Assembly (NCBI GenBank): GCA_001800285.1
Contig: MGVC01000068.1
Location: 1-51,072, forward strand
Reading direction: 5' to 3'
From: Elusimicrobia bacterium RIFOXYA2_FULL_39_19
Lineage (GTDB): Bacteria > Elusimicrobiota > Endomicrobiia > CG1-02-37-114 > XYA2-FULL-39-19
DNA: 51,072 nucleotides
Shown: positions 1-51,072 of the stretch, piece by piece
How the letters are laid out: the number at the start of each line of letters is the position of its first letter
Position numbering within the stretch: position 1 is the stretch's first letter
Notes under the pieces: model-generated
What the model was told of the DNA's origin: nothing
Databases searched by the model: none
The model's input: only the letters and a program-made list of their open reading frames with translations
Made by a program: the position numbers and the translations under genes

Positions 1-132
1 TGAATGATAGGCCCAGAAAATGTCTGGATTTTAATACTCCGGCTGAGTCTTTTAATTCATGTGTTGCACTTACTCCTTGAATTCACCAGCCTTTTCCCGC
101 CATTGCCAAATCATTATTAAAGCAGTAAAATA

Positions 133-148
133 TCACTGTAAACAGTGA
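133..148. promoter_or_regulatory. short perfect inverted repeat over the possible cheD start
   Basis: TCACTGT-AA-ACAGTGA is a perfect 7-bp inverted repeat. It covers the GTG at 145 that would start cheD. It could be an operator or an RNA hairpin limiting initiation there, or may be chance. The first 130 bases of the window show no gene start that I can support. Confidence 0.3.
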
Positions 149-669
149 AAATCACTTCACAGATTCCATTACCATCCATTATGCCGAATATCATAAAAGA
201 AGCCCAGACCGGTGAAATTATTTTTGGTAAACAGGGCACCATACTTGCCTGCTCTGCCTTAGGTTCCTGCGTAGCCGTAATATTTTATGACAAAATCAAG
301 AAAATTGCAGGGCTGGCACACGTTATGCTTCCCGGTAAATCCCGCAGAAAAAATAAAACAGAAAGTTTTAAGTATTCAGATAACGCAATAAATGAACTGT
401 TAAGAAAAATGCTTTCCGGCGGTTGCCGCAAAAAGCACATAAGGGCCTATCTGATTGGCGGGGCCAATGTGCTTAAAAGAAAAAACGAAACAATAAATAA
501 ACTTAACATAAAGGCAGTAATAAATGCTTTAAAAGTAAACAGTATTAAAATAGCCGGCAGGTCCTTAGGCGGTTACCAACGACGCAGTGTTTGGTTTGAT
601 ATTGAAAATAATTTAATTAAATATAATATAGGCAGTGGAAAACGCACCTTCTTATGTAAAACCTGCTGA
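145..669 (+). CDS. cheD: CheD-like chemoreceptor glutamine deamidase
   Basis: CheD deamidates glutamines on chemoreceptors and interacts with CheC-type phosphatases in the cytoplasm. The family signature LGSC (Cys42) is present, followed by GLAHVMLP with His59, the usual 17 residues after the nucleophilic Cys. The third catalytic position, normally Thr six residues before the Cys, is Cys36 here. Length (174 aa) is normal for the family. The start is uncertain: GTG at 145 sits in an inverted repeat and ATG at 181 is the alternative, and neither has a clear Shine-Dalgarno site. It lies 15 bp before a hybrid sensor kinase. No chemoreceptor or other che gene is in the window. Confidence 0.85.
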   Translation: MKITSQIPLPSIMPNIIKEAQTGEIIFGKQGTILACSALGSCVAVIFYDKIKKIAGLAHVMLPGKSRRKNKTESFKYSDNAINELLRKMLSGGCRKKHIRAYLIGGANVLKRKNETINKLNIKAVINALKVNSIKIAGRSLGGYQRRSVWFDIENNLIKYNIGSGKRTFLCKTC

Positions 670-684
670 AAACAAGAGGCAAAA

Positions 685-3588
685 ATGAAAAAAACAAAAA
701 AATCTGAAAATTCAGGCGTGCAATCAGACCAGAGGCTGAAAGAGGCACTCCGGGAGCGCATGAAAGAACTCAGCTGTATGTATTCTTTTTCAAAACTTAT
801 TGAAAGTTCAGGAGATGATTTTGAAAAGATTTTAACCGGACTCGTTGAGCTGATTCCTCCTGCCTGGCATTATCCGCAGGATACTTGCGCCAGAATAGTT
901 TATGAAGGAGATATATATAAAACCAAAAATTTTAAAAAGGGACGTTTTAAACTGACGGCAGATATTAAAGTAAACAAAAAGAAAGCCGGCATTATTGAAG
1001 TCTATTATTTAAAACCAAAATCCCCGGAAGCAAAAGGCCCGTTTCTTAAGGAAGAACAGAAACTGCTTGAAGTTTTAGCCCAAAGGCTTGGTAAGGCCGC
1101 ACAAGAGATCTGCGTCAGCAGGCTCTTAGAAGAGAAAAATATACACCTTAACGCTTTAAACCAGCAGCTTAGAGCTTCTAATGAGGAATATTACGCCGCC
1201 AATCAGCAGTTAAGGGCAGCCGAACAGCAGTTAAGGGCCGCCAACCAGGAATACTCCGCCTCCAACGAGGAGTTAAGAGCAACTGAGCAACAGCTAAGAG
1301 CTGCAGCCCAGCAGTTAAAGGCCGCCGAAAAAGAAATTTTAAACAAACAGTATTTCCTTGAGAGCATGATAAATACAGCCCAGGCCATTATTTTGGTTTT
1401 AAGCCCGGCAGGCAAAATTATATCCATTAATCCTTTTATGGAAAAGATATCGGGTTATAGACAGGAAGAGGTAAAAGGTAAAGACTGGGTTACCACTTTT
1501 CTGCCAGAAGGTGACCGCAATAAAATAAAGGAACTGTTTAAAAAGGCCATGGGTAATGTTCAGACCAAAGGAAACATAAACCCTATTCGCACAAAAGACG
1601 GCCGGCAATTACATATTCAATGGTACGATAAAACGCTGAAAGATAGAAGTGGAAAAACTATTGGATTGCTTTCTTTAGGCCATGATATTACAGAATACCG
1701 CGTATTAGAACTGGAAATGAAACATCTGGCTTCATTCCCGCAGTTAAACCCCAATCCGGTAATTGAGGTAGATAGGGCAGGAAAGGTATTATTCACAAAT
1801 GATGCTGTTGAAAACATTCTTCGCCAAATGGGTTTAAAGGACCCTAAATTATTTATTCCGGGAAACTTTAAGGATTTGGAAAATGAATTAAAAAATCACT
1901 CTGTTACAGGAGAAGTGCAGATAAAAGACCAGGTATTTTCCTCTATTATGTATTATACCCCGGAGTTTGATACTTTTAGAATCTATGCCATTAATATAAC
2001 CCAGGACAAAAAAAACAGGGAAGCTCTTAAAGAAGCGGAAGAAAAATACCGGATTTTGTTTGAAACGATGGCCGAAGGAGTTGTGTATCAGGATGCACAA
2101 GGTAAAATTATCATGGCAAACCCCAGCGCGGAAAAACTGCTGGGCCTTACCTTTGAACAGCTGCAGGGCAGAAAATCCATAGACCTGCGCTGGAAATCAA
2201 TTCACGAAGACGGTTTGGCTTTTCCCGGGGAAACGCACCCGTCCATGACAGCGCTTAAAACAGGTAAAAAAGTCAACGATGTAATCATGGGAGTCTTCAA
2301 TCCACAAAGTAATTCCTATAAATGGTTAAACATAAACGCAGTACCAATATTTATAAAAGAAGAAACAGTTCCTTGCCTGGTATATACAACCTTTGCGGAT
2401 ATTACTGAACGTAAAAAAGCCGAAGAGGAAAAAGAAAAAATGCAGTTACAGTTTTTACAGTCCCAGAAAGCGGAAGCCGTAGGCACGCTGGCGGGCGGCA
2501 TAGCCCATGATTTTAATAATCTCCTGACAGTAATTCTAGGCAATTCAAAGCTTGCAAAAAAAATAGCAAAACCAGACAGCGATACAATTGTATTTATAAA
2601 TGAAATAGATATTGCCGCCCAGCGTGCCGCAACGCTGACCAACCAGCTCCTGCTTTATACCAGAAAACAGCCCATGGGTATGTTTCCCTTAAATGTTAAC
2701 AATACAATTAACCAAACCTTAACCATAATTCAAAGGCTTGTAGGCGAAGACATAAAAATAGATCTGAGCCTGGATTCTGCTGTTTGGGTTGTGAAAGCCA
2801 ATGAATCCAATATACAGCAGTTACTTACAAACCTATGTGTTAACTCCAGGGATTCAATGCCCGAAGGCGGAGTTATAACCATAAAGTCTGAAAATGTGAT
2901 ATTAAGCGAAGAACAAAGCCGGGTTATGGCAGAGGGGAAACCCGGAGCTTACGTGTGCATTTCTGTTATGGATACGGGTATTGGTATGGATAAGGAAACT
3001 TTAGTGCAGATTTTTGAACCGTTTTTTACAACCAAAAGAATAGGCAAAGGCACCGGATTGGGTTTATCCGTTGCGTACGGTATTGTTAAGTCGCATAACG
3101 GCTGGATAAATGCTTATAGCGAACCCGCTAGTGGGGCCATTTTTAAAATTTATCTGCCTTCTATTGAAGAAAAGTGTATTCCTGTACCTGTTAAAGAAGC
3201 AGACCTTGATGATTTGAAGGGTTCAGGAGAGAATATTTTGATAATAGAAGATGAATTCCAGGTTCTTAACTATATTAAAGAGATGCTGGAAAAAAATGGT
3301 TACTTTGTGTTTTCTGCAGGTAATTCCAAAGATGCAATAAGCATCTTTGGAAAACATTCAGAAAAGATAAATACCATTGTCTGCGATATGATCTTGCCTG
3401 ACAGAAATGGCCTGGAAACTGTAAAACTGCTTAAAAAAATAAAAGAAAATATTTCAGTAATATTCTGCAGCGGTTATCTGGATGATAAATCCAGATACCA
3501 GCAGATTCAGGAAAAAGGTTACAGTTTTATACAAAAACCGTTTGAAATAGAGGTTTTACTGAAGCTGATAAAAGAAAAAAATAATTAA
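685..3588 (+). CDS. hybrid sensor histidine kinase with GAF-like, three PAS and a receiver domain
   Basis: A 967-aa signalling kinase with no membrane segment, so probably cytoplasmic. The order is a GAF-like N-terminal region (about 25-145), a Gln/Ala/Glu-rich coiled coil of repeated heptad-like units (about 150-220), PAS domains near 225-345, 345-440 and 450-580, HisKA with phospho-acceptor His608 in GGIAHDFNN, HATPase with NLCVNSRDS, DTGIGM and GTGLGLS (about 700-825), and a C-terminal receiver. The receiver keeps acidic Glu855-Asp856-Glu857, phospho-acceptor Asp901 and Lys951. AAGAGG precedes the ATG. Position right after cheD suggests a shared sensory role, but no output partner is next to it. 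Confidence 0.93.
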   Translation: MKKTKKSENSGVQSDQRLKEALRERMKELSCMYSFSKLIESSGDDFEKILTGLVELIPPAWHYPQDTCARIVYEGDIYKTKNFKKGRFKLTADIKVNKKKAGIIEVYYLKPKSPEAKGPFLKEEQKLLEVLAQRLGKAAQEICVSRLLEEKNIHLNALNQQLRASNEEYYAANQQLRAAEQQLRAANQEYSASNEELRATEQQLRAAAQQLKAAEKEILNKQYFLESMINTAQAIILVLSPAGKIISINPFMEKISGYRQEEVKGKDWVTTFLPEGDRNKIKELFKKAMGNVQTKGNINPIRTKDGRQLHIQWYDKTLKDRSGKTIGLLSLGHDITEYRVLELEMKHLASFPQLNPNPVIEVDRAGKVLFTNDAVENILRQMGLKDPKLFIPGNFKDLENELKNHSVTGEVQIKDQVFSSIMYYTPEFDTFRIYAINITQDKKNREALKEAEEKYRILFETMAEGVVYQDAQGKIIMANPSAEKLLGLTFEQLQGRKSIDLRWKSIHEDGLAFPGETHPSMTALKTGKKVNDVIMGVFNPQSNSYKWLNINAVPIFIKEETVPCLVYTTFADITERKKAEEEKEKMQLQFLQSQKAEAVGTLAGGIAHDFNNLLTVILGNSKLAKKIAKPDSDTIVFINEIDIAAQRAATLTNQLLLYTRKQPMGMFPLNVNNTINQTLTIIQRLVGEDIKIDLSLDSAVWVVKANESNIQQLLTNLCVNSRDSMPEGGVITIKSENVILSEEQSRVMAEGKPGAYVCISVMDTGIGMDKETLVQIFEPFFTTKRIGKGTGLGLSVAYGIVKSHNGWINAYSEPASGAIFKIYLPSIEEKCIPVPVKEADLDDLKGSGENILIIEDEFQVLNYIKEMLEKNGYFVFSAGNSKDAISIFGKHSEKINTIVCDMILPDRNGLETVKLLKKIKENISVIFCSGYLDDKSRYQQIQEKGYSFIQKPFEIEVLLKLIKEKNN

Positions 3589-3600
3589 GCGGAGGGAAGC

Positions 3601-5121
3601 ATGGCATTAAAGAAAGGTTTTGATAATGAGAAGTATCTTGAATTGCAGTCCGAGGCCATTCTTGAACGGGTAAAAAGATTCAACAACAAACTATATCTGG
3701 AATTCGGCGGGAAACTGCTTTATGATATGCATGCCTCACGCGTGCTTCCGGGTTTTGACCCTAACGTAAAAATGCGCCTCTTGCAGAAACTTAAAGATAA
3801 GGCGGATATAATTCTGTGCATTTATGCAGGAGACATAGAGCGCAAAAAAGTCCGCGCGGATTTTGGTATAACCTATGATGTGGACGCCCTTAAACTTATA
3901 GATGACCTGCGCGACTGGAAAATAGAAATTACCGCGGTGGTTATCACCAGGTTTGACAACCAGCCCTCGGCTACGATATTTAAAAATAAACTTGAGCGCC
4001 GGGGCATAAAAGTTTATACCCATCACTTTACAAAAGGTTATCCCACAAATGTGGATTTGATAGTCAGTGATGAAGGTTACGGAAAAAATCCGTACATTGA
4101 AACCACCAAACCGCTGGTAGTTGTCACCGCGCCCGGGCCCGGCAGCGGCAAGTTGTCCACCTGCCTGTCCCAGATGTACCATGATTATAAAAAAGGCATA
4201 AAGTCCGGTTACTCAAAGTTTGAAACTTTTCCTATATGGAACATTCCGTTAAAACATCCTGTAAATGTGGCGTATGAAGCCGCAACAGTGGATATAAAAG
4301 ATTTTAACATGATAGACCCGCACCATTTGGAAGCATATAAGGAAGCCACTATAAATTATAACCGTGATGTGGAAATATTTCCCGTGCTTAGAAGAATCCT
4401 GGAAAAAATTACCGGGCTGGAAGCTATCTATAAATCTCCTACAGATATGGGTGTAAACAAAGCGGGTTTTGGCATAGTAGATGATGCCGCTGTGCAGGAA
4501 GCCGCCAAACAGGAAATAATACGCAGGTATTTCAGGACCCACTGCGAATATGCCATGGGTTTTGTGGATAAGGATACGGTAAGCAGGTCTGAAATAATTA
4601 TGGAAGCACTGAACCTTAAACCTGAATACAGAAAAGTTGTAGATCCTGCCAGAAAAGCGGCTTTAGAAGCAGGCAATGAAACAGACAAAGGCAACGAAGG
4701 TATTTTCTGCGGGTCTGCCATAGAGTTAAACGACGGCACAATAATTGTCGGTAAAAATTCCCAGCTTATGCACGCTTCTTCAAGCCTGGTATTAAATGCC
4801 ATAAAAAAACTTGCAGGCATTCCGGATTCCCTGCATTTATTGTCACCAAATGTTATAGAGTCAATTACAAATCTGAAAAAAAACATCCTTAAAGCAAAAA
4901 CCATCAGCCTGGATTTAGATGAAGCGCTTATAGCTTTAAGCGTAAGTTCAGGCACCAACCCCACTGCCCAGCTGGCTATGGAAAAACTAAAAGAGTTGTC
5001 AGGCTGTGAAGTTCACCTGACCCACATGCCTACAGCCGGAGATGAGGCAGGATTAAAACGCCTGGGTGTAAATCTGACAAGTGAGCCGAACTTTTCAACA
5101 AAATGTTTATTTGAATCCTAA
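3601..5121 (+). CDS. DUF1846 family protein
   Basis: The 506-aa product closely matches DUF1846, a conserved family of unknown biochemical function found in many anaerobes and Firmicutes. Recognisable stretches are [58 protein letters not shown] and the P-loop-like GPGSGK near residue 180. Length is normal for the family. The start has GGAGG seven bases upstream (CGGAGGGAAGC-ATG). It follows the kinase by 12 bp and is probably co-transcribed. The gene ends just before repeat A and a strong hairpin terminator. Confidence 0.9.
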
Positions 5122-5135
5122 GAGGACGCAGAAAA

Positions 5136-5217
5136 GCACCCTCCTTTGTTAGCATGATTTAAATAAACGTAACTATTTGTTACATTTAAATCAATAACTT
5201 CGGAAGGGCAAGCAGAG
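5136..5217. repeat. repeat family A, uninterrupted copy
   Basis: About 82 bp beginning GCACCCTCCTTTGTTAGC and ending GGAAGGGCAAGCAGAG. It is an imperfect palindrome: GATTTAAAT...GTAAC pairs with GTTACATTTAAATC in the centre and the ends pair loosely. A second copy at 36731-36947 is split by a B element, which makes this copy the reference empty site. Confidence 0.75.
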
Positions 5218-5256
5218 AGAAAGACACAGAGTAACACTAAAAAAATTGAAAAAAAG

Positions 5257-5292
5257 AAAAGGACAAACTGTTAATAACAATTTGTCCTTTTT
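5257..5292. terminator. bidirectional rho-independent terminator
   Basis: The stem AAAAGGACAAA pairs with TTTGTCCTTTT around a 13-base loop and is followed by a T run on the + strand and by A/T on the other. It lies between the + strand DUF1846 gene and the convergent - strand LiaF-like gene, so it can serve both. Confidence 0.85.
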
Positions 5293-5334
5293 TATGTGGA
5301 TACAATTTTATTACAGAGAAAATACAGCCAGTTA

Positions 5335-5886
5335 TTAGTTTTCTTCTATTACTAAACTTCCAAAAACCACATCTGCTTCAAGCTTCAGAAACTTTTCGCC
5401 GTCCTTGTAAGCTTTTGATTTATAAGTGTAATTGCCAAAAGAAAGAACGGTGCCATCCGGCATTTTTGCACCCGCAAAAGCTGATGATACAATAATCATT
5501 ACAGGAATATCCTGTTTTACTTTGATTATGGTTTCGCCGAACACTGTACTGGATTTTACCGCTGCCGGAGATTCCTGGAGTTTAATTTCTGATAAATCAA
5601 GTATGCTTTTACCGAAAACCACGTTGTACTCTTTACGCTCCGGTGTATATTGGGTTTTGAATTCACCAAACATTTCAGAGTTCCTGTCTGTTCTACAGCA
5701 CCAGTCCTGGCCGAAAAACCCGCCGGTTATCATTCTTATACCGATGTAAATAAAAACAAGCCCCACCCCTATTTTAAATACCGGTATATTGATGTTAAAT
5801 GCTACCTTTAATATTACGCTGATACCCAAAAGTATAAGCACTGCTCCCCAAAAAATACCGCTGAATAAAAAACATCCCATCCGCAT
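5335..5886 (-). CDS. LiaF-like membrane protein
   Basis: A 183-aa protein with an N-terminal membrane part (about 5-60, two hydrophobic segments with the small-residue pattern of LiaI/LiaF-like transmembrane domains). A C-terminal beta-rich domain follows with repeated VFGxxxxDLS/VFGETIIKV/VFGSLVIEE units, typical of the LiaF C-terminal (DUF2154-like) family. Such proteins modulate envelope stress signalling. AAGGAGG eight bases upstream supports the start at 5886. No LiaRS-type pair is adjacent, so its partner is unknown. Confidence 0.75.
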   Translation of the reverse strand: MRMGCFLFSGIFWGAVLILLGISVILKVAFNINIPVFKIGVGLVFIYIGIRMITGGFFGQDWCCRTDRNSEMFGEFKTQYTPERKEYNVVFGKSILDLSEIKLQESPAAVKSSTVFGETIIKVKQDIPVMIIVSSAFAGAKMPDGTVLSFGNYTYKSKAYKDGEKFLKLEADVVFGSLVIEEN

Positions 5887-6161
5887 ACTACCTCCTTAAT
5901 GCAATTTGCTATTCGTTTGGAAGAATAAATTGTATTTCATCTCCTTTTATCATATGTTGAAATGATGCTGCCCTGCTATCCTTCCAATCGGATATTCGGC
6001 AGGCACGAGCAATGCAACTGCCCGCAATCATTTCTCCTCCTTATACACTGATTTACACTAAATGAATAAAAACCGCTGATGAGCACTGAGAATTGGGGCA
6101 GACGAGTTTGCCAGTTACCGATAAAGCAAAGCAAGCTTTGCAACTACGCGCCTGCTTGTTG
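5887..6161. other. intergenic interval without a supported gene
   Basis: No credible ORF is seen. The stretch carries short imperfect palindromes such as GCAAAGCAAGCTTTGC near 6126, but no copy of the long repeat families was recognised. Confidence 0.5.
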
Positions 6162-6947
6162 TCACAAACCCAGTAGTTTTTGTGCGTTCTTATAATATAT
6201 CTTTTCTTTATTTTCTTTGTCCAATCCCAGCTGTTCCACTTTTTTTACCATTACTTCTGCGCGTTCCCAGGGAAAGTCTGTGGCAAACAGTATTTTCTCC
6301 GCGCCGTGCGAGAATATAATTCTTTTTAGCTGATCATTATCCATTTCATTGCAATAGCTTATATCAAAATAGAAATTTTTACCAACAAGGTTTTTTTCTA
6401 CCTTATCCCACATTCTGTAAGCGCCCAAATGCGCCAGCACAAATTTAATATTTTTATATCTAGTTAATTTGCAGAAACGTTTTGGCGTGCCATGCACATC
6501 TTTAAACCCCAGGTCAACGCCGGCATGAAAAACAACAATCATTGAATATTTATTGCAGGTTTTGTAGATAGGTTCCAGGCTTTCGTCATCCGGGTAGAAG
6601 TTCTGGTATTCGGGGTGCAGTTTAACGCCTTTGATGCCGTTTTCATGCAGAAAACGTATCTCATGTTCCGGGTGGGGCATAAGCGGGTGCAGGGCGCCGA
6701 AACATATAACGGGAAACCTTTGTGCATTGGTTTCTACCATTTTGCGGTTAATGCTTTTTACTTGTGCGGGGGAAGTGGCAGCGGGCAGGTTTACTGACAG
6801 GGAAACCCCGTCTTTTTTCATGAATCTCAGCAGGTTGTCTAAGTTTCCGTTGCCGTGGTGCGGCACACCGGCGGCTAAAGAAATTTTATCAACGGTTTCT
6901 TTTGAAATGTTGTGCGGGAAAAAATGAGTATGAAAATCTATGAGCAT
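6162..6947 (-). CDS. amidohydrolase 2 family metal-dependent hydrolase
   Basis: A 261-aa TIM-barrel hydrolase of the amidohydrolase-2/ACMSD-like group. Metal and active-site motifs are DFHTHF at the N-terminus (His6, His8), GVKLHPEYQ, VFHAG, LAHLG and ATDFPW, which supplies the conserved Asp. These match small TatD/TIM-barrel hydrolases. The substrate cannot be deduced. No strong ribosome site is visible upstream of the ATG at 6947. The neighbours (LiaF-like and LemA genes) give no pathway hint. Confidence 0.8.
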   Translation of the reverse strand: MLIDFHTHFFPHNISKETVDKISLAAGVPHHGNGNLDNLLRFMKKDGVSLSVNLPAATSPAQVKSINRKMVETNAQRFPVICFGALHPLMPHPEHEIRFLHENGIKGVKLHPEYQNFYPDDESLEPIYKTCNKYSMIVVFHAGVDLGFKDVHGTPKRFCKLTRYKNIKFVLAHLGAYRMWDKVEKNLVGKNFYFDISYCNEMDNDQLKRIIFSHGAEKILFATDFPWERAEVMVKKVEQLGLDKENKEKIYYKNAQKLLGL

Positions 6948-7025
6948 GATTATGAGGAATAACCCCTCACGGTCTTATTCCATAAACACGGAATAAGTCA
7001 AATCGTAGGGGTAAAAAGCAAATAT

Positions 7026-7057
7026 GTTTGATTAATTTCTTGTTAAATTAATCAAAC
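7026..7057. repeat. perfect 13-bp hairpin next to repeat B
   Basis: GTTTGATTAATTT and AAATTAATCAAAC form a perfect 13-bp stem with a 6-base loop. It abuts B copy 1. A weaker hairpin built on the same TTGATnnATCAA theme abuts B copy 2 (about 10670-10693), so it may be part of a longer B unit. Confidence 0.7.
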
Positions 7058-7065
7058 CGCTTTTT

Positions 7066-7247
7066 GAAGCTCCACGCCTTCACAGGCGTGGGCACAAGCC
7101 TGATTCACGGCGCAGGAACAAATCCTACGCTTAAATACCCGAAGCGGACAATCGCTATCCATATACGGCTTACCGCTGAGGTATCCAGTATCATTTAAAT
7201 AAAAGGAAGAAACTGGATAAATCATGGATTTCCGCGAAGGGTGTTAA
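7066..7247 (-). repeat. repeat family B, copy 1 (reverse orientation)
   Basis: Reverse complement of the B unit at 10483-10660. Shared blocks are the end hairpin CCACGCC-n-GGCGTGG, the CTTCGGGTATTT block, a nested ATCCAG...CTGGAT hairpin and the AACACCCT...GCGGAAATCC end. It reaches the last codons of lemA, so the lemA 3' end may lie in the repeat. Confidence 0.8.
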
Positions 7248-7810
7248 AAATTTACATTAGGTACTGTTTTTGCCGCTTCTTCTGATTTGAAGTAGGCTTC
7301 TTTAGGCGTACGTCCTGCCATAGAAGCAACTATTTTGCTTGGAAAACTTTTTACCAGAACGTTATAAGACTGTACCAGCTGGTTATAACGTTGTCTTTCT
7401 ACTGCTATGCGGTTTTCCGTTCCGGCCAATTCATCCTGCAGGCGGATAAAATTTTCGTTGGCTTTTAACTGCGGATAATTTTCGGCTATCATCAAAAGGC
7501 GGGAAATGGCGCCGTCTAATTCACCGGTTGCTTTAGCTTTATCGTTTGTGGTTTTTGCGCCGGCAAGCTTGGCCCGGGCATCGGCAATATTGGTAAAGAG
7601 TTCTTTTTCATGTTTTGCATAGCCTTTTACGGAATTTACCAGGTTTGGTATAAGGTCAAGACGTCTCTGGTACTGGTTTTCTACCTGCGCCCACGCGCCT
7701 GTTATGCCTTCATCAAGAGAAACGAACCTGTTATAATAGGAAACGTACATTCCTGCTATAATTACTATCACTGCCACTACCGAACCTAAAATTATCCAAC
7801 CTTTTTTCAT
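7244..7810 (-). CDS. lemA: LemA family membrane-anchored protein
   Basis: The 188-aa product has an N-terminal transmembrane helix (about 5-27), then the highly conserved LemA sequence: YYNRFVSLDEGITGAWAQVE, NQYQRRLDLIPNLVNSVKGY, coiled helices, ENRIAVERQRYNQLVQSYN and an FPSKIVAS-like segment. LemA proteins are helical, envelope-facing proteins of unclear function. The ATG at 7808-7810 is preferred over longer forms because GGAGGTTGTT directly precedes it; the longer frame runs into repeat C. It is monocistronic here and lacks the TPM-domain neighbour often seen with LemA. Confidence 0.92.
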   Translation of the reverse strand: MKKGWIILGSVVAVIVIIAGMYVSYYNRFVSLDEGITGAWAQVENQYQRRLDLIPNLVNSVKGYAKHEKELFTNIADARAKLAGAKTTNDKAKATGELDGAISRLLMIAENYPQLKANENFIRLQDELAGTENRIAVERQRYNQLVQSYNVLVKSFPSKIVASMAGRTPKEAYFKSEEAAKTVPNVNF

Positions 7811-7843
7811 AACAACCTCCATAAAGTTTAAACGGCAGCAGAA

Positions 7844-8009
7844 TTCCACGGGCTCTGCCCGTGGATGAAAGCGTGTGTGACGTTTACCCCTGCGATAGTT
7901 TTCAAATTGTTTTTTTATGAGTAATATCCAGATATCCTATTGTAAAAGGATAAATCAGGATTGAAAACTGCATGGGGTAGGTGTTTGTGTCACGGGCTCT
8001 GCCCGTGGA
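7844..8009. repeat. repeat family C, copy 1 (MITE-like palindrome)
   Basis: About 165 bp bounded by two copies of the hairpin CCACGGGC-TCT-GCCCGTGG. Inner arms also match in inverted orientation (TTTACCCCTGCGATAGTTTTCAA against GGATTGAAAACTGCATGGGGTAG, with mismatches). The whole is one large imperfect palindrome in the gap between the divergent lemA and perR genes. Relatives occur at 33547 and 33664. Confidence 0.75.
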
Positions 8010-8074
8010 GATCAAGTTTGTTGTATTCATTCTACCACAAAACCTTGCGCTAAATCAATAGTGAATTCCATCTA

Positions 8075-8104
8075 TTGACAAGCGGATTAATAATTAGTTA
8101 TAAT
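8075..8104 (+). promoter_or_regulatory. sigma-70-type promoter of perR
   Basis: TTGACA at 8075-8080 and TATAAT at 8099-8104 are both perfect consensus with an 18-bp spacer. They lie 35 bp before the perR start. Confidence 0.85.
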
Positions 8105-8136
8105 TTGTAAGCAATACAACATTGTAAAGGTTACAA
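8105..8136. promoter_or_regulatory. overlapping TTGTA/TACAA palindromes, likely PerR autoregulatory operator
   Basis: TTGTA (8105-8109), TACAA (8115-8119), TTGTA (8122-8126) and TTACAA (8131-8136) alternate in orientation between the -10 box and the perR ATG. Together they form overlapping inverted repeats where a Fur-family dimer would block transcription. The assignment to PerR itself is inferred from position. Confidence 0.55.
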
Positions 8137-8138
8137 AT

Positions 8139-8561
8139 ATGGAACAAATCAAAAAACTACTGGATTCAAAGCAAATCAGGCCTACAGTTCAAAGGATGAA
8201 AATCCTGAAATGCCTTTCTGAAAAGAAAGGGCATCTTACTGTAGATACTATTTATGAAATTATCAGAAAAGAAATACCTACAATGTCTAAAACTACGGTT
8301 TATAACACGCTGAGTTCTATGGCGGAAGTTGGCATAGTAGTGCCGATTGTAATTACCGGCAAGGAAGCCCGGTATGAGTTAAATACGGTCCAGCACCACC
8401 ATTTTTTCTGTGAAAGGTGCGCCAAAGTTATAGATATTGAAGTGCAGTGCGACCATTTCTGCAAGGGTGAGATAAATGGCCACAAGATAAATGAACTGCA
8501 CGGGTATTTTAAAGGCGTGTGCAAGAACTGCCTAACGCCGGAAAAAGGACGTAAGTTGTAA
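8139..8561 (+). CDS. perR: Fur-family peroxide-type regulator (PerR-like)
   Basis: A 140-aa Fur-family repressor. The N-terminal winged helix (about 10-75) contains TVQRMKILKCL and SKTTVYNTLSSM. Structural zinc Cys pairs are C91/C94 and C128/C131. Aligned with B. subtilis PerR, the regulatory metal ligands are His32, His86, His88 and Asp99, all kept, while the position of PerR Asp85 is Glu80. Asp99 (Glu in typical Fur) favours a PerR-like peroxide sensor. It has a near-consensus promoter and a palindromic leader, and the next genes encode rubredoxin, Fe-S and ferritin-like proteins, which fits a peroxide or oxygen stress regulon. Confidence 0.85.
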   Translation: MEQIKKLLDSKQIRPTVQRMKILKCLSEKKGHLTVDTIYEIIRKEIPTMSKTTVYNTLSSMAEVGIVVPIVITGKEARYELNTVQHHHFFCERCAKVIDIEVQCDHFCKGEINGHKINELHGYFKGVCKNCLTPEKGRKL

Positions 8562-8600
8562 GTAGTAAGTGGTAAACAATTGACGGCTTAAGGATTTAAT

Positions 8601-9305
8601 ATGGACCTAAAAGCGCTTTATAAAATCAGTTACGGTATTTTCATAGTCAGCTCTAAAAAGGGCGAAAAGTTTAATGGTCAGATAGTTAATACGGTGTTTC
8701 AGGTGACTGCGCAACCGCCTACTATTGCTATAAGTATAAACAGGGACAACCTTACCTGGGCCTATATTAAGGAAAGCGGTGTTTTTACGGTGTCGGTTCT
8801 TTCAAAAGATGCCCCTATGCAGTTTATAGGCACTTTCGGTTTCAAGTCTGGCAGGGATGTTGATAAGTTTAAAGATATAAAATACAAGATGGGCCAAACG
8901 GGTGTGCCTATTGTACAGGATTATTGTATAGGCTGTTTTGAGGCGGAAGTAATAAACAGTCTGGATGTGGGTACTCATACAATTTTTGTAGGAAAAGTTA
9001 CCGGTGCAGAGGTAATCGGGGAAGGCGAGCCTATGACCTACGCCTGCTACCGTGACATTAAAGGCGGCAAGTCGCCTAAATCTGCGCCTACTTATATAGC
9101 GCCTCAGGCAGGCAATATTGGAAAGGAACAACAGGGGGGAATTAAGATGGACAAATATAAATGTACGGTTTGCGGTTATGTTTATGATCCTGCGGTTGGT
9201 GACCCGGATTCGGGTATTAAACCGGGAACGGCGTTTGAAAGTATACCGGATAACTGGGTTTGCCCGGTGTGCGGGGTAGGAAAAGACCAGTTTGAAAAAA
9301 TATAA
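8601..9305 (+). CDS. flavin reductase-like/rubredoxin fusion (high-molecular-weight rubredoxin)
   Basis: A 234-aa two-domain electron carrier. Residues 1-170 are an FMN-binding flavoredoxin/flavin-reductase domain ([30 protein letters not shown]). Residues 183-234 are a complete rubredoxin with [11 protein letters not shown] and [13 protein letters not shown]. Comparable fusions (Hrb) feed NAD(P)H electrons to flavodiiron proteins, and a flavodiiron gene is at 24972. The gene follows perR by 39 bp and is probably in its operon. A GGGGGGA tract eight bases before the internal ATG at 9147 might also yield free rubredoxin. Confidence 0.9.
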
Positions 9306-9306
9306 A

Positions 9307-9429
9307 ATAGTGAATATGTGATTAGTTGTTAAGTGGTTAGTAAAATCTAAAACTCACTACTAAACACATAATTACATAAACACTTTTTTTGATGTTAATC
9401 ACTTAATCACGTAATCACTTAAACACTAT
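9307..9429. repeat. repeat family D, copy 1 (GTGATTAGT-word palindrome)
   Basis: The gap before nfu is built from repeated words (GTGATTAGT, GTTAAGTG) on the left and their complements (CACTTAATCAC, AATCACTTAAACAC) on the right, forming a long imperfect hairpin. Similar units are at 10427, 17037 and 17748. Confidence 0.65.
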
Positions 9430-9442
9430 TCTTGGAGGAATT

Positions 9443-9664
9443 ATGAGAGAAAAAGTTGAAGAAGCGCTGAAAAAGGTACGGCCGTCACTGCAAATGGATG
9501 GCGGGGATGTGGAGCTGGTAGAAGTAACAAAAGATGGTGTAGTAAAAGTAAAGTTAAAAGGCGCCTGCGGGCATTGCCCCATGAGCCAGATGACTTTAAA
9601 AATGGGTATAGAACAGGTACTTAAAGAAGAAGTACCGGAAGTAAAGGAAGTTGTAGCCATATAA
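9443..9664 (+). CDS. nfu: NifU C-terminal domain (Nfu) Fe-S carrier
   Basis: A 73-aa stand-alone Nfu domain. It starts [20 protein letters not shown] and carries the cluster-binding C42-G-H-C45 followed by [13 protein letters not shown], as in NifU C-terminal domains that carry 4Fe-4S clusters to client proteins. Length is normal for single-domain Nfu. GGAGG precedes the ATG by eight bases. It sits between the rubredoxin fusion and a Cys-rich microprotein, consistent with Fe-S repair under oxygen stress. Confidence 0.92.
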
Positions 9665-9693
9665 GCAAAACTTTAAAAAGGGAGGCGATAATT

Positions 9694-9837
9694 ATGGGCG
9701 GATGCTGTTGCTGCGGAGGCAAAGAAGGTACCGGAGACAAGAAGAAAAAGGTATATAAATGCGAATGTTGCGGTAAAACTTCTGAAACACAGAAAGAATG
9801 CTGCAAAAAACCGATGAAAGAATTTGTATGCAAATAA
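9694..9837 (+). CDS. 47-residue Cys-rich microprotein
   Basis: A short ORF with an excellent ribosome site (AAAAAGGGAGGCGATAATT-ATG). The product begins MGGCCCCGGKEG and continues with YKCECCGKTSETQKECCKKP and a C-terminal VCK; 10 of 47 residues are Cys. The pairing resembles a small zinc- or Fe-S-binding domain or metallothionein-like metal buffer. No family is recognised with certainty. It lies 29 bp after nfu and before a ferritin-like gene, so a role in metal handling is inferred from context only. Confidence 0.75.
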   Translation: MGGCCCCGGKEGTGDKKKKVYKCECCGKTSETQKECCKKPMKEFVCK

Positions 9838-9841
9838 TATA

Positions 9842-9861
9842 GGTGCGCCCCTGTAAGGGAG
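9842..9861. repeat. GC-rich hairpin after the Cys-rich gene
   Basis: GCGCCCCT and AGGGAGCGC pair with one bulge around a 3-base loop. There is no T run, so it is an attenuating or mRNA-stabilising hairpin rather than a clear terminator. Confidence 0.45.
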
Positions 9862-9905
9862 CGCGCTTGCCATCATAATACTATCAATAAAGAGAGGAAC
9901 AAAAC

Positions 9906-10382
9906 ATGCCAAACTTTTTTTCACCGGGCGAAATTGTGCAGCTGGGCGTAGCAATAGAAAAAAACGGGAAAGATTTTTATTCCGCAGTGGCAGCGGCATC
10001 AGAATCAGCGCAGGCCAGGGAAATTTTTAAGTTTTTAAGCCTTGAAGAAGAAAAACATATAATAGTTTTCACTTCCATTCTTTCAACGGTTGAGAAATAT
10101 GAGCCGCCGGAAGCTTATACTGAAGAATATTTTGCTTATCTGCGCGCTCTTGCAGAAAGCCATGTGTTTACAAAAAAAGACGAAGGCAAAAAAATAGCCG
10201 CAAAAGTAAAAAGCGACAAAGAGGCCATAGATTTAGCCTTAGGTTTTGAAAGAGATTCTATTTTGTTTTATTATGAAATGAAAAAACTTGTCCTGCAGGA
10301 TTCACATAAAGCCATAGACAGGCTTATTGCGCAGGAACAGGAACATTTGCTTAAGCTTTCAGAAATAAAGAAGAAACTGTAA
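9906..10382 (+). CDS. ferritin-like diiron protein (rubrerythrin-type, no rubredoxin domain)
   Basis: A 158-aa four-helix protein. Carboxylate/His iron ligands are visible as AIEKNGKDFY in helix 1, LEEEKH in helix 2, GFERDSILFYYEM in helix 3 and AQEQEH in helix 4, the pattern of erythrin-type ferritin-like domains that reduce peroxide or oxygen. The C-terminal rubredoxin of classical rubrerythrin is absent, so electrons must come from elsewhere, for example the rubredoxin fusion upstream. GAGAGGAAC precedes the ATG. A separate full rubrerythrin is at 26486. Confidence 0.87.
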   Translation: MPNFFSPGEIVQLGVAIEKNGKDFYSAVAAASESAQAREIFKFLSLEEEKHIIVFTSILSTVEKYEPPEAYTEEYFAYLRALAESHVFTKKDEGKKIAAKVKSDKEAIDLALGFERDSILFYYEMKKLVLQDSHKAIDRLIAQEQEHLLKLSEIKKKL

Positions 10383-10426
10383 CTCATATTTTGTGGTAGC
10401 GGTCGCATTACCATGCGACAATAAGG

Positions 10427-10461
10427 GTGATTAGTTGTTAGTGGTTAGGTGATTAGTAAGG
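10427..10461. repeat. repeat family D, short copy 2
   Basis: Tandem words GTGATTAGTTGTTAGTGG and TTAGGTGATTAGTAAGG, matching the left arm of the D units at 9307, 17037 and 17748 but without the complementary right arm. Confidence 0.55.
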
Positions 10462-10482
10462 ATTATTGATAACAAATAATTT

Positions 10483-10660
10483 AACACCCTCCGCGGAAAT
10501 CCACGGTTATCCAGTTTTTTCCTTTTATTGAATGATACTGGATACCTACCCGGTAAAGTCGTGGATGTATAGCGTTCGTCCGCTTCGGGTATTTCAGCGT
10601 AGAGCTTGTTCCTGCGCTGTAGATAAGGCTTGAATCCACGCCTGTGAAGGCGTGGAGCTA
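10483..10660 (+). repeat. repeat family B, copy 2 (full length)
   Basis: About 178 bp from AACACCCTCCGCGGAAATCC to GGCGTGGAGC. It contains three hairpins: ATCCACGG..CCGTGGAT-like around the centre, the nested ATCCAG...CTGGAT unit (about 10508-10543), and CCACGCC-TGTGAA-GGCGTGG at the end. Copies are at 7066 (reverse) and 36756; the latter lacks the nested ATCCAG hairpin. This unit accounts for most of the gap between the ferritin-like and cupin genes. Confidence 0.8.
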
Positions 10661-10725
10661 CAATATAGGCGGTTGATAAATCAACCCGCTACAAAAAATT
10701 AAACAGTGCTGTGAACAATAGGCTT

Positions 10726-11058
10726 ATGAAAAAAGATTTTACGGGAAAAGTGTTTGATACTGAAAAACTGGTGCAGTACCAGAAAAATTCCATTGTCAGC
10801 CAGACCCTGATAAATAAAAAAGAAGGCACTGTAACATTGTTTGCTTTTGACAAAGGCCAGGGTTTAAGCGAGCACACCGCTTCTTTTGACGCCATGCTTT
10901 ATCTGCTTGACGGCACAGCGGGCATAACCATTGAAAAAAAATCCTTTACCCTGAAAAAAGGGCAGATGATTATTCTTCCCGCAAACAAACCGCATAGCGT
11001 AAGCGCCGTAAAGAAGTTTAAAATGGCACTGATAATGATAAAAGAAAGCAAAATATGA
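10726..11058 (+). CDS. small cupin-domain protein
   Basis: A 110-aa single-domain cupin. Motif 1 is GLSEHTASFDAMLYLLDG with His50, and motif 2 is KKGQMIILPANKPHSV with His90, as in small metal-binding cupins of the DUF861/quercetinase-like type. The ATG at 10726 is preferred over GTG 10711 because AGG lies just upstream and the protein then starts at the family's usual place. Its TGA overlaps the ATG of thioredoxin reductase (ATGA), so the two are translationally coupled. Function is unknown; redox coupling is implied. Confidence 0.82.
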   Translation: MKKDFTGKVFDTEKLVQYQKNSIVSQTLINKKEGTVTLFAFDKGQGLSEHTASFDAMLYLLDGTAGITIEKKSFTLKKGQMIILPANKPHSVSAVKKFKMALIMIKESKI

Positions 11059-11963
11059 CCTATGATTTGATAATTATCGGCGCGGGCCCTGCAGGCATTA
11101 CGGCGGGTATTTATGCCGCCAGAAAAAATATGAGCCTGCTGATTATTACCAGAGATATAGGCGGGCAGGCAAGTTTAAGCTCTGATGTGGAAAATTATAC
11201 GGGTTATCAGTTTGTAACAGGGATGGAGCTTTCAGAGAAATTCAGCGAACATCTTAAAAAGTTTAATATAGAAGTAAAAGAACTTGAAGCCGTAGAAACA
11301 ATTGAAAAAAATGGTTCTATCTTTGACATAAAAACAGATTCCGGCTCTTACCAGGCACGCAGTGTAATAATCACTTCCGGCAGGATACCGCGGAAACTTA
11401 ACGTGCCAGGGGAAGAAGAATTTAAGAACCGCGGCGTAACCTACTGCGCCACCTGCGATGGGCCGCTGTTTGCAAAAAAAACTATTGCTGTAATCGGCGG
11501 GGGCAATTCAGCGCTGGACGCCGTACTGCAAATGATAAAAATAGCAGATAAAATTCATTTGATTACCGTAGAGTCGGAATTACGTGCAGACCCGGTGATG
11601 ACACAAAAAGTAAAAAATAACCCGAAAGTAATTATTTATACCAATACAAAATTGCAGGAAATTTACGGTGAAAAAGCGGTTAAGGGCATAAAAATACTGC
11701 AAAATGGCCAGGTATCAGACCTGCCGGTTGGCGGAATATTCATAGAAATCGGTTCACTTCCTGTTTCAGATATAATAAAGGATGTTGCAAAAAATGAATC
11801 TGGCGAAATACAGGTAAACTGTAAATGTGAAACGAATATTCCCGGGCTTTTTGCGGCAGGAGATGTAACCAGCGTTCCTGCAAAGCAGATAATCGTGGCT
11901 TGCGGCGAAGGCGCCAAGGCTTCCATAAGCGCCTTTGATTACTTAAGTAAAACACCAGACTAA
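11055..11963 (+). CDS. trxB: thioredoxin reductase
   Basis: A 302-aa flavoprotein of the low-molecular-weight thioredoxin reductase family. It has the FAD-binding GAGPAGITAGIYAAR near the start, redox-active C131-A-T-C134 followed by DGP, the NAD(P)H site VIGGGNSALD, and the C-terminal FAGDVTS signature. All key residues are intact and length is normal. It uses NADPH or NADH to reduce thioredoxin-like proteins; candidates are at 22825 and 24454. It overlaps the upstream cupin and is followed 17 bp later by a ferritin-like gene. Confidence 0.93.
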   Translation: MTYDLIIIGAGPAGITAGIYAARKNMSLLIITRDIGGQASLSSDVENYTGYQFVTGMELSEKFSEHLKKFNIEVKELEAVETIEKNGSIFDIKTDSGSYQARSVIITSGRIPRKLNVPGEEEFKNRGVTYCATCDGPLFAKKTIAVIGGGNSALDAVLQMIKIADKIHLITVESELRADPVMTQKVKNNPKVIIYTNTKLQEIYGEKAVKGIKILQNGQVSDLPVGGIFIEIGSLPVSDIIKDVAKNESGEIQVNCKCETNIPGLFAAGDVTSVPAKQIIVACGEGAKASISAFDYLSKTPD

Positions 11964-11980
11964 AACAACGGAGAAAAAAA

Positions 11981-12400
11981 ATGGACAAGATGCTGGAACT
12001 TTTAATTCAGGCGTTTAATATGGAGTATGAAGACATTTTTTACTATTTAAGGGAAGCCTCTTTTTATAAGACAAAAATTAAGGGAGCGGAAAAAATAGTA
12101 AGTACGTTTGAAGAGTTCGGCAGAATGGAGCTCAGGCACGCAGATATCCTGGCAATGAAAATAATAGCATTGGGCGGCAAAGCAAAGCTTACCTACAAAC
12201 CCATAGAGTCTATTCCCAATATGAAAGATGTGCTTAAAAAACACATAGAGTCAGAAAGCAAAATGTACCGGATTTACGCAGAACTGATAGAAATTTGCAC
12301 AGACAGGGATTTTAAGCTCGTCTTAAAAGGTATCAGGGAAGATGAAAAAGACCATCTGGAAAAAGTTACATATTTATATAAGAGAACTAAGTTTCGTTAG
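11981..12400 (+). CDS. ferritin-like diiron protein
   Basis: A 139-aa helical protein with ferritin-like iron ligands: NMEYEDIFYYL in helix 1, FEEFGRMELRHAD in helix 2, an ESESKMY helix 3 and REDEKDHLE in helix 4. It resembles small bacterioferritin/rubrerythrin-type domains rather than a 24-mer ferritin of normal length. Iron oxidation or peroxide reduction is the likely role. It follows trxB closely and precedes the MBL hydrolase by 20 bp in the same apparent operon. Confidence 0.82.
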   Translation: MDKMLELLIQAFNMEYEDIFYYLREASFYKTKIKGAEKIVSTFEEFGRMELRHADILAMKIIALGGKAKLTYKPIESIPNMKDVLKKHIESESKMYRIYAELIEICTDRDFKLVLKGIREDEKDHLEKVTYLYKRTKFR

Positions 12401-12420
12401 CTGTTTCCCGGAGTAAAGCC

Positions 12421-13254
12421 ATGAAAATAAAGTTCTGGGGCGCAAGAGGCTCTATACCTGTTCCCGACAGCCGCATGATAAAATACGGCGGCAATACCAC
12501 CTGTGTGGAAGTTTCCTATGAAGATAAAGTAATCATTATTGACGCCGGCACCGGTATAAGAAAGTTAGGCGAAGATTTAACGCAAAGAGGCATAAACAAA
12601 GCAGATATATTTATTACCCACTCCCACTGGGATCACATTCAGGGGTTCCCGTTTTTTGAACTTATCTACTCATCAAAAGTAAAACTGAATATTTTCGGCT
12701 GTACCAACTCCTACAAACAGCTTAAAACTATATTTACAAACCAGATGTCATCAGAATATTTTCCGGTGAGCTTCAAAGACCTGAAATCAGACATTAGTTT
12801 TCTTGAGGCCTGCGGAAAACAGTATGACATAAACGGTTTTGTAATTAAAACCATCCAGGCAAACCATCCTATTTTTACCATGGGCCTGCGGATAGAATTA
12901 AACGGCAAATCCTTTGTATTTATTACTGATAACGAGCTTTTAAGCCAGAAACAAACCACAAAACGGGAAGCATTTGTTGATTTTATAAATAATGCTGATT
13001 ATCTTGTTCACGATTCGCAGTTTCTTGACAGTGAATATGAAAACAGGTTAAACTGGGGCCACTCAACTTTTGAGCAGGTGTACGCGCTGGCAAAGGATGC
13101 CAATGTGAAGAACCTGGGCTTTTTTCACCATGACCCCAACAGAAAAGATGACGAACTTGATGAAATAGAAAAAAGGTTTAAAAAGCAGGGCAAAATTGAC
13201 AAGGCAGGATTTGAAATATTTGCAGTAAAAGAACTGGATGAGATAAAGCTGTGA
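12421..13254 (+). CDS. metallo-beta-lactamase fold hydrolase
   Basis: A 277-aa MBL-fold protein starting KIKFWGARGSIPVP, typical of PhnP/RNase Z-like cytoplasmic hydrolases. The metal site is THSHWDH, with later ligands in NHPIF, DSQF and WGHSTFEQV. It has no fused flavodoxin or rhodanese domain. The substrate is unknown, possibly a phosphodiester. Its place between a ferritin-like gene and a cysteine-desulfurase-like gene (10 bp downstream) suggests a role in the Fe-S or oxygen-response operon. Confidence 0.85.
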   Translation: MKIKFWGARGSIPVPDSRMIKYGGNTTCVEVSYEDKVIIIDAGTGIRKLGEDLTQRGINKADIFITHSHWDHIQGFPFFELIYSSKVKLNIFGCTNSYKQLKTIFTNQMSSEYFPVSFKDLKSDISFLEACGKQYDINGFVIKTIQANHPIFTMGLRIELNGKSFVFITDNELLSQKQTTKREAFVDFINNADYLVHDSQFLDSEYENRLNWGHSTFEQVYALAKDANVKNLGFFHHDPNRKDDELDEIEKRFKKQGKIDKAGFEIFAVKELDEIKL

Positions 13255-13264
13255 AAGAGGCCGT

Positions 13265-14506
13265 ATGAAAGAAATTTATTTAGACAACCATTCAAACACA
13301 AAGCTTGATGAACGGGTATTGGAAGCCATGCTTCCTTACCTGAAAGAAAATTACGGCAATGCCCAGAGCATGCATTGCCTGGGGGAAATATCAAAAGACG
13401 CCCTTGATAAAGCACGCAAACAAACCGCAGATTTAATTAATGCGAAAGAAAATGAAATATATTTTACTTCCAACGCTTCGGAGGCCAATAACCTGGCCAT
13501 AAAAGGCATAGCTGATGCCTATAAACAAAAAGGAAAACATATTGTAGTTTCAGCCATAGAGCATTTTTCTGTGCTTAACAGCTTGAAGCGTCTTGAACAA
13601 TCAGGATATACCGTAACCTACGTACCTGTAGATAAATACGGGTTTGTATCACTTGACGAATTAACCAAAGCCCTGAAAAATGATACTGTGCTTGTTTCAA
13701 TTCAGCACGCAAACCCGGAAATAGGCACAATCCAGCCGATAGAAGAAATTTCAAAAATTGTACATGAAAAAGGAATACTTTTTCACACTGATGCTGTTTG
13801 TACAGTCGGGACAATTCCTGTTGATGTTGAAAAAACGGGTGTTGATTTGCTTACTTTTTCCGGTTCACAGTTTTATGCCCCCAAAGGTGCCGCAGCGCTT
13901 TATGTTAAAAAGGGTGTGCGTGTTACCCCGCAGATTGACGGCGGTATTCAGGAAAATGGGCGCCGGTCCGGCACTGAAAATATTCCTGCAATCATCGGTT
14001 TCGGTAAAGCCTGCGAAATAGCAAAAAATGAAATGGCGCAGAATCAGGCAAAAATTGTCTCTTTAAGAGATAATCTTATTACAGGCATACAAAACAAAAT
14101 TGAATATGCATTTTTAAACGGCCATCCCGAAAAAAGGCTTCCGAACAATGTTAATTTTTCAATAGAATTTATAGAAGGCGAAGGTATGCTTTTATTCCTT
14201 GACCAGAAAGGCATTTATATAACCAGCGGTTCAGCTTGCACTTCAAAAGCACTTAAAATGTCGCACGTGCTCTCTGCTACAAAAATAGATACTGCCATAG
14301 CGCAGGGCTCTGTTTTAATGACTCTGTCAAAACATACAACGCAGGAAGATATTGATTATATTTTAAAGGAATTTCCACCGATAGTAAACAGGCTCAGGGA
14401 TATGTCCCCGCTGTATGCGTATTTTATAAAAACCGGCAAACGCCAGGATGCAGGCCCCGGTTCAGATTTTGGCCATGAACATGAGCATGAAGCAGAGGCA
14501 GAATAG
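13265..14506 (+). CDS. cysteine desulfurase-like protein lacking the PLP lysine
   Basis: A 413-aa aminotransferase class V protein of the NifS/IscS type by sequence: DNHSNTKLDERV, SNASEANNLAIKG, SAIEHFSVL, HTDAV, RSGTENIPAIIG and the active-site loop SGSACTSKALKMSH with Cys325. Where IscS has SGHKxYGPKG with the Schiff-base Lys, this protein reads SGSQFYAPKG, so the Lys is Gln202 and the His before it is Ser201. The PLP-contacting Gln of HTDAVQ is Cys179 and NNEIG is NPEIG. The C-terminus ends in a His/Glu-rich tail. It is therefore probably not a normal desulfurase. An IscU-type scaffold follows, so a scaffold-partner role is likely. Confidence 0.88.
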   Translation: MKEIYLDNHSNTKLDERVLEAMLPYLKENYGNAQSMHCLGEISKDALDKARKQTADLINAKENEIYFTSNASEANNLAIKGIADAYKQKGKHIVVSAIEHFSVLNSLKRLEQSGYTVTYVPVDKYGFVSLDELTKALKNDTVLVSIQHANPEIGTIQPIEEISKIVHEKGILFHTDAVCTVGTIPVDVEKTGVDLLTFSGSQFYAPKGAAALYVKKGVRVTPQIDGGIQENGRRSGTENIPAIIGFGKACEIAKNEMAQNQAKIVSLRDNLITGIQNKIEYAFLNGHPEKRLPNNVNFSIEFIEGEGMLLFLDQKGIYITSGSACTSKALKMSHVLSATKIDTAIAQGSVLMTLSKHTTQEDIDYILKEFPPIVNRLRDMSPLYAYFIKTGKRQDAGPGSDFGHEHEHEAEAE

Positions 14507-14526
14507 AGTGAAATGCCGGTTTATAT

Positions 14527-14580
14527 GTTGATAAGTTGATAAGAAATAACGATTACTTATAAACCTATCAACCTGTCACT
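14527..14580. repeat. GTTGATAAG-word palindrome
   Basis: GTTGATAAGTTGATAAG on the left and CTTATAAACCTATCAAC on the right form an imperfect inverted repeat in the gap before the scaffold gene. The same words recur as direct repeats at 15813-15847. Confidence 0.5.
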
Positions 14581-14631
14581 TCGACTTCGCTTTAGCGCAA
14601 GCAACCCAACAACTTAAAATTTGGAGGAACT

Positions 14632-15006
14632 ATGCCGTTTTATTCAGAAAAAGTGATGGATCACTTTCAAAATCCAAGAAATGTCGGTGAAATACCAGAT
14701 GCAGACGGAAAGGGTGAAATAGGCAACCCGGTTTGCGGAGATATGATGACATTTTATATTAAAGTAAAAGATAACAAGCTTGAAGACGTGAAGTTTAAAA
14801 CTTTCGGCTGCGGAGCCGCTATTGCAGTTTCATCTATGGTTTCAGAAATGGCAAAGGGAAAAACGCTTGAAGAAGCTCTTAAAATGACAAATGCGGATGT
14901 TGCAAAAGAGCTGGGCGGGCTGCCTCCTAATAAAATGCACTGTTCAAACCTTGGGGCAGACGCACTGCATAAAGCAATTGAAAATTATAAGAATAAACAG
15001 GGGTAA
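14632..15006 (+). CDS. iscU: IscU/NifU-type Fe-S scaffold
   Basis: A 124-aa scaffold protein on which Fe-S clusters are assembled. All ligands are present: C35-G-D37, FGC60GAAIA and H103-C104. It starts YSEKVMDHFQNPRNVG as in NifU/IscU N-terminal domains, and it contains the LPPNKMHCS docking segment. GGAGGAAC precedes the ATG. It pairs with the Lys-less desulfurase homologue 125 bp upstream and with the Nfu carrier at 9443, but no HscA/HscB or IscA gene is in the window. Confidence 0.93.
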   Translation: MPFYSEKVMDHFQNPRNVGEIPDADGKGEIGNPVCGDMMTFYIKVKDNKLEDVKFKTFGCGAAIAVSSMVSEMAKGKTLEEALKMTNADVAKELGGLPPNKMHCSNLGADALHKAIENYKNKQG

Positions 15007-15135
15007 AAGCATAAACGTTAAACTGTTAAGGCTAAACGCTAAATTAAGAAAACAAAACTAAAGTAATAGTAGAAAAATATAAATAGATAAAAGATCAGAC
15101 TATCAGGCCAGAGGACTAATATTTTTGGAGGCAGT

Positions 15136-15321
15136 ATGGAAGATAAAGAAAAAACAAAAACTAAATGTAAATGCCCGTTTTGTGAGCATGAACTTGAAAT
15201 GAAATGTTTTGAGCCGGTTTTTTGTGAACCCTGCGGTACCAAGTATACAGTTTGCGAAAGGTGTAATCAGGTTTATAAAGCAGAATTAAAAAGTTGCCCT
15301 AAATGCGGCGGCGGGAAATAA
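15136..15321 (+). CDS. small zinc-ribbon protein
   Basis: A 61-aa protein with ten Cys residues arranged as CKCPFC, FCEPCG, CERCN and CPKCG, giving several CxxC knuckles that can hold two zinc ions or a rubredoxin-like iron. TTTTTGGAGG lies upstream of the ATG. No named family is recognised. It is 15 bp before the DsrE-like gene and probably co-translated with it, so a sulfur- or metal-relay role is inferred from context. Confidence 0.75.
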   Translation: MEDKEKTKTKCKCPFCEHELEMKCFEPVFCEPCGTKYTVCERCNQVYKAELKSCPKCGGGK

Positions 15322-15336
15322 TAACAAGGAAAACTT

Positions 15337-15807
15337 ATGAAAGATAAAATGACTATTATTCTTTTTTCCGGTGAGATGGATAAAGCTATAGCAGCGTTCA
15401 CTCTTGCCACTACGGCTGCCAGCAGTGATATGGACGTAAGCATATTTTTTACATTCTGGGGCCTTAACATTTTAAAGAAAAAGAAATTTATAATTACAAA
15501 AACGCAGATGTTAATGCAGAAAATGTTTAATACCATGAGTACTTCAAGTTTGCCTATTTCAAAAATGAATTATTTCGGTTTGGGCCCGTGGATGATGAAA
15601 AAGCTTATGAAAAAATCAAACATGGCTTCTCTGGAAGATTTAATGAAACTGGCAAAACAGCTTAATGTTAAATATATTGCCTGCACTACCAGCTGCGGTG
15701 TGCTGGGACTTACAAAAGAAAATTTAACTGATGATGTAAATGAATTTGCCGGCGCAGCAACCTATCTGGCAGAAGCAAAAGAATCAAAGGTGAATTTGTT
15801 TATATAA
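15337..15807 (+). CDS. DsrE/DsrF/DrsH-like sulfur-relay family protein
   Basis: A 156-aa protein of the DsrE/F/H-like group: an alpha/beta start (MTIILFSGEMDKAIAAFTLA), FFTFWGLNILKK, a Met/Lys-rich middle and YIACTTSCGVLGL containing the likely sulfur-carrying Cys, then FAGAATYLAEA. Such proteins move persulfide sulfur together with TusA-like carriers, and a TusA homologue follows at 15886. A peripheral membrane association is possible given the hydrophobic centre. Confidence 0.83.
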   Translation: MKDKMTIILFSGEMDKAIAAFTLATTAASSDMDVSIFFTFWGLNILKKKKFIITKTQMLMQKMFNTMSTSSLPISKMNYFGLGPWMMKKLMKKSNMASLEDLMKLAKQLNVKYIACTTSCGVLGLTKENLTDDVNEFAGAATYLAEAKESKVNLFI

Positions 15808-15812
15808 ATATG

Positions 15813-15847
15813 GTTGATAGGTTGATAAGATAATAAGTTGATAAGAA
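15813..15847. repeat. GTTGATAAG direct repeats
   Basis: GTTGATAGGTTGATAAG followed by AATAAGTTGATAAG, using the same words as the palindrome at 14527. They lie in the gap between the DsrE-like and TusA-like genes. Confidence 0.45.
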
Positions 15848-15885
15848 AAATGTTTTTTGCATATCCTTTACTTTAATAAATTATT

Positions 15886-16116
15886 ATGGAAAAAAATAAA
15901 ACACTTGATTGTGTGGGGTTATTCTGCCCCATGCCGATAATAAAAACGAAGCAGGAAATTGAAACCATGAAGCCAGGTGAGGTTCTGGAGATTTTAGCTG
16001 ATGACCCGGGTTTTGAAAAGGATCTGCCTGCCTGGTGTAAAATGTCTGGAGAGCTGTTTCTGGAAATGAAAAAGGAGGACGGGCTTTATAAAGGTTATGT
16101 AAAAAAGAAGCCTTGA
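15886..16116 (+). CDS. TusA/SirA-like sulfur carrier
   Basis: A 76-aa TusA-family protein. It has LDCVGLFCPMPIIKTKQEI with the catalytic Cys14 in the CPxP motif, and the usual GEVLEILADDPG second half. The family carries persulfide sulfur for tRNA thiolation, molybdenum cofactor or sulfur oxidation/reduction. Next to a DsrE-like gene it likely forms a sulfur relay. It is separated by only four bases from the following ferritin-like half. Confidence 0.9.
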   Translation: MEKNKTLDCVGLFCPMPIIKTKQEIETMKPGEVLEILADDPGFEKDLPAWCKMSGELFLEMKKEDGLYKGYVKKKP

Positions 16117-16120
16117 AATT

Positions 16121-16348
16121 ATGGATGAAAAACAGAAACAGAAAATGATTAAACTGCTGAAAGTATTTAAAATTGCAGTTGAAGAAGAAAGAAAAACTAA
16201 GGTTTTATATAAAAAAATGCAAAAAGTTGTTTCAGTAGATAAAGAATGTTCAATTCTTTTTGAATGGCTGGCCAATGAAGAAGTAAGGCACGAAGAAAAG
16301 TTAAGAGAGAAATATAAATTCCTAAAAAAAGAATACGAGATAGACTAA
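16121..16348 (+). CDS. 75-residue half-size ferritin-like protein
   Basis: A two-helix protein with IAVEEERKTKVLYKKM and WLANEEVRHEEKLREKY. These resemble one carboxylate helix plus one ExxH helix of a rubrerythrin-like fold, that is half a ferritin-like bundle. A functional diiron centre would need dimerisation, as in encapsulated-ferritin-like two-helix proteins. It follows the TusA-like gene by four bases, and its ribosome site is weak, suggesting coupling. Confidence 0.65.
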   Translation: MDEKQKQKMIKLLKVFKIAVEEERKTKVLYKKMQKVVSVDKECSILFEWLANEEVRHEEKLREKYKFLKKEYEID

Positions 16349-16360
16349 ACAGGAGGAATT

Positions 16361-16687
16361 ATGAGGAAAACAGTATTAGTAGTTTCAGTTTTAGCAGTTA
16401 TTTTTGGTTTAACGGCTTGCAAAAAAGAAGCCATGAATATGCAGGAAGGCGCGCAAGTAACTACAGAAGCCCCGTCAGCAGCACCGGCAATGGCAGCAGA
16501 TAAAGTGGTATTAAGGGTTGCAAAAGCAGATGAAGTGGGCAAAGAACAGCTCTGCCCGGTAATGAATGAAAAGTTTAAAGTATCAAAAGTTACTCAGGTA
16601 GCTGATTACAAAGGCAAGTCATATTATTTCTGTTGTGCCATGTGCCCGGGACAGTTTGAGAAAAATCCGGAAAAATACGCTAAATAA
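16361..16687 (+). CDS. YHS-domain lipoprotein
   Basis: A 108-aa exported protein. Signal peptide 1-19 ends in the lipobox LTAC20. An Ala/Pro/Glu-rich linker follows, then a YHS-type metal-binding domain (about 60-107): QLCPVMNEKFKVSKV, YKGKSYYFCCAMCPGQFEKN and PEKY. Such domains bind copper or other soft metals. AGGAGG precedes the ATG. It is probably the periplasmic member of the metal and sulfur island. Confidence 0.85.
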   Translation: MRKTVLVVSVLAVIFGLTACKKEAMNMQEGAQVTTEAPSAAPAMAADKVVLRVAKADEVGKEQLCPVMNEKFKVSKVTQVADYKGKSYYFCCAMCPGQFEKNPEKYAK

Positions 16688-16765
16688 AAAGACACAGATT
16701 AGCGCAGAGAGAAAGAACGCAAAAGAGCGCAGAAAGATAAAAGACACAGATTAGTTCAGAGAGAA
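16687..16765 (+). repeat. 27-bp imperfect direct repeat (GACACAGATTAG)
   Basis: AAAGACACAGATTAGCGCAG at 16687 and AAAGACACAGATTAGTTCAG at 16739, each continuing with AGAGAAA; copies differ at two positions. A related purine-rich CACAGAG tail follows repeat A at 5220 and 36948. Confidence 0.6.
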
Positions 16766-16798
16766 AAAACACAAAACTAAATTAGACAAAAAGCTGTC

Positions 16799-16821
16799 AT
16801 TATCCAGCTTGACTGGATAAT
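16799..16821. repeat. ATTATCCAG hairpin
   Basis: ATTATCCAG-CTTGA-CTGGATAAT is a perfect 9-bp stem. The ATCCAG/CTGGAT pair is the same unit that is nested in repeats B and C. Confidence 0.55.
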
Positions 16822-16860
16822 CCAGTAGTTAGGTGCAAGCAGAAAAACAGGAGAGAAACT

Positions 16861-17022
16861 ATGTTGTTTGGAAAACCAGTTTTTATTTGGGCAGGATTTG
16901 CAGCAGCAATATGTGTTATTTTAACAGCCGTTTTGGGCATTGCGGGAGCCAAGGTTAAGTACCACAAAATATTTGCCGGTTTATCAATACTGTTTATTCT
17001 GGTGCATTTTTTCGCAAAATAA
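16861..17022 (+). CDS. 53-residue two-helix membrane protein
   Basis: A short ORF with AGGAGAG upstream of its ATG. The product has two hydrophobic helices (about 5-27 and 36-51) separated by a short basic GAKVKYHK loop, and ends LVHFFAK. The His residues in and near the helices recall small cytochrome-b561-like or DUF4405-like fragments, but this is too short to assign. Coding support is the ribosome site and uninterrupted frame between repeats. Confidence 0.6.
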   Translation: MLFGKPVFIWAGFAAAICVILTAVLGIAGAKVKYHKIFAGLSILFILVHFFAK

Positions 17023-17036
17023 TAAAGACAGTCAAC

Positions 17037-17113
17037 AGGTGATTAGTGGTTAAGTGTTCAGTAAAGTAAAAGTTTTAACTAATCACATAACCACCTAAAC
17101 ACATAAACACTGA
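17037..17113. repeat. repeat family D, copy 3
   Basis: Left words GTGATTAGTGGTTAAGTG and right complement words TAATCACATAACCACCTAA and CATAAACAC form an imperfect hairpin immediately before the ribosome site of the next cupin gene. Confidence 0.65.
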
Positions 17114-17127
17114 TTTTTGGAGGCAAC

Positions 17128-17610
17128 ATGCAGAATGTAAAGATTAATGATATCAAAGAATTTGCAGCAGAAAAATTTATGAAAAAAGTTCCGCTTGAAA
17201 CAGATAAACTGGTATTTAATACCTTTTATTTCAAACAAAGACAGCTTTTGCCGTTTCATAAGCATCCGGCAACAGACGAAATGTTTTTCATAATAGAAGG
17301 CGTGGGTGAGTTTACGGTAGGCAATGAGCAGGTGATAGTAGGGCCTACATCTTCAGTATACGGCCCGGCAAATGTTTTTCACGGGCTTGTAAATTCAGGT
17401 GATAAGGATATGATAGTAATATCTGTTCAAGGTCCCAAACCCATAGAAACGGTTTTTGCAGAAAATGCCACCTATATCTGCCCTGTGTGCAAGCAGGAAG
17501 TTATACTAAAAGACGGCGCAAAAGATGGCGATAAGGTTGTTTGCCCGCGCTGTCAGGCAAAGCTGAAAATAGCAAAATCAGCCGACGGCAAGTGGCAGGC
17601 GGTACAATAA
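17128..17610 (+). CDS. cupin with C-terminal zinc ribbon
   Basis: A 160-aa protein. Residues 35-105 are a cupin with metal ligands His44, His46, Glu51 (PFHKHPATDE) and His85 (NVFHGLVNSG). Residues 115-145 are a zinc ribbon with C118-P-V-C121 and C139-P-R-C142. The cupin plus zinc-ribbon fusion is uncommon and may add a redox or nucleic-acid-contact module. TTTTTGGAGGCAAC precedes the ATG. The substrate is unknown. Confidence 0.8.
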   Translation: MQNVKINDIKEFAAEKFMKKVPLETDKLVFNTFYFKQRQLLPFHKHPATDEMFFIIEGVGEFTVGNEQVIVGPTSSVYGPANVFHGLVNSGDKDMIVISVQGPKPIETVFAENATYICPVCKQEVILKDGAKDGDKVVCPRCQAKLKIAKSADGKWQAVQ

Positions 17611-17616
17611 AAGAAA

Positions 17617-17712
17617 GCGATGAAGTCCGTCTTGCCTGTCTTTTTACTTCAGACAAGGTCTCGTCTGTATCTGAAAGACGGACGAAAGCAGACGGGACAA
17701 GCGATGAAGTGA
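17617..17712. repeat. GTCCGTCTT/AAGACGGAC palindromic unit with short direct repeats
   Basis: GCGATGAAGT occurs at both ends, with an inner inverted pair GTCCGTCTT and AAGACGGAC and smaller AGACAAGG/GTCTCGTCTG pieces. It fills the gap after the cupin gene and was not recognised elsewhere in the window. Confidence 0.5.
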
Positions 17713-17747
17713 GAAGCAGTATATAAATGGCCGATTGAACTGGAAAA

Positions 17748-17850
17748 GGTGATTAGTGTTTAAGTGTTTAGTAAATAAAAAAATTCCATTAACTAACCAC
17801 ATAATCACTTATTCACTAATCACTTTATTAGATACAATTAATCACTAATT
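17748..17850. repeat. repeat family D, copy 4
   Basis: GTGATTAGTGTTTAAGTG words on the left and CATAATCACTT, CACTAATCACTT and TAATCACTAATTT on the right form an imperfect hairpin just before the AEC permease gene. Confidence 0.65.
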
Positions 17851-17863
17851 TAAAGGAACTCCA

Positions 17864-18793
17864 ATGTTTGCGGTAATTATTAGAGCCATACTGCCCATAG
17901 CCATTCTTATCGGCCTGGGCTATCTTTCAAGAAAAAAGGAAATTCTTAAACAAGGGGATGAAAAAGTACTGGGGTCTTACCTTTATTACTTTGCGCTTCC
18001 TGCATTATTATTTATTAATATCGCAGAAACAAATTTTACCAGAGAAACACTGAAATTTGTGTTTGCGGGTATGCTGCCGGTTTTTGCGGTTATTTTTGTT
18101 TATTTATTTTCTTTTGCAGTTCTCAGGTTCAGTAAAGACAAACTATATTTTTTAATGGTCACTTTTTTTGGAAATTTTGTATTTTTCGGCATACCGTTTG
18201 TAATGTTTGTATTTCCCGGCAGAGAAGGTGAAGGCCTGGCTATTCTATCTTCTGCATCTATTTCTGTGCTGGGTGTATTTATATCCGTTCTGGGGTTAGA
18301 GCTTTCAAAAATTAAAGAAAAAGGTATCTTTAAAATTTTAAAAACTGTAACTGTCCAGTTACTGCGTAATCCGCTTATTTTATCTATTCTGGCAGGGTTG
18401 ATGGTGTATCTGTTTCCCGTAAAAGTACCGCAGGCGCTGTCTTCTGTATTGCATATGCTTGGAGGGACTACTTCAACGGTTGCTATATTTATGCTGGGCG
18501 CTTTTCTTTACGGCAGAAAATATGTTCAGTTAGGGCAGGCTTTTATGTATTCGCTTACCCGCATGGCTCTTATGCCGGCGGCGGCATATGCCGTTACGCT
18601 TTATTTCGGGCTTAGCCAGATTCAGTCGGCGGTAATAGTGCTTATGCACGCTATGCCCCTGGCTATAGCGGTGAGCGTATTAAGCGATAAATATGATTTT
18701 CATGAAGATACGGTAGCATCGGTTATCCTTATTACTTCCGTCGGCGCTATCATTTACCTGCCGGTGTGGATTTTTATTTTAGGCATAAGATAG
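17864..18793 (+). CDS. AEC-family permease
   Basis: A 309-aa membrane protein with about ten hydrophobic segments in two five-helix halves, as in the auxin-efflux-carrier (AEC) family. Recognisable pieces are ILPIAILIGLGYLSRKKEIL, the SYLYYFALPALLF segment, GIPFVMFVF and LMHAMPLAIAVSVLSDKYD near the end. Bacterial members move dicarboxylates, amino acids or other organic anions. AAAGGAAC lies upstream of the ATG. It is followed 28 bp later by korA, so the substrate could be a 2-oxoacid precursor, which is inference. Confidence 0.87.
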   Translation: MFAVIIRAILPIAILIGLGYLSRKKEILKQGDEKVLGSYLYYFALPALLFINIAETNFTRETLKFVFAGMLPVFAVIFVYLFSFAVLRFSKDKLYFLMVTFFGNFVFFGIPFVMFVFPGREGEGLAILSSASISVLGVFISVLGLELSKIKEKGIFKILKTVTVQLLRNPLILSILAGLMVYLFPVKVPQALSSVLHMLGGTTSTVAIFMLGAFLYGRKYVQLGQAFMYSLTRMALMPAAAYAVTLYFGLSQIQSAVIVLMHAMPLAIAVSVLSDKYDFHEDTVASVILITSVGAIIYLPVWIFILGIR

Positions 18794-18821
18794 TTGTATT
18801 TCCGGTTTCGGAGAACTAATA

Positions 18822-20504
18822 ATGAAAAAAGATATTTCGGTTTTTATTGGCGGCAAAGCGGGGGAGGGCATTGACCAGTCAGGCACCTTGCTGGCAAAAA
18901 TTATCACCGCTATCGGTTACAATATTTTTGTTTACCGCGACTACCCGTCTATCATAAGAGGCGGGCATACTTATGCTATTATCCGCGGCAGTGAAAGAAA
19001 AATTACAGCGCATACCAATTCTGTAGATTATCTGCTGGCTCTTAACCAGGACTGCCTGGACCTGCATAAAGATAAAATTAGTAAAGATACAGTAGTGCTT
19101 TTTGATTCAGAAACAATAAAAACAGATGCTCTGCCTGCAGGTATCGCAGCTTTTGGCTTGCCGTTAACCGCTATTATAAAGCAAGAACAGGCAACTGCTA
19201 TTATGCGCAATTCCGTTATCCTGGGAAGCTTTTGCAAGGCCGCAGGTATTAAATGGGAAACTTTAGAGCAGATATTAAAAGCTAACAGCCATAAAGAACT
19301 TGAGTTGAACCTGAAAGTGGCAAAGCATGGTTTTGAAAAAACAAACGAACTGAAAAAAACAGAAGTATCAGAAAGTAAAAATATGCCTGTAGTAACCGGC
19401 AATGATGCTATTACCCTGGGTCTTTTAAATGCGGGGCTTGAAGCGTACTGCGCCTATCCCATGACGCCTACTTCAGGTATTCTTCATACGCTGGCTTCGC
19501 TTGCGGAAGATTTTTCTCTTAAAGTTATTCACGCTGAAAATGAAATAGCGGTTATGCTTATGGCAGAAGGGCTGGCTTATGCGGGCAAAAAAACCGCAGT
19601 GGGCACTTCCGGCGGCGGATTTTGTTTAATGACAGAGGGCCTTAGCTTAGCAGGCATGGCAGAAATACCCGTTGTTATTGTGTTAGGCCAAAGGCCGGGT
19701 CCCAGTACGGGGTTGCCTACATATACCTGCCAGACAGAATTGCAGTTTGCGCTTTATGCCGGACAGGGAGAGTTTGCCAGGTTTATGGTGGCTCCCGGGG
19801 ACGCAGAAGAAGCGTATTACTGGTCAACCCTGGCGCTTGATATTGCCTGGAAATATCAAATGCCTTCCTTTATATTAACAGATAAATCATTAAGCGAAAG
19901 CAATTACAGTTTTAATGCCCAATCAAAATGTTTTCTAACAGAAAATAAAATGAACCCGGCTTTATGGGACAAAAAAGGCCAGTATAAAAGATACCAGAAC
20001 ACTGATTCCGGTATTTCACCGCTGGCATTTCCCGCGCAAAAAGATGCGGTAGTAAAAGTAAACAGTTATGAACACGATGAGGCAGGCCTTACTACGGAAG
20101 AGGCTGATGTTACAAAAGTTATGCAGGACCGCCGGTTAAACAAAGGAAATCTGTTGGCGGAAGAATTAAAAAAGTATCAAACTGTGCAGGTGTACGGCAA
20201 AAAAGATGCCAAGACCGCCCTGGTTTGCTGGGGTTCAAATAAAGGCGTGTGTATTGAGCTGGGTGAAAAGCTGGGGTTACGCATAGTTCAGCCGGTGGTG
20301 CTGTCACCGTTTCCTATGGAAAGTTTTACCGAGGCTTTAAAAGGCGCAGAAAAAACAATTTATGTGGAAAATAATGCTACCGGCCAGCTGGCAGGTATAA
20401 CAACAGGGTACGGTTTTAAAGCAGATAAGAAAATATTAAAGTATGACGGCAGGCCTTTTACTCTGGAAGAACTGGAAAAAGAATTAAGAAAGTTATTGCC
20501 CTGA
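18822..20504 (+). CDS. korA: 2-oxoacid:ferredoxin oxidoreductase, fused gamma-alpha subunit
   Basis: The 560-aa subunit has an N-terminal gamma domain (about 1-185: GGKAGEGIDQSGTLLAK, YRDYPSIIRGGH) fused to an alpha/pyrimidine-binding domain (about 190-560: GNDAITLGLLNAGLEAYCAY, PMTPTSGI, HAENEIAVM and TSGGGFCLMTEGLSLAG). This is the KorA/VorB-type arrangement in which coenzyme-A-dependent oxidative decarboxylation of a 2-oxoacid passes electrons to ferredoxin. The beta subunit is at 21709, separated by 1.2 kb. The substrate (2-oxoglutarate or branched-chain oxoacid) cannot be fixed by eye. Confidence 0.93.
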   Translation: MKKDISVFIGGKAGEGIDQSGTLLAKIITAIGYNIFVYRDYPSIIRGGHTYAIIRGSERKITAHTNSVDYLLALNQDCLDLHKDKISKDTVVLFDSETIKTDALPAGIAAFGLPLTAIIKQEQATAIMRNSVILGSFCKAAGIKWETLEQILKANSHKELELNLKVAKHGFEKTNELKKTEVSESKNMPVVTGNDAITLGLLNAGLEAYCAYPMTPTSGILHTLASLAEDFSLKVIHAENEIAVMLMAEGLAYAGKKTAVGTSGGGFCLMTEGLSLAGMAEIPVVIVLGQRPGPSTGLPTYTCQTELQFALYAGQGEFARFMVAPGDAEEAYYWSTLALDIAWKYQMPSFILTDKSLSESNYSFNAQSKCFLTENKMNPALWDKKGQYKRYQNTDSGISPLAFPAQKDAVVKVNSYEHDEAGLTTEEADVTKVMQDRRLNKGNLLAEELKKYQTVQVYGKKDAKTALVCWGSNKGVCIELGEKLGLRIVQPVVLSPFPMESFTEALKGAEKTIYVENNATGQLAGITTGYGFKADKKILKYDGRPFTLEELEKELRKLLP

Positions 20505-20613
20505 TCTAAATGTTTAAACGGCAGCAGAGAACGAGCCTTGTGCTTTGAGAAACAGTTTTTTAATTAGGTTTTTATTCGCTGTCATTTGCTTTCATTATGG
20601 TTTTTGGAGGATT

Positions 20614-20817
20614 ATGAGCTGTTATATGCGTCATCTGGAAGAGTTATTTAAAATAGCGGGTATTGAAGCCAGTAAAGAAAACAAGAAAGCGTTTGATCTG
20701 CTTTTAAAAAAGAAGTTTAAAACAGCTACCTGCCCTCAGGTTTGGGCAAGAGTAAAAGAATATCTGGGCGGCCCGAAAAAGAGAAATAAACTGCTGGCAG
20801 AACTGAAGAAAATATAG
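20614..20817 (+). CDS. small conserved-looking protein inserted after korA
   Basis: A 67-aa protein starting MSCYMRHLEELFKIAGIE, with helical, Lys-rich sequence and a TCPQVWARVKEYLGG segment. A textbook ribosome site (TTTTTGGAGG-ATT-ATG) selects the ATG at 20614 over an upstream in-frame TTG. The CYMRHL...CPxVW pattern recalls small uncharacterised proteins of anaerobes and archaea, but no function is known to me. It lies between the two kor subunits. Confidence 0.7.
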   Translation: MSCYMRHLEELFKIAGIEASKENKKAFDLLLKKKFKTATCPQVWARVKEYLGGPKKRNKLLAELKKI

Positions 20818-20835
20818 AAATATGTGTTCGGTGTC

Positions 20836-20860
20836 ATCCCCTAATAAAGTAATAGGGGAT
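20836..20860. repeat. ATCCCCTA hairpin
   Basis: ATCCCCTA and TAGGGGAT form a perfect 8-bp stem around a 9-base loop. It comes 19 bases after the stop of the small gene and has no T run, so it is either a weak transcription stop or a short repeat. Confidence 0.4.
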
Positions 20861-20930
20861 CCATTTAGCATTAGATATCTGAAAAACTGTTTTTTCACTA
20901 TCATGACGCTTATTAAAAGATATAAGAAGT

Positions 20931-21039
20931 GCTCAGGAATATTCTCTCCAAAAAACGCGGACCCGCAGTCCGCTCTACCGCCGGCTCCGAGGTCTGCAAA
21001 GGTCGCCGACAGAGGTTTTTTCCGAGAATGTTCCTTCGC
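20931..21039. repeat. repeat family E, copy 1
   Basis: The unit starts GCTCAGGAATATTCTCTCC and AAAAAACGC, has a GCGGACCCGCAGTCCGC hairpin followed by TCTACCG, and ends AGGTTTTTTCCGAGAATGTT and CCTTCGC. Other E units are in the gaps at 23929, 26214, 27068 and 27208. It separates korA and its small companion gene from the AT-rich ORF. Confidence 0.7.
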
Positions 21040-21077
21040 AAGAATTATAATGAAATTATGAGGATGTTTTTAAAATT

Positions 21078-21689
21078 ATGTGGACGAAAGAAGCATTAGA
21101 ACAAGAAGATTATTGGAAAAGTAAGAGTTCGAAAAAAGTTGAAGAATTCAGACAAGTTCTTGGGTTTGTGTATTATAAAGGATTGGATTGGAAAATATTA
21201 AAGATAGAAGAAGCAAAAAAAGTATTTAGTAGTTCGTATAAAGGAGAAGCTCCAGATTTTATAGTCCAGAATAAAAATAATGAATTATTGGGAGTTGAGG
21301 TTTTTAATTTAATTGACAATAAAAATGATTGTCTTCCTGGCAAGATGAATTTGGCTAAGTTTCATGAGAAGAAAAAACCAAATACTATGTATCCTAATGA
21401 TAAAACTTTTCGAACAATAGAAAGAATTTTGGAAAATAAGTTAAAAAAATATTGCAAATTACATTTTAAAATACCAATCTACTTCATAGGTTATGCCAAT
21501 AAAGAGTATAATTTTAATTTTGTTAAAAACATTATAAGAGATGAATCATTGAATAATGTTAAAGAAAAGGTCAATGCTATTTGTAGTTTGAAAAATAAAG
21601 AATATTATAATTTTATATTTGAAGTATGGATTCAAGATAATAATAGTGATAAAAAATGTAGAATTACAAAGTTGTTTCCGAATGATTGA
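21078..21689 (+). CDS. AT-rich hypothetical protein between the kor subunits, possible nuclease-like fold
   Basis: A 203-aa product of unrecognised family. It is Lys/Asn-rich and its codons are visibly more AT-biased than those of the flanking genes, suggesting acquisition by transfer. Residues 58-76 read APD60FIVQNKNNELLGVE74VF, which resembles the PD-(D/E)xK core strand order but has Phe where the catalytic Lys would be, so nuclease activity is not supported. GAGG is rather distant from the ATG. It splits korA from korB together with repeat E1. Confidence 0.6.
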   Translation: MWTKEALEQEDYWKSKSSKKVEEFRQVLGFVYYKGLDWKILKIEEAKKVFSSSYKGEAPDFIVQNKNNELLGVEVFNLIDNKNDCLPGKMNLAKFHEKKKPNTMYPNDKTFRTIERILENKLKKYCKLHFKIPIYFIGYANKEYNFNFVKNIIRDESLNNVKEKVNAICSLKNKEYYNFIFEVWIQDNNSDKKCRITKLFPND

Positions 21690-21708
21690 TATAAAATAAG
21701 AGGAATAA

Positions 21709-22545
21709 ATGAATCTAAATACTGATGCAAAAAATACCTGGTGCCCAGGATGCGGAAATTTTGCTATTTTAAGCTCAATAAAAGCTGTTATTGGCTCAAT
21801 TATTGAAGAAGGCACGCCGGCCGAAAACATTGTTATAGTTTCCGGTATCGGCTGTCATGCAAAGATTGTGGATTATATCAACGTAAACAGTTTTTATTCA
21901 TTACACGGCAGAGTTGTTCCGGTGGCCAGTGGTATAAAAATAGCTAACCCTAAACTTAAAGTGATAGGTTTTGCCGGTGACGGGGATTGTTACGGCGAAG
22001 GGCTGGAGCATCTGCTGTTTGCGGCCAAGAGAAATATTGATATTACGATGATAGTGCACAATAACCGTGTTTACGGGCTTACTACCGGGCAGACTACACC
22101 TACGTCGCCGCTTGGATATAAAAGCAGGTCTACTCCGTTTGGCGCAAAAGAATTGCCGTTAAACCCGCTGGAAGTTGTGCTCTCCGCCGGCGGTACATAT
22201 CTGGCGAGAGGATTTTCAAATAAGATTGATGCTCTTAAGAAAACTTTGAAAGAAGCGGTGAGCCATAAAGGTTTTTCTCTGGTAGATGTTTTGCAGGTGT
22301 GCGTGACGTTTAATAATCTGTATGATTATTATAATAAAAATATTTATGAGCTTGAGGGAAATAATATTGCTGATTTTGATGAGGCTATGAAGCGCGTAAG
22401 AGAATGGGACTATAATAAGGAAGCGCCTATCTCCCTGGGCACGTTTTATAAAAAGGAAAGCGCGTCTTTTGAAAGCAGTTTTCCGCAGGATAGAGAGCTA
22501 AACAAAAAAGAGAAGGTTAGGGAAGTGCTGGGCAGATATAGTTGA
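21709..22545 (+). CDS. korB: 2-oxoacid:ferredoxin oxidoreductase, beta subunit
   Basis: A 278-aa thiamine diphosphate-binding subunit. It has WCPGCGNFAI near the N-terminus, SGIGCHAKI, HGRVVPVASGIK, the TPP/Mg motif GFAGDGDCYGEGLEHLLFAAK...NN, and TPTSPLG. It completes the enzyme begun by korA at 18822. AGAGGAATAA precedes the ATG. No ferredoxin-type delta subunit follows. The ferredoxin-domain protein at 27476 or another ferredoxin must accept the electrons. Confidence 0.93.
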   Translation: MNLNTDAKNTWCPGCGNFAILSSIKAVIGSIIEEGTPAENIVIVSGIGCHAKIVDYINVNSFYSLHGRVVPVASGIKIANPKLKVIGFAGDGDCYGEGLEHLLFAAKRNIDITMIVHNNRVYGLTTGQTTPTSPLGYKSRSTPFGAKELPLNPLEVVLSAGGTYLARGFSNKIDALKKTLKEAVSHKGFSLVDVLQVCVTFNNLYDYYNKNIYELEGNNIADFDEAMKRVREWDYNKEAPISLGTFYKKESASFESSFPQDRELNKKEKVREVLGRYS

Positions 22546-22575
22546 GAGACCTGAATTAAGGTCATAAAGAAACAA

Positions 22576-22756
22576 AGTAATATTTACCAAAACAATTTGT
22601 TCGCTTATATTGATGTTTTTCCTTAAGACCGTTTAAAGAAAACTGGATTTTCAAAACTCCTCGCAGAATGAAACAGCTCGTCAAACAGTTGAAAATCCTA
22701 TAGTTTTATTTAAACTAAAACATCAGATTTCGCTCAAAATTGTTTTGGTAATTACT
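22576..22756. repeat. repeat family F, copy 1
   Basis: A 180-bp imperfect palindrome. The outer arms are AGTAATATTTACCAAAACAA and TTGTTTTGGTAATTACT, then TTGTTCGCTT/TCGCTCAA and ATGTTTT/AAAACAT pairs. The centre shares TTTTCAAAACTCCTC and CGTCAAACAGTTGAAAA with copy 2 at 36089. It fills the gap before the thioredoxin gene. Confidence 0.75.
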
Positions 22757-22824
22757 AAAATTCTAATAATACAAAATGCAGCCAACGAATAATGGAGTAA
22801 AAGAAACGAAGCAGAGAGGTAAAT

Positions 22825-23154
22825 GTGCCAAATGTTATTGAAGCCAGTGACAGCAGTTTTGAAAATGAAGTGTTAAAATCCGATAAGCTTACAGTTGTGT
22901 ATTTTAAAACGCAGTGGTGCCCGGTTTGTAAAAGCCTGTCGCCGGTTATTGATATTCTGGCGAATAAGTACGCAGAGAAAATAAAGTTTGTTTCATTAGA
23001 CCCCAGGGTCGCGCAGATTACGGCGGTTACTTACGGTATTATGTCAGTGCCGGCAATTTTATTTTTTAAAAATGGTGTTGAGACGCTCAGAAATATGGGT
23101 GCAGTATCTGAAAAAAATTTAACTAACCTTATAGATAAAGTATTGGCGGGGTAA
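22825..23154 (+). CDS. thioredoxin-family protein
   Basis: A 109-aa single-domain thioredoxin with WCPVC active site (CPVC instead of CGPC) and cis-Pro in SVPAILFFKNG. The start is GTG with GAGAGGT upstream; no better ATG is in frame. The stop is two bases before ccdA, so the thiol carrier and its membrane partner are coupled. It likely passes electrons from TrxB to CcdA on the cytoplasmic side. Confidence 0.88.
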   Translation: MPNVIEASDSSFENEVLKSDKLTVVYFKTQWCPVCKSLSPVIDILANKYAEKIKFVSLDPRVAQITAVTYGIMSVPAILFFKNGVETLRNMGAVSEKNLTNLIDKVLAG

Positions 23155-23156
23155 CC

Positions 23157-23864
23157 ATGAACGAATTTATTCAAGGATTAGGCGGGTATTTGCAGGCACA
23201 CTCTGTTTTAGCTTATGCGGCGGTTTTTGTTGGCGGTATTATGACAAGTTTTGAGCCCTGCATTTATACCATGATTCCTATTACCGTAGCGGTGATAGGC
23301 AGTCACAGCGGGGGTTCAAAAGGAAGAGGTTTTTTTCTTTCCATTATTTATGTGTTAGGCATTGCTTTTACTTATTCTACGCTGGGCGCTGTGGCGGCGC
23401 TTTCAGGCAGGATGTTTGGCAGTATCAGCGTGTCACCTCTGGCAAATTTGGTAGTGGGCAATGTATGTATTCTGCTGGGGCTTTCTATGTTTGATATGTT
23501 TTCCATACCCGTGCCGAAGTTTATTTCAAATCTTCAGGGCAAAAAAATAGGCAAGGGTTATGTGACTATTTTCTTTTTGGGTATATTTTCAGGTTTGGTA
23601 GCCGGGCCGTGCACAGCGGCGGTACTGGGTGTTACGCTGGCTTACGTGGCAACAAAACAGAATGTGTTGTTTGGGGTATCTTTGCTTTTTACTTTTTCCG
23701 TAGGTATGGGGCTTATTTTAATCCTTATAGGAACTTTTGCGGGTTTTTTGATGGCATTGCCTAAAGCAGGGCCCTGGATGGAAAGGTTAAGAAAGGTGAT
23801 GGGGTTTGTTCTTATTGGTATAGGGGAGTATTTTATTTTCCTTGCGGGGAAGTTTACAATTTAA
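23157..23864 (+). CDS. ccdA: CcdA/DsbD-type transmembrane thiol transporter
   Basis: A 235-aa protein with six hydrophobic helices of the cytochrome c biogenesis/DsbD transmembrane family. The two redox Cys residues are in FEPCIYTMIP and VAGPCTAAVLG. It moves reducing equivalents from cytoplasmic thioredoxin across the inner membrane. It is coupled to the upstream thioredoxin, with the likely acceptor being the TlpA-like protein at 24454. No cytochrome c assembly genes are in the window, so disulfide or sulfenate repair is more likely than haem export. Confidence 0.9.
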   Translation: MNEFIQGLGGYLQAHSVLAYAAVFVGGIMTSFEPCIYTMIPITVAVIGSHSGGSKGRGFFLSIIYVLGIAFTYSTLGAVAALSGRMFGSISVSPLANLVVGNVCILLGLSMFDMFSIPVPKFISNLQGKKIGKGYVTIFFLGIFSGLVAGPCTAAVLGVTLAYVATKQNVLFGVSLLFTFSVGMGLILILIGTFAGFLMALPKAGPWMERLRKVMGFVLIGIGEYFIFLAGKFTI

Positions 23865-24041
23865 GGCGCTCGGAAATATTCCTTTTCCGGCCTGTTAACA
23901 GACAGGTAAAAATACTAGCTTGTGATTTGCAAAGGAACATTTTCTCCAAAAAACGTTCGCTTTGAGGCTCACTCTACCGGCGGCTGCGGGTAGCGTCCTT
24001 GCTACCGCATATAAAAAGAGAAAGCAAGGGCATCGTAATTG

Positions 24042-24288
24042 GGGTCTTTATAATCTATGGGGAAGTATAGGCATAGTTGTGGAAAGGTGTTCTATTTCAA
24101 GAATGCAGAAATATTTAAGAATTAGAACACAGAATAATGTCATTTCAGTCATTGCGAGGAGCTTTTAGCGAAGCGGCAATCTAAAACAACGAGATTGCTT
24201 CACTAACGTTCGCAATGACAAATTATAGCAATTATTGTCCCGTAAATTATAGAAGTTATCCACAATTTCCCCATAGATTGGGAGACCC
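24042..24288. mobile_element. 247-bp MITE-like element with 8-bp target duplication
   Basis: The left end GGGTCTTTATAATCTATGGG and the right end, whose reverse complement is GGGTCTCCCAATCTATGGGG, form terminal inverted repeats of about 22 bp. CGTAATTG is duplicated exactly at both sides (24034-24041 and 24289-24296). It has no ORF. Its centre is a REP-type hairpin (24148-24220). The target is an E repeat. Confidence 0.8.
24148..24220. repeat. REP-like hairpin (CATTGCGAGGAGC type)
   Basis: GTCATTGCGAGGAGC...GGCAATCT on the left and GAGATTGCTTCACTAACGTTCGCAATGAC on the right, an imperfect palindrome. This word type (TCATTGCGAGGAGC, AGATTGCTTC) recurs in many unrelated bacterial genomes as a dispersed repeat. 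Here it is the core of the inserted element. Confidence 0.7.
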
Positions 24289-24453
24289 CGTAATTGTCAG
24301 ACCGCCTCTGGGAGGTTTTCTTCAAGAATGTTTTCTTGCAAAACAAAGAGTTTTTCTACAGGAATATTCCCTCGCTTATTATAATATGGAATATTTCTCA
24401 AAACAAATGTAATGAACTTTAAGAAATCTCTATTTTCTATTAAAGGGGGAAGG

Positions 24454-24954
24454 ATGAAAAAATTATTATTGGCAGTGTTGATGCTTAGTTTTACGGTTTC
24501 ATGTACAGCAAAGGAAAAAGCGCCGGTAAAAGATGCGGCTGCTTCCAAAGCTATAGAGTTTACGCTGGAAGATTTGTCAGGCAAACAGGTGAACCTGAAA
24601 GATTTCACAAAGAAGAAAGTTGTGCTGGTAGTTTTTTGGGCTACGTGGTGCCCGTATTGTGTAGAGGAAATTCCGGATTTAAAAAACCTCTACAGTAAAT
24701 TGGATAAAAAAAGTTTTGAGATTCTTTCTGTAAATATTCAGGAAAGTAAAGAGCGGGTAGCTTCTTTTGTGAGCAAAAACGGCGTGCCTTACACAATTCT
24801 TCTGGATAAAAATGCATCGGTTGCTCAGAGTTATAAGGTAAACGGCATTCCTTATGCTGTGCTGGTAGATAAGAAAGGCTTTGTGCAGTATCAGGGCAAC
24901 GGCCTGCCGGGTAAAGAGCTTATTGAAAAGCTTATTAAACAGAAAGTGAAATAG
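24454..24954 (+). CDS. TlpA-like thioredoxin-fold lipoprotein or exported protein
   Basis: A 166-aa thiol-disulfide protein. A hydrophobic N-terminus ends SFTVSC17, possibly a lipobox though the -3 residue is Thr. The thioredoxin fold has FWATWCPYCVEEIPDL with the CPYC active site and cis-Pro in NGIPYAVLVD. TlpA/ResA-like proteins reduce periplasmic disulfides using electrons from CcdA. The ATG at 24454 is chosen because AAAGGGGGAAGG precedes it; the upstream in-frame ATG has none. A repeat-rich 590-bp gap separates it from ccdA. Confidence 0.85.
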   Translation: MKKLLLAVLMLSFTVSCTAKEKAPVKDAAASKAIEFTLEDLSGKQVNLKDFTKKKVVLVVFWATWCPYCVEEIPDLKNLYSKLDKKSFEILSVNIQESKERVASFVSKNGVPYTILLDKNASVAQSYKVNGIPYAVLVDKKGFVQYQGNGLPGKELIEKLIKQKVK

Positions 24955-24971
24955 CATAGCGGAGGTTTCAA

Positions 24972-26159
24972 ATGTCAGCAGTAAAAATAATTGATGGATT
25001 ATACTGGGTTGGTGCGGTAGATTGGGGTGTGCGCGCATTTCACGGCCATACTTATAATACGCAGAAAGGAACTACTTATAACGCTTATCTGATTGTAGAT
25101 GAAAAGATAGCGCTTGTAGATACGGTTTACGGGCCGTTTTCAAAAGAACTTATTGCAAATATTAAAGAGATTGTTGACCCGTCAAAGATTGATTATATAA
25201 TTGCTAATCATGTGGAAACAGACCACTCAGGCGCACTGCCAGCGGTTCACGCGCTTTGCCCTAAGGCAAAAGTGCTGGGCACAGAAAAATGCAAAGAGGG
25301 TTTATATAAAAATTATTACGGCAAGTGGGAGTTTCAAACTGTAAAAAGCGGTGATAAGCTTAGTTTAGGAAAAAAAACGCTTACGTTTCTTGAGGCGCCC
25401 ATGCTGCACTGGCCTGACAGTATGTTTACTTACATGATGGAAGACCAGGTCCTGCTGCCTAATGACGCTTTCGGCCAGCATTATGCCAGCTCGCAGAGGT
25501 TTGATGACGAAGTGGATGAATGTTTTCTGATGGATGAAGCGGAAAAGTATTATGCAAATATTCTTCTGCCTTTCAGCCCGCTGGTGTTAAGAAAAATAGA
25601 TGAAGTGCAGAAAGCGGGTATTCCTATAAAGATTATTGCTCCAAGCCACGGTATTATCTGGCGTAAAGACCCCGGTAAAATAGTAAATGCTTACGTGCGC
25701 TGGGCAAAAAATGAAACAAAGAAAAAAGTAGTGATAGTTTATGAAACTATGTGGAATTCAACGGAGATTATGGCAAAGCAGATTGCAGAAGGCATTATTT
25801 CAGCCGGCAGTGTTGATGTGAAAATATTTAATATAAGCACTGCGGATAAAACGGATGTGATGAAAGAAATGCTGGATGCCAAGGGGTTTCTGATTGGTTC
25901 TTCTACCCACGGCAACGATATGCTTCCTAATATTCTGGGTTTTCTGGCTTTTGTGAAAGATATGAAACCGAAAGGCAGGATAGGCGGGGCGTTTGGTTCT
26001 TATGGCTGGGCAGGCGGAGCGGTGGCTTCAATAGAGAAGGTGCTGAAAGAATCAGGTATAGAGGTTGCGCAGGCAGGGCTGGGTGTAAGGTTTGTGCCGG
26101 ATGAGGCAGAGATGAAAAAGTGTTTTGAGTTTGGGAAAGAGTTTGCGGGCAGAGTGTAG
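24972..26159 (+). CDS. fprA: flavodiiron protein (oxygen/NO reductase)
   Basis: A 395-aa A-type flavodiiron protein. The MBL-like diiron domain has H80-V-E82-T-D84-H85-SG, LHWPDSM, NDAFGQH and APSHGIIWR. The C-terminal flavodoxin (about 250-395) has VIVYETMWNSTEIMA and GSSTHGNDMLP. The enzyme reduces O2 to water or NO to N2O using rubredoxin electrons, which the fusion at 8601 could supply. AGCGGAGGTTTCAA precedes the ATG and the gene follows the TlpA-like gene by 17 bp. Confidence 0.95.
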   Translation: MSAVKIIDGLYWVGAVDWGVRAFHGHTYNTQKGTTYNAYLIVDEKIALVDTVYGPFSKELIANIKEIVDPSKIDYIIANHVETDHSGALPAVHALCPKAKVLGTEKCKEGLYKNYYGKWEFQTVKSGDKLSLGKKTLTFLEAPMLHWPDSMFTYMMEDQVLLPNDAFGQHYASSQRFDDEVDECFLMDEAEKYYANILLPFSPLVLRKIDEVQKAGIPIKIIAPSHGIIWRKDPGKIVNAYVRWAKNETKKKVVIVYETMWNSTEIMAKQIAEGIISAGSVDVKIFNISTADKTDVMKEMLDAKGFLIGSSTHGNDMLPNILGFLAFVKDMKPKGRIGGAFGSYGWAGGAVASIEKVLKESGIEVAQAGLGVRFVPDEAEMKKCFEFGKEFAGRV

Positions 26160-26213
26160 AAGGTTTGGATTGAAATATCTTTCTCACAAAATGAGAAAAA
26201 TTATTGGATCGAC

Positions 26214-26407
26214 TGCTCAAGAATATTCTCTCAAAAAAACAAATTCTTTGTGGCTAAGCAGCGAGAAAACATTCTTTCCGAAAAACGCTCACTTGCTGTT
26301 CGCTCTACCATCGGCATCGTAATTGCCAAACCGCCTCTGGGAGGTTTTCTTCAAGAATGTTTTCTCGTTTGAGTAGATAAAGGTTTTCTACGGGAATGTT
26401 TAATCGC
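26214..26407. repeat. repeat family E, copy 3 (uninterrupted reference copy)
   Basis: TGCTCAAGAATATTCTCTC and AAAAAAAC at the left, GCTCTACC and CATCGTAATTG in the middle, then CCGCCTCTGGGAGGTTTTC, TTCAAGAATGTTTTCTCG and TTTTCTACGGGAATGTTTAA. It contains the CGTAATTG site once, which makes it the empty-site reference for the insertion at 24042. Confidence 0.75.
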
Positions 26408-26415
26408 AATAATTT

Positions 26416-26445
26416 AGAAAATACTTAGAATAAATAATATTTTCT
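26416..26445. promoter_or_regulatory. AGAAAATA/TATTTTCT inverted repeat before rubrerythrin
   Basis: AGAAAATA and TATTTTCT are perfect 8-bp arms with a 14-base spacer, 41 bp upstream of the rubrerythrin ATG. It could be an operator for the oxygen response. It shares no clear word with the perR leader, so the regulator is unknown. Confidence 0.35.
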
Positions 26446-26485
26446 CTGAACGCACAGCGGGAAGAGAGCAAGGAGAGGTGGAAAT

Positions 26486-27061
26486 ATGAAAAGTATTAAA
26501 GGCAGTAAAACGGAAAAGAATTTGCTGGGAGCGTTTGCTGGGGAGTCCCAGGCAAGAAACAGGTATACGTATTTTTCCGGCCAGGCAAAGAAAGAAGGCT
26601 TAGAGCAGATTTCATGGCTTTTTTCTGATACCGCGGATAATGAAAAAGAACACGCAAAAAGGTTTTTTAAGTTTTTAGAAGGCGGAGATGTGGAAATTAC
26701 CGCAGCTTTCCCTGCAGGAGTTATAGGCACTACGGCAGAAAATTTGAAAGCATCAGCTGCAGGTGAAAACCATGAACATACCAAACTTTATCCGGAGTTT
26801 GCAAAAACAGCTGAAGAAGAAGGTTACCCGGATGTAGCGGCATGTTTTAAAGCAATTTCCATAGCAGAGAAAGGCCATGAGAAAAGATATTTAGACCTTC
26901 TGGCAAATATAAATAATTGTAAGGTGTTTAAAAAAGAAAAAGTTATTAAATGGAGATGCAGAAATTGCGGGTATTTGCATGAAGGCAATGAGGCTCCGGA
27001 AAAATGCCCTGCATGCCTGCACCCGCAGGCATATTTTGAGGTGTTGGGAGAAAATTGGTAA
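26486..27061 (+). CDS. rbr: rubrerythrin
   Basis: A 191-aa rubrerythrin, a non-haem peroxide reductase. The diiron domain (1-150) has GAFAGESQARNRYTYF, DTADNEKEHAKRFF, PEFAKTAEEEGY and SIAEKGHEKRY. The C-terminal rubredoxin-like domain has WRCRNCGYLHEG and CPACLHPQAYF. Length and ligands are standard. GGAGAGGTGGAAAT precedes the ATG. It is flanked on both sides by E repeats. Confidence 0.96.
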   Translation: MKSIKGSKTEKNLLGAFAGESQARNRYTYFSGQAKKEGLEQISWLFSDTADNEKEHAKRFFKFLEGGDVEITAAFPAGVIGTTAENLKASAAGENHEHTKLYPEFAKTAEEEGYPDVAACFKAISIAEKGHEKRYLDLLANINNCKVFKKEKVIKWRCRNCGYLHEGNEAPEKCPACLHPQAYFEVLGENW

Positions 27062-27067
27062 GAGTTT

Positions 27068-27177
27068 TGCTCAAAAGATTTCTTTCCAAAAAACGCAGAC
27101 TCGCAGTCTGCTCTACCGGCAACATCGTAATTGTAAAGCCGTTGCCGGGAGGTTTTTTTTCAAGAATTCTTTTTCGC
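27068..27177. repeat. repeat family E, copy 4
   Basis: TGCTCAAAAGATTTCTTTCC and AAAAAACGC, the GCAGACTCGCAGTCTGC hairpin with TCTACCGG, CATCGTAATTG, then GCCGTTGCCGGGAGGTTTTT and CAAGAATTCTTTTTCGC. It includes one CGTAATTG. Confidence 0.7.
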
Positions 27178-27207
27178 GATACAATAAAAGAAAACTGGTA
27201 GAGGTTT

Positions 27208-27412
27208 GTTCAAAAATGTGCTTTACGAAAAACGTTCGCTTTGCGGCTCACTCTATTGGTGACTGCGGGTAGCGTCCTTGCTACCGCTTATAAAAAGAGA
27301 AAGCAAGGGCTCCGGGGTTTGTAAAGGTCGCTGCCGTCCCGATGATTTCCTTTTACATGTGGATATCGGGATGCCTCTCGGCAAGAGGTTTTCTTCAGAA
27401 ATGTTCCTTCGC
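27208..27412. repeat. repeat family E, copy 5
   Basis: GTTCAAAAATGTGCTTTACG and AAAAACGTTCGC, then a 47-bp stretch nearly identical to E copy 2 (TGCGGGTAGCGTCC, TTGCTACCGC, AAAAAGAGAAAGCAAGGGC), and the ending CAAGAGGTTTTCTTCAGAAA and TGTTCCTTCGC. It ends 64 bp before the next gene. Confidence 0.7.
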
Positions 27413-27475
27413 TATGGATGTTTCCTAAAGAAAAGCTAATCACTCGCAAAGTTGTTATGTGAGAGGTGTAAGAAT

Positions 27476-28273
27476 ATGAAACGGAAAATTATAAAGATTG
27501 ATGAGAAGAAGTGTACCGGCTGTGCGGCCTGTATAACGGGTTGTCCGGAACAGGCAATACAGATTGTTGATACAAAGCAGGGTCCAAAGGCAAGGCTGGT
27601 AAAAGATTTTTATTGTGACGGGCTCGGTGCCTGTCTGGGTACCTGTCCGGAAGGCGCAATTTCTATTGAAGAGCGCGAGGCGCAGGAGTATGATGATAAG
27701 GCAACGGTAGAAAGAATAAAAATGGTTGCTCCTGAAATGCTGGAGACACATATTAAACACCTGGAGGCTCACGGAATGGGTGGTTCTGGAAAACATGAAC
27801 ATAAGAAACATGAAATTATTTGCGGATGCCCTTCAGCCCAAACCATGGATTTGAAAAAGAAATTAAATCTCAAGGCTGAAATTACAAATACTCAGGCGTT
27901 TCAATCAGAGCTTGTAAACTGGCCCGTGCAGATGCACCTGGTTTCTCCGTCAGCAACGTATTTTAAAAATGCGGATATTGCTATTGTTGCAGACTGCGTG
28001 CCGTTTGCTTACGCAAGCGCGCACCAGGATTTTTTTAAGGGCCGTGTTGTTATTATAGGCTGTCCGAAACTGGATGATACGGATACTTATACGGAAAAGG
28101 TAACTGATATAATTACGCAGGCAAGCCCGAAAAGTATAACAGTAGTGCATATGGAAGTGCCCTGCTGTTCGGGGCTGGATTATCTGGTGCAGGAAGCCAT
28201 AAAGAAATCCGATAAAAAGGTGCCGTACAAAAAAATAGTAATTACTATAAAAGGCGGCATATCCGCTCAATGA
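27476..28273 (+). CDS. ferredoxin-domain protein with C-terminal metal/redox domain
   Basis: A 265-aa protein. Residues 1-60 hold two 4Fe-4S motifs, CTGCAACITGCP and CDGLGACLGTCP. A His-rich linker (KHEHKKHE) and ICGCPSAQ follow. The C-terminal domain has NWPVQMHLVSPSATYFKNAD, VADCVPFAYASAHQDF, IIGCPKLDD and MEVPCCSGL, a conserved pattern of an uncharacterised ferredoxin family in anaerobes. The ATG at 27476 has GAGAGGTG upstream and is preferred over TTG at 27452. It may take electrons from Kor. It overlaps ogg by ATGA. Confidence 0.85.
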   Translation: MKRKIIKIDEKKCTGCAACITGCPEQAIQIVDTKQGPKARLVKDFYCDGLGACLGTCPEGAISIEEREAQEYDDKATVERIKMVAPEMLETHIKHLEAHGMGGSGKHEHKKHEIICGCPSAQTMDLKKKLNLKAEITNTQAFQSELVNWPVQMHLVSPSATYFKNADIAIVADCVPFAYASAHQDFFKGRVVIIGCPKLDDTDTYTEKVTDIITQASPKSITVVHMEVPCCSGLDYLVQEAIKKSDKKVPYKKIVITIKGGISAQ

Positions 28274-28950
28274 ACATAAAAGAGCTGAAAACAAAATATA
28301 AAAAGAATAAAAATGTTATAACAGCAAGGCTGAATGACTTCAAATTAAAAGGCAAAAACTGCTCAGAAGAAAATATTTTTCCTGAACTATGTTTTTGCCT
28401 TTTTACTCCTCAGTCAAAAGCTGTCAGTTGCTGGGAAAGCGTGGAGAAACTTAAAAAAGAAAACCTTCTTTTTAAAGGAAGTGCACCGGAGTTAAGCAGG
28501 CATCTTAATAAAGTGCGTTTCAGAAACAATAAAGCAAAATATGTAGTGGAAGCACGCAGGAGAATTGCCCAGCTTTGTAAAATTATAAATTTTAAATTTT
28601 CTGTCTTGCAAAAGCAGACAGGATCGCGTCCTTTATTACAGGACGGACAAATTTCAAATCTTGAACTGCGGTCCTGGCTTGTGAAAAACATCAAAGGTAT
28701 AGGGCTTAAAGAAGCGGGGCATTTTCTTAGAAACATAGGCCGGGGGGAAAACCTGGCAATTTTAGACAGGCACATTCTTAAAAACTTAAAGGCACTTAAG
28801 GTTATTAAAGAAATACCGCAGTCTCTTACGCCAAAAAAGTATTTTGAAATTGAAAAGAAGCTGATAGGTTTTTCTAAAAAGGTTAATATACCGGTAACTC
28901 ATCTGGATTTATTATTCTGGTCAAATGAAACCGGCGAAATCTTTAAATGA
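28270..28950 (+). CDS. ogg: 8-oxoguanine DNA glycosylase/AP lyase, Ogg2 type
   Basis: A 226-aa DNA repair enzyme of the archaeal-type Ogg2 family. The helix-hairpin-helix segment is NIKGIGLKEAGHFLRNIGRG, which supplies the catalytic Lys, and the catalytic Asp is in LAILDRHILKNL. FCLFTPQSKA matches the N-terminal signature. It removes oxidised guanine, in keeping with the oxygen-stress neighbours. Its start overlaps the stop of the ferredoxin-domain gene. Confidence 0.9.
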   Translation: MNIKELKTKYKKNKNVITARLNDFKLKGKNCSEENIFPELCFCLFTPQSKAVSCWESVEKLKKENLLFKGSAPELSRHLNKVRFRNNKAKYVVEARRRIAQLCKIINFKFSVLQKQTGSRPLLQDGQISNLELRSWLVKNIKGIGLKEAGHFLRNIGRGENLAILDRHILKNLKALKVIKEIPQSLTPKKYFEIEKKLIGFSKKVNIPVTHLDLLFWSNETGEIFK

Positions 28951-29021
28951 CACTCAAGAGCATAAAGAAAGCATATAAAGATGAACACTGAGAATTACAT
29001 TAGTATTGGTTTAAAAAATAT

Positions 29022-30959
29022 ATGAACAACAAAATAGCGTTAGTTGGAAATCCCAATGTAGGCAAGAGCGTAATATTCAATGCGCTTACAGGCGTTTATG
29101 CTGCGGTGTCTAATTATCCCGGAACAACGGTTGATGTTTCAGAAGGCGTTCTTAAATTAGACAACGATTTGCTGCGCATAGTAGATACGCCTGGCGTTAA
29201 TTCTCTGATTCCTCATTCAGAGGACGAACTTGTCACTTCGGATATAATGCTTGACAAGGATATACGGGCCTTAATTCAGGTTGGCGACAGCAAAAATATG
29301 AAGAGAACCCTGTCTCTTACCATTCAATTGATAGAAACGGGCCTTCCTCTGATATTAGACCTGAACATGTATGATGAAGCCAAAGAGCACGGGATAAATA
29401 TTGATTCTAAGAAGCTGTCTCAGATTCTTGGAATAGAAATAGTCAAGACAGTCGCTGTTACTAAAGAAGGGGTGCCTCAGTTAAAAAACGCGGTGGCAAG
29501 GGCAAAACGCCCTGAATTTAATGTCAGCTATAATCCGTTAATTGAAGAAGCAATTAAGAAAATAAACGAACAGCTGCCTCAATTTCTTAAAAATAACCGT
29601 TCAATTGCAGTACGGTTTCTTCTTTCATCAGATGAAGATAATATGCTGAAATTTATCAGCGAAGAAACAAGTAAAAAGATTAAAGAAATACGGGTTAATA
29701 CCCAGAATAAAACCTCCAAACCCCTTGAGGCAGTTATTACCGAAGATATTTCAATAATAGTAGACAGAATAACAAAGGAAGTTTTGGTTATTTCTAAACC
29801 ACTGAGTAAAGTTATACAGAATCATATAAGTAATTTTACCATGAGACCTGTTACAGGTACTATAATACTGTTTTTTGTAATGTTTCTTATGTACAAATTT
29901 GTAGGAGAGTTTGCGGCCGGGACAGCCGTAGATTTTTTTGAAGAGAAAGTATTTGGGAAATATATAAATCCATTTTTCATAGATTTTTTCAATGCACACA
30001 TTGGCAGTATATTTTTGAGGGAATTATTTATTGGCCAGTATGGCATTATTACCATGGCTTTTACTTATGCTTTTGCAATTATATTTCCTATAGTTACTGC
30101 GTTTTTTTTGTTTTTCGGTTTTCTTGAAGATTCGGGTTACCTGCCCAGGTTAGCAGCCCTGTCAGACCGAGTATTTAAAATAATAGGCCTTAACGGCAGA
30201 GCTATTCTTCCTATGATTCTGGGGTTAGGCTGCGGAACTATGGCGGTATTAACCAGCAGAATACTTGATACTAAAAAAGAAAGAGTGCTTTTGACTTTCC
30301 TGCTTGCGTTATGTATACCCTGTTCGGCTCAGTTGGGTGTAATTATGGGTATTATGAGTGAATTATCGGTAACCGCCTTAATTATTTGGTGGGTTGTCAT
30401 TATTTCCGTACTTCTTATTGCCGGTTATGCCGGTTCCAGGTTAATTCCCGGTAAAAAGAGCAGTTTTATCCAGGAAATTCCTCCGGTCAGAATTCCTGAT
30501 TTTAAAAATATAATAGTTAAAACATTTGTCAGGCTCAAGTGGTATTTAAAGGAAGCTGTGCCGCTTTTTGTTCTTGGGACAGTGCTATTGTTTTTTAGCG
30601 AAAAAACAGGTTTGTTAATAGTTATAAAAAAGTTTTTAAGCCCGATAATTGTTGGCTGGTTAAGCCTGCCTGCAGATGTAGCGGAAGTTTTTATAATTGG
30701 TTTTCTCAGGCGTGACTATGGTACGGCGGGCTTGTACGTGCTTTATAAAAATGGGCAGCTAACCCACATACAGGTTTTAGTCAGCATTATAGTAATAACC
30801 TTTTTTCTGCCGTGCATAGCCCAGTTTTTTGTAACTGTTAAGGAAAGAGGGATAAAAACAGCGCTTTCTATACTGTTTTTTGTTTTTACTTTTGCTTTGC
30901 TAATCGGCGGTATACTGAACATAGTTTTAAGGCATTCTGCTCTTGGGGGATATTTATGA
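29022..30959 (+). CDS. feoB: ferrous iron transporter FeoB
   Basis: A 645-aa Fe(II) permease. The N-terminal G domain has G1 GNPNVGKS (9-16), Thr in NYPGTTVDVSEG, G3 DTPG and a helical insertion domain. The membrane part from about residue 275 carries the two gate regions with GRAILPMILGLGCGTMAVL and LLALCIPCSAQLGVIM. It is shorter than the E. coli protein, as in many anaerobes. No Shine-Dalgarno site is evident before the ATG. It overlaps the DtxR-FeoA fusion by ATGA, so iron uptake and its sensor are coupled. Confidence 0.96.
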   Translation: MNNKIALVGNPNVGKSVIFNALTGVYAAVSNYPGTTVDVSEGVLKLDNDLLRIVDTPGVNSLIPHSEDELVTSDIMLDKDIRALIQVGDSKNMKRTLSLTIQLIETGLPLILDLNMYDEAKEHGINIDSKKLSQILGIEIVKTVAVTKEGVPQLKNAVARAKRPEFNVSYNPLIEEAIKKINEQLPQFLKNNRSIAVRFLLSSDEDNMLKFISEETSKKIKEIRVNTQNKTSKPLEAVITEDISIIVDRITKEVLVISKPLSKVIQNHISNFTMRPVTGTIILFFVMFLMYKFVGEFAAGTAVDFFEEKVFGKYINPFFIDFFNAHIGSIFLRELFIGQYGIITMAFTYAFAIIFPIVTAFFLFFGFLEDSGYLPRLAALSDRVFKIIGLNGRAILPMILGLGCGTMAVLTSRILDTKKERVLLTFLLALCIPCSAQLGVIMGIMSELSVTALIIWWVVIISVLLIAGYAGSRLIPGKKSSFIQEIPPVRIPDFKNIIVKTFVRLKWYLKEAVPLFVLGTVLLFFSEKTGLLIVIKKFLSPIIVGWLSLPADVAEVFIIGFLRRDYGTAGLYVLYKNGQLTHIQVLVSIIVITFFLPCIAQFFVTVKERGIKTALSILFFVFTFALLIGGILNIVLRHSALGGYL

Positions 30960-31603
30960 GCGAAAAAGATTTACAGGAAGCATTGAGCATAATCTGGGAA
31001 CTGAAAGAAAAAAAAGCAGAAGAGCAGGAGAAAATAGGTTTGGAGTTGAAAACAAAGCTGGGCCAGGATTTGACGCAAGAGCTGGAAAAAATGGATTATA
31101 TAATTTCACATAAAAGCAAAATAAAAATGACAGAAGCGGGAGAAAAAATAGCCAGGGACCTTATCCGCAGGCAGCGTATTGCCGAAAGGCTGCTTTGCGA
31201 TGTTTTTGAAATAAAAGAAGAAGCGTTCTGTCCCGTAGCCTGTGAATTTGAGCACATACTTTCAAAGGAAGTTGAAGAAAGCATCTGTACCCTGCTGGGC
31301 CATCCGCGGCAATGCCCCCACGGTTCTATAATACCTGAAGGCGAGTGCTGTAAAAAGGCAAAAGAAGTGATTGAGAGCATCGTGGTTCCGCTTTCAAAAT
31401 TGAAACCAAACCAAAAAGCAAAGATTGTATATGTGCTTACTGATAAAAACGAACAGTTACACAGATTGATGTCCCTGGGAATTGTGCCCGGAAGCGTTAT
31501 AAATGTGCATCAGACTTTTCCATCTTTTGTTATTCAGGCAGGGGCTACTCAGATAGCTCTTGAAAAAGACGTTGCAGATAATATTTTCACAAGAAAAATA
31601 TAA
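30956..31603 (+). CDS. DtxR-family iron regulator fused to FeoA domain
   Basis: A 215-aa protein. The N-terminal winged-helix part is degenerate (EALSIIWELKEKK...KIKMTEAGEKIARDL). The DtxR metal-binding and dimerisation part has RRQRIAERLL and C96-E-F-E99-H100 followed by LGHPRQCPHG, the expected ligands. The C-terminal FeoA SH3-like domain (about 140-215) has LSKLKPNQKAKIVYV and LMSLGIVPGSVINV. It probably both represses in response to Fe(II) and assists FeoB, with which its start overlaps. No separate FeoA is present. Confidence 0.85.
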   Translation: MSEKDLQEALSIIWELKEKKAEEQEKIGLELKTKLGQDLTQELEKMDYIISHKSKIKMTEAGEKIARDLIRRQRIAERLLCDVFEIKEEAFCPVACEFEHILSKEVEESICTLLGHPRQCPHGSIIPEGECCKKAKEVIESIVVPLSKLKPNQKAKIVYVLTDKNEQLHRLMSLGIVPGSVINVHQTFPSFVIQAGATQIALEKDVADNIFTRKI

Positions 31604-31622
31604 GAAGCCAGCGGGAGTGCAG

Positions 31623-31886
31623 GTGAGTAATAAATGCCCGGGAAATGATACAAGGTTTTTAAAGCTGGAAGTGCATAAATGCCCGCAATGCGGGTATGAA
31701 GTGGAAATGTTTTCTGATGAAGGCCTGGTAAAGTGTGCGAAATGCGGGGCAGAAGTTACCCGGGACCCGAAAACATCCTGTATTGCCTGGTGCAAGTACG
31801 CCAAACAGTGCATAGGTGAAAATAAGTGGAACGAAATCCGCAAGATACTTGAAAAAGATGAAATAATTAATAAAAAGGAGAAATGA
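31623..31886 (+). CDS. zinc-ribbon protein next to hemerythrin
   Basis: An 87-aa protein with HKCPQCGYEVEMFSDEG and VKCAKCGAEVT, a classical zinc ribbon, then SCIAWCKYAKQCIG with three more Cys. The GTG at 31623 is the likely start because GGGAG lies nine bases upstream; extending to the earlier in-frame ATG would overlap the DtxR-FeoA gene. Family unnamed. It is three bases from the hemerythrin gene, so they are co-expressed. Confidence 0.75.
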   Translation: MSNKCPGNDTRFLKLEVHKCPQCGYEVEMFSDEGLVKCAKCGAEVTRDPKTSCIAWCKYAKQCIGENKWNEIRKILEKDEIINKKEK

Positions 31887-31889
31887 AAG

Positions 31890-32393
31890 ATGAATGGAAA
31901 GGAAATTATTGATGTTATTTACGGTATGAATACCGGCGGTAAGGAAAAGATGTTTTTTTTAAAAACCCTAACAATAGATTTGTTAGATAAAGAAGATGTC
32001 TGGGATGACATAGATAATTTAAGGGAATTTTTTAATAAACAATTAATAGTGCATTTCAGAAATGAAGGAATAATGATAAATATTATGGAAAGAGAGTTAG
32101 CATTAACTACTGAAGAAAAAGGAATATTGTCAGAAATATTAGCTGAACACGCGGTAATTATTAAAGAATACGAAGAATTAAATAAGTTTATTGAAAAATA
32201 TAAAAACAATCCCCAAGACAGGCATATTCGTGAAAGTGTAATAGATGCGGCCCATAAAATATTTGGCTTATTGCCGCCCCATGCGGCAAAGGAAGATAAA
32301 TACCTGTATCCGCTGGCAAAAGAAAAGCTTAGCGACAAGCATTTAAAAGAGCTTGAAGAAAAAATAGCGGGATATAAGTTTGAAAACAAATAG
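31890..32393 (+). CDS. hemerythrin-like HHE protein
   Basis: A 167-aa helical protein with the HHE cation-binding pattern: LIVHFRNEG, ILAEHAVIIKEYEEL, and PPHAAKEDKYLYPLA. Such proteins bind a diiron centre and handle O2, NO or iron. A good ribosome site (AAGGAG) precedes the ATG. It is the last gene of the feoB operon before the outer-membrane protein, whose TTG start overlaps it by 14 bp. Confidence 0.88.
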   Translation: MNGKEIIDVIYGMNTGGKEKMFFLKTLTIDLLDKEDVWDDIDNLREFFNKQLIVHFRNEGIMINIMERELALTTEEKGILSEILAEHAVIIKEYEELNKFIEKYKNNPQDRHIRESVIDAAHKIFGLLPPHAAKEDKYLYPLAKEKLSDKHLKELEEKIAGYKFENK

Positions 32394-33540
32394 AAATATA
32401 TTATTGATATTAATGGTTTTAGTTTTTTTAAAATCCGTTTGTTTTGCATCCAACTATCTTGCCTATACGGGTTACAGCCGGGGCAGCTCAAAAGTTATAG
32501 GTATGGGCGGCGCTTTTACCGGCATAGCAGATGATGTAAACTCAATTATTTATAATCCGGCAGGTTTTGCTTTTTCTGATTATAATAATTATGTTTCCTT
32601 GAACTATGTAAATTTTATAGACAAATCTTTTGATTTTGATAAAGCGTCAAAAGATGATGTGTGGAAAAGCGAAGCAACAAATTTCGGGTTTCTGCATAAA
32701 ACAAAGAAATCCAATGGTTTTACCTGGGGTTTTTATTTAGACGGGCTATATAACCTTACTTTTACAAATAATCTGGCAGATAAAAATAAGTTTGTCCTGG
32801 ATATGGGCCATCCGGGAGAGAGATATGAAATCAGTTTTTCTCTTACAAGGATATTGTTTCCTTTAATATGGAAGTATAATGACCGGCTGGCGTTTGGTGT
32901 AAACGCCAGTATTCTTGTTGCCAGATTAAGTTATGATTATCACGCACCGGCAGATTACATGAGTGTGTATGAAGACAGTACTACATTTCATTGCGATTTA
33001 TCTGCTATGTACAAGGTAAGCGACAAAGTGCAGTTTGGCATAATGGTTAGGCCGCCGGCCTATTTTGATGTAAATGAAAACAGAAATGCTGATATTGGAA
33101 CTTTTAAATGGTTTAATGATATTCATATGCCCCTGCAGATAAATACAGGTGTGGGTTATAAAATGAATAAGCAATTTATGTTTGATTTTGACCTGCATTA
33201 TGCAAAATTTGATGGTAACGAGATTTTACCCGGATCTAACCTGGTCCCTGAATTTGCTGAATATAAACTTAAAACCAGACAGTCCCTAAGCCCTCATTTA
33301 GGCGGGCAATACCAGTCTACGTTAATGAAAAAGGATTTTTTTGTGCGGGCAGGTTATTATTACCAGCCGGGGTTGTTTGAAACCCTGGAAGATAAACATC
33401 ACTTTACCTATAGTTTATCCTGGAGACTTATTAAACTGCCTGCCTGGGTTTATGTAATGGAGTATTTAAGCGTAGGTTTTAGTAATGACATAGCAGATAA
33501 TTATGATGTGCAGACTTTTACACTGGACTCGGATTTTTAA
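32380..33540 (+). CDS. FadL/PorV-like outer-membrane beta-barrel protein
   Basis: A 386-aa exported protein. Signal peptide about 1-24 ends CFASN. The mature start has GYSRGSSKVIGMGGAFTGIA and DDVNSIIYNPAG, the signature of FadL/OMPP1, PorV and UPF0164-like barrels, and the rest is alternating aromatic strands ending in Phe. It may be a hydrophobic-compound channel. The start chosen is TTG at 32380 because it gives a complete basic N-region; ATG 32413 would truncate the signal peptide. Confidence 0.78.
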   Translation: MKTNRNILLILMVLVFLKSVCFASNYLAYTGYSRGSSKVIGMGGAFTGIADDVNSIIYNPAGFAFSDYNNYVSLNYVNFIDKSFDFDKASKDDVWKSEATNFGFLHKTKKSNGFTWGFYLDGLYNLTFTNNLADKNKFVLDMGHPGERYEISFSLTRILFPLIWKYNDRLAFGVNASILVARLSYDYHAPADYMSVYEDSTTFHCDLSAMYKVSDKVQFGIMVRPPAYFDVNENRNADIGTFKWFNDIHMPLQINTGVGYKMNKQFMFDFDLHYAKFDGNEILPGSNLVPEFAEYKLKTRQSLSPHLGGQYQSTLMKKDFFVRAGYYYQPGLFETLEDKHHFTYSLSWRLIKLPAWVYVMEYLSVGFSNDIADNYDVQTFTLDSDF

Positions 33541-33546
33541 AAGTCA

Positions 33547-33755
33547 ATATGGTTTCATCTTGCTTAAAAAGATGAAACCATATGTGTGTGACGGTTATCC
33601 CAGCGGTTTGATTTAGCTGATGTGTTATAGATAAATCAGCAAGGGATAGAAGGCTGCTGAGCCTGCAATTATTTTTGCAGGTGAAAGCGTGTGACGGTTT
33701 ACCCTTGTGTTCAAACCCCTTTATCCAGACATCTTTGAAACAGGGATAAATCATT
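33547..33755. repeat. repeat family C, copies 2 and 3
   Basis: Copy 2 starts with a perfect 14-bp hairpin (ATATGGTTTCATCT/AGATGAAACCATAT, 33547-33583) followed by GTGTGTGACGGTTATCCC. Copy 3 starts with CTGCAA-n-TTGCAG (33664-33680) followed by GTGAAAGCGTGTGACGGTTT and ACCCTTG, then ATCCAGA...GGATAAATCA. Both match C copy 1 at 7844 in the GTGTGACG-TTTACCC block. The first hairpin may also act as a transcription stop for the outer-membrane gene, though it lacks a T run. Confidence 0.65.
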
Positions 33756-33928
33756 TGCTAATCCTTCATTTCCTAACATATTCGTTTTTCTGGATAAAGC
33801 TTTCGCTTTAACATTTTTGTTCACAGGATATCGTTTTCACTTGCTTTCCTTTTTATATAATGACGCAAGTGCGCTACCCGCAGCACTTTATCCCAGCGGT
33901 TTGATTTAGCTGATGTGTTATAGATAAA
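33595..33928 (+). repeat. pair of identical 41-bp direct repeats before the glycosyltransferase
   Basis: The same 41 bp (TTATCCCAGCGGTTTGATTT...TTATAGATAAA) occurs at 33595-33635 and 33888-33928. The second copy ends four bases before the glycosyltransferase ATG and forms its leader. The 392-bp interval holds no other gene. TATAAT at 33856-33861 with TTTTCA 16 bp upstream is a weak promoter candidate. Confidence 0.75.
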
Positions 33929-33932
33929 AAAA

Positions 33933-36095
33933 ATGAAAAAATTAAATACATTTATTGTTTCGGGTTTGCTGGCTATAATGTTTATCAGAATTGTGCTGAT
34001 GATAAGCGTTGCTACCGATACCTATGATGAAATGGATTACCTGCGTACTGGCTGGTATCTGGCTCAACACCATAACTGGAATACAGAAAGCACTATCCGC
34101 CACCCCAGCCTTTCTTTTTATCTGCACGGCATTGTGTTAAATAATTTTCATTTTAGTTCCTGGGACCAGCGCCTTTTCTGGGCGCGGTTTATCCTGGCAT
34201 TGTTTTCACTAATCCTGGGTTTTTACATTTACCGGTTTGCTAAAAGTCTTTACGGGCAAAAGGCAGGCCTGCTGGCAGTGGCGCTTTTTTCGCTGTCGCC
34301 AAACATTATTGCGCACTCGGGGCTTATTACTACAGATATATTGCTGGGTTGTTTTATGATGTGCGCTATTTATACCTCCTGGCGCCTGAGAGAAAGCAAA
34401 AAACCGTTTAAGAAAGTACTGCTTGTAGGTATTTTTATGGGCCTGGCATTGCTTTCTAAATTTACCGCAGTTATGATGCTGGTTATTATGTTTTTGCTGG
34501 TTTTAGCAGAAACGTTTTTTTTTGGCAAGAAATTCCGGCTGTTGCCGTACATTTTTACTGTCATTATCGGGCTTTTTATTCTTAATGCAGGGTATTCTTT
34601 TAAGGGGACTTTTGAAAAAACTGACAGTAAAATGCTCAGAAGCAGTTTGTTTACAAATTTAAATAAAACGCCTATTCTCAGGCTTCTGCCTGAGCCGTAC
34701 ATTATAGGTTTTGACAGACAGCAGTATATAAATGAAATAGGGCATCCCGCATTTTTAGACGGCAAATATTCCTATAGCGGGTGGTGGTATTACTTTCCTA
34801 AAGCGTTTTTTTATAAAGAACCGCTTCCGCTGATACTGATGATTTTTCTGTTTCTGCTTTTTTTCAGGCAGGTTTATAAAAAAGAATATCTGTCCGGATA
34901 TGTTTACCTGGCCCTGCCGGTAATTGTTCTGTGCATTATAAACTGTTTTCTCAATAAAAATAATGCCGGGTACAGGTATCTTCTGCCTGTGTTTCCTTTT
35001 ATTTTTGTGTTTATAAGCGGCCTGGCGGAATTAAAAATAAAACATTTCAAGCCAGCGCTGATACTTCTGCTTGCCTGGTTTGCCGTTGACAGCGCGCTGG
35101 CACACCCGTACTACATTGCCTATTTCAATGAAATAGCCGGCGGGGCTAAAAATGGGTATAAGCATCTGGTAGATTCAAATTTAGACTGGGGGCAGGACAG
35201 GAACCTGGTAATCAAGGAAACAGAAGGTAAACAGATAATATTTAATCCGCGCATACCGGTTGCAGGCAACATTGTAATAAATGCCAATAATCTACAGGAC
35301 GTTTTTAAAATACGTAAAACACACCGCTGGCTTAAATTTTTTAAGCCGTCAGGAAATATAGGGTATTCCTGGCTGGTGTATGATTTAAAAATTGAAGATT
35401 TTGAAAATCTGGTAAAAGAATATCCGCAGGACTCTTATGCCCGGTACTGCCTGGGAAGTGCTTGTTCTGTAGCTGGCAGGAATTCAGAGGCGCTGGAACA
35501 ATTTGCGCAGTCAATAAAGCTTAATCCGGAAGACCCGTATGTTTATAACAGCCTGGGCCAGCTGAGATTTTTTATGGGTAATATAGCTGATGCTGAAAGA
35601 CAGTATTTAACAGCAGTAAAAAAAGATGAACTGCTTCCTGATTCTTACCAGAACCTGGCTGAATTATACGGAAAAACCGGCAGACAGGCTAAACAGAAAG
35701 AGTTTCAAAAGAGGTATAATGTTTACAGGGCCCTTGATGCCATGGCGTTTAAAACACCGGTTACGGTAAGTTATTTTTCTGATAAGGTAAGCCGCGAACC
35801 TGAAAACCCGGTGTACCACAACAATCTGGGTTTTGCTTATATTAAGGAAGGCGGTGTTGATAAGGCCATCGCGGAGTTTTCAAAAGCATTAGAGTTGGAC
35901 CCTTATCAGCTGGATTATTATGCAAATCTGGTGTATGCCTATAATGAGAAAGGTGATTTAGCAAAGGCAAAAGAGTTAATGCAGTTGTATTTGAAATATC
36001 AGGGCACGGCAAAGATAAAAACGGCGTATTTTATACAATATGGTGAAGATAAAGTGGTACTGGACAGTATTTTGCTTTTACCGGTATTGAATTGA
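33933..36095 (+). CDS. PMT/ArnT-like membrane glycosyltransferase with C-terminal TPRs
   Basis: A 720-aa GT-C fold protein. The first periplasmic loop carries the acidic TYDEMDYLRTGW motif expected of GT39/GT83-type enzymes, RHPSLSFYLHG follows, and about ten membrane helices span residues 8-385. DSNLDWGQD marks the end of the soluble loop. Residues 470-700 contain tetratricopeptide repeats (YVYNSLGQLRFFMG, VYHNNLGFAYIKEG, YYANLVYAYNEKG). It likely transfers a sugar from a polyprenyl donor; acceptor unknown. No ribosome site is evident and the leader is a 41-bp repeat. Confidence 0.85.
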   Translation: MKKLNTFIVSGLLAIMFIRIVLMISVATDTYDEMDYLRTGWYLAQHHNWNTESTIRHPSLSFYLHGIVLNNFHFSSWDQRLFWARFILALFSLILGFYIYRFAKSLYGQKAGLLAVALFSLSPNIIAHSGLITTDILLGCFMMCAIYTSWRLRESKKPFKKVLLVGIFMGLALLSKFTAVMMLVIMFLLVLAETFFFGKKFRLLPYIFTVIIGLFILNAGYSFKGTFEKTDSKMLRSSLFTNLNKTPILRLLPEPYIIGFDRQQYINEIGHPAFLDGKYSYSGWWYYFPKAFFYKEPLPLILMIFLFLLFFRQVYKKEYLSGYVYLALPVIVLCIINCFLNKNNAGYRYLLPVFPFIFVFISGLAELKIKHFKPALILLLAWFAVDSALAHPYYIAYFNEIAGGAKNGYKHLVDSNLDWGQDRNLVIKETEGKQIIFNPRIPVAGNIVINANNLQDVFKIRKTHRWLKFFKPSGNIGYSWLVYDLKIEDFENLVKEYPQDSYARYCLGSACSVAGRNSEALEQFAQSIKLNPEDPYVYNSLGQLRFFMGNIADAERQYLTAVKKDELLPDSYQNLAELYGKTGRQAKQKEFQKRYNVYRALDAMAFKTPVTVSYFSDKVSREPENPVYHNNLGFAYIKEGGVDKAIAEFSKALELDPYQLDYYANLVYAYNEKGDLAKAKELMQLYLKYQGTAKIKTAYFIQYGEDKVVLDSILLLPVLN

Positions 36096-36312
36096 GCAAT
36101 ATACTATTTGAAACGATTTGTTCGCTTGTTTTGCAAAATGAAAGCATCGGAATAATTGCTGTTTTTCCTTGTGGAACAATGAAATAAAACGGGGTTTTCA
36201 AAACTCCTCACCCGCCACGGCGGGATCGTCAAACAGTTGAAAACCTAATCCATTTTATTTCATTTAAAACAGCAGAAGCCGCTTAAAATCGTTTCAAAAG
36301 TAAGCTCAATTC
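36089..36312. repeat. repeat family F, copy 2
   Basis: A 224-bp palindrome with perfect 9-bp ends (GAATTGAGC and GCTCAATTC). Next come TTTGAAACGATTT/AAATCGTTTCAAA, GCTGTTTT/AAAACAGC and ATGAAATAAAA/TTTTATTTCAT pairs. The centre is TTTTCAAAACTCCTC, a CCCGCC-ACGG-CGGG hairpin and CGTCAAACAGTTGAAAA. Its left end overlaps the stop codon of the glycosyltransferase. Copy 1 is at 22576. Confidence 0.8.
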
Positions 36313-36349
36313 ATATGTTTAGCAAAATACTTTTTTAGGGAGGATGAAG

Positions 36350-36727
36350 ATGGAAGATTTGATTAGTGAATTCATAGCGATGAAAAAATATGCGCTGGTA
36401 GGTGCTACGGATAATAAGCAGAAGTTTGGCTATAAGATTTTGATGAGCCTAAAAAACCGCGGGTATGAAGTGTATCCGGTAAACCCGCGCCTTCCGGAAA
36501 TAGAGGGGCTAAAGTGCTACAAGGCGTTGGCAGATATTCCTGTGAAGGTGGATGTGGTAAATATAGTGGTTCCTTCGGAAGTTACAGAAAAGGTGGTTGA
36601 GGAATGTAAGAAGCTGGGATTACTGAATGTGTGGATGCAACCCGGCGCCAGTAGTGAAAAAGCGGTAGAGTATTGTAATAAAAATGGTATAAGGCTGGTT
36701 CATGATGCGTGTGTGATGGTCCACTGA
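36350..36727 (+). CDS. CoA-binding (CoA_binding_2/YccU-like) protein
   Basis: A 125-aa Rossmann-like protein with KKYALVGATDNKQKFGYKIL, GYEVYPVNPRLPEIEGLKCY, VDVVNIVVPSE, VWMQPGASSEKAVEYC and RLVHDACVMVH, the standard CoA_binding_2 family. These bind CoA or a related nucleotide; physiological role is unclear. The second ATG (36350) is preferred because AGGGAGG is six bases upstream, while the first ATG abuts it. It stands alone between repeats F and A. Confidence 0.9.
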   Translation: MEDLISEFIAMKKYALVGATDNKQKFGYKILMSLKNRGYEVYPVNPRLPEIEGLKCYKALADIPVKVDVVNIVVPSEVTEKVVEECKKLGLLNVWMQPGASSEKAVEYCNKNGIRLVHDACVMVH

Positions 36728-36730
36728 TTA

Positions 36731-36947
36731 GCACCCTCCTTCGTTAGCATGATTTAACACCCTCCGCGGAAATCCACGGTTATAAAGCCGTGGATGGATA
36801 GCGTTTGTCCGCTTCGGGTATTTCAGCGTAGAGCTTGTTCCTGCGCTGTAGATAAGGTTTGAATCCACGCCTGTGAAGGCGTGGAGCTTCAAATAAACGT
36901 AACTATTTGTTACATTTAAATCAATAACTTCGGAAGGGCAAGCAGAG
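36731..36947. repeat. repeat family A, copy 2, interrupted by a B element
   Basis: Left half GCACCCTCCTTCGTTAGC to GATTTAA (36731-36757) and right half AAATAAACGTAACTATTTG to AGCAGAG (36891-36947). Without the insert they rebuild the copy at 5136 with one or two mismatches. The junctions show AA on both sides, compatible with a 2-bp duplication. Confidence 0.8.
36758..36890 (+). mobile_element. repeat family B, copy 3, inserted in repeat A
   Basis: A 133-bp B unit from CACCCTCCGCGGAAATCC to GGCGTGGAGCTTC. It lacks the nested ATCCAG...CTGGAT hairpin found in copies at 7066 and 10483. It keeps the end hairpin CCACGCC-TGTGAA-GGCGTGG. The uninterrupted A at 5136 proves that this block is an insertion, so B is or was mobile, probably in trans because it has no ORF. 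Confidence 0.8.
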
Positions 36948-36993
36948 AAAGAGAATACAGAGAAAGAAGTTTTCGGGGGTTATCAGTACTTAT

Positions 36994-37737
36994 ATGAATA
37001 CGGAACAAACATTAATTGAGCACTTGGAAGAATTAAGAAAAAGGATAATAGTGTGTCTGGTTACCACTGCCCTGTGCACCCTTGTTTGTTATTTCTATAT
37101 TGACCAGATACTTGCCATTCTTTCAAAACCGGCAGGACATCTGGTATTTATTAAACCGGCAGAAGCGTTTTTTGTAAAAATAAAGGTGGCATTTTACGGG
37201 GCATTGGTAGTTGCTATGCCGGTGCTGATTTATCAGGCCTGGAAATTTGTAAGCCCCGGGCTTATAAAAACAGAAAAACAGCATATTTACTGGCTGGTAC
37301 CGGTTTCGTATCTGTTGTTTGTAAGCGGTTTATTGTTTGGGTTTTTTCTGGTGCTTCCTCAGGGTTTGAAGTTTCTGCTGGCGTGCGGAGCGGAAAATAT
37401 TGAACCCATGATTTCAGTAAGCAGTTATATATCTTTCGTTACCATTTTTTTGCTTGGTTTTGGGATTGTTTTCCAACTGCCGCTGGTTATTTTATTTCTT
37501 ACAAAAATGGGTATTGTTACGCCGCAGAGCCTGTCAAAAAACCGTAAGTATGCCATTCTGGCTATTTTCATAGTAGCAGGCGTGCTAACCCCGGGGCCGG
37601 ATATTTTCAGCCAGTTTATGATGGCTGTCCCCACTTTGGTTTTATACGAATTAAGCATTCTGCTTTCAAGGATAGTTTTCCGTAAAAAAGAACAAAAAGA
37701 AGAAGTAATTGAAGTAGATGACCCGGCCTACAGATAA
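36994..37737 (+). CDS. tatC: Sec-independent translocase subunit TatC
   Basis: A 247-aa inner membrane protein with six hydrophobic segments. It starts EQTLIEHLEELRKRIIVCLV and carries FIKPAEAFFVKIKVAFYGAL, PVLIYQAWKFVSPGL, FGIVFQLPLVILFL and AILAIFIVAGVLTPGPDIFSQ, all TatC signatures including the conserved N-terminal Glu residues. It exports folded proteins with twin-arginine signals. No tatA/tatB is in the window. It is followed by an ECF sigma factor 21 bp later. Confidence 0.95.
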   Translation: MNTEQTLIEHLEELRKRIIVCLVTTALCTLVCYFYIDQILAILSKPAGHLVFIKPAEAFFVKIKVAFYGALVVAMPVLIYQAWKFVSPGLIKTEKQHIYWLVPVSYLLFVSGLLFGFFLVLPQGLKFLLACGAENIEPMISVSSYISFVTIFLLGFGIVFQLPLVILFLTKMGIVTPQSLSKNRKYAILAIFIVAGVLTPGPDIFSQFMMAVPTLVLYELSILLSRIVFRKKEQKEEVIEVDDPAYR

Positions 37738-37758
37738 AAAGCATTAAAAAAATGAATA

Positions 37759-38319
37759 ATGGAAAATAACGATATTGAATTAATGCTGAAAGTAAAAACA
37801 GGGGATCTCTCGGCATTTGACTTGCTTCTTGACAGCTATGAAAAGCCGATAATAAACTTTATTTACCGTTATATTGGAAGCAGGGAAGATGCGGAAGATT
37901 TAGCGCAGGAAGTGTTTCTTAAAGTATACCGGGCTGTACCGTATTATGAACCCAGGTCAAAATTCTCTACCTGGCTTTTTAGAATCGCACATAATGTCAG
38001 TATAGATTATCTGAGAAAAAACAGGAATAAAAGAACCCTCCAGGTTTCCCAAAATAATCCTGATGAAGAAGAAAAAATACGGGAATTATATAATCCGGAC
38101 GAACCGGGCGCAGAAACCCTGTTAGAAAACAAGCAAGTAAGGGAGAAAGTAAATTCATTACTGGCTAAGCTTCCGGATAAACAAAAAACAGCATTGATAT
38201 TACGTATTTATGATGATAAATCTTACCTAGAAATTGCGGCTATACTTGCTTGCTCCGTGCCTGCCGTTGAAGCGCTCATCTTTCGCGCCCGGGAAACCTT
38301 AAAAAAACAATTTGGATAG
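37759..38319 (+). CDS. ECF (RpoE-like) sigma factor
   Basis: A 186-aa sigma-70 family ECF factor. Region 2 is FDLLLDSYEKPIINFIYRYI, EDAEDLAQEVFLKVYRAV and FSTWLFRIAHNVSIDYLRKN; region 4 is LLAKLPDKQKTALILRIY, DDKSYLEIAAILACSVPAVE and ALIFRARETLKKQF. The ATG follows tatC with no obvious ribosome site. No anti-sigma gene is adjacent; a zinc-type anti-sigma factor lies 7.9 kb downstream at 46220 and could be its partner. Confidence 0.93.
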   Translation: MENNDIELMLKVKTGDLSAFDLLLDSYEKPIINFIYRYIGSREDAEDLAQEVFLKVYRAVPYYEPRSKFSTWLFRIAHNVSIDYLRKNRNKRTLQVSQNNPDEEEKIRELYNPDEPGAETLLENKQVREKVNSLLAKLPDKQKTALILRIYDDKSYLEIAAILACSVPAVEALIFRARETLKKQFG

Positions 38320-38366
38320 TTTCTGCACGAAAAATATCTGTTATTAAAACATTTTTAAAATACCCC

Positions 38367-38395
38367 TTGACAAAAATACAGTGGTATGCTATAAC
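38367..38395 (+). promoter_or_regulatory. sigma-70-type promoter of the rrf2 gene
   Basis: TTGACA at 38367-38372 and TATAAC at 38390-38395 with a 17-bp spacer, 41 bp before the rrf2 ATG. Confidence 0.8.
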
Positions 38396-38401
38396 AATAC
38401 C
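38383..38401. promoter_or_regulatory. GGTAT-N9-ATACC operator candidate
   Basis: GGTAT and ATACC are perfect inverted arms flanking the -10 box of the rrf2 promoter, the right place for autorepression by the encoded Rrf2 dimer. No second clear copy was found before metY (38898-39038). Confidence 0.5.
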
Positions 38402-38435
38402 AAGATGATAGACAATGTAATCAATAGAGGTTTTA

Positions 38436-38897
38436 ATGCGGCTTACTTATAAAGGTGATTATGCTTTAAAGATTCTGCTTGATTTAGCCCTGAAATATAA
38501 ACCCGGCGCAACCCAGCAGGAACTTGTTCAGATAAAAGATATTTCAAAAAGGCAGGACATACCTTTTAAATACCTGGGCCAGATAATACTGACATTAAAA
38601 GGCGCGGGATACATTTACAGCAAGAGAGGCCATGACGGCGGTATTTTTCTTGCGAAGCATCCCGGCAAGATTACATTGGGGGAAATAGTAAGGCTGACTG
38701 ACGGCCCTACGTCTCCGATTACCTGTGTATCAAACACGGGGCCTTCAAAATGCGATTATTCTAAAAAGTGCCCGTTTAAAGGAGTCTGGGAAAAAGTGCG
38801 TGACAGCGTAAACGAAATAGTTGACAATGTAACAATAGAAGATATGGCAATAAAATGTAAGGCCAATACAAAAAATATTTTGGATTATAGTATTTAA
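38436..38897 (+). CDS. Rrf2-family transcription regulator with three-Cys cluster site
   Basis: A 153-aa Rrf2 regulator. The winged helix has MRLTYKGDYALKILLDLAL, FKYLGQIILTLKGAGYIYSK and RGHDGGIFLAKHPGKI. After LGEIVRLTDG come three Cys (TCVSNTGPSKC and DYSKKCPFKG, spacing CX8CX5C), close to the Fe-S binding loops of IscR and NsrR. It is thus probably a cluster-containing sensor rather than a Cys-free CymR. It directly precedes the sulfur amino acid genes and likely controls them in response to sulfur or Fe-S status. Confidence 0.87.
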   Translation: MRLTYKGDYALKILLDLALKYKPGATQQELVQIKDISKRQDIPFKYLGQIILTLKGAGYIYSKRGHDGGIFLAKHPGKITLGEIVRLTDGPTSPITCVSNTGPSKCDYSKKCPFKGVWEKVRDSVNEIVDNVTIEDMAIKCKANTKNILDYSI

Positions 38898-39014
38898 AAA
38901 AAGCAGGAGTATTTTTTTAAAGTAAAAGACTACCATTCCTATCATCTTTATATGCAAAGGAGGTAAAAATTAAGATTTAAGACTTATTTCGTAAAAAACC
39001 CATAAAAGGGTTAA

Positions 39015-40331
<1,317 letters not shown>

Positions 40332-40345
40332 TAAAAGGAAAGTTT

Positions 40346-41491
40346 ATGGCTGAAAAAAAAGAAAGCTTAGGAATAGTTGAAACAAAATATTTTACTTTTG
40401 CCGCCGCGCCTGATGAGCTTGTACTGGAAAGCGGGGAAAAACTGGGGCCTGTAACTTTAGCCTACGAAACTTACGGCACGCTCAATAATGAAAAATCAAA
40501 TGCAATATTAGTACTGCATGCTTTTTCAGGAGATGCCCATGCCGCAGGTTACCATCAGGGCGATGACAACCCGGGCTGGTGGGATGATATGATTGGCCCT
40601 GGCAAAGCTTTTGATACAAACAAATATTATATTTTAAGTTCAAATGTCATAGGCGGCTGCAAGGGAAGCACCGGCCCGTCTTCCCTAAACCCGAAGACTT
40701 TAAAACCCTACGGACTTGAATTTCCGCTAATTACGATTTCAGACATGGTAAAAGCACAGAAACAGCTGGTTGATTTTTTAGGCATAGAACGGTTACTATC
40801 GGTTGCAGGTGGTTCCATGGGCGGCATGCAGGCCCTGCAGTGGTTTGCGTCTTACCCTGAAAAGGTCCGCAGTGTTATTCCTATAGCTACTGCAATGAAA
40901 CATTCTCCCCAGCAGATTGCTTTTGATGAGGTTGGCAGGCAGGCAATAATGGCAGACCCGGCCTGGAACAAAGGCGGCTATTATGAATCCGGGCAGCCTG
41001 ACAGAGGCCTGGCGGTTGCGCGGATGATCGGGCACATAACCTATATGAGCGCTGCATCAATGGAAGAAAAATTTTCAAGAAGGCTTAAAAAAGATGGTTA
41101 TAGCTTCAGTTTTAATGCTGATTTTGAAGTTGAAGGGTACCTGCGTTACAGGGGTGAGAGTTTTGTAAAAAGATTTGATGCCAACACGTATCTTTACATT
41201 ACCAAAGCAATGGATTATTTTGATGTTTCCGGAGCTAAACTTGTAAAAAACGTCAAAAACCCGGATGTTAAATTCCTTGTGTTGTCTTTTAAGTCTGACT
41301 GGCTTTACCCCTGCGCCCAATCAAAGGAATTGGTGCACCAGCTCAAATTAAAACAGATTGATGTCACTTATTGCGAAATATTTTCTACATACGGCCACGA
41401 TGCTTTTCTGGTTGAAGTTGAAGCTGAGAGTAAATTGATTGAGCATTTTCTTGAGAATATAAACGGGAGAAATAAAAACAATGGTTTCTGA
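40346..41491 (+). CDS. metX: homoserine O-acetyltransferase
   Basis: A 381-aa alpha/beta hydrolase-fold acyltransferase. It has [29 protein letters not shown], the nucleophile elbow GGS157MGGMQALQW, and catalytic Asp318 (SDWLYP) and His351 (YGHDAFL). It acetylates (or succinylates) homoserine for MetY and MetB. It overlaps metW by 11 bp, the usual metX-metW coupling. Confidence 0.95.
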
Positions 41492-42113
41492 TACTATAAG
41501 GTTTGACCATCAGTTAATAGGTAAAATAATTCATGAAGGGGCCAGGGTGATTGACCTGGGCTGCGGCGAAGGCGATCTGATTTTTCATCTTGCTAATGTG
41601 AAGAACGCTGTAGTTCAGGGCATAGAACTTGATGAAAGCGCAATATATAAGTGCGTAGAAAAAGGATTAAGCGTACTGCACGGCGACCTGGATAACGGAT
41701 TAAACGGGTTTCCTGACAAGGTGTTTGATTACGTGATACTAAATCAGAGCTTACAGCAGGTTAGAAAGGTGGAATACGTAATTGAAGAAACGTTTAGAAT
41801 AGGGGCTAAAGTAATTATAGGGTTTCCTAACTTTGCACATTTAGAATCCCGCGCCAAATTGTTTTTCGCAGGCAAAGTTCCCGTAACCGGGAGCCTGCCA
41901 GGCCAGTGGTATGAGACACCGAATTTAAGATTTTTAAGTATTAAAGATTTTAAGGAATTCTGCAGAGATAGAGAAATAAATATTGAGCAGGCCTACTATC
42001 TCGGCAAAAGCAATACAGTTGGATTTCTGCCGAATCTATTTGCACAAAACGCAATATTTGTGCTTTCAAAAACTAACAGGAGGGTTATACCCCAGACTCT
42101 TTTAAACGAGTAA
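41481..42113 (+). CDS. metW: methionine biosynthesis protein MetW
   Basis: A 210-aa SAM-dependent methyltransferase-fold protein. It begins [20 protein letters not shown] and LGCGEGDLI, and includes [39 protein letters not shown] and [15 protein letters not shown], all MetW signatures. MetW assists or regulates MetX. It overlaps metX and is followed 29 bp later by the LarE-like fragment. Confidence 0.94.
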
Positions 42114-42142
42114 TTGGGGTATCAACAGGGAGGTAAAAAATC

Positions 42143-42511
42143 ATGAATAAAAACAAAAGTTATTCAATTCTTGTCAACAATCTGCGCAGCTTTAAGCGCG
42201 TGCTGATTGCTTCTTCAGGCGGTTCCGGTGCATCATTTCTGCTTAAAACAGCGAAATCAGTGATTGGGGCCGAAAATGTAGCCACTGCCACTGCGCAGAG
42301 CAGGGATAAAAATGAACTTTTCAGAAAGCTTACTTTTAAAGCAAGAAAAAAAGAAATGGTACTTTGCGATACTGCCAATTTTTCTGATTTTGTAGATCAT
42401 CCATACGGCAGAAAAGCTGAGGTTAAATGGGGTATCGCCTCGCCTCTTGCCATGGCCGGCTTTACAAGAAAAGATGTACAAACATTTAAACGCGCAGGCA
42501 AGGAGTATTAA
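42143..42511 (+). CDS. internally deleted LarE-like protein with ruined PP-loop
   Basis: A 122-aa protein that aligns by eye to LarE, the ATP-using sulfur transferase. Residues 18-40 (FKRVLIASSGGSGASFLLKT) match the PP-loop strand, but SGGVDS is replaced by SGGSGAS. Residues 56-84 (KNELFRKLTFKARKKEMVLC-DTANFSDF) match the KxELF...ADGTNADDL block, and 88-118 (GRKAEVKWGIASPLAMAGFT-RKDVQTFKR) match the GLKALKELGVRSPLLEAGLT block. The segment between PP-loop and KxELF, with LarE's CxxC, and everything after the last block are missing. GGGAGG precedes the ATG and the cbs start is two bases away, so it is translated and kept in the operon. Function is unknown. Confidence 0.75.
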   Translation: MNKNKSYSILVNNLRSFKRVLIASSGGSGASFLLKTAKSVIGAENVATATAQSRDKNELFRKLTFKARKKEMVLCDTANFSDFVDHPYGRKAEVKWGIASPLAMAGFTRKDVQTFKRAGKEY

Positions 42512-42512
42512 G

Positions 42513-43892
42513 ATGGCTCTGTACAATAATATTCTTGAATCAGTAGGTAAAACGCCGCTGGTCCGGCTTAACAGAATAACTAAAGACATAAAATCAACAA
42601 TCTATGTCAAAGTGGAATACTTAAACCCGGGTGGAAGCATAAAGGACCGGATAGGCATAGCCATGATTGAAGCTGCTGAAAAAGAAGGGCTGTTAAAACC
42701 GGGCGGTACAATAATTGAGGCTACGGCCGGCAATACCGGCGTGGGCCTGGCGCTTGTGGCCGCAGTAAAAGGATACCGGGTGATTTTTGTTATGCCGGAT
42801 AAAATGAGTGAAGATAAAATAAGCCTTTTAAAAGCTTACGGGGCAGAAGTTGTTATTACACCCACTTCCGTGCCGCCGGATTCACCCGAAAGTTATAATG
42901 GTGTTGCAGACAGGCTGGCGCGGGAAATACCCGGTGCCTACAGGCCTAACCAGTTTGTAAATTCCAATAACCCGCTGGCCCATTACCTGACAACAGGCCG
43001 TGAAATCTGGCAGGATACGGAGGGAAAAATTGATGTTTTTGTGGCCAGCATGGGTACAGGCGGGACCATTTCCGGCACGGCAAAATATCTGAAAGAAAAA
43101 AATCCTGGACTGGTAGTGGTTGGCGCTGACCCGGAAGGTTCAATTTTGTCCGGCGACAGCCCCCGCCCCTATAAGGTTGAAGGTATTGGCGAGGACTTTA
43201 TTCCCAAAACTTTTAACCGGCAGATTGTTGATGAAATGATACGGGTAAGCGATAAGGAATCTTTCAATATGGCCCGGCAGCTTGCCAGGGAGGAAGGCTT
43301 GCTTGTCGGCGGTTCTTCCGGCACTGCTTTAGCGGCTGCTTTAAAATATGCCCAACGCCTTGATACCCCCAGATATATTGTTGTTATATTGCCCGATACC
43401 GGAAGAAATTACATTACAAAAATATTTTCTGATTCCTGGATGCAGGAAAACGGTTTTTGGGAAGGCCTTAAAAACAAATCCGTGAAATTAAAAGATATAC
43501 TTAACGGCAGAAAAGGTATGCCGCCAATTATATCAGTTAAACCGCATGAGTCCCTTGCTTCCGCGGTTAAACTGATGCACAGGTATAATATTTCCCAGCT
43601 TCCGGTAATTGAATCAGGGAAAGTAATAGGAAGCCTTAATGAGGCTTCAATAATGAAAAATTTAAGCGACGGGATTGATATTTTCAAGCAGAAAATCAGC
43701 GCCATAATGGGAAAACCCCTTCCTCACCTTCAGGAAGGCCAGGATATATCCGAAGCGTACAGAATCCTGCTGTCAGGCAGTTCCGGGATAATTGTTACCA
43801 GTGACAGAGAATCGCCCGTTGCAGTTATTACTAGATCAGATTTGATAGATTATTTTATTACTCAGAAAGAGGAGTTTGTTTATGAAATATGA
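42513..43892 (+). CDS. cystathionine beta-synthase-type (CysK fold) enzyme with CBS pair
   Basis: A 459-aa PLP enzyme. The catalytic domain (1-320) has ESVGKTPLVRLNR, the PLP Lys44 in GGSIKDRIG, EATAGNTGVGLALVAA, GTGGTISGTAKYL, and VGGSSGTALAAAL. The C-terminal region (about 340-459) holds two CBS motifs (MHRYNISQLPVIESGKVIGS, SSGIIVTSDRESPVAVITRS), as in bacterial cystathionine beta-synthase. It may condense serine with homocysteine or use an acetylserine substrate. ATG 42513 has AGGAG upstream. The radical-SAM-like gene overlaps its end. Confidence 0.9.
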   Translation: MALYNNILESVGKTPLVRLNRITKDIKSTIYVKVEYLNPGGSIKDRIGIAMIEAAEKEGLLKPGGTIIEATAGNTGVGLALVAAVKGYRVIFVMPDKMSEDKISLLKAYGAEVVITPTSVPPDSPESYNGVADRLAREIPGAYRPNQFVNSNNPLAHYLTTGREIWQDTEGKIDVFVASMGTGGTISGTAKYLKEKNPGLVVVGADPEGSILSGDSPRPYKVEGIGEDFIPKTFNRQIVDEMIRVSDKESFNMARQLAREEGLLVGGSSGTALAAALKYAQRLDTPRYIVVILPDTGRNYITKIFSDSWMQENGFWEGLKNKSVKLKDILNGRKGMPPIISVKPHESLASAVKLMHRYNISQLPVIESGKVIGSLNEASIMKNLSDGIDIFKQKISAIMGKPLPHLQEGQDISEAYRILLSGSSGIIVTSDRESPVAVITRSDLIDYFITQKEEFVYEI

Positions 43893-45048
43893 AAATTTGA
43901 AACTGCCCGCAACAAAGCCGGAAAATTATTTGGAACTCAAGGCCTCGCTTCTTGTAGAAGGTGTTAATGCCGACAGGCAGTCCATGAAAGGGCTTGGTGT
44001 TAGTTTCAAGGAGCAAAGGCACGGGCTTTTCGGCTGGGATTTTGATGACCATGCAGGAACGCTATTGCCGGATGATTTCACTCTCCCTGACGGTACGGTT
44101 GTACAATTCAGGATGAAAAATGATGCGCCTTATAAAATAAAGCAAAAAAACAATAAAAGGCTTCTTTATAAAAATGAAATTGAAATCTGCGAAGTAAACT
44201 GGCTCCGGCGCCCGGAGTTTTACAACAAAAAAACATCTCAGGGTTATAATATGCCGGAAATAGGGCAGGTGGGAGGAGAAGACTGCTTATTTTTCTGCTA
44301 TCAGAATTATTGTTCTCATTTCAGTAAAAATAAACAATGCTTGTTTTGCAACCTGGTATCAACCTCAAAAACATATAATTCGGTATTGAAAAAGAAAACC
44401 ATTGAAGCAATCGGAGAAGTTGCCGGTGAAGCCTGGAAAGAAGGTATGGCCAGACATGTTTTGATTACCGGAGGGTGCACCACAGCAGAAAATGAAACAA
44501 AACAAGTTACGGCAATAGTGCAGTCAATCCTAAAACACACAGGCTTAAAAAAGCTCCCGGGGACAGTTCTCCCGTCGCCGGCTAAAGGCGACAGCATAAA
44601 AGCATATCATGACAGCGGAATTGCCGCTATAGGCTACAGCATGGAAATCTGGGATGAGAGGCTGTACTCTGCAGTCTGCCCCGGCAAAGCTGAGAATACA
44701 TCACATAAAGAATTCATTGAATCCATTGAATCAGCAGTAAAAATATTCGGCGAAGGCAATGTTTATGGTGTTTTTGTTATGGGTATTGAACCAAAAGAGA
44801 GTTTTCTTGAGGGTGTCAGGGTTATTTCCGGATTAGGCGCGAACGTGGTGCCTTTTGTCTGGTCCCCTAACCCGGGCTCAAAATATGAAGGACACCGCGC
44901 GCCTGCTCCTAAATGGTATTATGATACTATAATGGAAGCCGCGGCTATTGTAAAGGGAAATAAGTTTTCCAGTGACGATAGGAACCACTGTTACAAATGC
45001 GACGGAAATTCTTTGCTGCATGATGCTTTAAGAATAAGGGGAATCTAA
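43882..45048 (+). CDS. radical-SAM-like protein with CX8CX2C motif
   Basis: A 388-aa protein not assigned to a named family. A Cys-rich site reads FCYQNYC144SHFSKNKQC153LFC156N, so the cluster motif would be CX8CX2C with the usual aromatic residue before the last Cys. Two further Cys (135 and 139) precede it. Later features fit a radical SAM barrel: HVLITGGCTTAENETKQVTA (GGE-like), VLPSPAKGDSIKAYHDSGIA, YSMEIWDERLYSAVCPGK and VFVMGIEPKESFLEGV. A C-terminal HCYKCDG adds another pair. GAGGAG precedes the ATG, which overlaps the cbs stop, and metB follows by one base. Confidence 0.75.
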   Translation: MKYENLKLPATKPENYLELKASLLVEGVNADRQSMKGLGVSFKEQRHGLFGWDFDDHAGTLLPDDFTLPDGTVVQFRMKNDAPYKIKQKNNKRLLYKNEIEICEVNWLRRPEFYNKKTSQGYNMPEIGQVGGEDCLFFCYQNYCSHFSKNKQCLFCNLVSTSKTYNSVLKKKTIEAIGEVAGEAWKEGMARHVLITGGCTTAENETKQVTAIVQSILKHTGLKKLPGTVLPSPAKGDSIKAYHDSGIAAIGYSMEIWDERLYSAVCPGKAENTSHKEFIESIESAVKIFGEGNVYGVFVMGIEPKESFLEGVRVISGLGANVVPFVWSPNPGSKYEGHRAPAPKWYYDTIMEAAAIVKGNKFSSDDRNHCYKCDGNSLLHDALRIRGI

Positions 45049-45049
45049 T

Positions 45050-46183
45050 ATGAAATTTGAAACCAGGGCTATTCATGACGGGCAAAAACCTGATCCGGCT
45101 ACGGGGGCGGTTATTGTCCCGGTTTATCAAACCTCTACTTATCAGCAGGAAGCTGTTGGCAAACATAAAGGTTATGAATATTCACGTACAGGCAACCCAA
45201 CCCGTAAAGCGCTTGAGGATTCGCTTGCCTCTCTTGAAGAAGCCCAGTACGGGCTTGCCTTTTCATCCGGTGTTGCGGCGACGCATGCAATTTTCAATTT
45301 GTTAAAAAACGGCGACCACATTATCTGCGGAGATGAAGTTTACGGAGGTACTTACAGGCTTATTGAGAAAGTTATGAAAAAATGGGGGCTTGAAGCGGAT
45401 TATTTTGATGTTGATGATATCAGCAGTTTGAGTAAACTCATAAAACCAAACACAAAAATGATCTGGCTTGAAACGCCTACAAACCCGCTTTTAAAAATAA
45501 TAGATATCAGTTATGCCGCCCGAATTGCAAAAAAGCACAAGCTGATTTTAGCCGTTGACAATACTTTTGCAAGCCCCTATTTCCAGAAACCGCTTGAGCT
45601 GGGCGCTGCTATTGTAGTACACAGTACTACAAAATACCTGGCCGGCCATAGTGATGTCATAGGTGGCGCGGTGTTAACCTCTGATAACAAAATGTATGAC
45701 AGCCTAAAGTTTTACCAGAATGCCGCCGGTGCGGTGCCGGGCCCCTGGGATTCGTGGCTGGTGTTAAGAGGAATAAAAACTCTGGCGGTAAGGATGAAAG
45801 CGCATGAGCAGAATGCTCTTTATCTGGCGGGCTATCTTGAAAAACATCTGCGGGTGGAAAAAATATATTATCCCGGCTTAAAAAGTAATAAAGGTTATGG
45901 TATTGCCCGGAAACAAATGAGCGGTTACGGAGGGATGATAAGTTTTGAACTAAAAGGCGGATTCAGGCAGGTAAATAAATTTATTTCAAAACTCAAATTA
46001 TTTTCCCTTGCCGAAAGCCTGGGCGGGGTGGAATCACTGGTTTGCTACCCGCCAAAAATGACCCATGGTTCATTTTCTCAAACTGAAAGAGAACAAAGAG
46101 GCATTAAAGACAATTTGCTGAGGCTTTCGGTAGGATTAGAAAATAAAGAAGATTTGAAAAGAGACCTGGAACAGGCTTTTTGA
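45050..46183 (+). CDS. metB: cystathionine gamma-synthase/lyase family enzyme
   Basis: A 377-aa PLP enzyme of the Cys/Met family: KFETRAIHDGQKPDPATGAV, VPVYQTSTYQQ, YSRTGNPTRKALEDSLASLE, ETPTNPLLKI, VHSTTK195YLAGHSDVIGG (PLP Lys) and ESLVCYPPKMTH. It could be a synthase (O-acylhomoserine plus cysteine) or a gamma-lyase; these are not separable by eye. Together with the cbs gene it would allow transsulfuration in either direction. It closes the sulfur operon. Confidence 0.92.
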   Translation: MKFETRAIHDGQKPDPATGAVIVPVYQTSTYQQEAVGKHKGYEYSRTGNPTRKALEDSLASLEEAQYGLAFSSGVAATHAIFNLLKNGDHIICGDEVYGGTYRLIEKVMKKWGLEADYFDVDDISSLSKLIKPNTKMIWLETPTNPLLKIIDISYAARIAKKHKLILAVDNTFASPYFQKPLELGAAIVVHSTTKYLAGHSDVIGGAVLTSDNKMYDSLKFYQNAAGAVPGPWDSWLVLRGIKTLAVRMKAHEQNALYLAGYLEKHLRVEKIYYPGLKSNKGYGIARKQMSGYGGMISFELKGGFRQVNKFISKLKLFSLAESLGGVESLVCYPPKMTHGSFSQTEREQRGIKDNLLRLSVGLENKEDLKRDLEQAF

Positions 46184-46219
46184 CCGCAAGTTTTTGGAGG
46201 TTCTTACGTTTAATAGGGT

Positions 46220-46741
46220 ATGGAGCCAAAAAATATCAAACAAAAGCTTTCCGCGTATCTGGACAGTGAATTAAGTGCCAGAGAAAGGCAGTTGATTGAA
46301 GAACATCTCAAGAATTGTGTACCCTGCAGGGAAACCCTTTCTCTGTTTTCAAAACAAAACGAACTTTTAAAAAATTGCGAAACAATAGAAGTTTCTTCGG
46401 GTTTCAGAGCCCGCTTAAAAACACGCCTTAAAGAAAAAACTGGAAAAAAGTTAGAATTACCTGTTTTCAAATGGATACCGGTACCTATTGCCTGCGCCGT
46501 CGTTGTTGTTCTATTTGTCTGTTTTTCTATAATCACCCCCTACACCTACGGAATCACTTCAGTTGATACAGAAAATAAATATACGGATTTGTTCAAAAAG
46601 CAACTGTTTTGCTTTTCGGCCAAAAGCATTATCGCCCCGCTGAATTTTATTGATTTTTATAATAATTACTACCAGGTATTATGTGAATGCAGCCAGAAGA
46701 AAAATGGTGCAGCATGTACCTGCGGGGGGTGCGGAAAATGA
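46220..46741 (+). CDS. zinc-finger anti-sigma factor with Cys-rich periplasmic tail
   Basis: A 173-aa membrane protein. The cytoplasmic zinc anti-sigma domain has LSAYLDSELSARERQLIEEH, with H29-x3-C33-x2-C36. One transmembrane helix spans about 86-106. The external part ends with C155, C157, C166, C168 and C171 (VLCECSQKK, ACTCGGCGK), unusual for the family and suggestive of metal or redox sensing. No sigma gene is adjacent; the ECF factor at 37759 is a candidate partner. Its TGA overlaps the ATG of the DUF4190 gene. Confidence 0.82.
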   Translation: MEPKNIKQKLSAYLDSELSARERQLIEEHLKNCVPCRETLSLFSKQNELLKNCETIEVSSGFRARLKTRLKEKTGKKLELPVFKWIPVPIACAVVVVLFVCFSIITPYTYGITSVDTENKYTDLFKKQLFCFSAKSIIAPLNFIDFYNNYYQVLCECSQKKNGAACTCGGCGK

Positions 46742-46995
46742 AATCAAAGCTGGCAATAGCAAGTATGGTTATGGGTTTGTTATCTTTCGTGCAATTGTTT
46801 GGAATAGAAAAAGCTGTTGTTTCAATTGTATTTGGAAGCATTGCTTTGAGGGAAATTCTGGCAGGGGAGGAGTTGAGGGGTAAAAATTATGCTTATGCAG
46901 GCATTATTTTAGGTTCGCTTTACATCCTGATTTTAGCGGGATTTCTGATAGTTAAGGGCCCGCATATTTTTGAGCTGATTAATAGACTTAAGTAG
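46738..46995 (+). CDS. DUF4190-like membrane protein
   Basis: An 85-aa protein with two hydrophobic helices: SKLAIASMVMGLLSFVQLFG, a GSIALREI turn and NYAYAGIILGSLYILILAGF. The layout (helix, small-residue loop with a conserved GK, helix) fits DUF4190. Overlap with the anti-sigma gene and the strong G-rich tract before its ATG support coupling. Function unknown. Confidence 0.75.
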   Translation: MKSKLAIASMVMGLLSFVQLFGIEKAVVSIVFGSIALREILAGEELRGKNYAYAGIILGSLYILILAGFLIVKGPHIFELINRLK

Positions 46996-47091
46996 CTAAA
47001 TTTTTATACATGGGGTTTTGCGTCAGCCCACCCTGGGCTTCCGCATAAACTCTATCCGCCAAAACCGGCGGAAAATGTAATGGAGGAATTT

Positions 47092-47337
47092 ATGAAAAAG
47101 TCAGTTTTAGTGGTTGCGGCAGTATGTGTATCAGCTGGTTTGTTTTTGTATGGGTGTAACCGTACAACGGCCCATTGTCCTATGATGGGAATGACCGAAC
47201 CTGAGCCGGCGGTCAGTATAGATAATAAAACTGAAAATAAAAAAGTTAGTTATGTATGCCCTATGCATTCCGACGTAACAAGTGATAATCCCGGGAAATG
47301 TTCAAAATGCGGGATGAGCCTGGTACAAAAAAAGTAA
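47092..47337 (+). CDS. heavy-metal-binding-domain lipoprotein
   Basis: An 81-aa lipoprotein. Signal peptide to lipobox LYGC22, then TTAHCPMMGM and a C-terminal heavy-metal-binding domain, YVCPMHSDVTSDNPGKCSKC-GM. The same domain is at the N-terminus of the CusB-like adaptor at 48797, so it is probably a periplasmic copper or silver chaperone for that pump. The ATG at 47092 is chosen for its TGGAGGAATTT ribosome site. Confidence 0.85.
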   Translation: MKKSVLVVAAVCVSAGLFLYGCNRTTAHCPMMGMTEPEPAVSIDNKTENKKVSYVCPMHSDVTSDNPGKCSKCGMSLVQKK

Positions 47338-47462
47338 CGCATAGAATAAATCTAATTGCATATTGAGGTAAACAAATGACTGCAGGAAAGAATCTTCTTT
47401 TTTTATGTTAATAAAAAATGAACAGCAGAAAAAGTATATCCAAAAATAGTTTGCAGGCAATA

Positions 47463-47471
47463 TGGTATAAT
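47463..47471 (+). promoter_or_regulatory. extended -10 promoter candidate before the efflux genes
   Basis: TGGTATAAT is a perfect extended -10 element with no good -35 upstream. It lies 91 bp before the TolC-type gene in a 224-bp gap. Confidence 0.4.
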
Positions 47472-47561
47472 ATTGGCGTAAAGACGGCTACAGAGTTTTC
47501 TATCATCAGTAGTGCCATTTGGATAGTAGGCAAATATTTTGTTTTAGTGAGAATGTAAAAA

Positions 47562-48779
47562 ATGAAAAAAACTATTATATTTTTGATGTTGCTAAGCCTG
47601 ACTGGCGGTTATGGCGTTGCTCAGGAAAAGGTCCTGTTGCTGGAAGATGCCGTAAAACAGTCAAAAGAAAACAATCCTGAAATTCAGGCCGCAAGACAGA
47701 AATATCTTGCATCAAAATCAGGCATTATTCCGGTGCGTAATTTGCCGGACCCCGTTTTAAGCATTGAATATGATTCCTTAAATAAAATGAATATGTACGG
47801 TTTTACCCAGGAAATCCCTTTCTGGGGAAAGCTTTCTCTGCGGGGGAAGATAGCCGGAAACGAAGCAGAAATGATAAGAAACGGTGAATACCTTTCAAAA
47901 GAACTGGAAGTAATAGCAAGGACAAAAACTTCCTACTTTCTTTTTTTAGCCGCATCCAAAGCTGTCACTATATATGATGAAAGTTCACAGCTTATGAAAA
48001 GTATAATAAAATCCGTTGAAGCGGGTTATATTACAGGAAAAACCAGCCAGAGCGATGTTTTGCGCGCCCAGGTGGAATTATCAAAAATGCTTAATATGCT
48101 TGTTATAATGAAGCAGGAAAGGGATGCCATGCAGGCCATGCTTAATGTTTTATTGAACAACAAACCTGATACCCTGCCGGGAAGCCCTGTGGAGCCTGTA
48201 AACTATGATTTTAAATATTCACTGGAAGAACTTACAGCAATAGCGTTGAAAAACCGCCCGGAGTTGAAGGCAGCAAAAAACCTATTGGAAAAAAACAAGC
48301 TTTCAACAGCACTGTTTAAAAGGGAATATCTGCCTGACTTTATGATAGGCTACAAAAGGCAGTATATGAGCAATACCGGGGAATATGCAGGCCATTTAGA
48401 TATGGTATCGCTAAATCTTCCGCTCTGGTTCTGGAAACAAAGGGCCATGGTTGCACAGTCAAAGCAGGAACAGGAAATGGCGCAGGCCCAGTACACAAAT
48501 ATGGAAAATATGACCTATTACGATATGAAAGTTCTGTATACAAAAGTCAAAACTTACCAACAACTGATAAATGAATACGCAAACGCAATAATACCCAAGG
48601 CAAAACAACTGCTGGAAATTTCGCAGGCGAGCTACCAGGCAAATAAAACTGATTTCATAGACTTGCTTGACAGCCAGCGGACTTTGCTTGCGCTGCGGCT
48701 GGAATATTACCAGTATGTAGTTGAATATGAAAAAAATCTGGGTGAACTTGAACGTATTGTCGGCAGAGAACTAAAGTAG
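47562..48779 (+). CDS. TolC-family outer membrane efflux channel (CusC-like)
   Basis: A 405-aa protein. Signal peptide about 1-20 (ending GVAQE), then the tandem outer-membrane-factor repeats: LLEDAVKQSKENNPEIQAAR, SEAGxxTGKTSQSDVLRAQVE-like and LEELTAIALKNRPELKAAKN, with TDFIDLLDSQRTLLALRLEY near the end. It forms the outer-membrane duct of a tripartite metal efflux system. It is 17 bp before the adaptor gene. Confidence 0.9.
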   Translation: MKKTIIFLMLLSLTGGYGVAQEKVLLLEDAVKQSKENNPEIQAARQKYLASKSGIIPVRNLPDPVLSIEYDSLNKMNMYGFTQEIPFWGKLSLRGKIAGNEAEMIRNGEYLSKELEVIARTKTSYFLFLAASKAVTIYDESSQLMKSIIKSVEAGYITGKTSQSDVLRAQVELSKMLNMLVIMKQERDAMQAMLNVLLNNKPDTLPGSPVEPVNYDFKYSLEELTAIALKNRPELKAAKNLLEKNKLSTALFKREYLPDFMIGYKRQYMSNTGEYAGHLDMVSLNLPLWFWKQRAMVAQSKQEQEMAQAQYTNMENMTYYDMKVLYTKVKTYQQLINEYANAIIPKAKQLLEISQASYQANKTDFIDLLDSQRTLLALRLEYYQYVVEYEKNLGELERIVGRELK

Positions 48780-48796
48780 TCCGTGGAGGCATGAAA

Positions 48797-49804
48797 ATGT
48801 TAAGAAAAAGATTAATTTTATGTTTAACAGTAAGTTTATTATTATTTTCTTTCGCCGGAATTAATTCCTGCGGGAATAAACATAATCACAGTGAAACAGA
48901 AGATGTTCAGGGCCAGAAATATTACTGCCCTATGCACCCCAGCTATACTTCTAATAAACCCGGCAGTTGCCCTATATGCGGTATGGATCTGGTAAAAGCA
49001 GAGAATAAAACACCGGCACTTGGCGGTGAAGGTGTATACATAAGCCCGGAAAGGCAGCAGCTCATTGGCGTAAAATTAACAAAAGTCAGCAGAAGAAACC
49101 TGGAAACTCTGGTGCGTGCTTCCGGCAAGGTGGCGCATGATATTGAGCTCTATTCTGCAATTGTGGATTACCAGGTTGCATTTAAAAGTTCTTCTGAAAT
49201 CAGCGATCAGCCAAATTCATCTTTAATATCATCTATAGAACGCTTAAAACATTTAGGTTTATCTGATGCGCAGATAAAACGCTATTCACAGACTTCCGAA
49301 TCTCCGTCAAACCTGATTATGACCAACGAAAACGGCGGTACCGTATGGATTTATGCTCAGGTTTATGAAAATGAGGCAAATCTTATCAAAGAAGGGCAGT
49401 TAATGGAAGTAACTACGTCAGCCCTGCCCGGAAAAAAATTTATCGGCAAAGTAAGTTCTGTGGGCGCTTATATGACCAGTGAAACCAGGTCTTTGCTGGT
49501 GCGCGCAGAAGTTTCTGATCCAAAGGGTTTGCTGAAACCGGAAATGTTTGCAGATACGGTTGTTCATGTGGCTATTGGAAAAAAAGTAGCTGTGCCGGAA
49601 GAAGCGGTGCTTGATACCGGCACCAGACAGCTGGTGTTTGTTAATAAAGGAAACGGCATGTATGAGCCCAGAAAAGTTACCGTGGGTGTTCACGCAGAAG
49701 GGTATTATGAAATTATTGAGGGGGTTTCACCCGGAGAAGAAGTGGTAACCTCAGCTAATTTTCTGATTGATTCCGAATCCAGGTTAAAATCAACAGTAAA
49801 GTAA
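48797..49804 (+). CDS. cusB: CusB-like periplasmic adaptor with heavy-metal-binding domain
   Basis: A 335-aa adaptor of RND metal efflux pumps. Signal peptide and lipobox-like INSC come first. The heavy-metal-binding domain KYYCPMHPSYTSNKPGSCPI-CGM is at about 40-65. The barrel-sandwich/hairpin part has GVYISPERQQLIGVKLTKVS and GGTVWIYAQVYENEANLIKE, and the membrane-proximal part ends VSPGEEVVTSANFLIDSESR. The second ATG (48797) is used because GGAGG is seven bases upstream. The expected CusA pump gene does not follow. Confidence 0.9.
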   Translation: MLRKRLILCLTVSLLLFSFAGINSCGNKHNHSETEDVQGQKYYCPMHPSYTSNKPGSCPICGMDLVKAENKTPALGGEGVYISPERQQLIGVKLTKVSRRNLETLVRASGKVAHDIELYSAIVDYQVAFKSSSEISDQPNSSLISSIERLKHLGLSDAQIKRYSQTSESPSNLIMTNENGGTVWIYAQVYENEANLIKEGQLMEVTTSALPGKKFIGKVSSVGAYMTSETRSLLVRAEVSDPKGLLKPEMFADTVVHVAIGKKVAVPEEAVLDTGTRQLVFVNKGNGMYEPRKVTVGVHAEGYYEIIEGVSPGEEVVTSANFLIDSESRLKSTVK

Positions 49805-49906
49805 CTTTAAATATCACTTTAAATTACGCAATTAGGTTTGAAGGTATATAAAGATTTGATATAATATAAACGAGAAGAATTAACGTCTATTAACGAGGAT
49901 AAAATC

Positions 49907-50215
49907 ATGACAGGCAGTTCTATTTATAATCAAATTAGAAAAAGACAAAATCAGATCAATGCTTATTGTATGAAGTCCGGTATTGAATATCTTGGTTTAT
50001 TTGGTTCTGTTGGAAGAAAGGAAAAAAGTGTTTCAAACGATATAGATGTTTTGGTGAGATTTAATAAACCTAAAGGGTTTGGTTTTGTAGCTATTAAAAA
50101 CGACTTAACAAAGATGTTCAGGAAAAAAGTTGATCTTGTAACTATAAAGGCATTACACCCGTTATTAAGAGATAAAATCTTAAAAGAGGTTGTTACCATT
50201 TATGAAAATAAATAA
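49907..50215 (+). CDS. mntA: MNT-type nucleotidyltransferase (antitoxin)
   Basis: A 102-aa minimal nucleotidyltransferase. Motif [20 protein letters not shown] carries GS and Asp45/Asp47, and KVDLVT supplies the third Asp (76). MNT proteins add AMP to, and neutralise, the partner HepT RNase. GAGG precedes the ATG. It overlaps the HepT gene by 14 bp. Confidence 0.92.
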
Positions 50216-50552
50216 GCAGGGTTATGAGTTCTATATAAAATCTATTGAAGCAGAAATATTAAAAGTGGAAAAGTTTACAAAAGGAGAAACCCATAAGACT
50301 TTTTCAAAAGATGAAGAAAAACAATATGCCGTTTATAAGGCCTGCGAAAATATAGGCGAAGCTGTAAAACATATACCAAAGGAATTAAGGGACAGTTACC
50401 CCGGAGTGCCCTGGAAAGAAATTGCCGGCTTCAGGGATATACTTTCTCACGAATATTTTGGCGTAGATATAGATGAAGTATGGAAAATAGTCCACGAAGA
50501 CCTGCCTAAACTTAAAGCTCAAATCAAAACTATAATTAAAAGCATTAAATAA
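50202..50552 (+). CDS. hepT: HepT-like HEPN toxin (DUF86)
   Basis: A 116-aa helical HEPN protein. The catalytic RX4HXY motif is R78-DILS-H83-E-Y85, with [17 protein letters not shown] and [11 protein letters not shown] before it, as in HepT RNase toxins. The overlapping ATG at 50202 is the likely start. With the MNT gene it forms a complete type VII toxin-antitoxin pair, sitting where the CusA pump gene would be expected. Confidence 0.92.
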
Positions 50553-51072
50553 ATAATGATAAAAGATTATTCTCCGCGTTATGTCAGCCGATATGTGTAC
50601 GGTGGCAATAATGTGGTTAACCAATATTTATTATTCTATGTAAGCGCATGGATTGGTATGCAGTTGCACAAAAAGGGTTCATCGGGATGTCCTTAAGGAA
50701 AAGGAAAATATCGGAGATTAGTAAAAATAAGGTTGTTCATTGATTTGTTTTTCGCACCTTCAGCAAATCGCTGCAAATATTTTTGGCATCTGCGGAACTC
50801 GCCTTTCATGCAAGAATTGACGGGGCTCAAACAGTCCTCGATGAAAAACCCAATAATATTATTGCTCATAATCAGGATAATGGTGCTCAAAACAAACGCA
50901 ATGAACTGTTTTTTTGTGAAGCAGAAAATTCAAGATTATTGTAAGAAATTTTGAGAGATTTCAAACTAAAAGATATTGTTGACAGGCTTGACTTGAGAAT
51001 TTAACTATTTTACCCGCTTTCGCAGAATGTCCCGAGTGTAAACTTAGGCGTGAATGCGTTGTAGGGTATCCC
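50553..51072. other. terminal 520 bp without a supported gene
   Basis: Only short, unconvincing frames occur on both strands. A 46-codon frame at 50556-50696 (starting MIKDYSPRYVSRYVYGG) lacks a ribosome site and family likeness. The region may hold decayed sequence or the start of a gene beyond the window. Confidence 0.4.

Follow-up and report, generated by a model that had tools for sequence, protein, structure and literature searches.

Hairpin-rich repeats resembling the two ends of an IS200/IS605-type element in an Elusimicrobia genome

Single-strand transposons of the IS200/IS605 group find their sites through short guide sequences inside the element. IS608 inserts 3' of the tetranucleotide TTAC, which is kept in the left flank, and ends in TCAA; both sites are chosen by pairing with the guides AAAG and GAAT, each located at the 5' foot of a hairpin (PMC5934647), and site selection has been ascribed to linear and cross complementarity (PMC8266576). 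Elements reduced to such ends are already on record. The palindrome-associated transposable elements (PATEs) of the archaeon Haloquadratum walsbyi are non-coding, have palindromes near their ends, no terminal inverted repeats, no target duplication and IS605-like boundaries, and some come from identified IS605-type transposons (PMC3119063). In bacteria, a PATE-like, ends-only IS605 remnant of 271 nt was described in Halanaerobium hydrogeniformans, present as a single copy in a genome that holds related IS605 elements (PMC7290912). REP/BIME sequences, served by TnpA_REP, are intergenic hairpins of 20-50 nt with a 5' tetranucleotide, mostly GTAG, and are cut at CT or CA (PMC8266576).

Here we describe a repeat, B, found in a stretch of 51,072 nucleotides (the window) of the source genome, G000. 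Like the H. walsbyi PATEs, B is non-coding, has palindromes near both ends and lacks terminal inverted repeats and target duplication; its boundaries are IS605-like in their guide and cleavage motifs, but no parent transposon was found for it. It also differs from the single H. hydrogeniformans element in having about 20 copies. As in IS608, the insertion point lies 3' of a tetranucleotide that remains in the left flank; the right end TCAA and its guide GAAT are identical to those of IS608, and the left pair TTAC and AAAG is identical in some relatives of B. B differs from IS608 in that it has no tnpA or tnpB, uses the target TTAA with the guide AAAT and carries its left hairpin inside a longer lower stem. 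With REPs it shares intergenic hairpins preceded by a tetranucleotide and a genome containing Y1 enzymes, but its guides are of the IS608 type and its left and right ends are both defined. B is neither an autonomous member of the IS200/IS605 group nor a REP. We consider it very probable that B is a transposase-less IS200/IS605-type element, thus a PATE, made up of only two element ends and moved in single-stranded form by a Y1 transposase acting in trans. This kind of element is already known, since PATE-like elements have been reported in bacteria; what is added here is the B family itself, its three natural specificities and a host genome in which no IS200-type TnpA was found.

Insertion of B into the A repeat

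Alignment of the filled and empty sites shows B as a hairpin-rich repeat of 135 bp at 36758-36892 (+), splitting another repeat, A, into a left portion at 36731-36757 (+) and a right portion at 36893-36961 (+; right boundary approximate). The filled site reads GCATGATTTAA, followed by CACCCTCCGCGG...GGCGTGGAGCTTCAA and then ATAAACGTAAC, and the empty site at 5136-5217 (+) reads GCATGATTTAA joined directly to ATAAACGTAAC. At the junction itself, GATTTAA is followed by CACCCTCC...GAGCTTCAA and ATAAACG when filled, and the sequence is GATTTAAATAAACG when empty. Taking B out restores A in the form seen without interruption at 5136 and also on contigs C82 and C54. The original prediction that B was inserted into A, with 5136 as the empty site, is thus borne out by the alignment and by two further empty A copies. 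Its B unit of 133 bp needs to be extended to 135 bp, because the AA of the terminal TTCAA is part of the element's own right end. It had also noticed AA at both borders; this dinucleotide does occur at both, but it is not a duplicated target: on the left it closes the target TTAA, and on the right the cleavage motif TCAA. Comparison of the empty and filled sites reveals no target duplication at B. The A repeat is an imperfect palindrome of about 80 bp within ACACAGAG-like sequence, with four copies in the genome (window 5136-5217 and 36731-36961; L021, about 1480-1570; L022, about 1500-1575, minus strand).

Genome-wide searches recovered about 20 B copies in G000, complete or broken by contig ends. 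Their flanks are unrelated, which excludes segmental duplication as the origin of the copies and argues that B spread by insertion. Contigs C11, C36 and C57 start within or beside a B copy, as expected of an interspersed repeat. The searches found no B in two other genomes of the same family, and exact-pattern scans of genome contigs and viral contigs gave no B match. Besides the short form at 36758, the window holds two long forms, one of 179 bp at 10485-10663 (+), which carries a nested hairpin module, and one of 180 bp at 7064-7243 (-), which starts directly past the TAA stop of an open reading frame at 7244-7849 (-). At 135-180 nt, B is too short for a transposase and has no coding capacity. 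Contig C50 carries two like-oriented copies from different subfamilies, separated by about 70 bases (L107, 6652-7077, minus strand). Two loci considered as autonomous elements were rejected: L050 (1505-1632), located directly past a stop codon, is a B copy whose right half was deleted between short repeats (GCGT), and L055 (contig C14, 380-600, minus strand) is a divergent element with the same left hairpin and nested module as B (80-88% identical), its ends and interior being different.

End hairpins, guides and target sites

B has no terminal inverted repeats, its left end CACCCTCCGCGG and right end ...GGCGTGGAGCTTCAA being unrelated, and palindromes lie near both termini. In the 36758 copy (all features on the plus strand), the left hairpin CCACGG/CCGTGG at 36774-36793 is enclosed by a lower stem (ACCC/GGGT and GCGGA/TCCGC), an internal hairpin occupies 36824-36848, and the right hairpin CCACGCC/GGCGTGG at 36865-36884 is followed by AGC and TTCAA. 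Five helices are conserved among the copies; two-sided pair changes are confined to the left hairpin (4 pairs), the other helices being conserved with little covariation. Folded as single-stranded DNA, this copy reaches -33.7 kcal/mol, whereas shuffled versions average -17.4 (z = -5.4).

The left hairpin contains a variable module, and in this sense B is modular, as had been proposed. A nested ATCCAG...CTGGAT hairpin of about 45 nt is present in the left loop in 10 of 17 aligned copies and absent from the other seven, among them the 36758 copy, in which its absence had been correctly noticed. The nested hairpin is an optional module that extends the loop of the left hairpin. Outside G000, the left loops of relatives are mostly short (for example, GTGTAAA), which suggests that the module was gained in the G000 lineage. 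It is also found at the same position in the divergent element L055; clear matches are confined to B-type elements, and independent mobility of the nested hairpin is thus unsupported. In another genome of the phylum, G091, the B-type elements L139-L156 carry additional nested palindromes, both in the left end and in the interior, and form a strongly modular family.

Among aligned copies, B begins 3' of TTAA, with TCAA in two cases and ATAA in one; three copies carry one extra A at the start, and B ends in TCAA. In the 36758 copy, the left site TTAA is retained in the flank at 36754-36757, and the right site TCAA at 36889-36892 is the 3' end of the element. The tetranucleotides at the 5' feet of the two hairpins are AAAT on the left (predicted guide, 36770-36773) and GAAT on the right (predicted guide, 36861-36864). 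Our reading of the published IS608 pairs gives a rule by position, in which the fourth bases of site and guide are complementary and the other positions are read likewise; the published role of linear and cross complementarity in site selection (PMC8266576) supports this reading. Applied to TTAA and TCAA, this rule predicts AAAT and GAAT, exactly the tetranucleotides of B.

A covariance model of B found relatives in G206, G339, G340 and G091, four further genomes that belong to the phylum; the last of these has many more partial B-type copies by DNA search. In G000, the sites are TTAA/TCAA and the guide base is T. In G206, G339 and G340, they are TTAC/TCAC with guides AAAG and GATG (guide base G), and in G091 they are TTAT/TCAT with guides AAAA or AATA on the left and mostly GATA on the right (guide base A). 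One G340 element has TCAT with guides AAGA and GATA, and L157 of G339, whose left end was read by eye, also fits the rule: both of its ends have TCAA, and its guides are AATT and GATT. At the left ends, which were collected with a pattern that allowed any base at position 4, site and guide base 4 are complementary in 24 of 24 cases across genomes and three target types (rows L040 and L048 being one copy seen through overlapping loci). At the right ends, base 4 is complementary in every element checked by hand, the 7064 copy excepted; hand-anchored rows were used here, as the hairpins picked by script at L139, L141 and L158 were spurious. As copies within a genome share descent, this covariation is better counted by lineage, which gives about five lineages at two ends instead of dozens of independent cases. 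Immediately 3' of the left hairpin, the A of GGATGAAT stays constant while the guide base varies; simple pairing across the foot of the hairpin thus does not account for the guide base.

It is this covariation of IS608-type guides with cleavage sites that gives B the look of a pair of IS200/IS605-type element ends, and the clean insertion, together with IS200/IS605 'address' sequences at the ends, points to a stripped-down mobile element that needs a borrowed transposase. We propose the following course: a Y1 (HUH) transposase acting in trans would bind both subterminal hairpins on one DNA strand; AAAT would pair with the target TTAA on the left, and GAAT with the end TCAA on the right, thus setting the cut positions; the B strand would leave the donor site as a single-stranded circle; and the circle would be inserted 3' of another TTAA or TCAA with no target duplication. 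We infer the single-stranded mechanism, the trans-acting enzyme and the time at which B moved. As an ends-only single-strand transposon family across the phylum, in which guide bases follow the target, B lends evolutionary support to the IS608 guide rule.

The mobilising enzyme and the REP-type reading

The G000 assembly is 97.8% complete in 86 contigs. It contains no IS200-type TnpA at the threshold used, and no TnpB. It encodes five Y1 proteins, and each of the four that were scanned has the REP-associated family as its nearest match, two of them falling slightly below the cut-off of that family. This inventory would suit an origin of B as a REP/BIME-type repeat moved by a REP-associated Y1 transposase of G000, as the original prediction had suggested, especially as REP tetranucleotides can also serve as guides (PMC8266576). 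We nevertheless regard such an origin as unlikely. The two short Y1 genes (L033 on contig C25 and L034 on C60) adjoin hairpins preceded by GTAG, the usual REP tetranucleotide, whereas the hairpins of B lack GTAG and carry AAAT and GAAT, which covary with the cleavage sites, and B has two distinct ends instead of a short hairpin cut at CT or CA. A GTAG-type palindrome at window 10664-10695 directly follows the B copy at 10485. Three Y1 transposase-like proteins (L030, L031 and L032, on contigs C71, C66 and C78) are about 335 aa long, and inverted repeats, GGGGACGT.../...ACGTCCCC, border their genes; L030 and L031, the two of the three that were scanned, have a DnaA-C-like C-terminal match.

For B as an ends-only IS200/IS605-type element, the search for a matching transposase gave only Y1 proteins of REP-associated type in G000, none of them seen with B ends. 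No B ends were found at IS200 TnpA loci of the class, nor B-like ends at the Y1 loci fetched from G091, G206, G339 and G340, where the hairpins are unlike those of B. An autonomous element sharing the B ends was not found, though the guide and cleavage motifs match IS608. With neither IS200-type TnpA nor TnpB in G000 and no Y1 locus with B-like ends, the mobiliser may have been lost, may be unassembled or may be one of the REP-type Y1 proteins of G000. It is conceivable, though we give it a low probability, that two-ended IS608-like elements in genomes of the phylum lacking any IS200-type TnpA are moved by REP-associated-type Y1 proteins; if so, such movers of B would tie 'domesticated' RAYT enzymes to two-ended transposition with naturally re-targeted guides.

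Gene-end placement, strand and neighbouring repeats

Five of 18 B copies start directly past a TAA stop, compared with about 2% of non-coding TTAA/TCAA sites (370 kb), in a post hoc test with crude ORF calls. These copies start exactly at the last base of the stop, at window 7243, L095 11607, L098 10150, L102 4049 (minus strand) and L110 10007. This placement and the five conserved helices would fit a transcribed structure at gene 3' ends, or a remnant resembling a guide RNA, with mobility secondary, and TnpB reRNAs do arise from the right end of such elements (PMC8612924). However, G000 has no TnpB, there is no T-run past the right hairpin and little covariation outside the left one, and in Rfam the window yields no family at the gathering threshold, while a relaxed threshold elsewhere brings up nothing beyond chance-level matches; we thus hold such a main role to be very improbable. 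As TTAA contains TAA, a simple reading is that insertion past a stop codon leaves the gene intact, which makes stop codons natural, harmless docking sites. A DNA-transposon MITE that duplicates 2 bp of its target (AA for B, AC or AT for its relatives) is likewise very improbable, for although the same two bases do precede the element and close its right end in each lineage, terminal inverted repeats are absent and the dinucleotide is fixed per lineage, changing jointly with internal guide bases at both ends, as an arbitrary target would not.

B lies on the G-rich strand in 18 of 21 copies (p 0.0015), a bias that is weaker when intergenic DNA alone is considered (16 of 21, p 0.027). For an IS200/IS605-type element, this is as predicted by insertion into the lagging-strand template; it is confounded with gene direction, since most copies also follow a co-oriented gene, and we take it as supportive only.

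The window also contains other palindromic repeats, of the GCGGGTAGCGTCCTTGCTACCGC type, at 23983-24018, 27263-27297 and 33849-33884, and two identical 41-nt direct repeats at 33595-33635 and 33888-33928, 293 bases apart.
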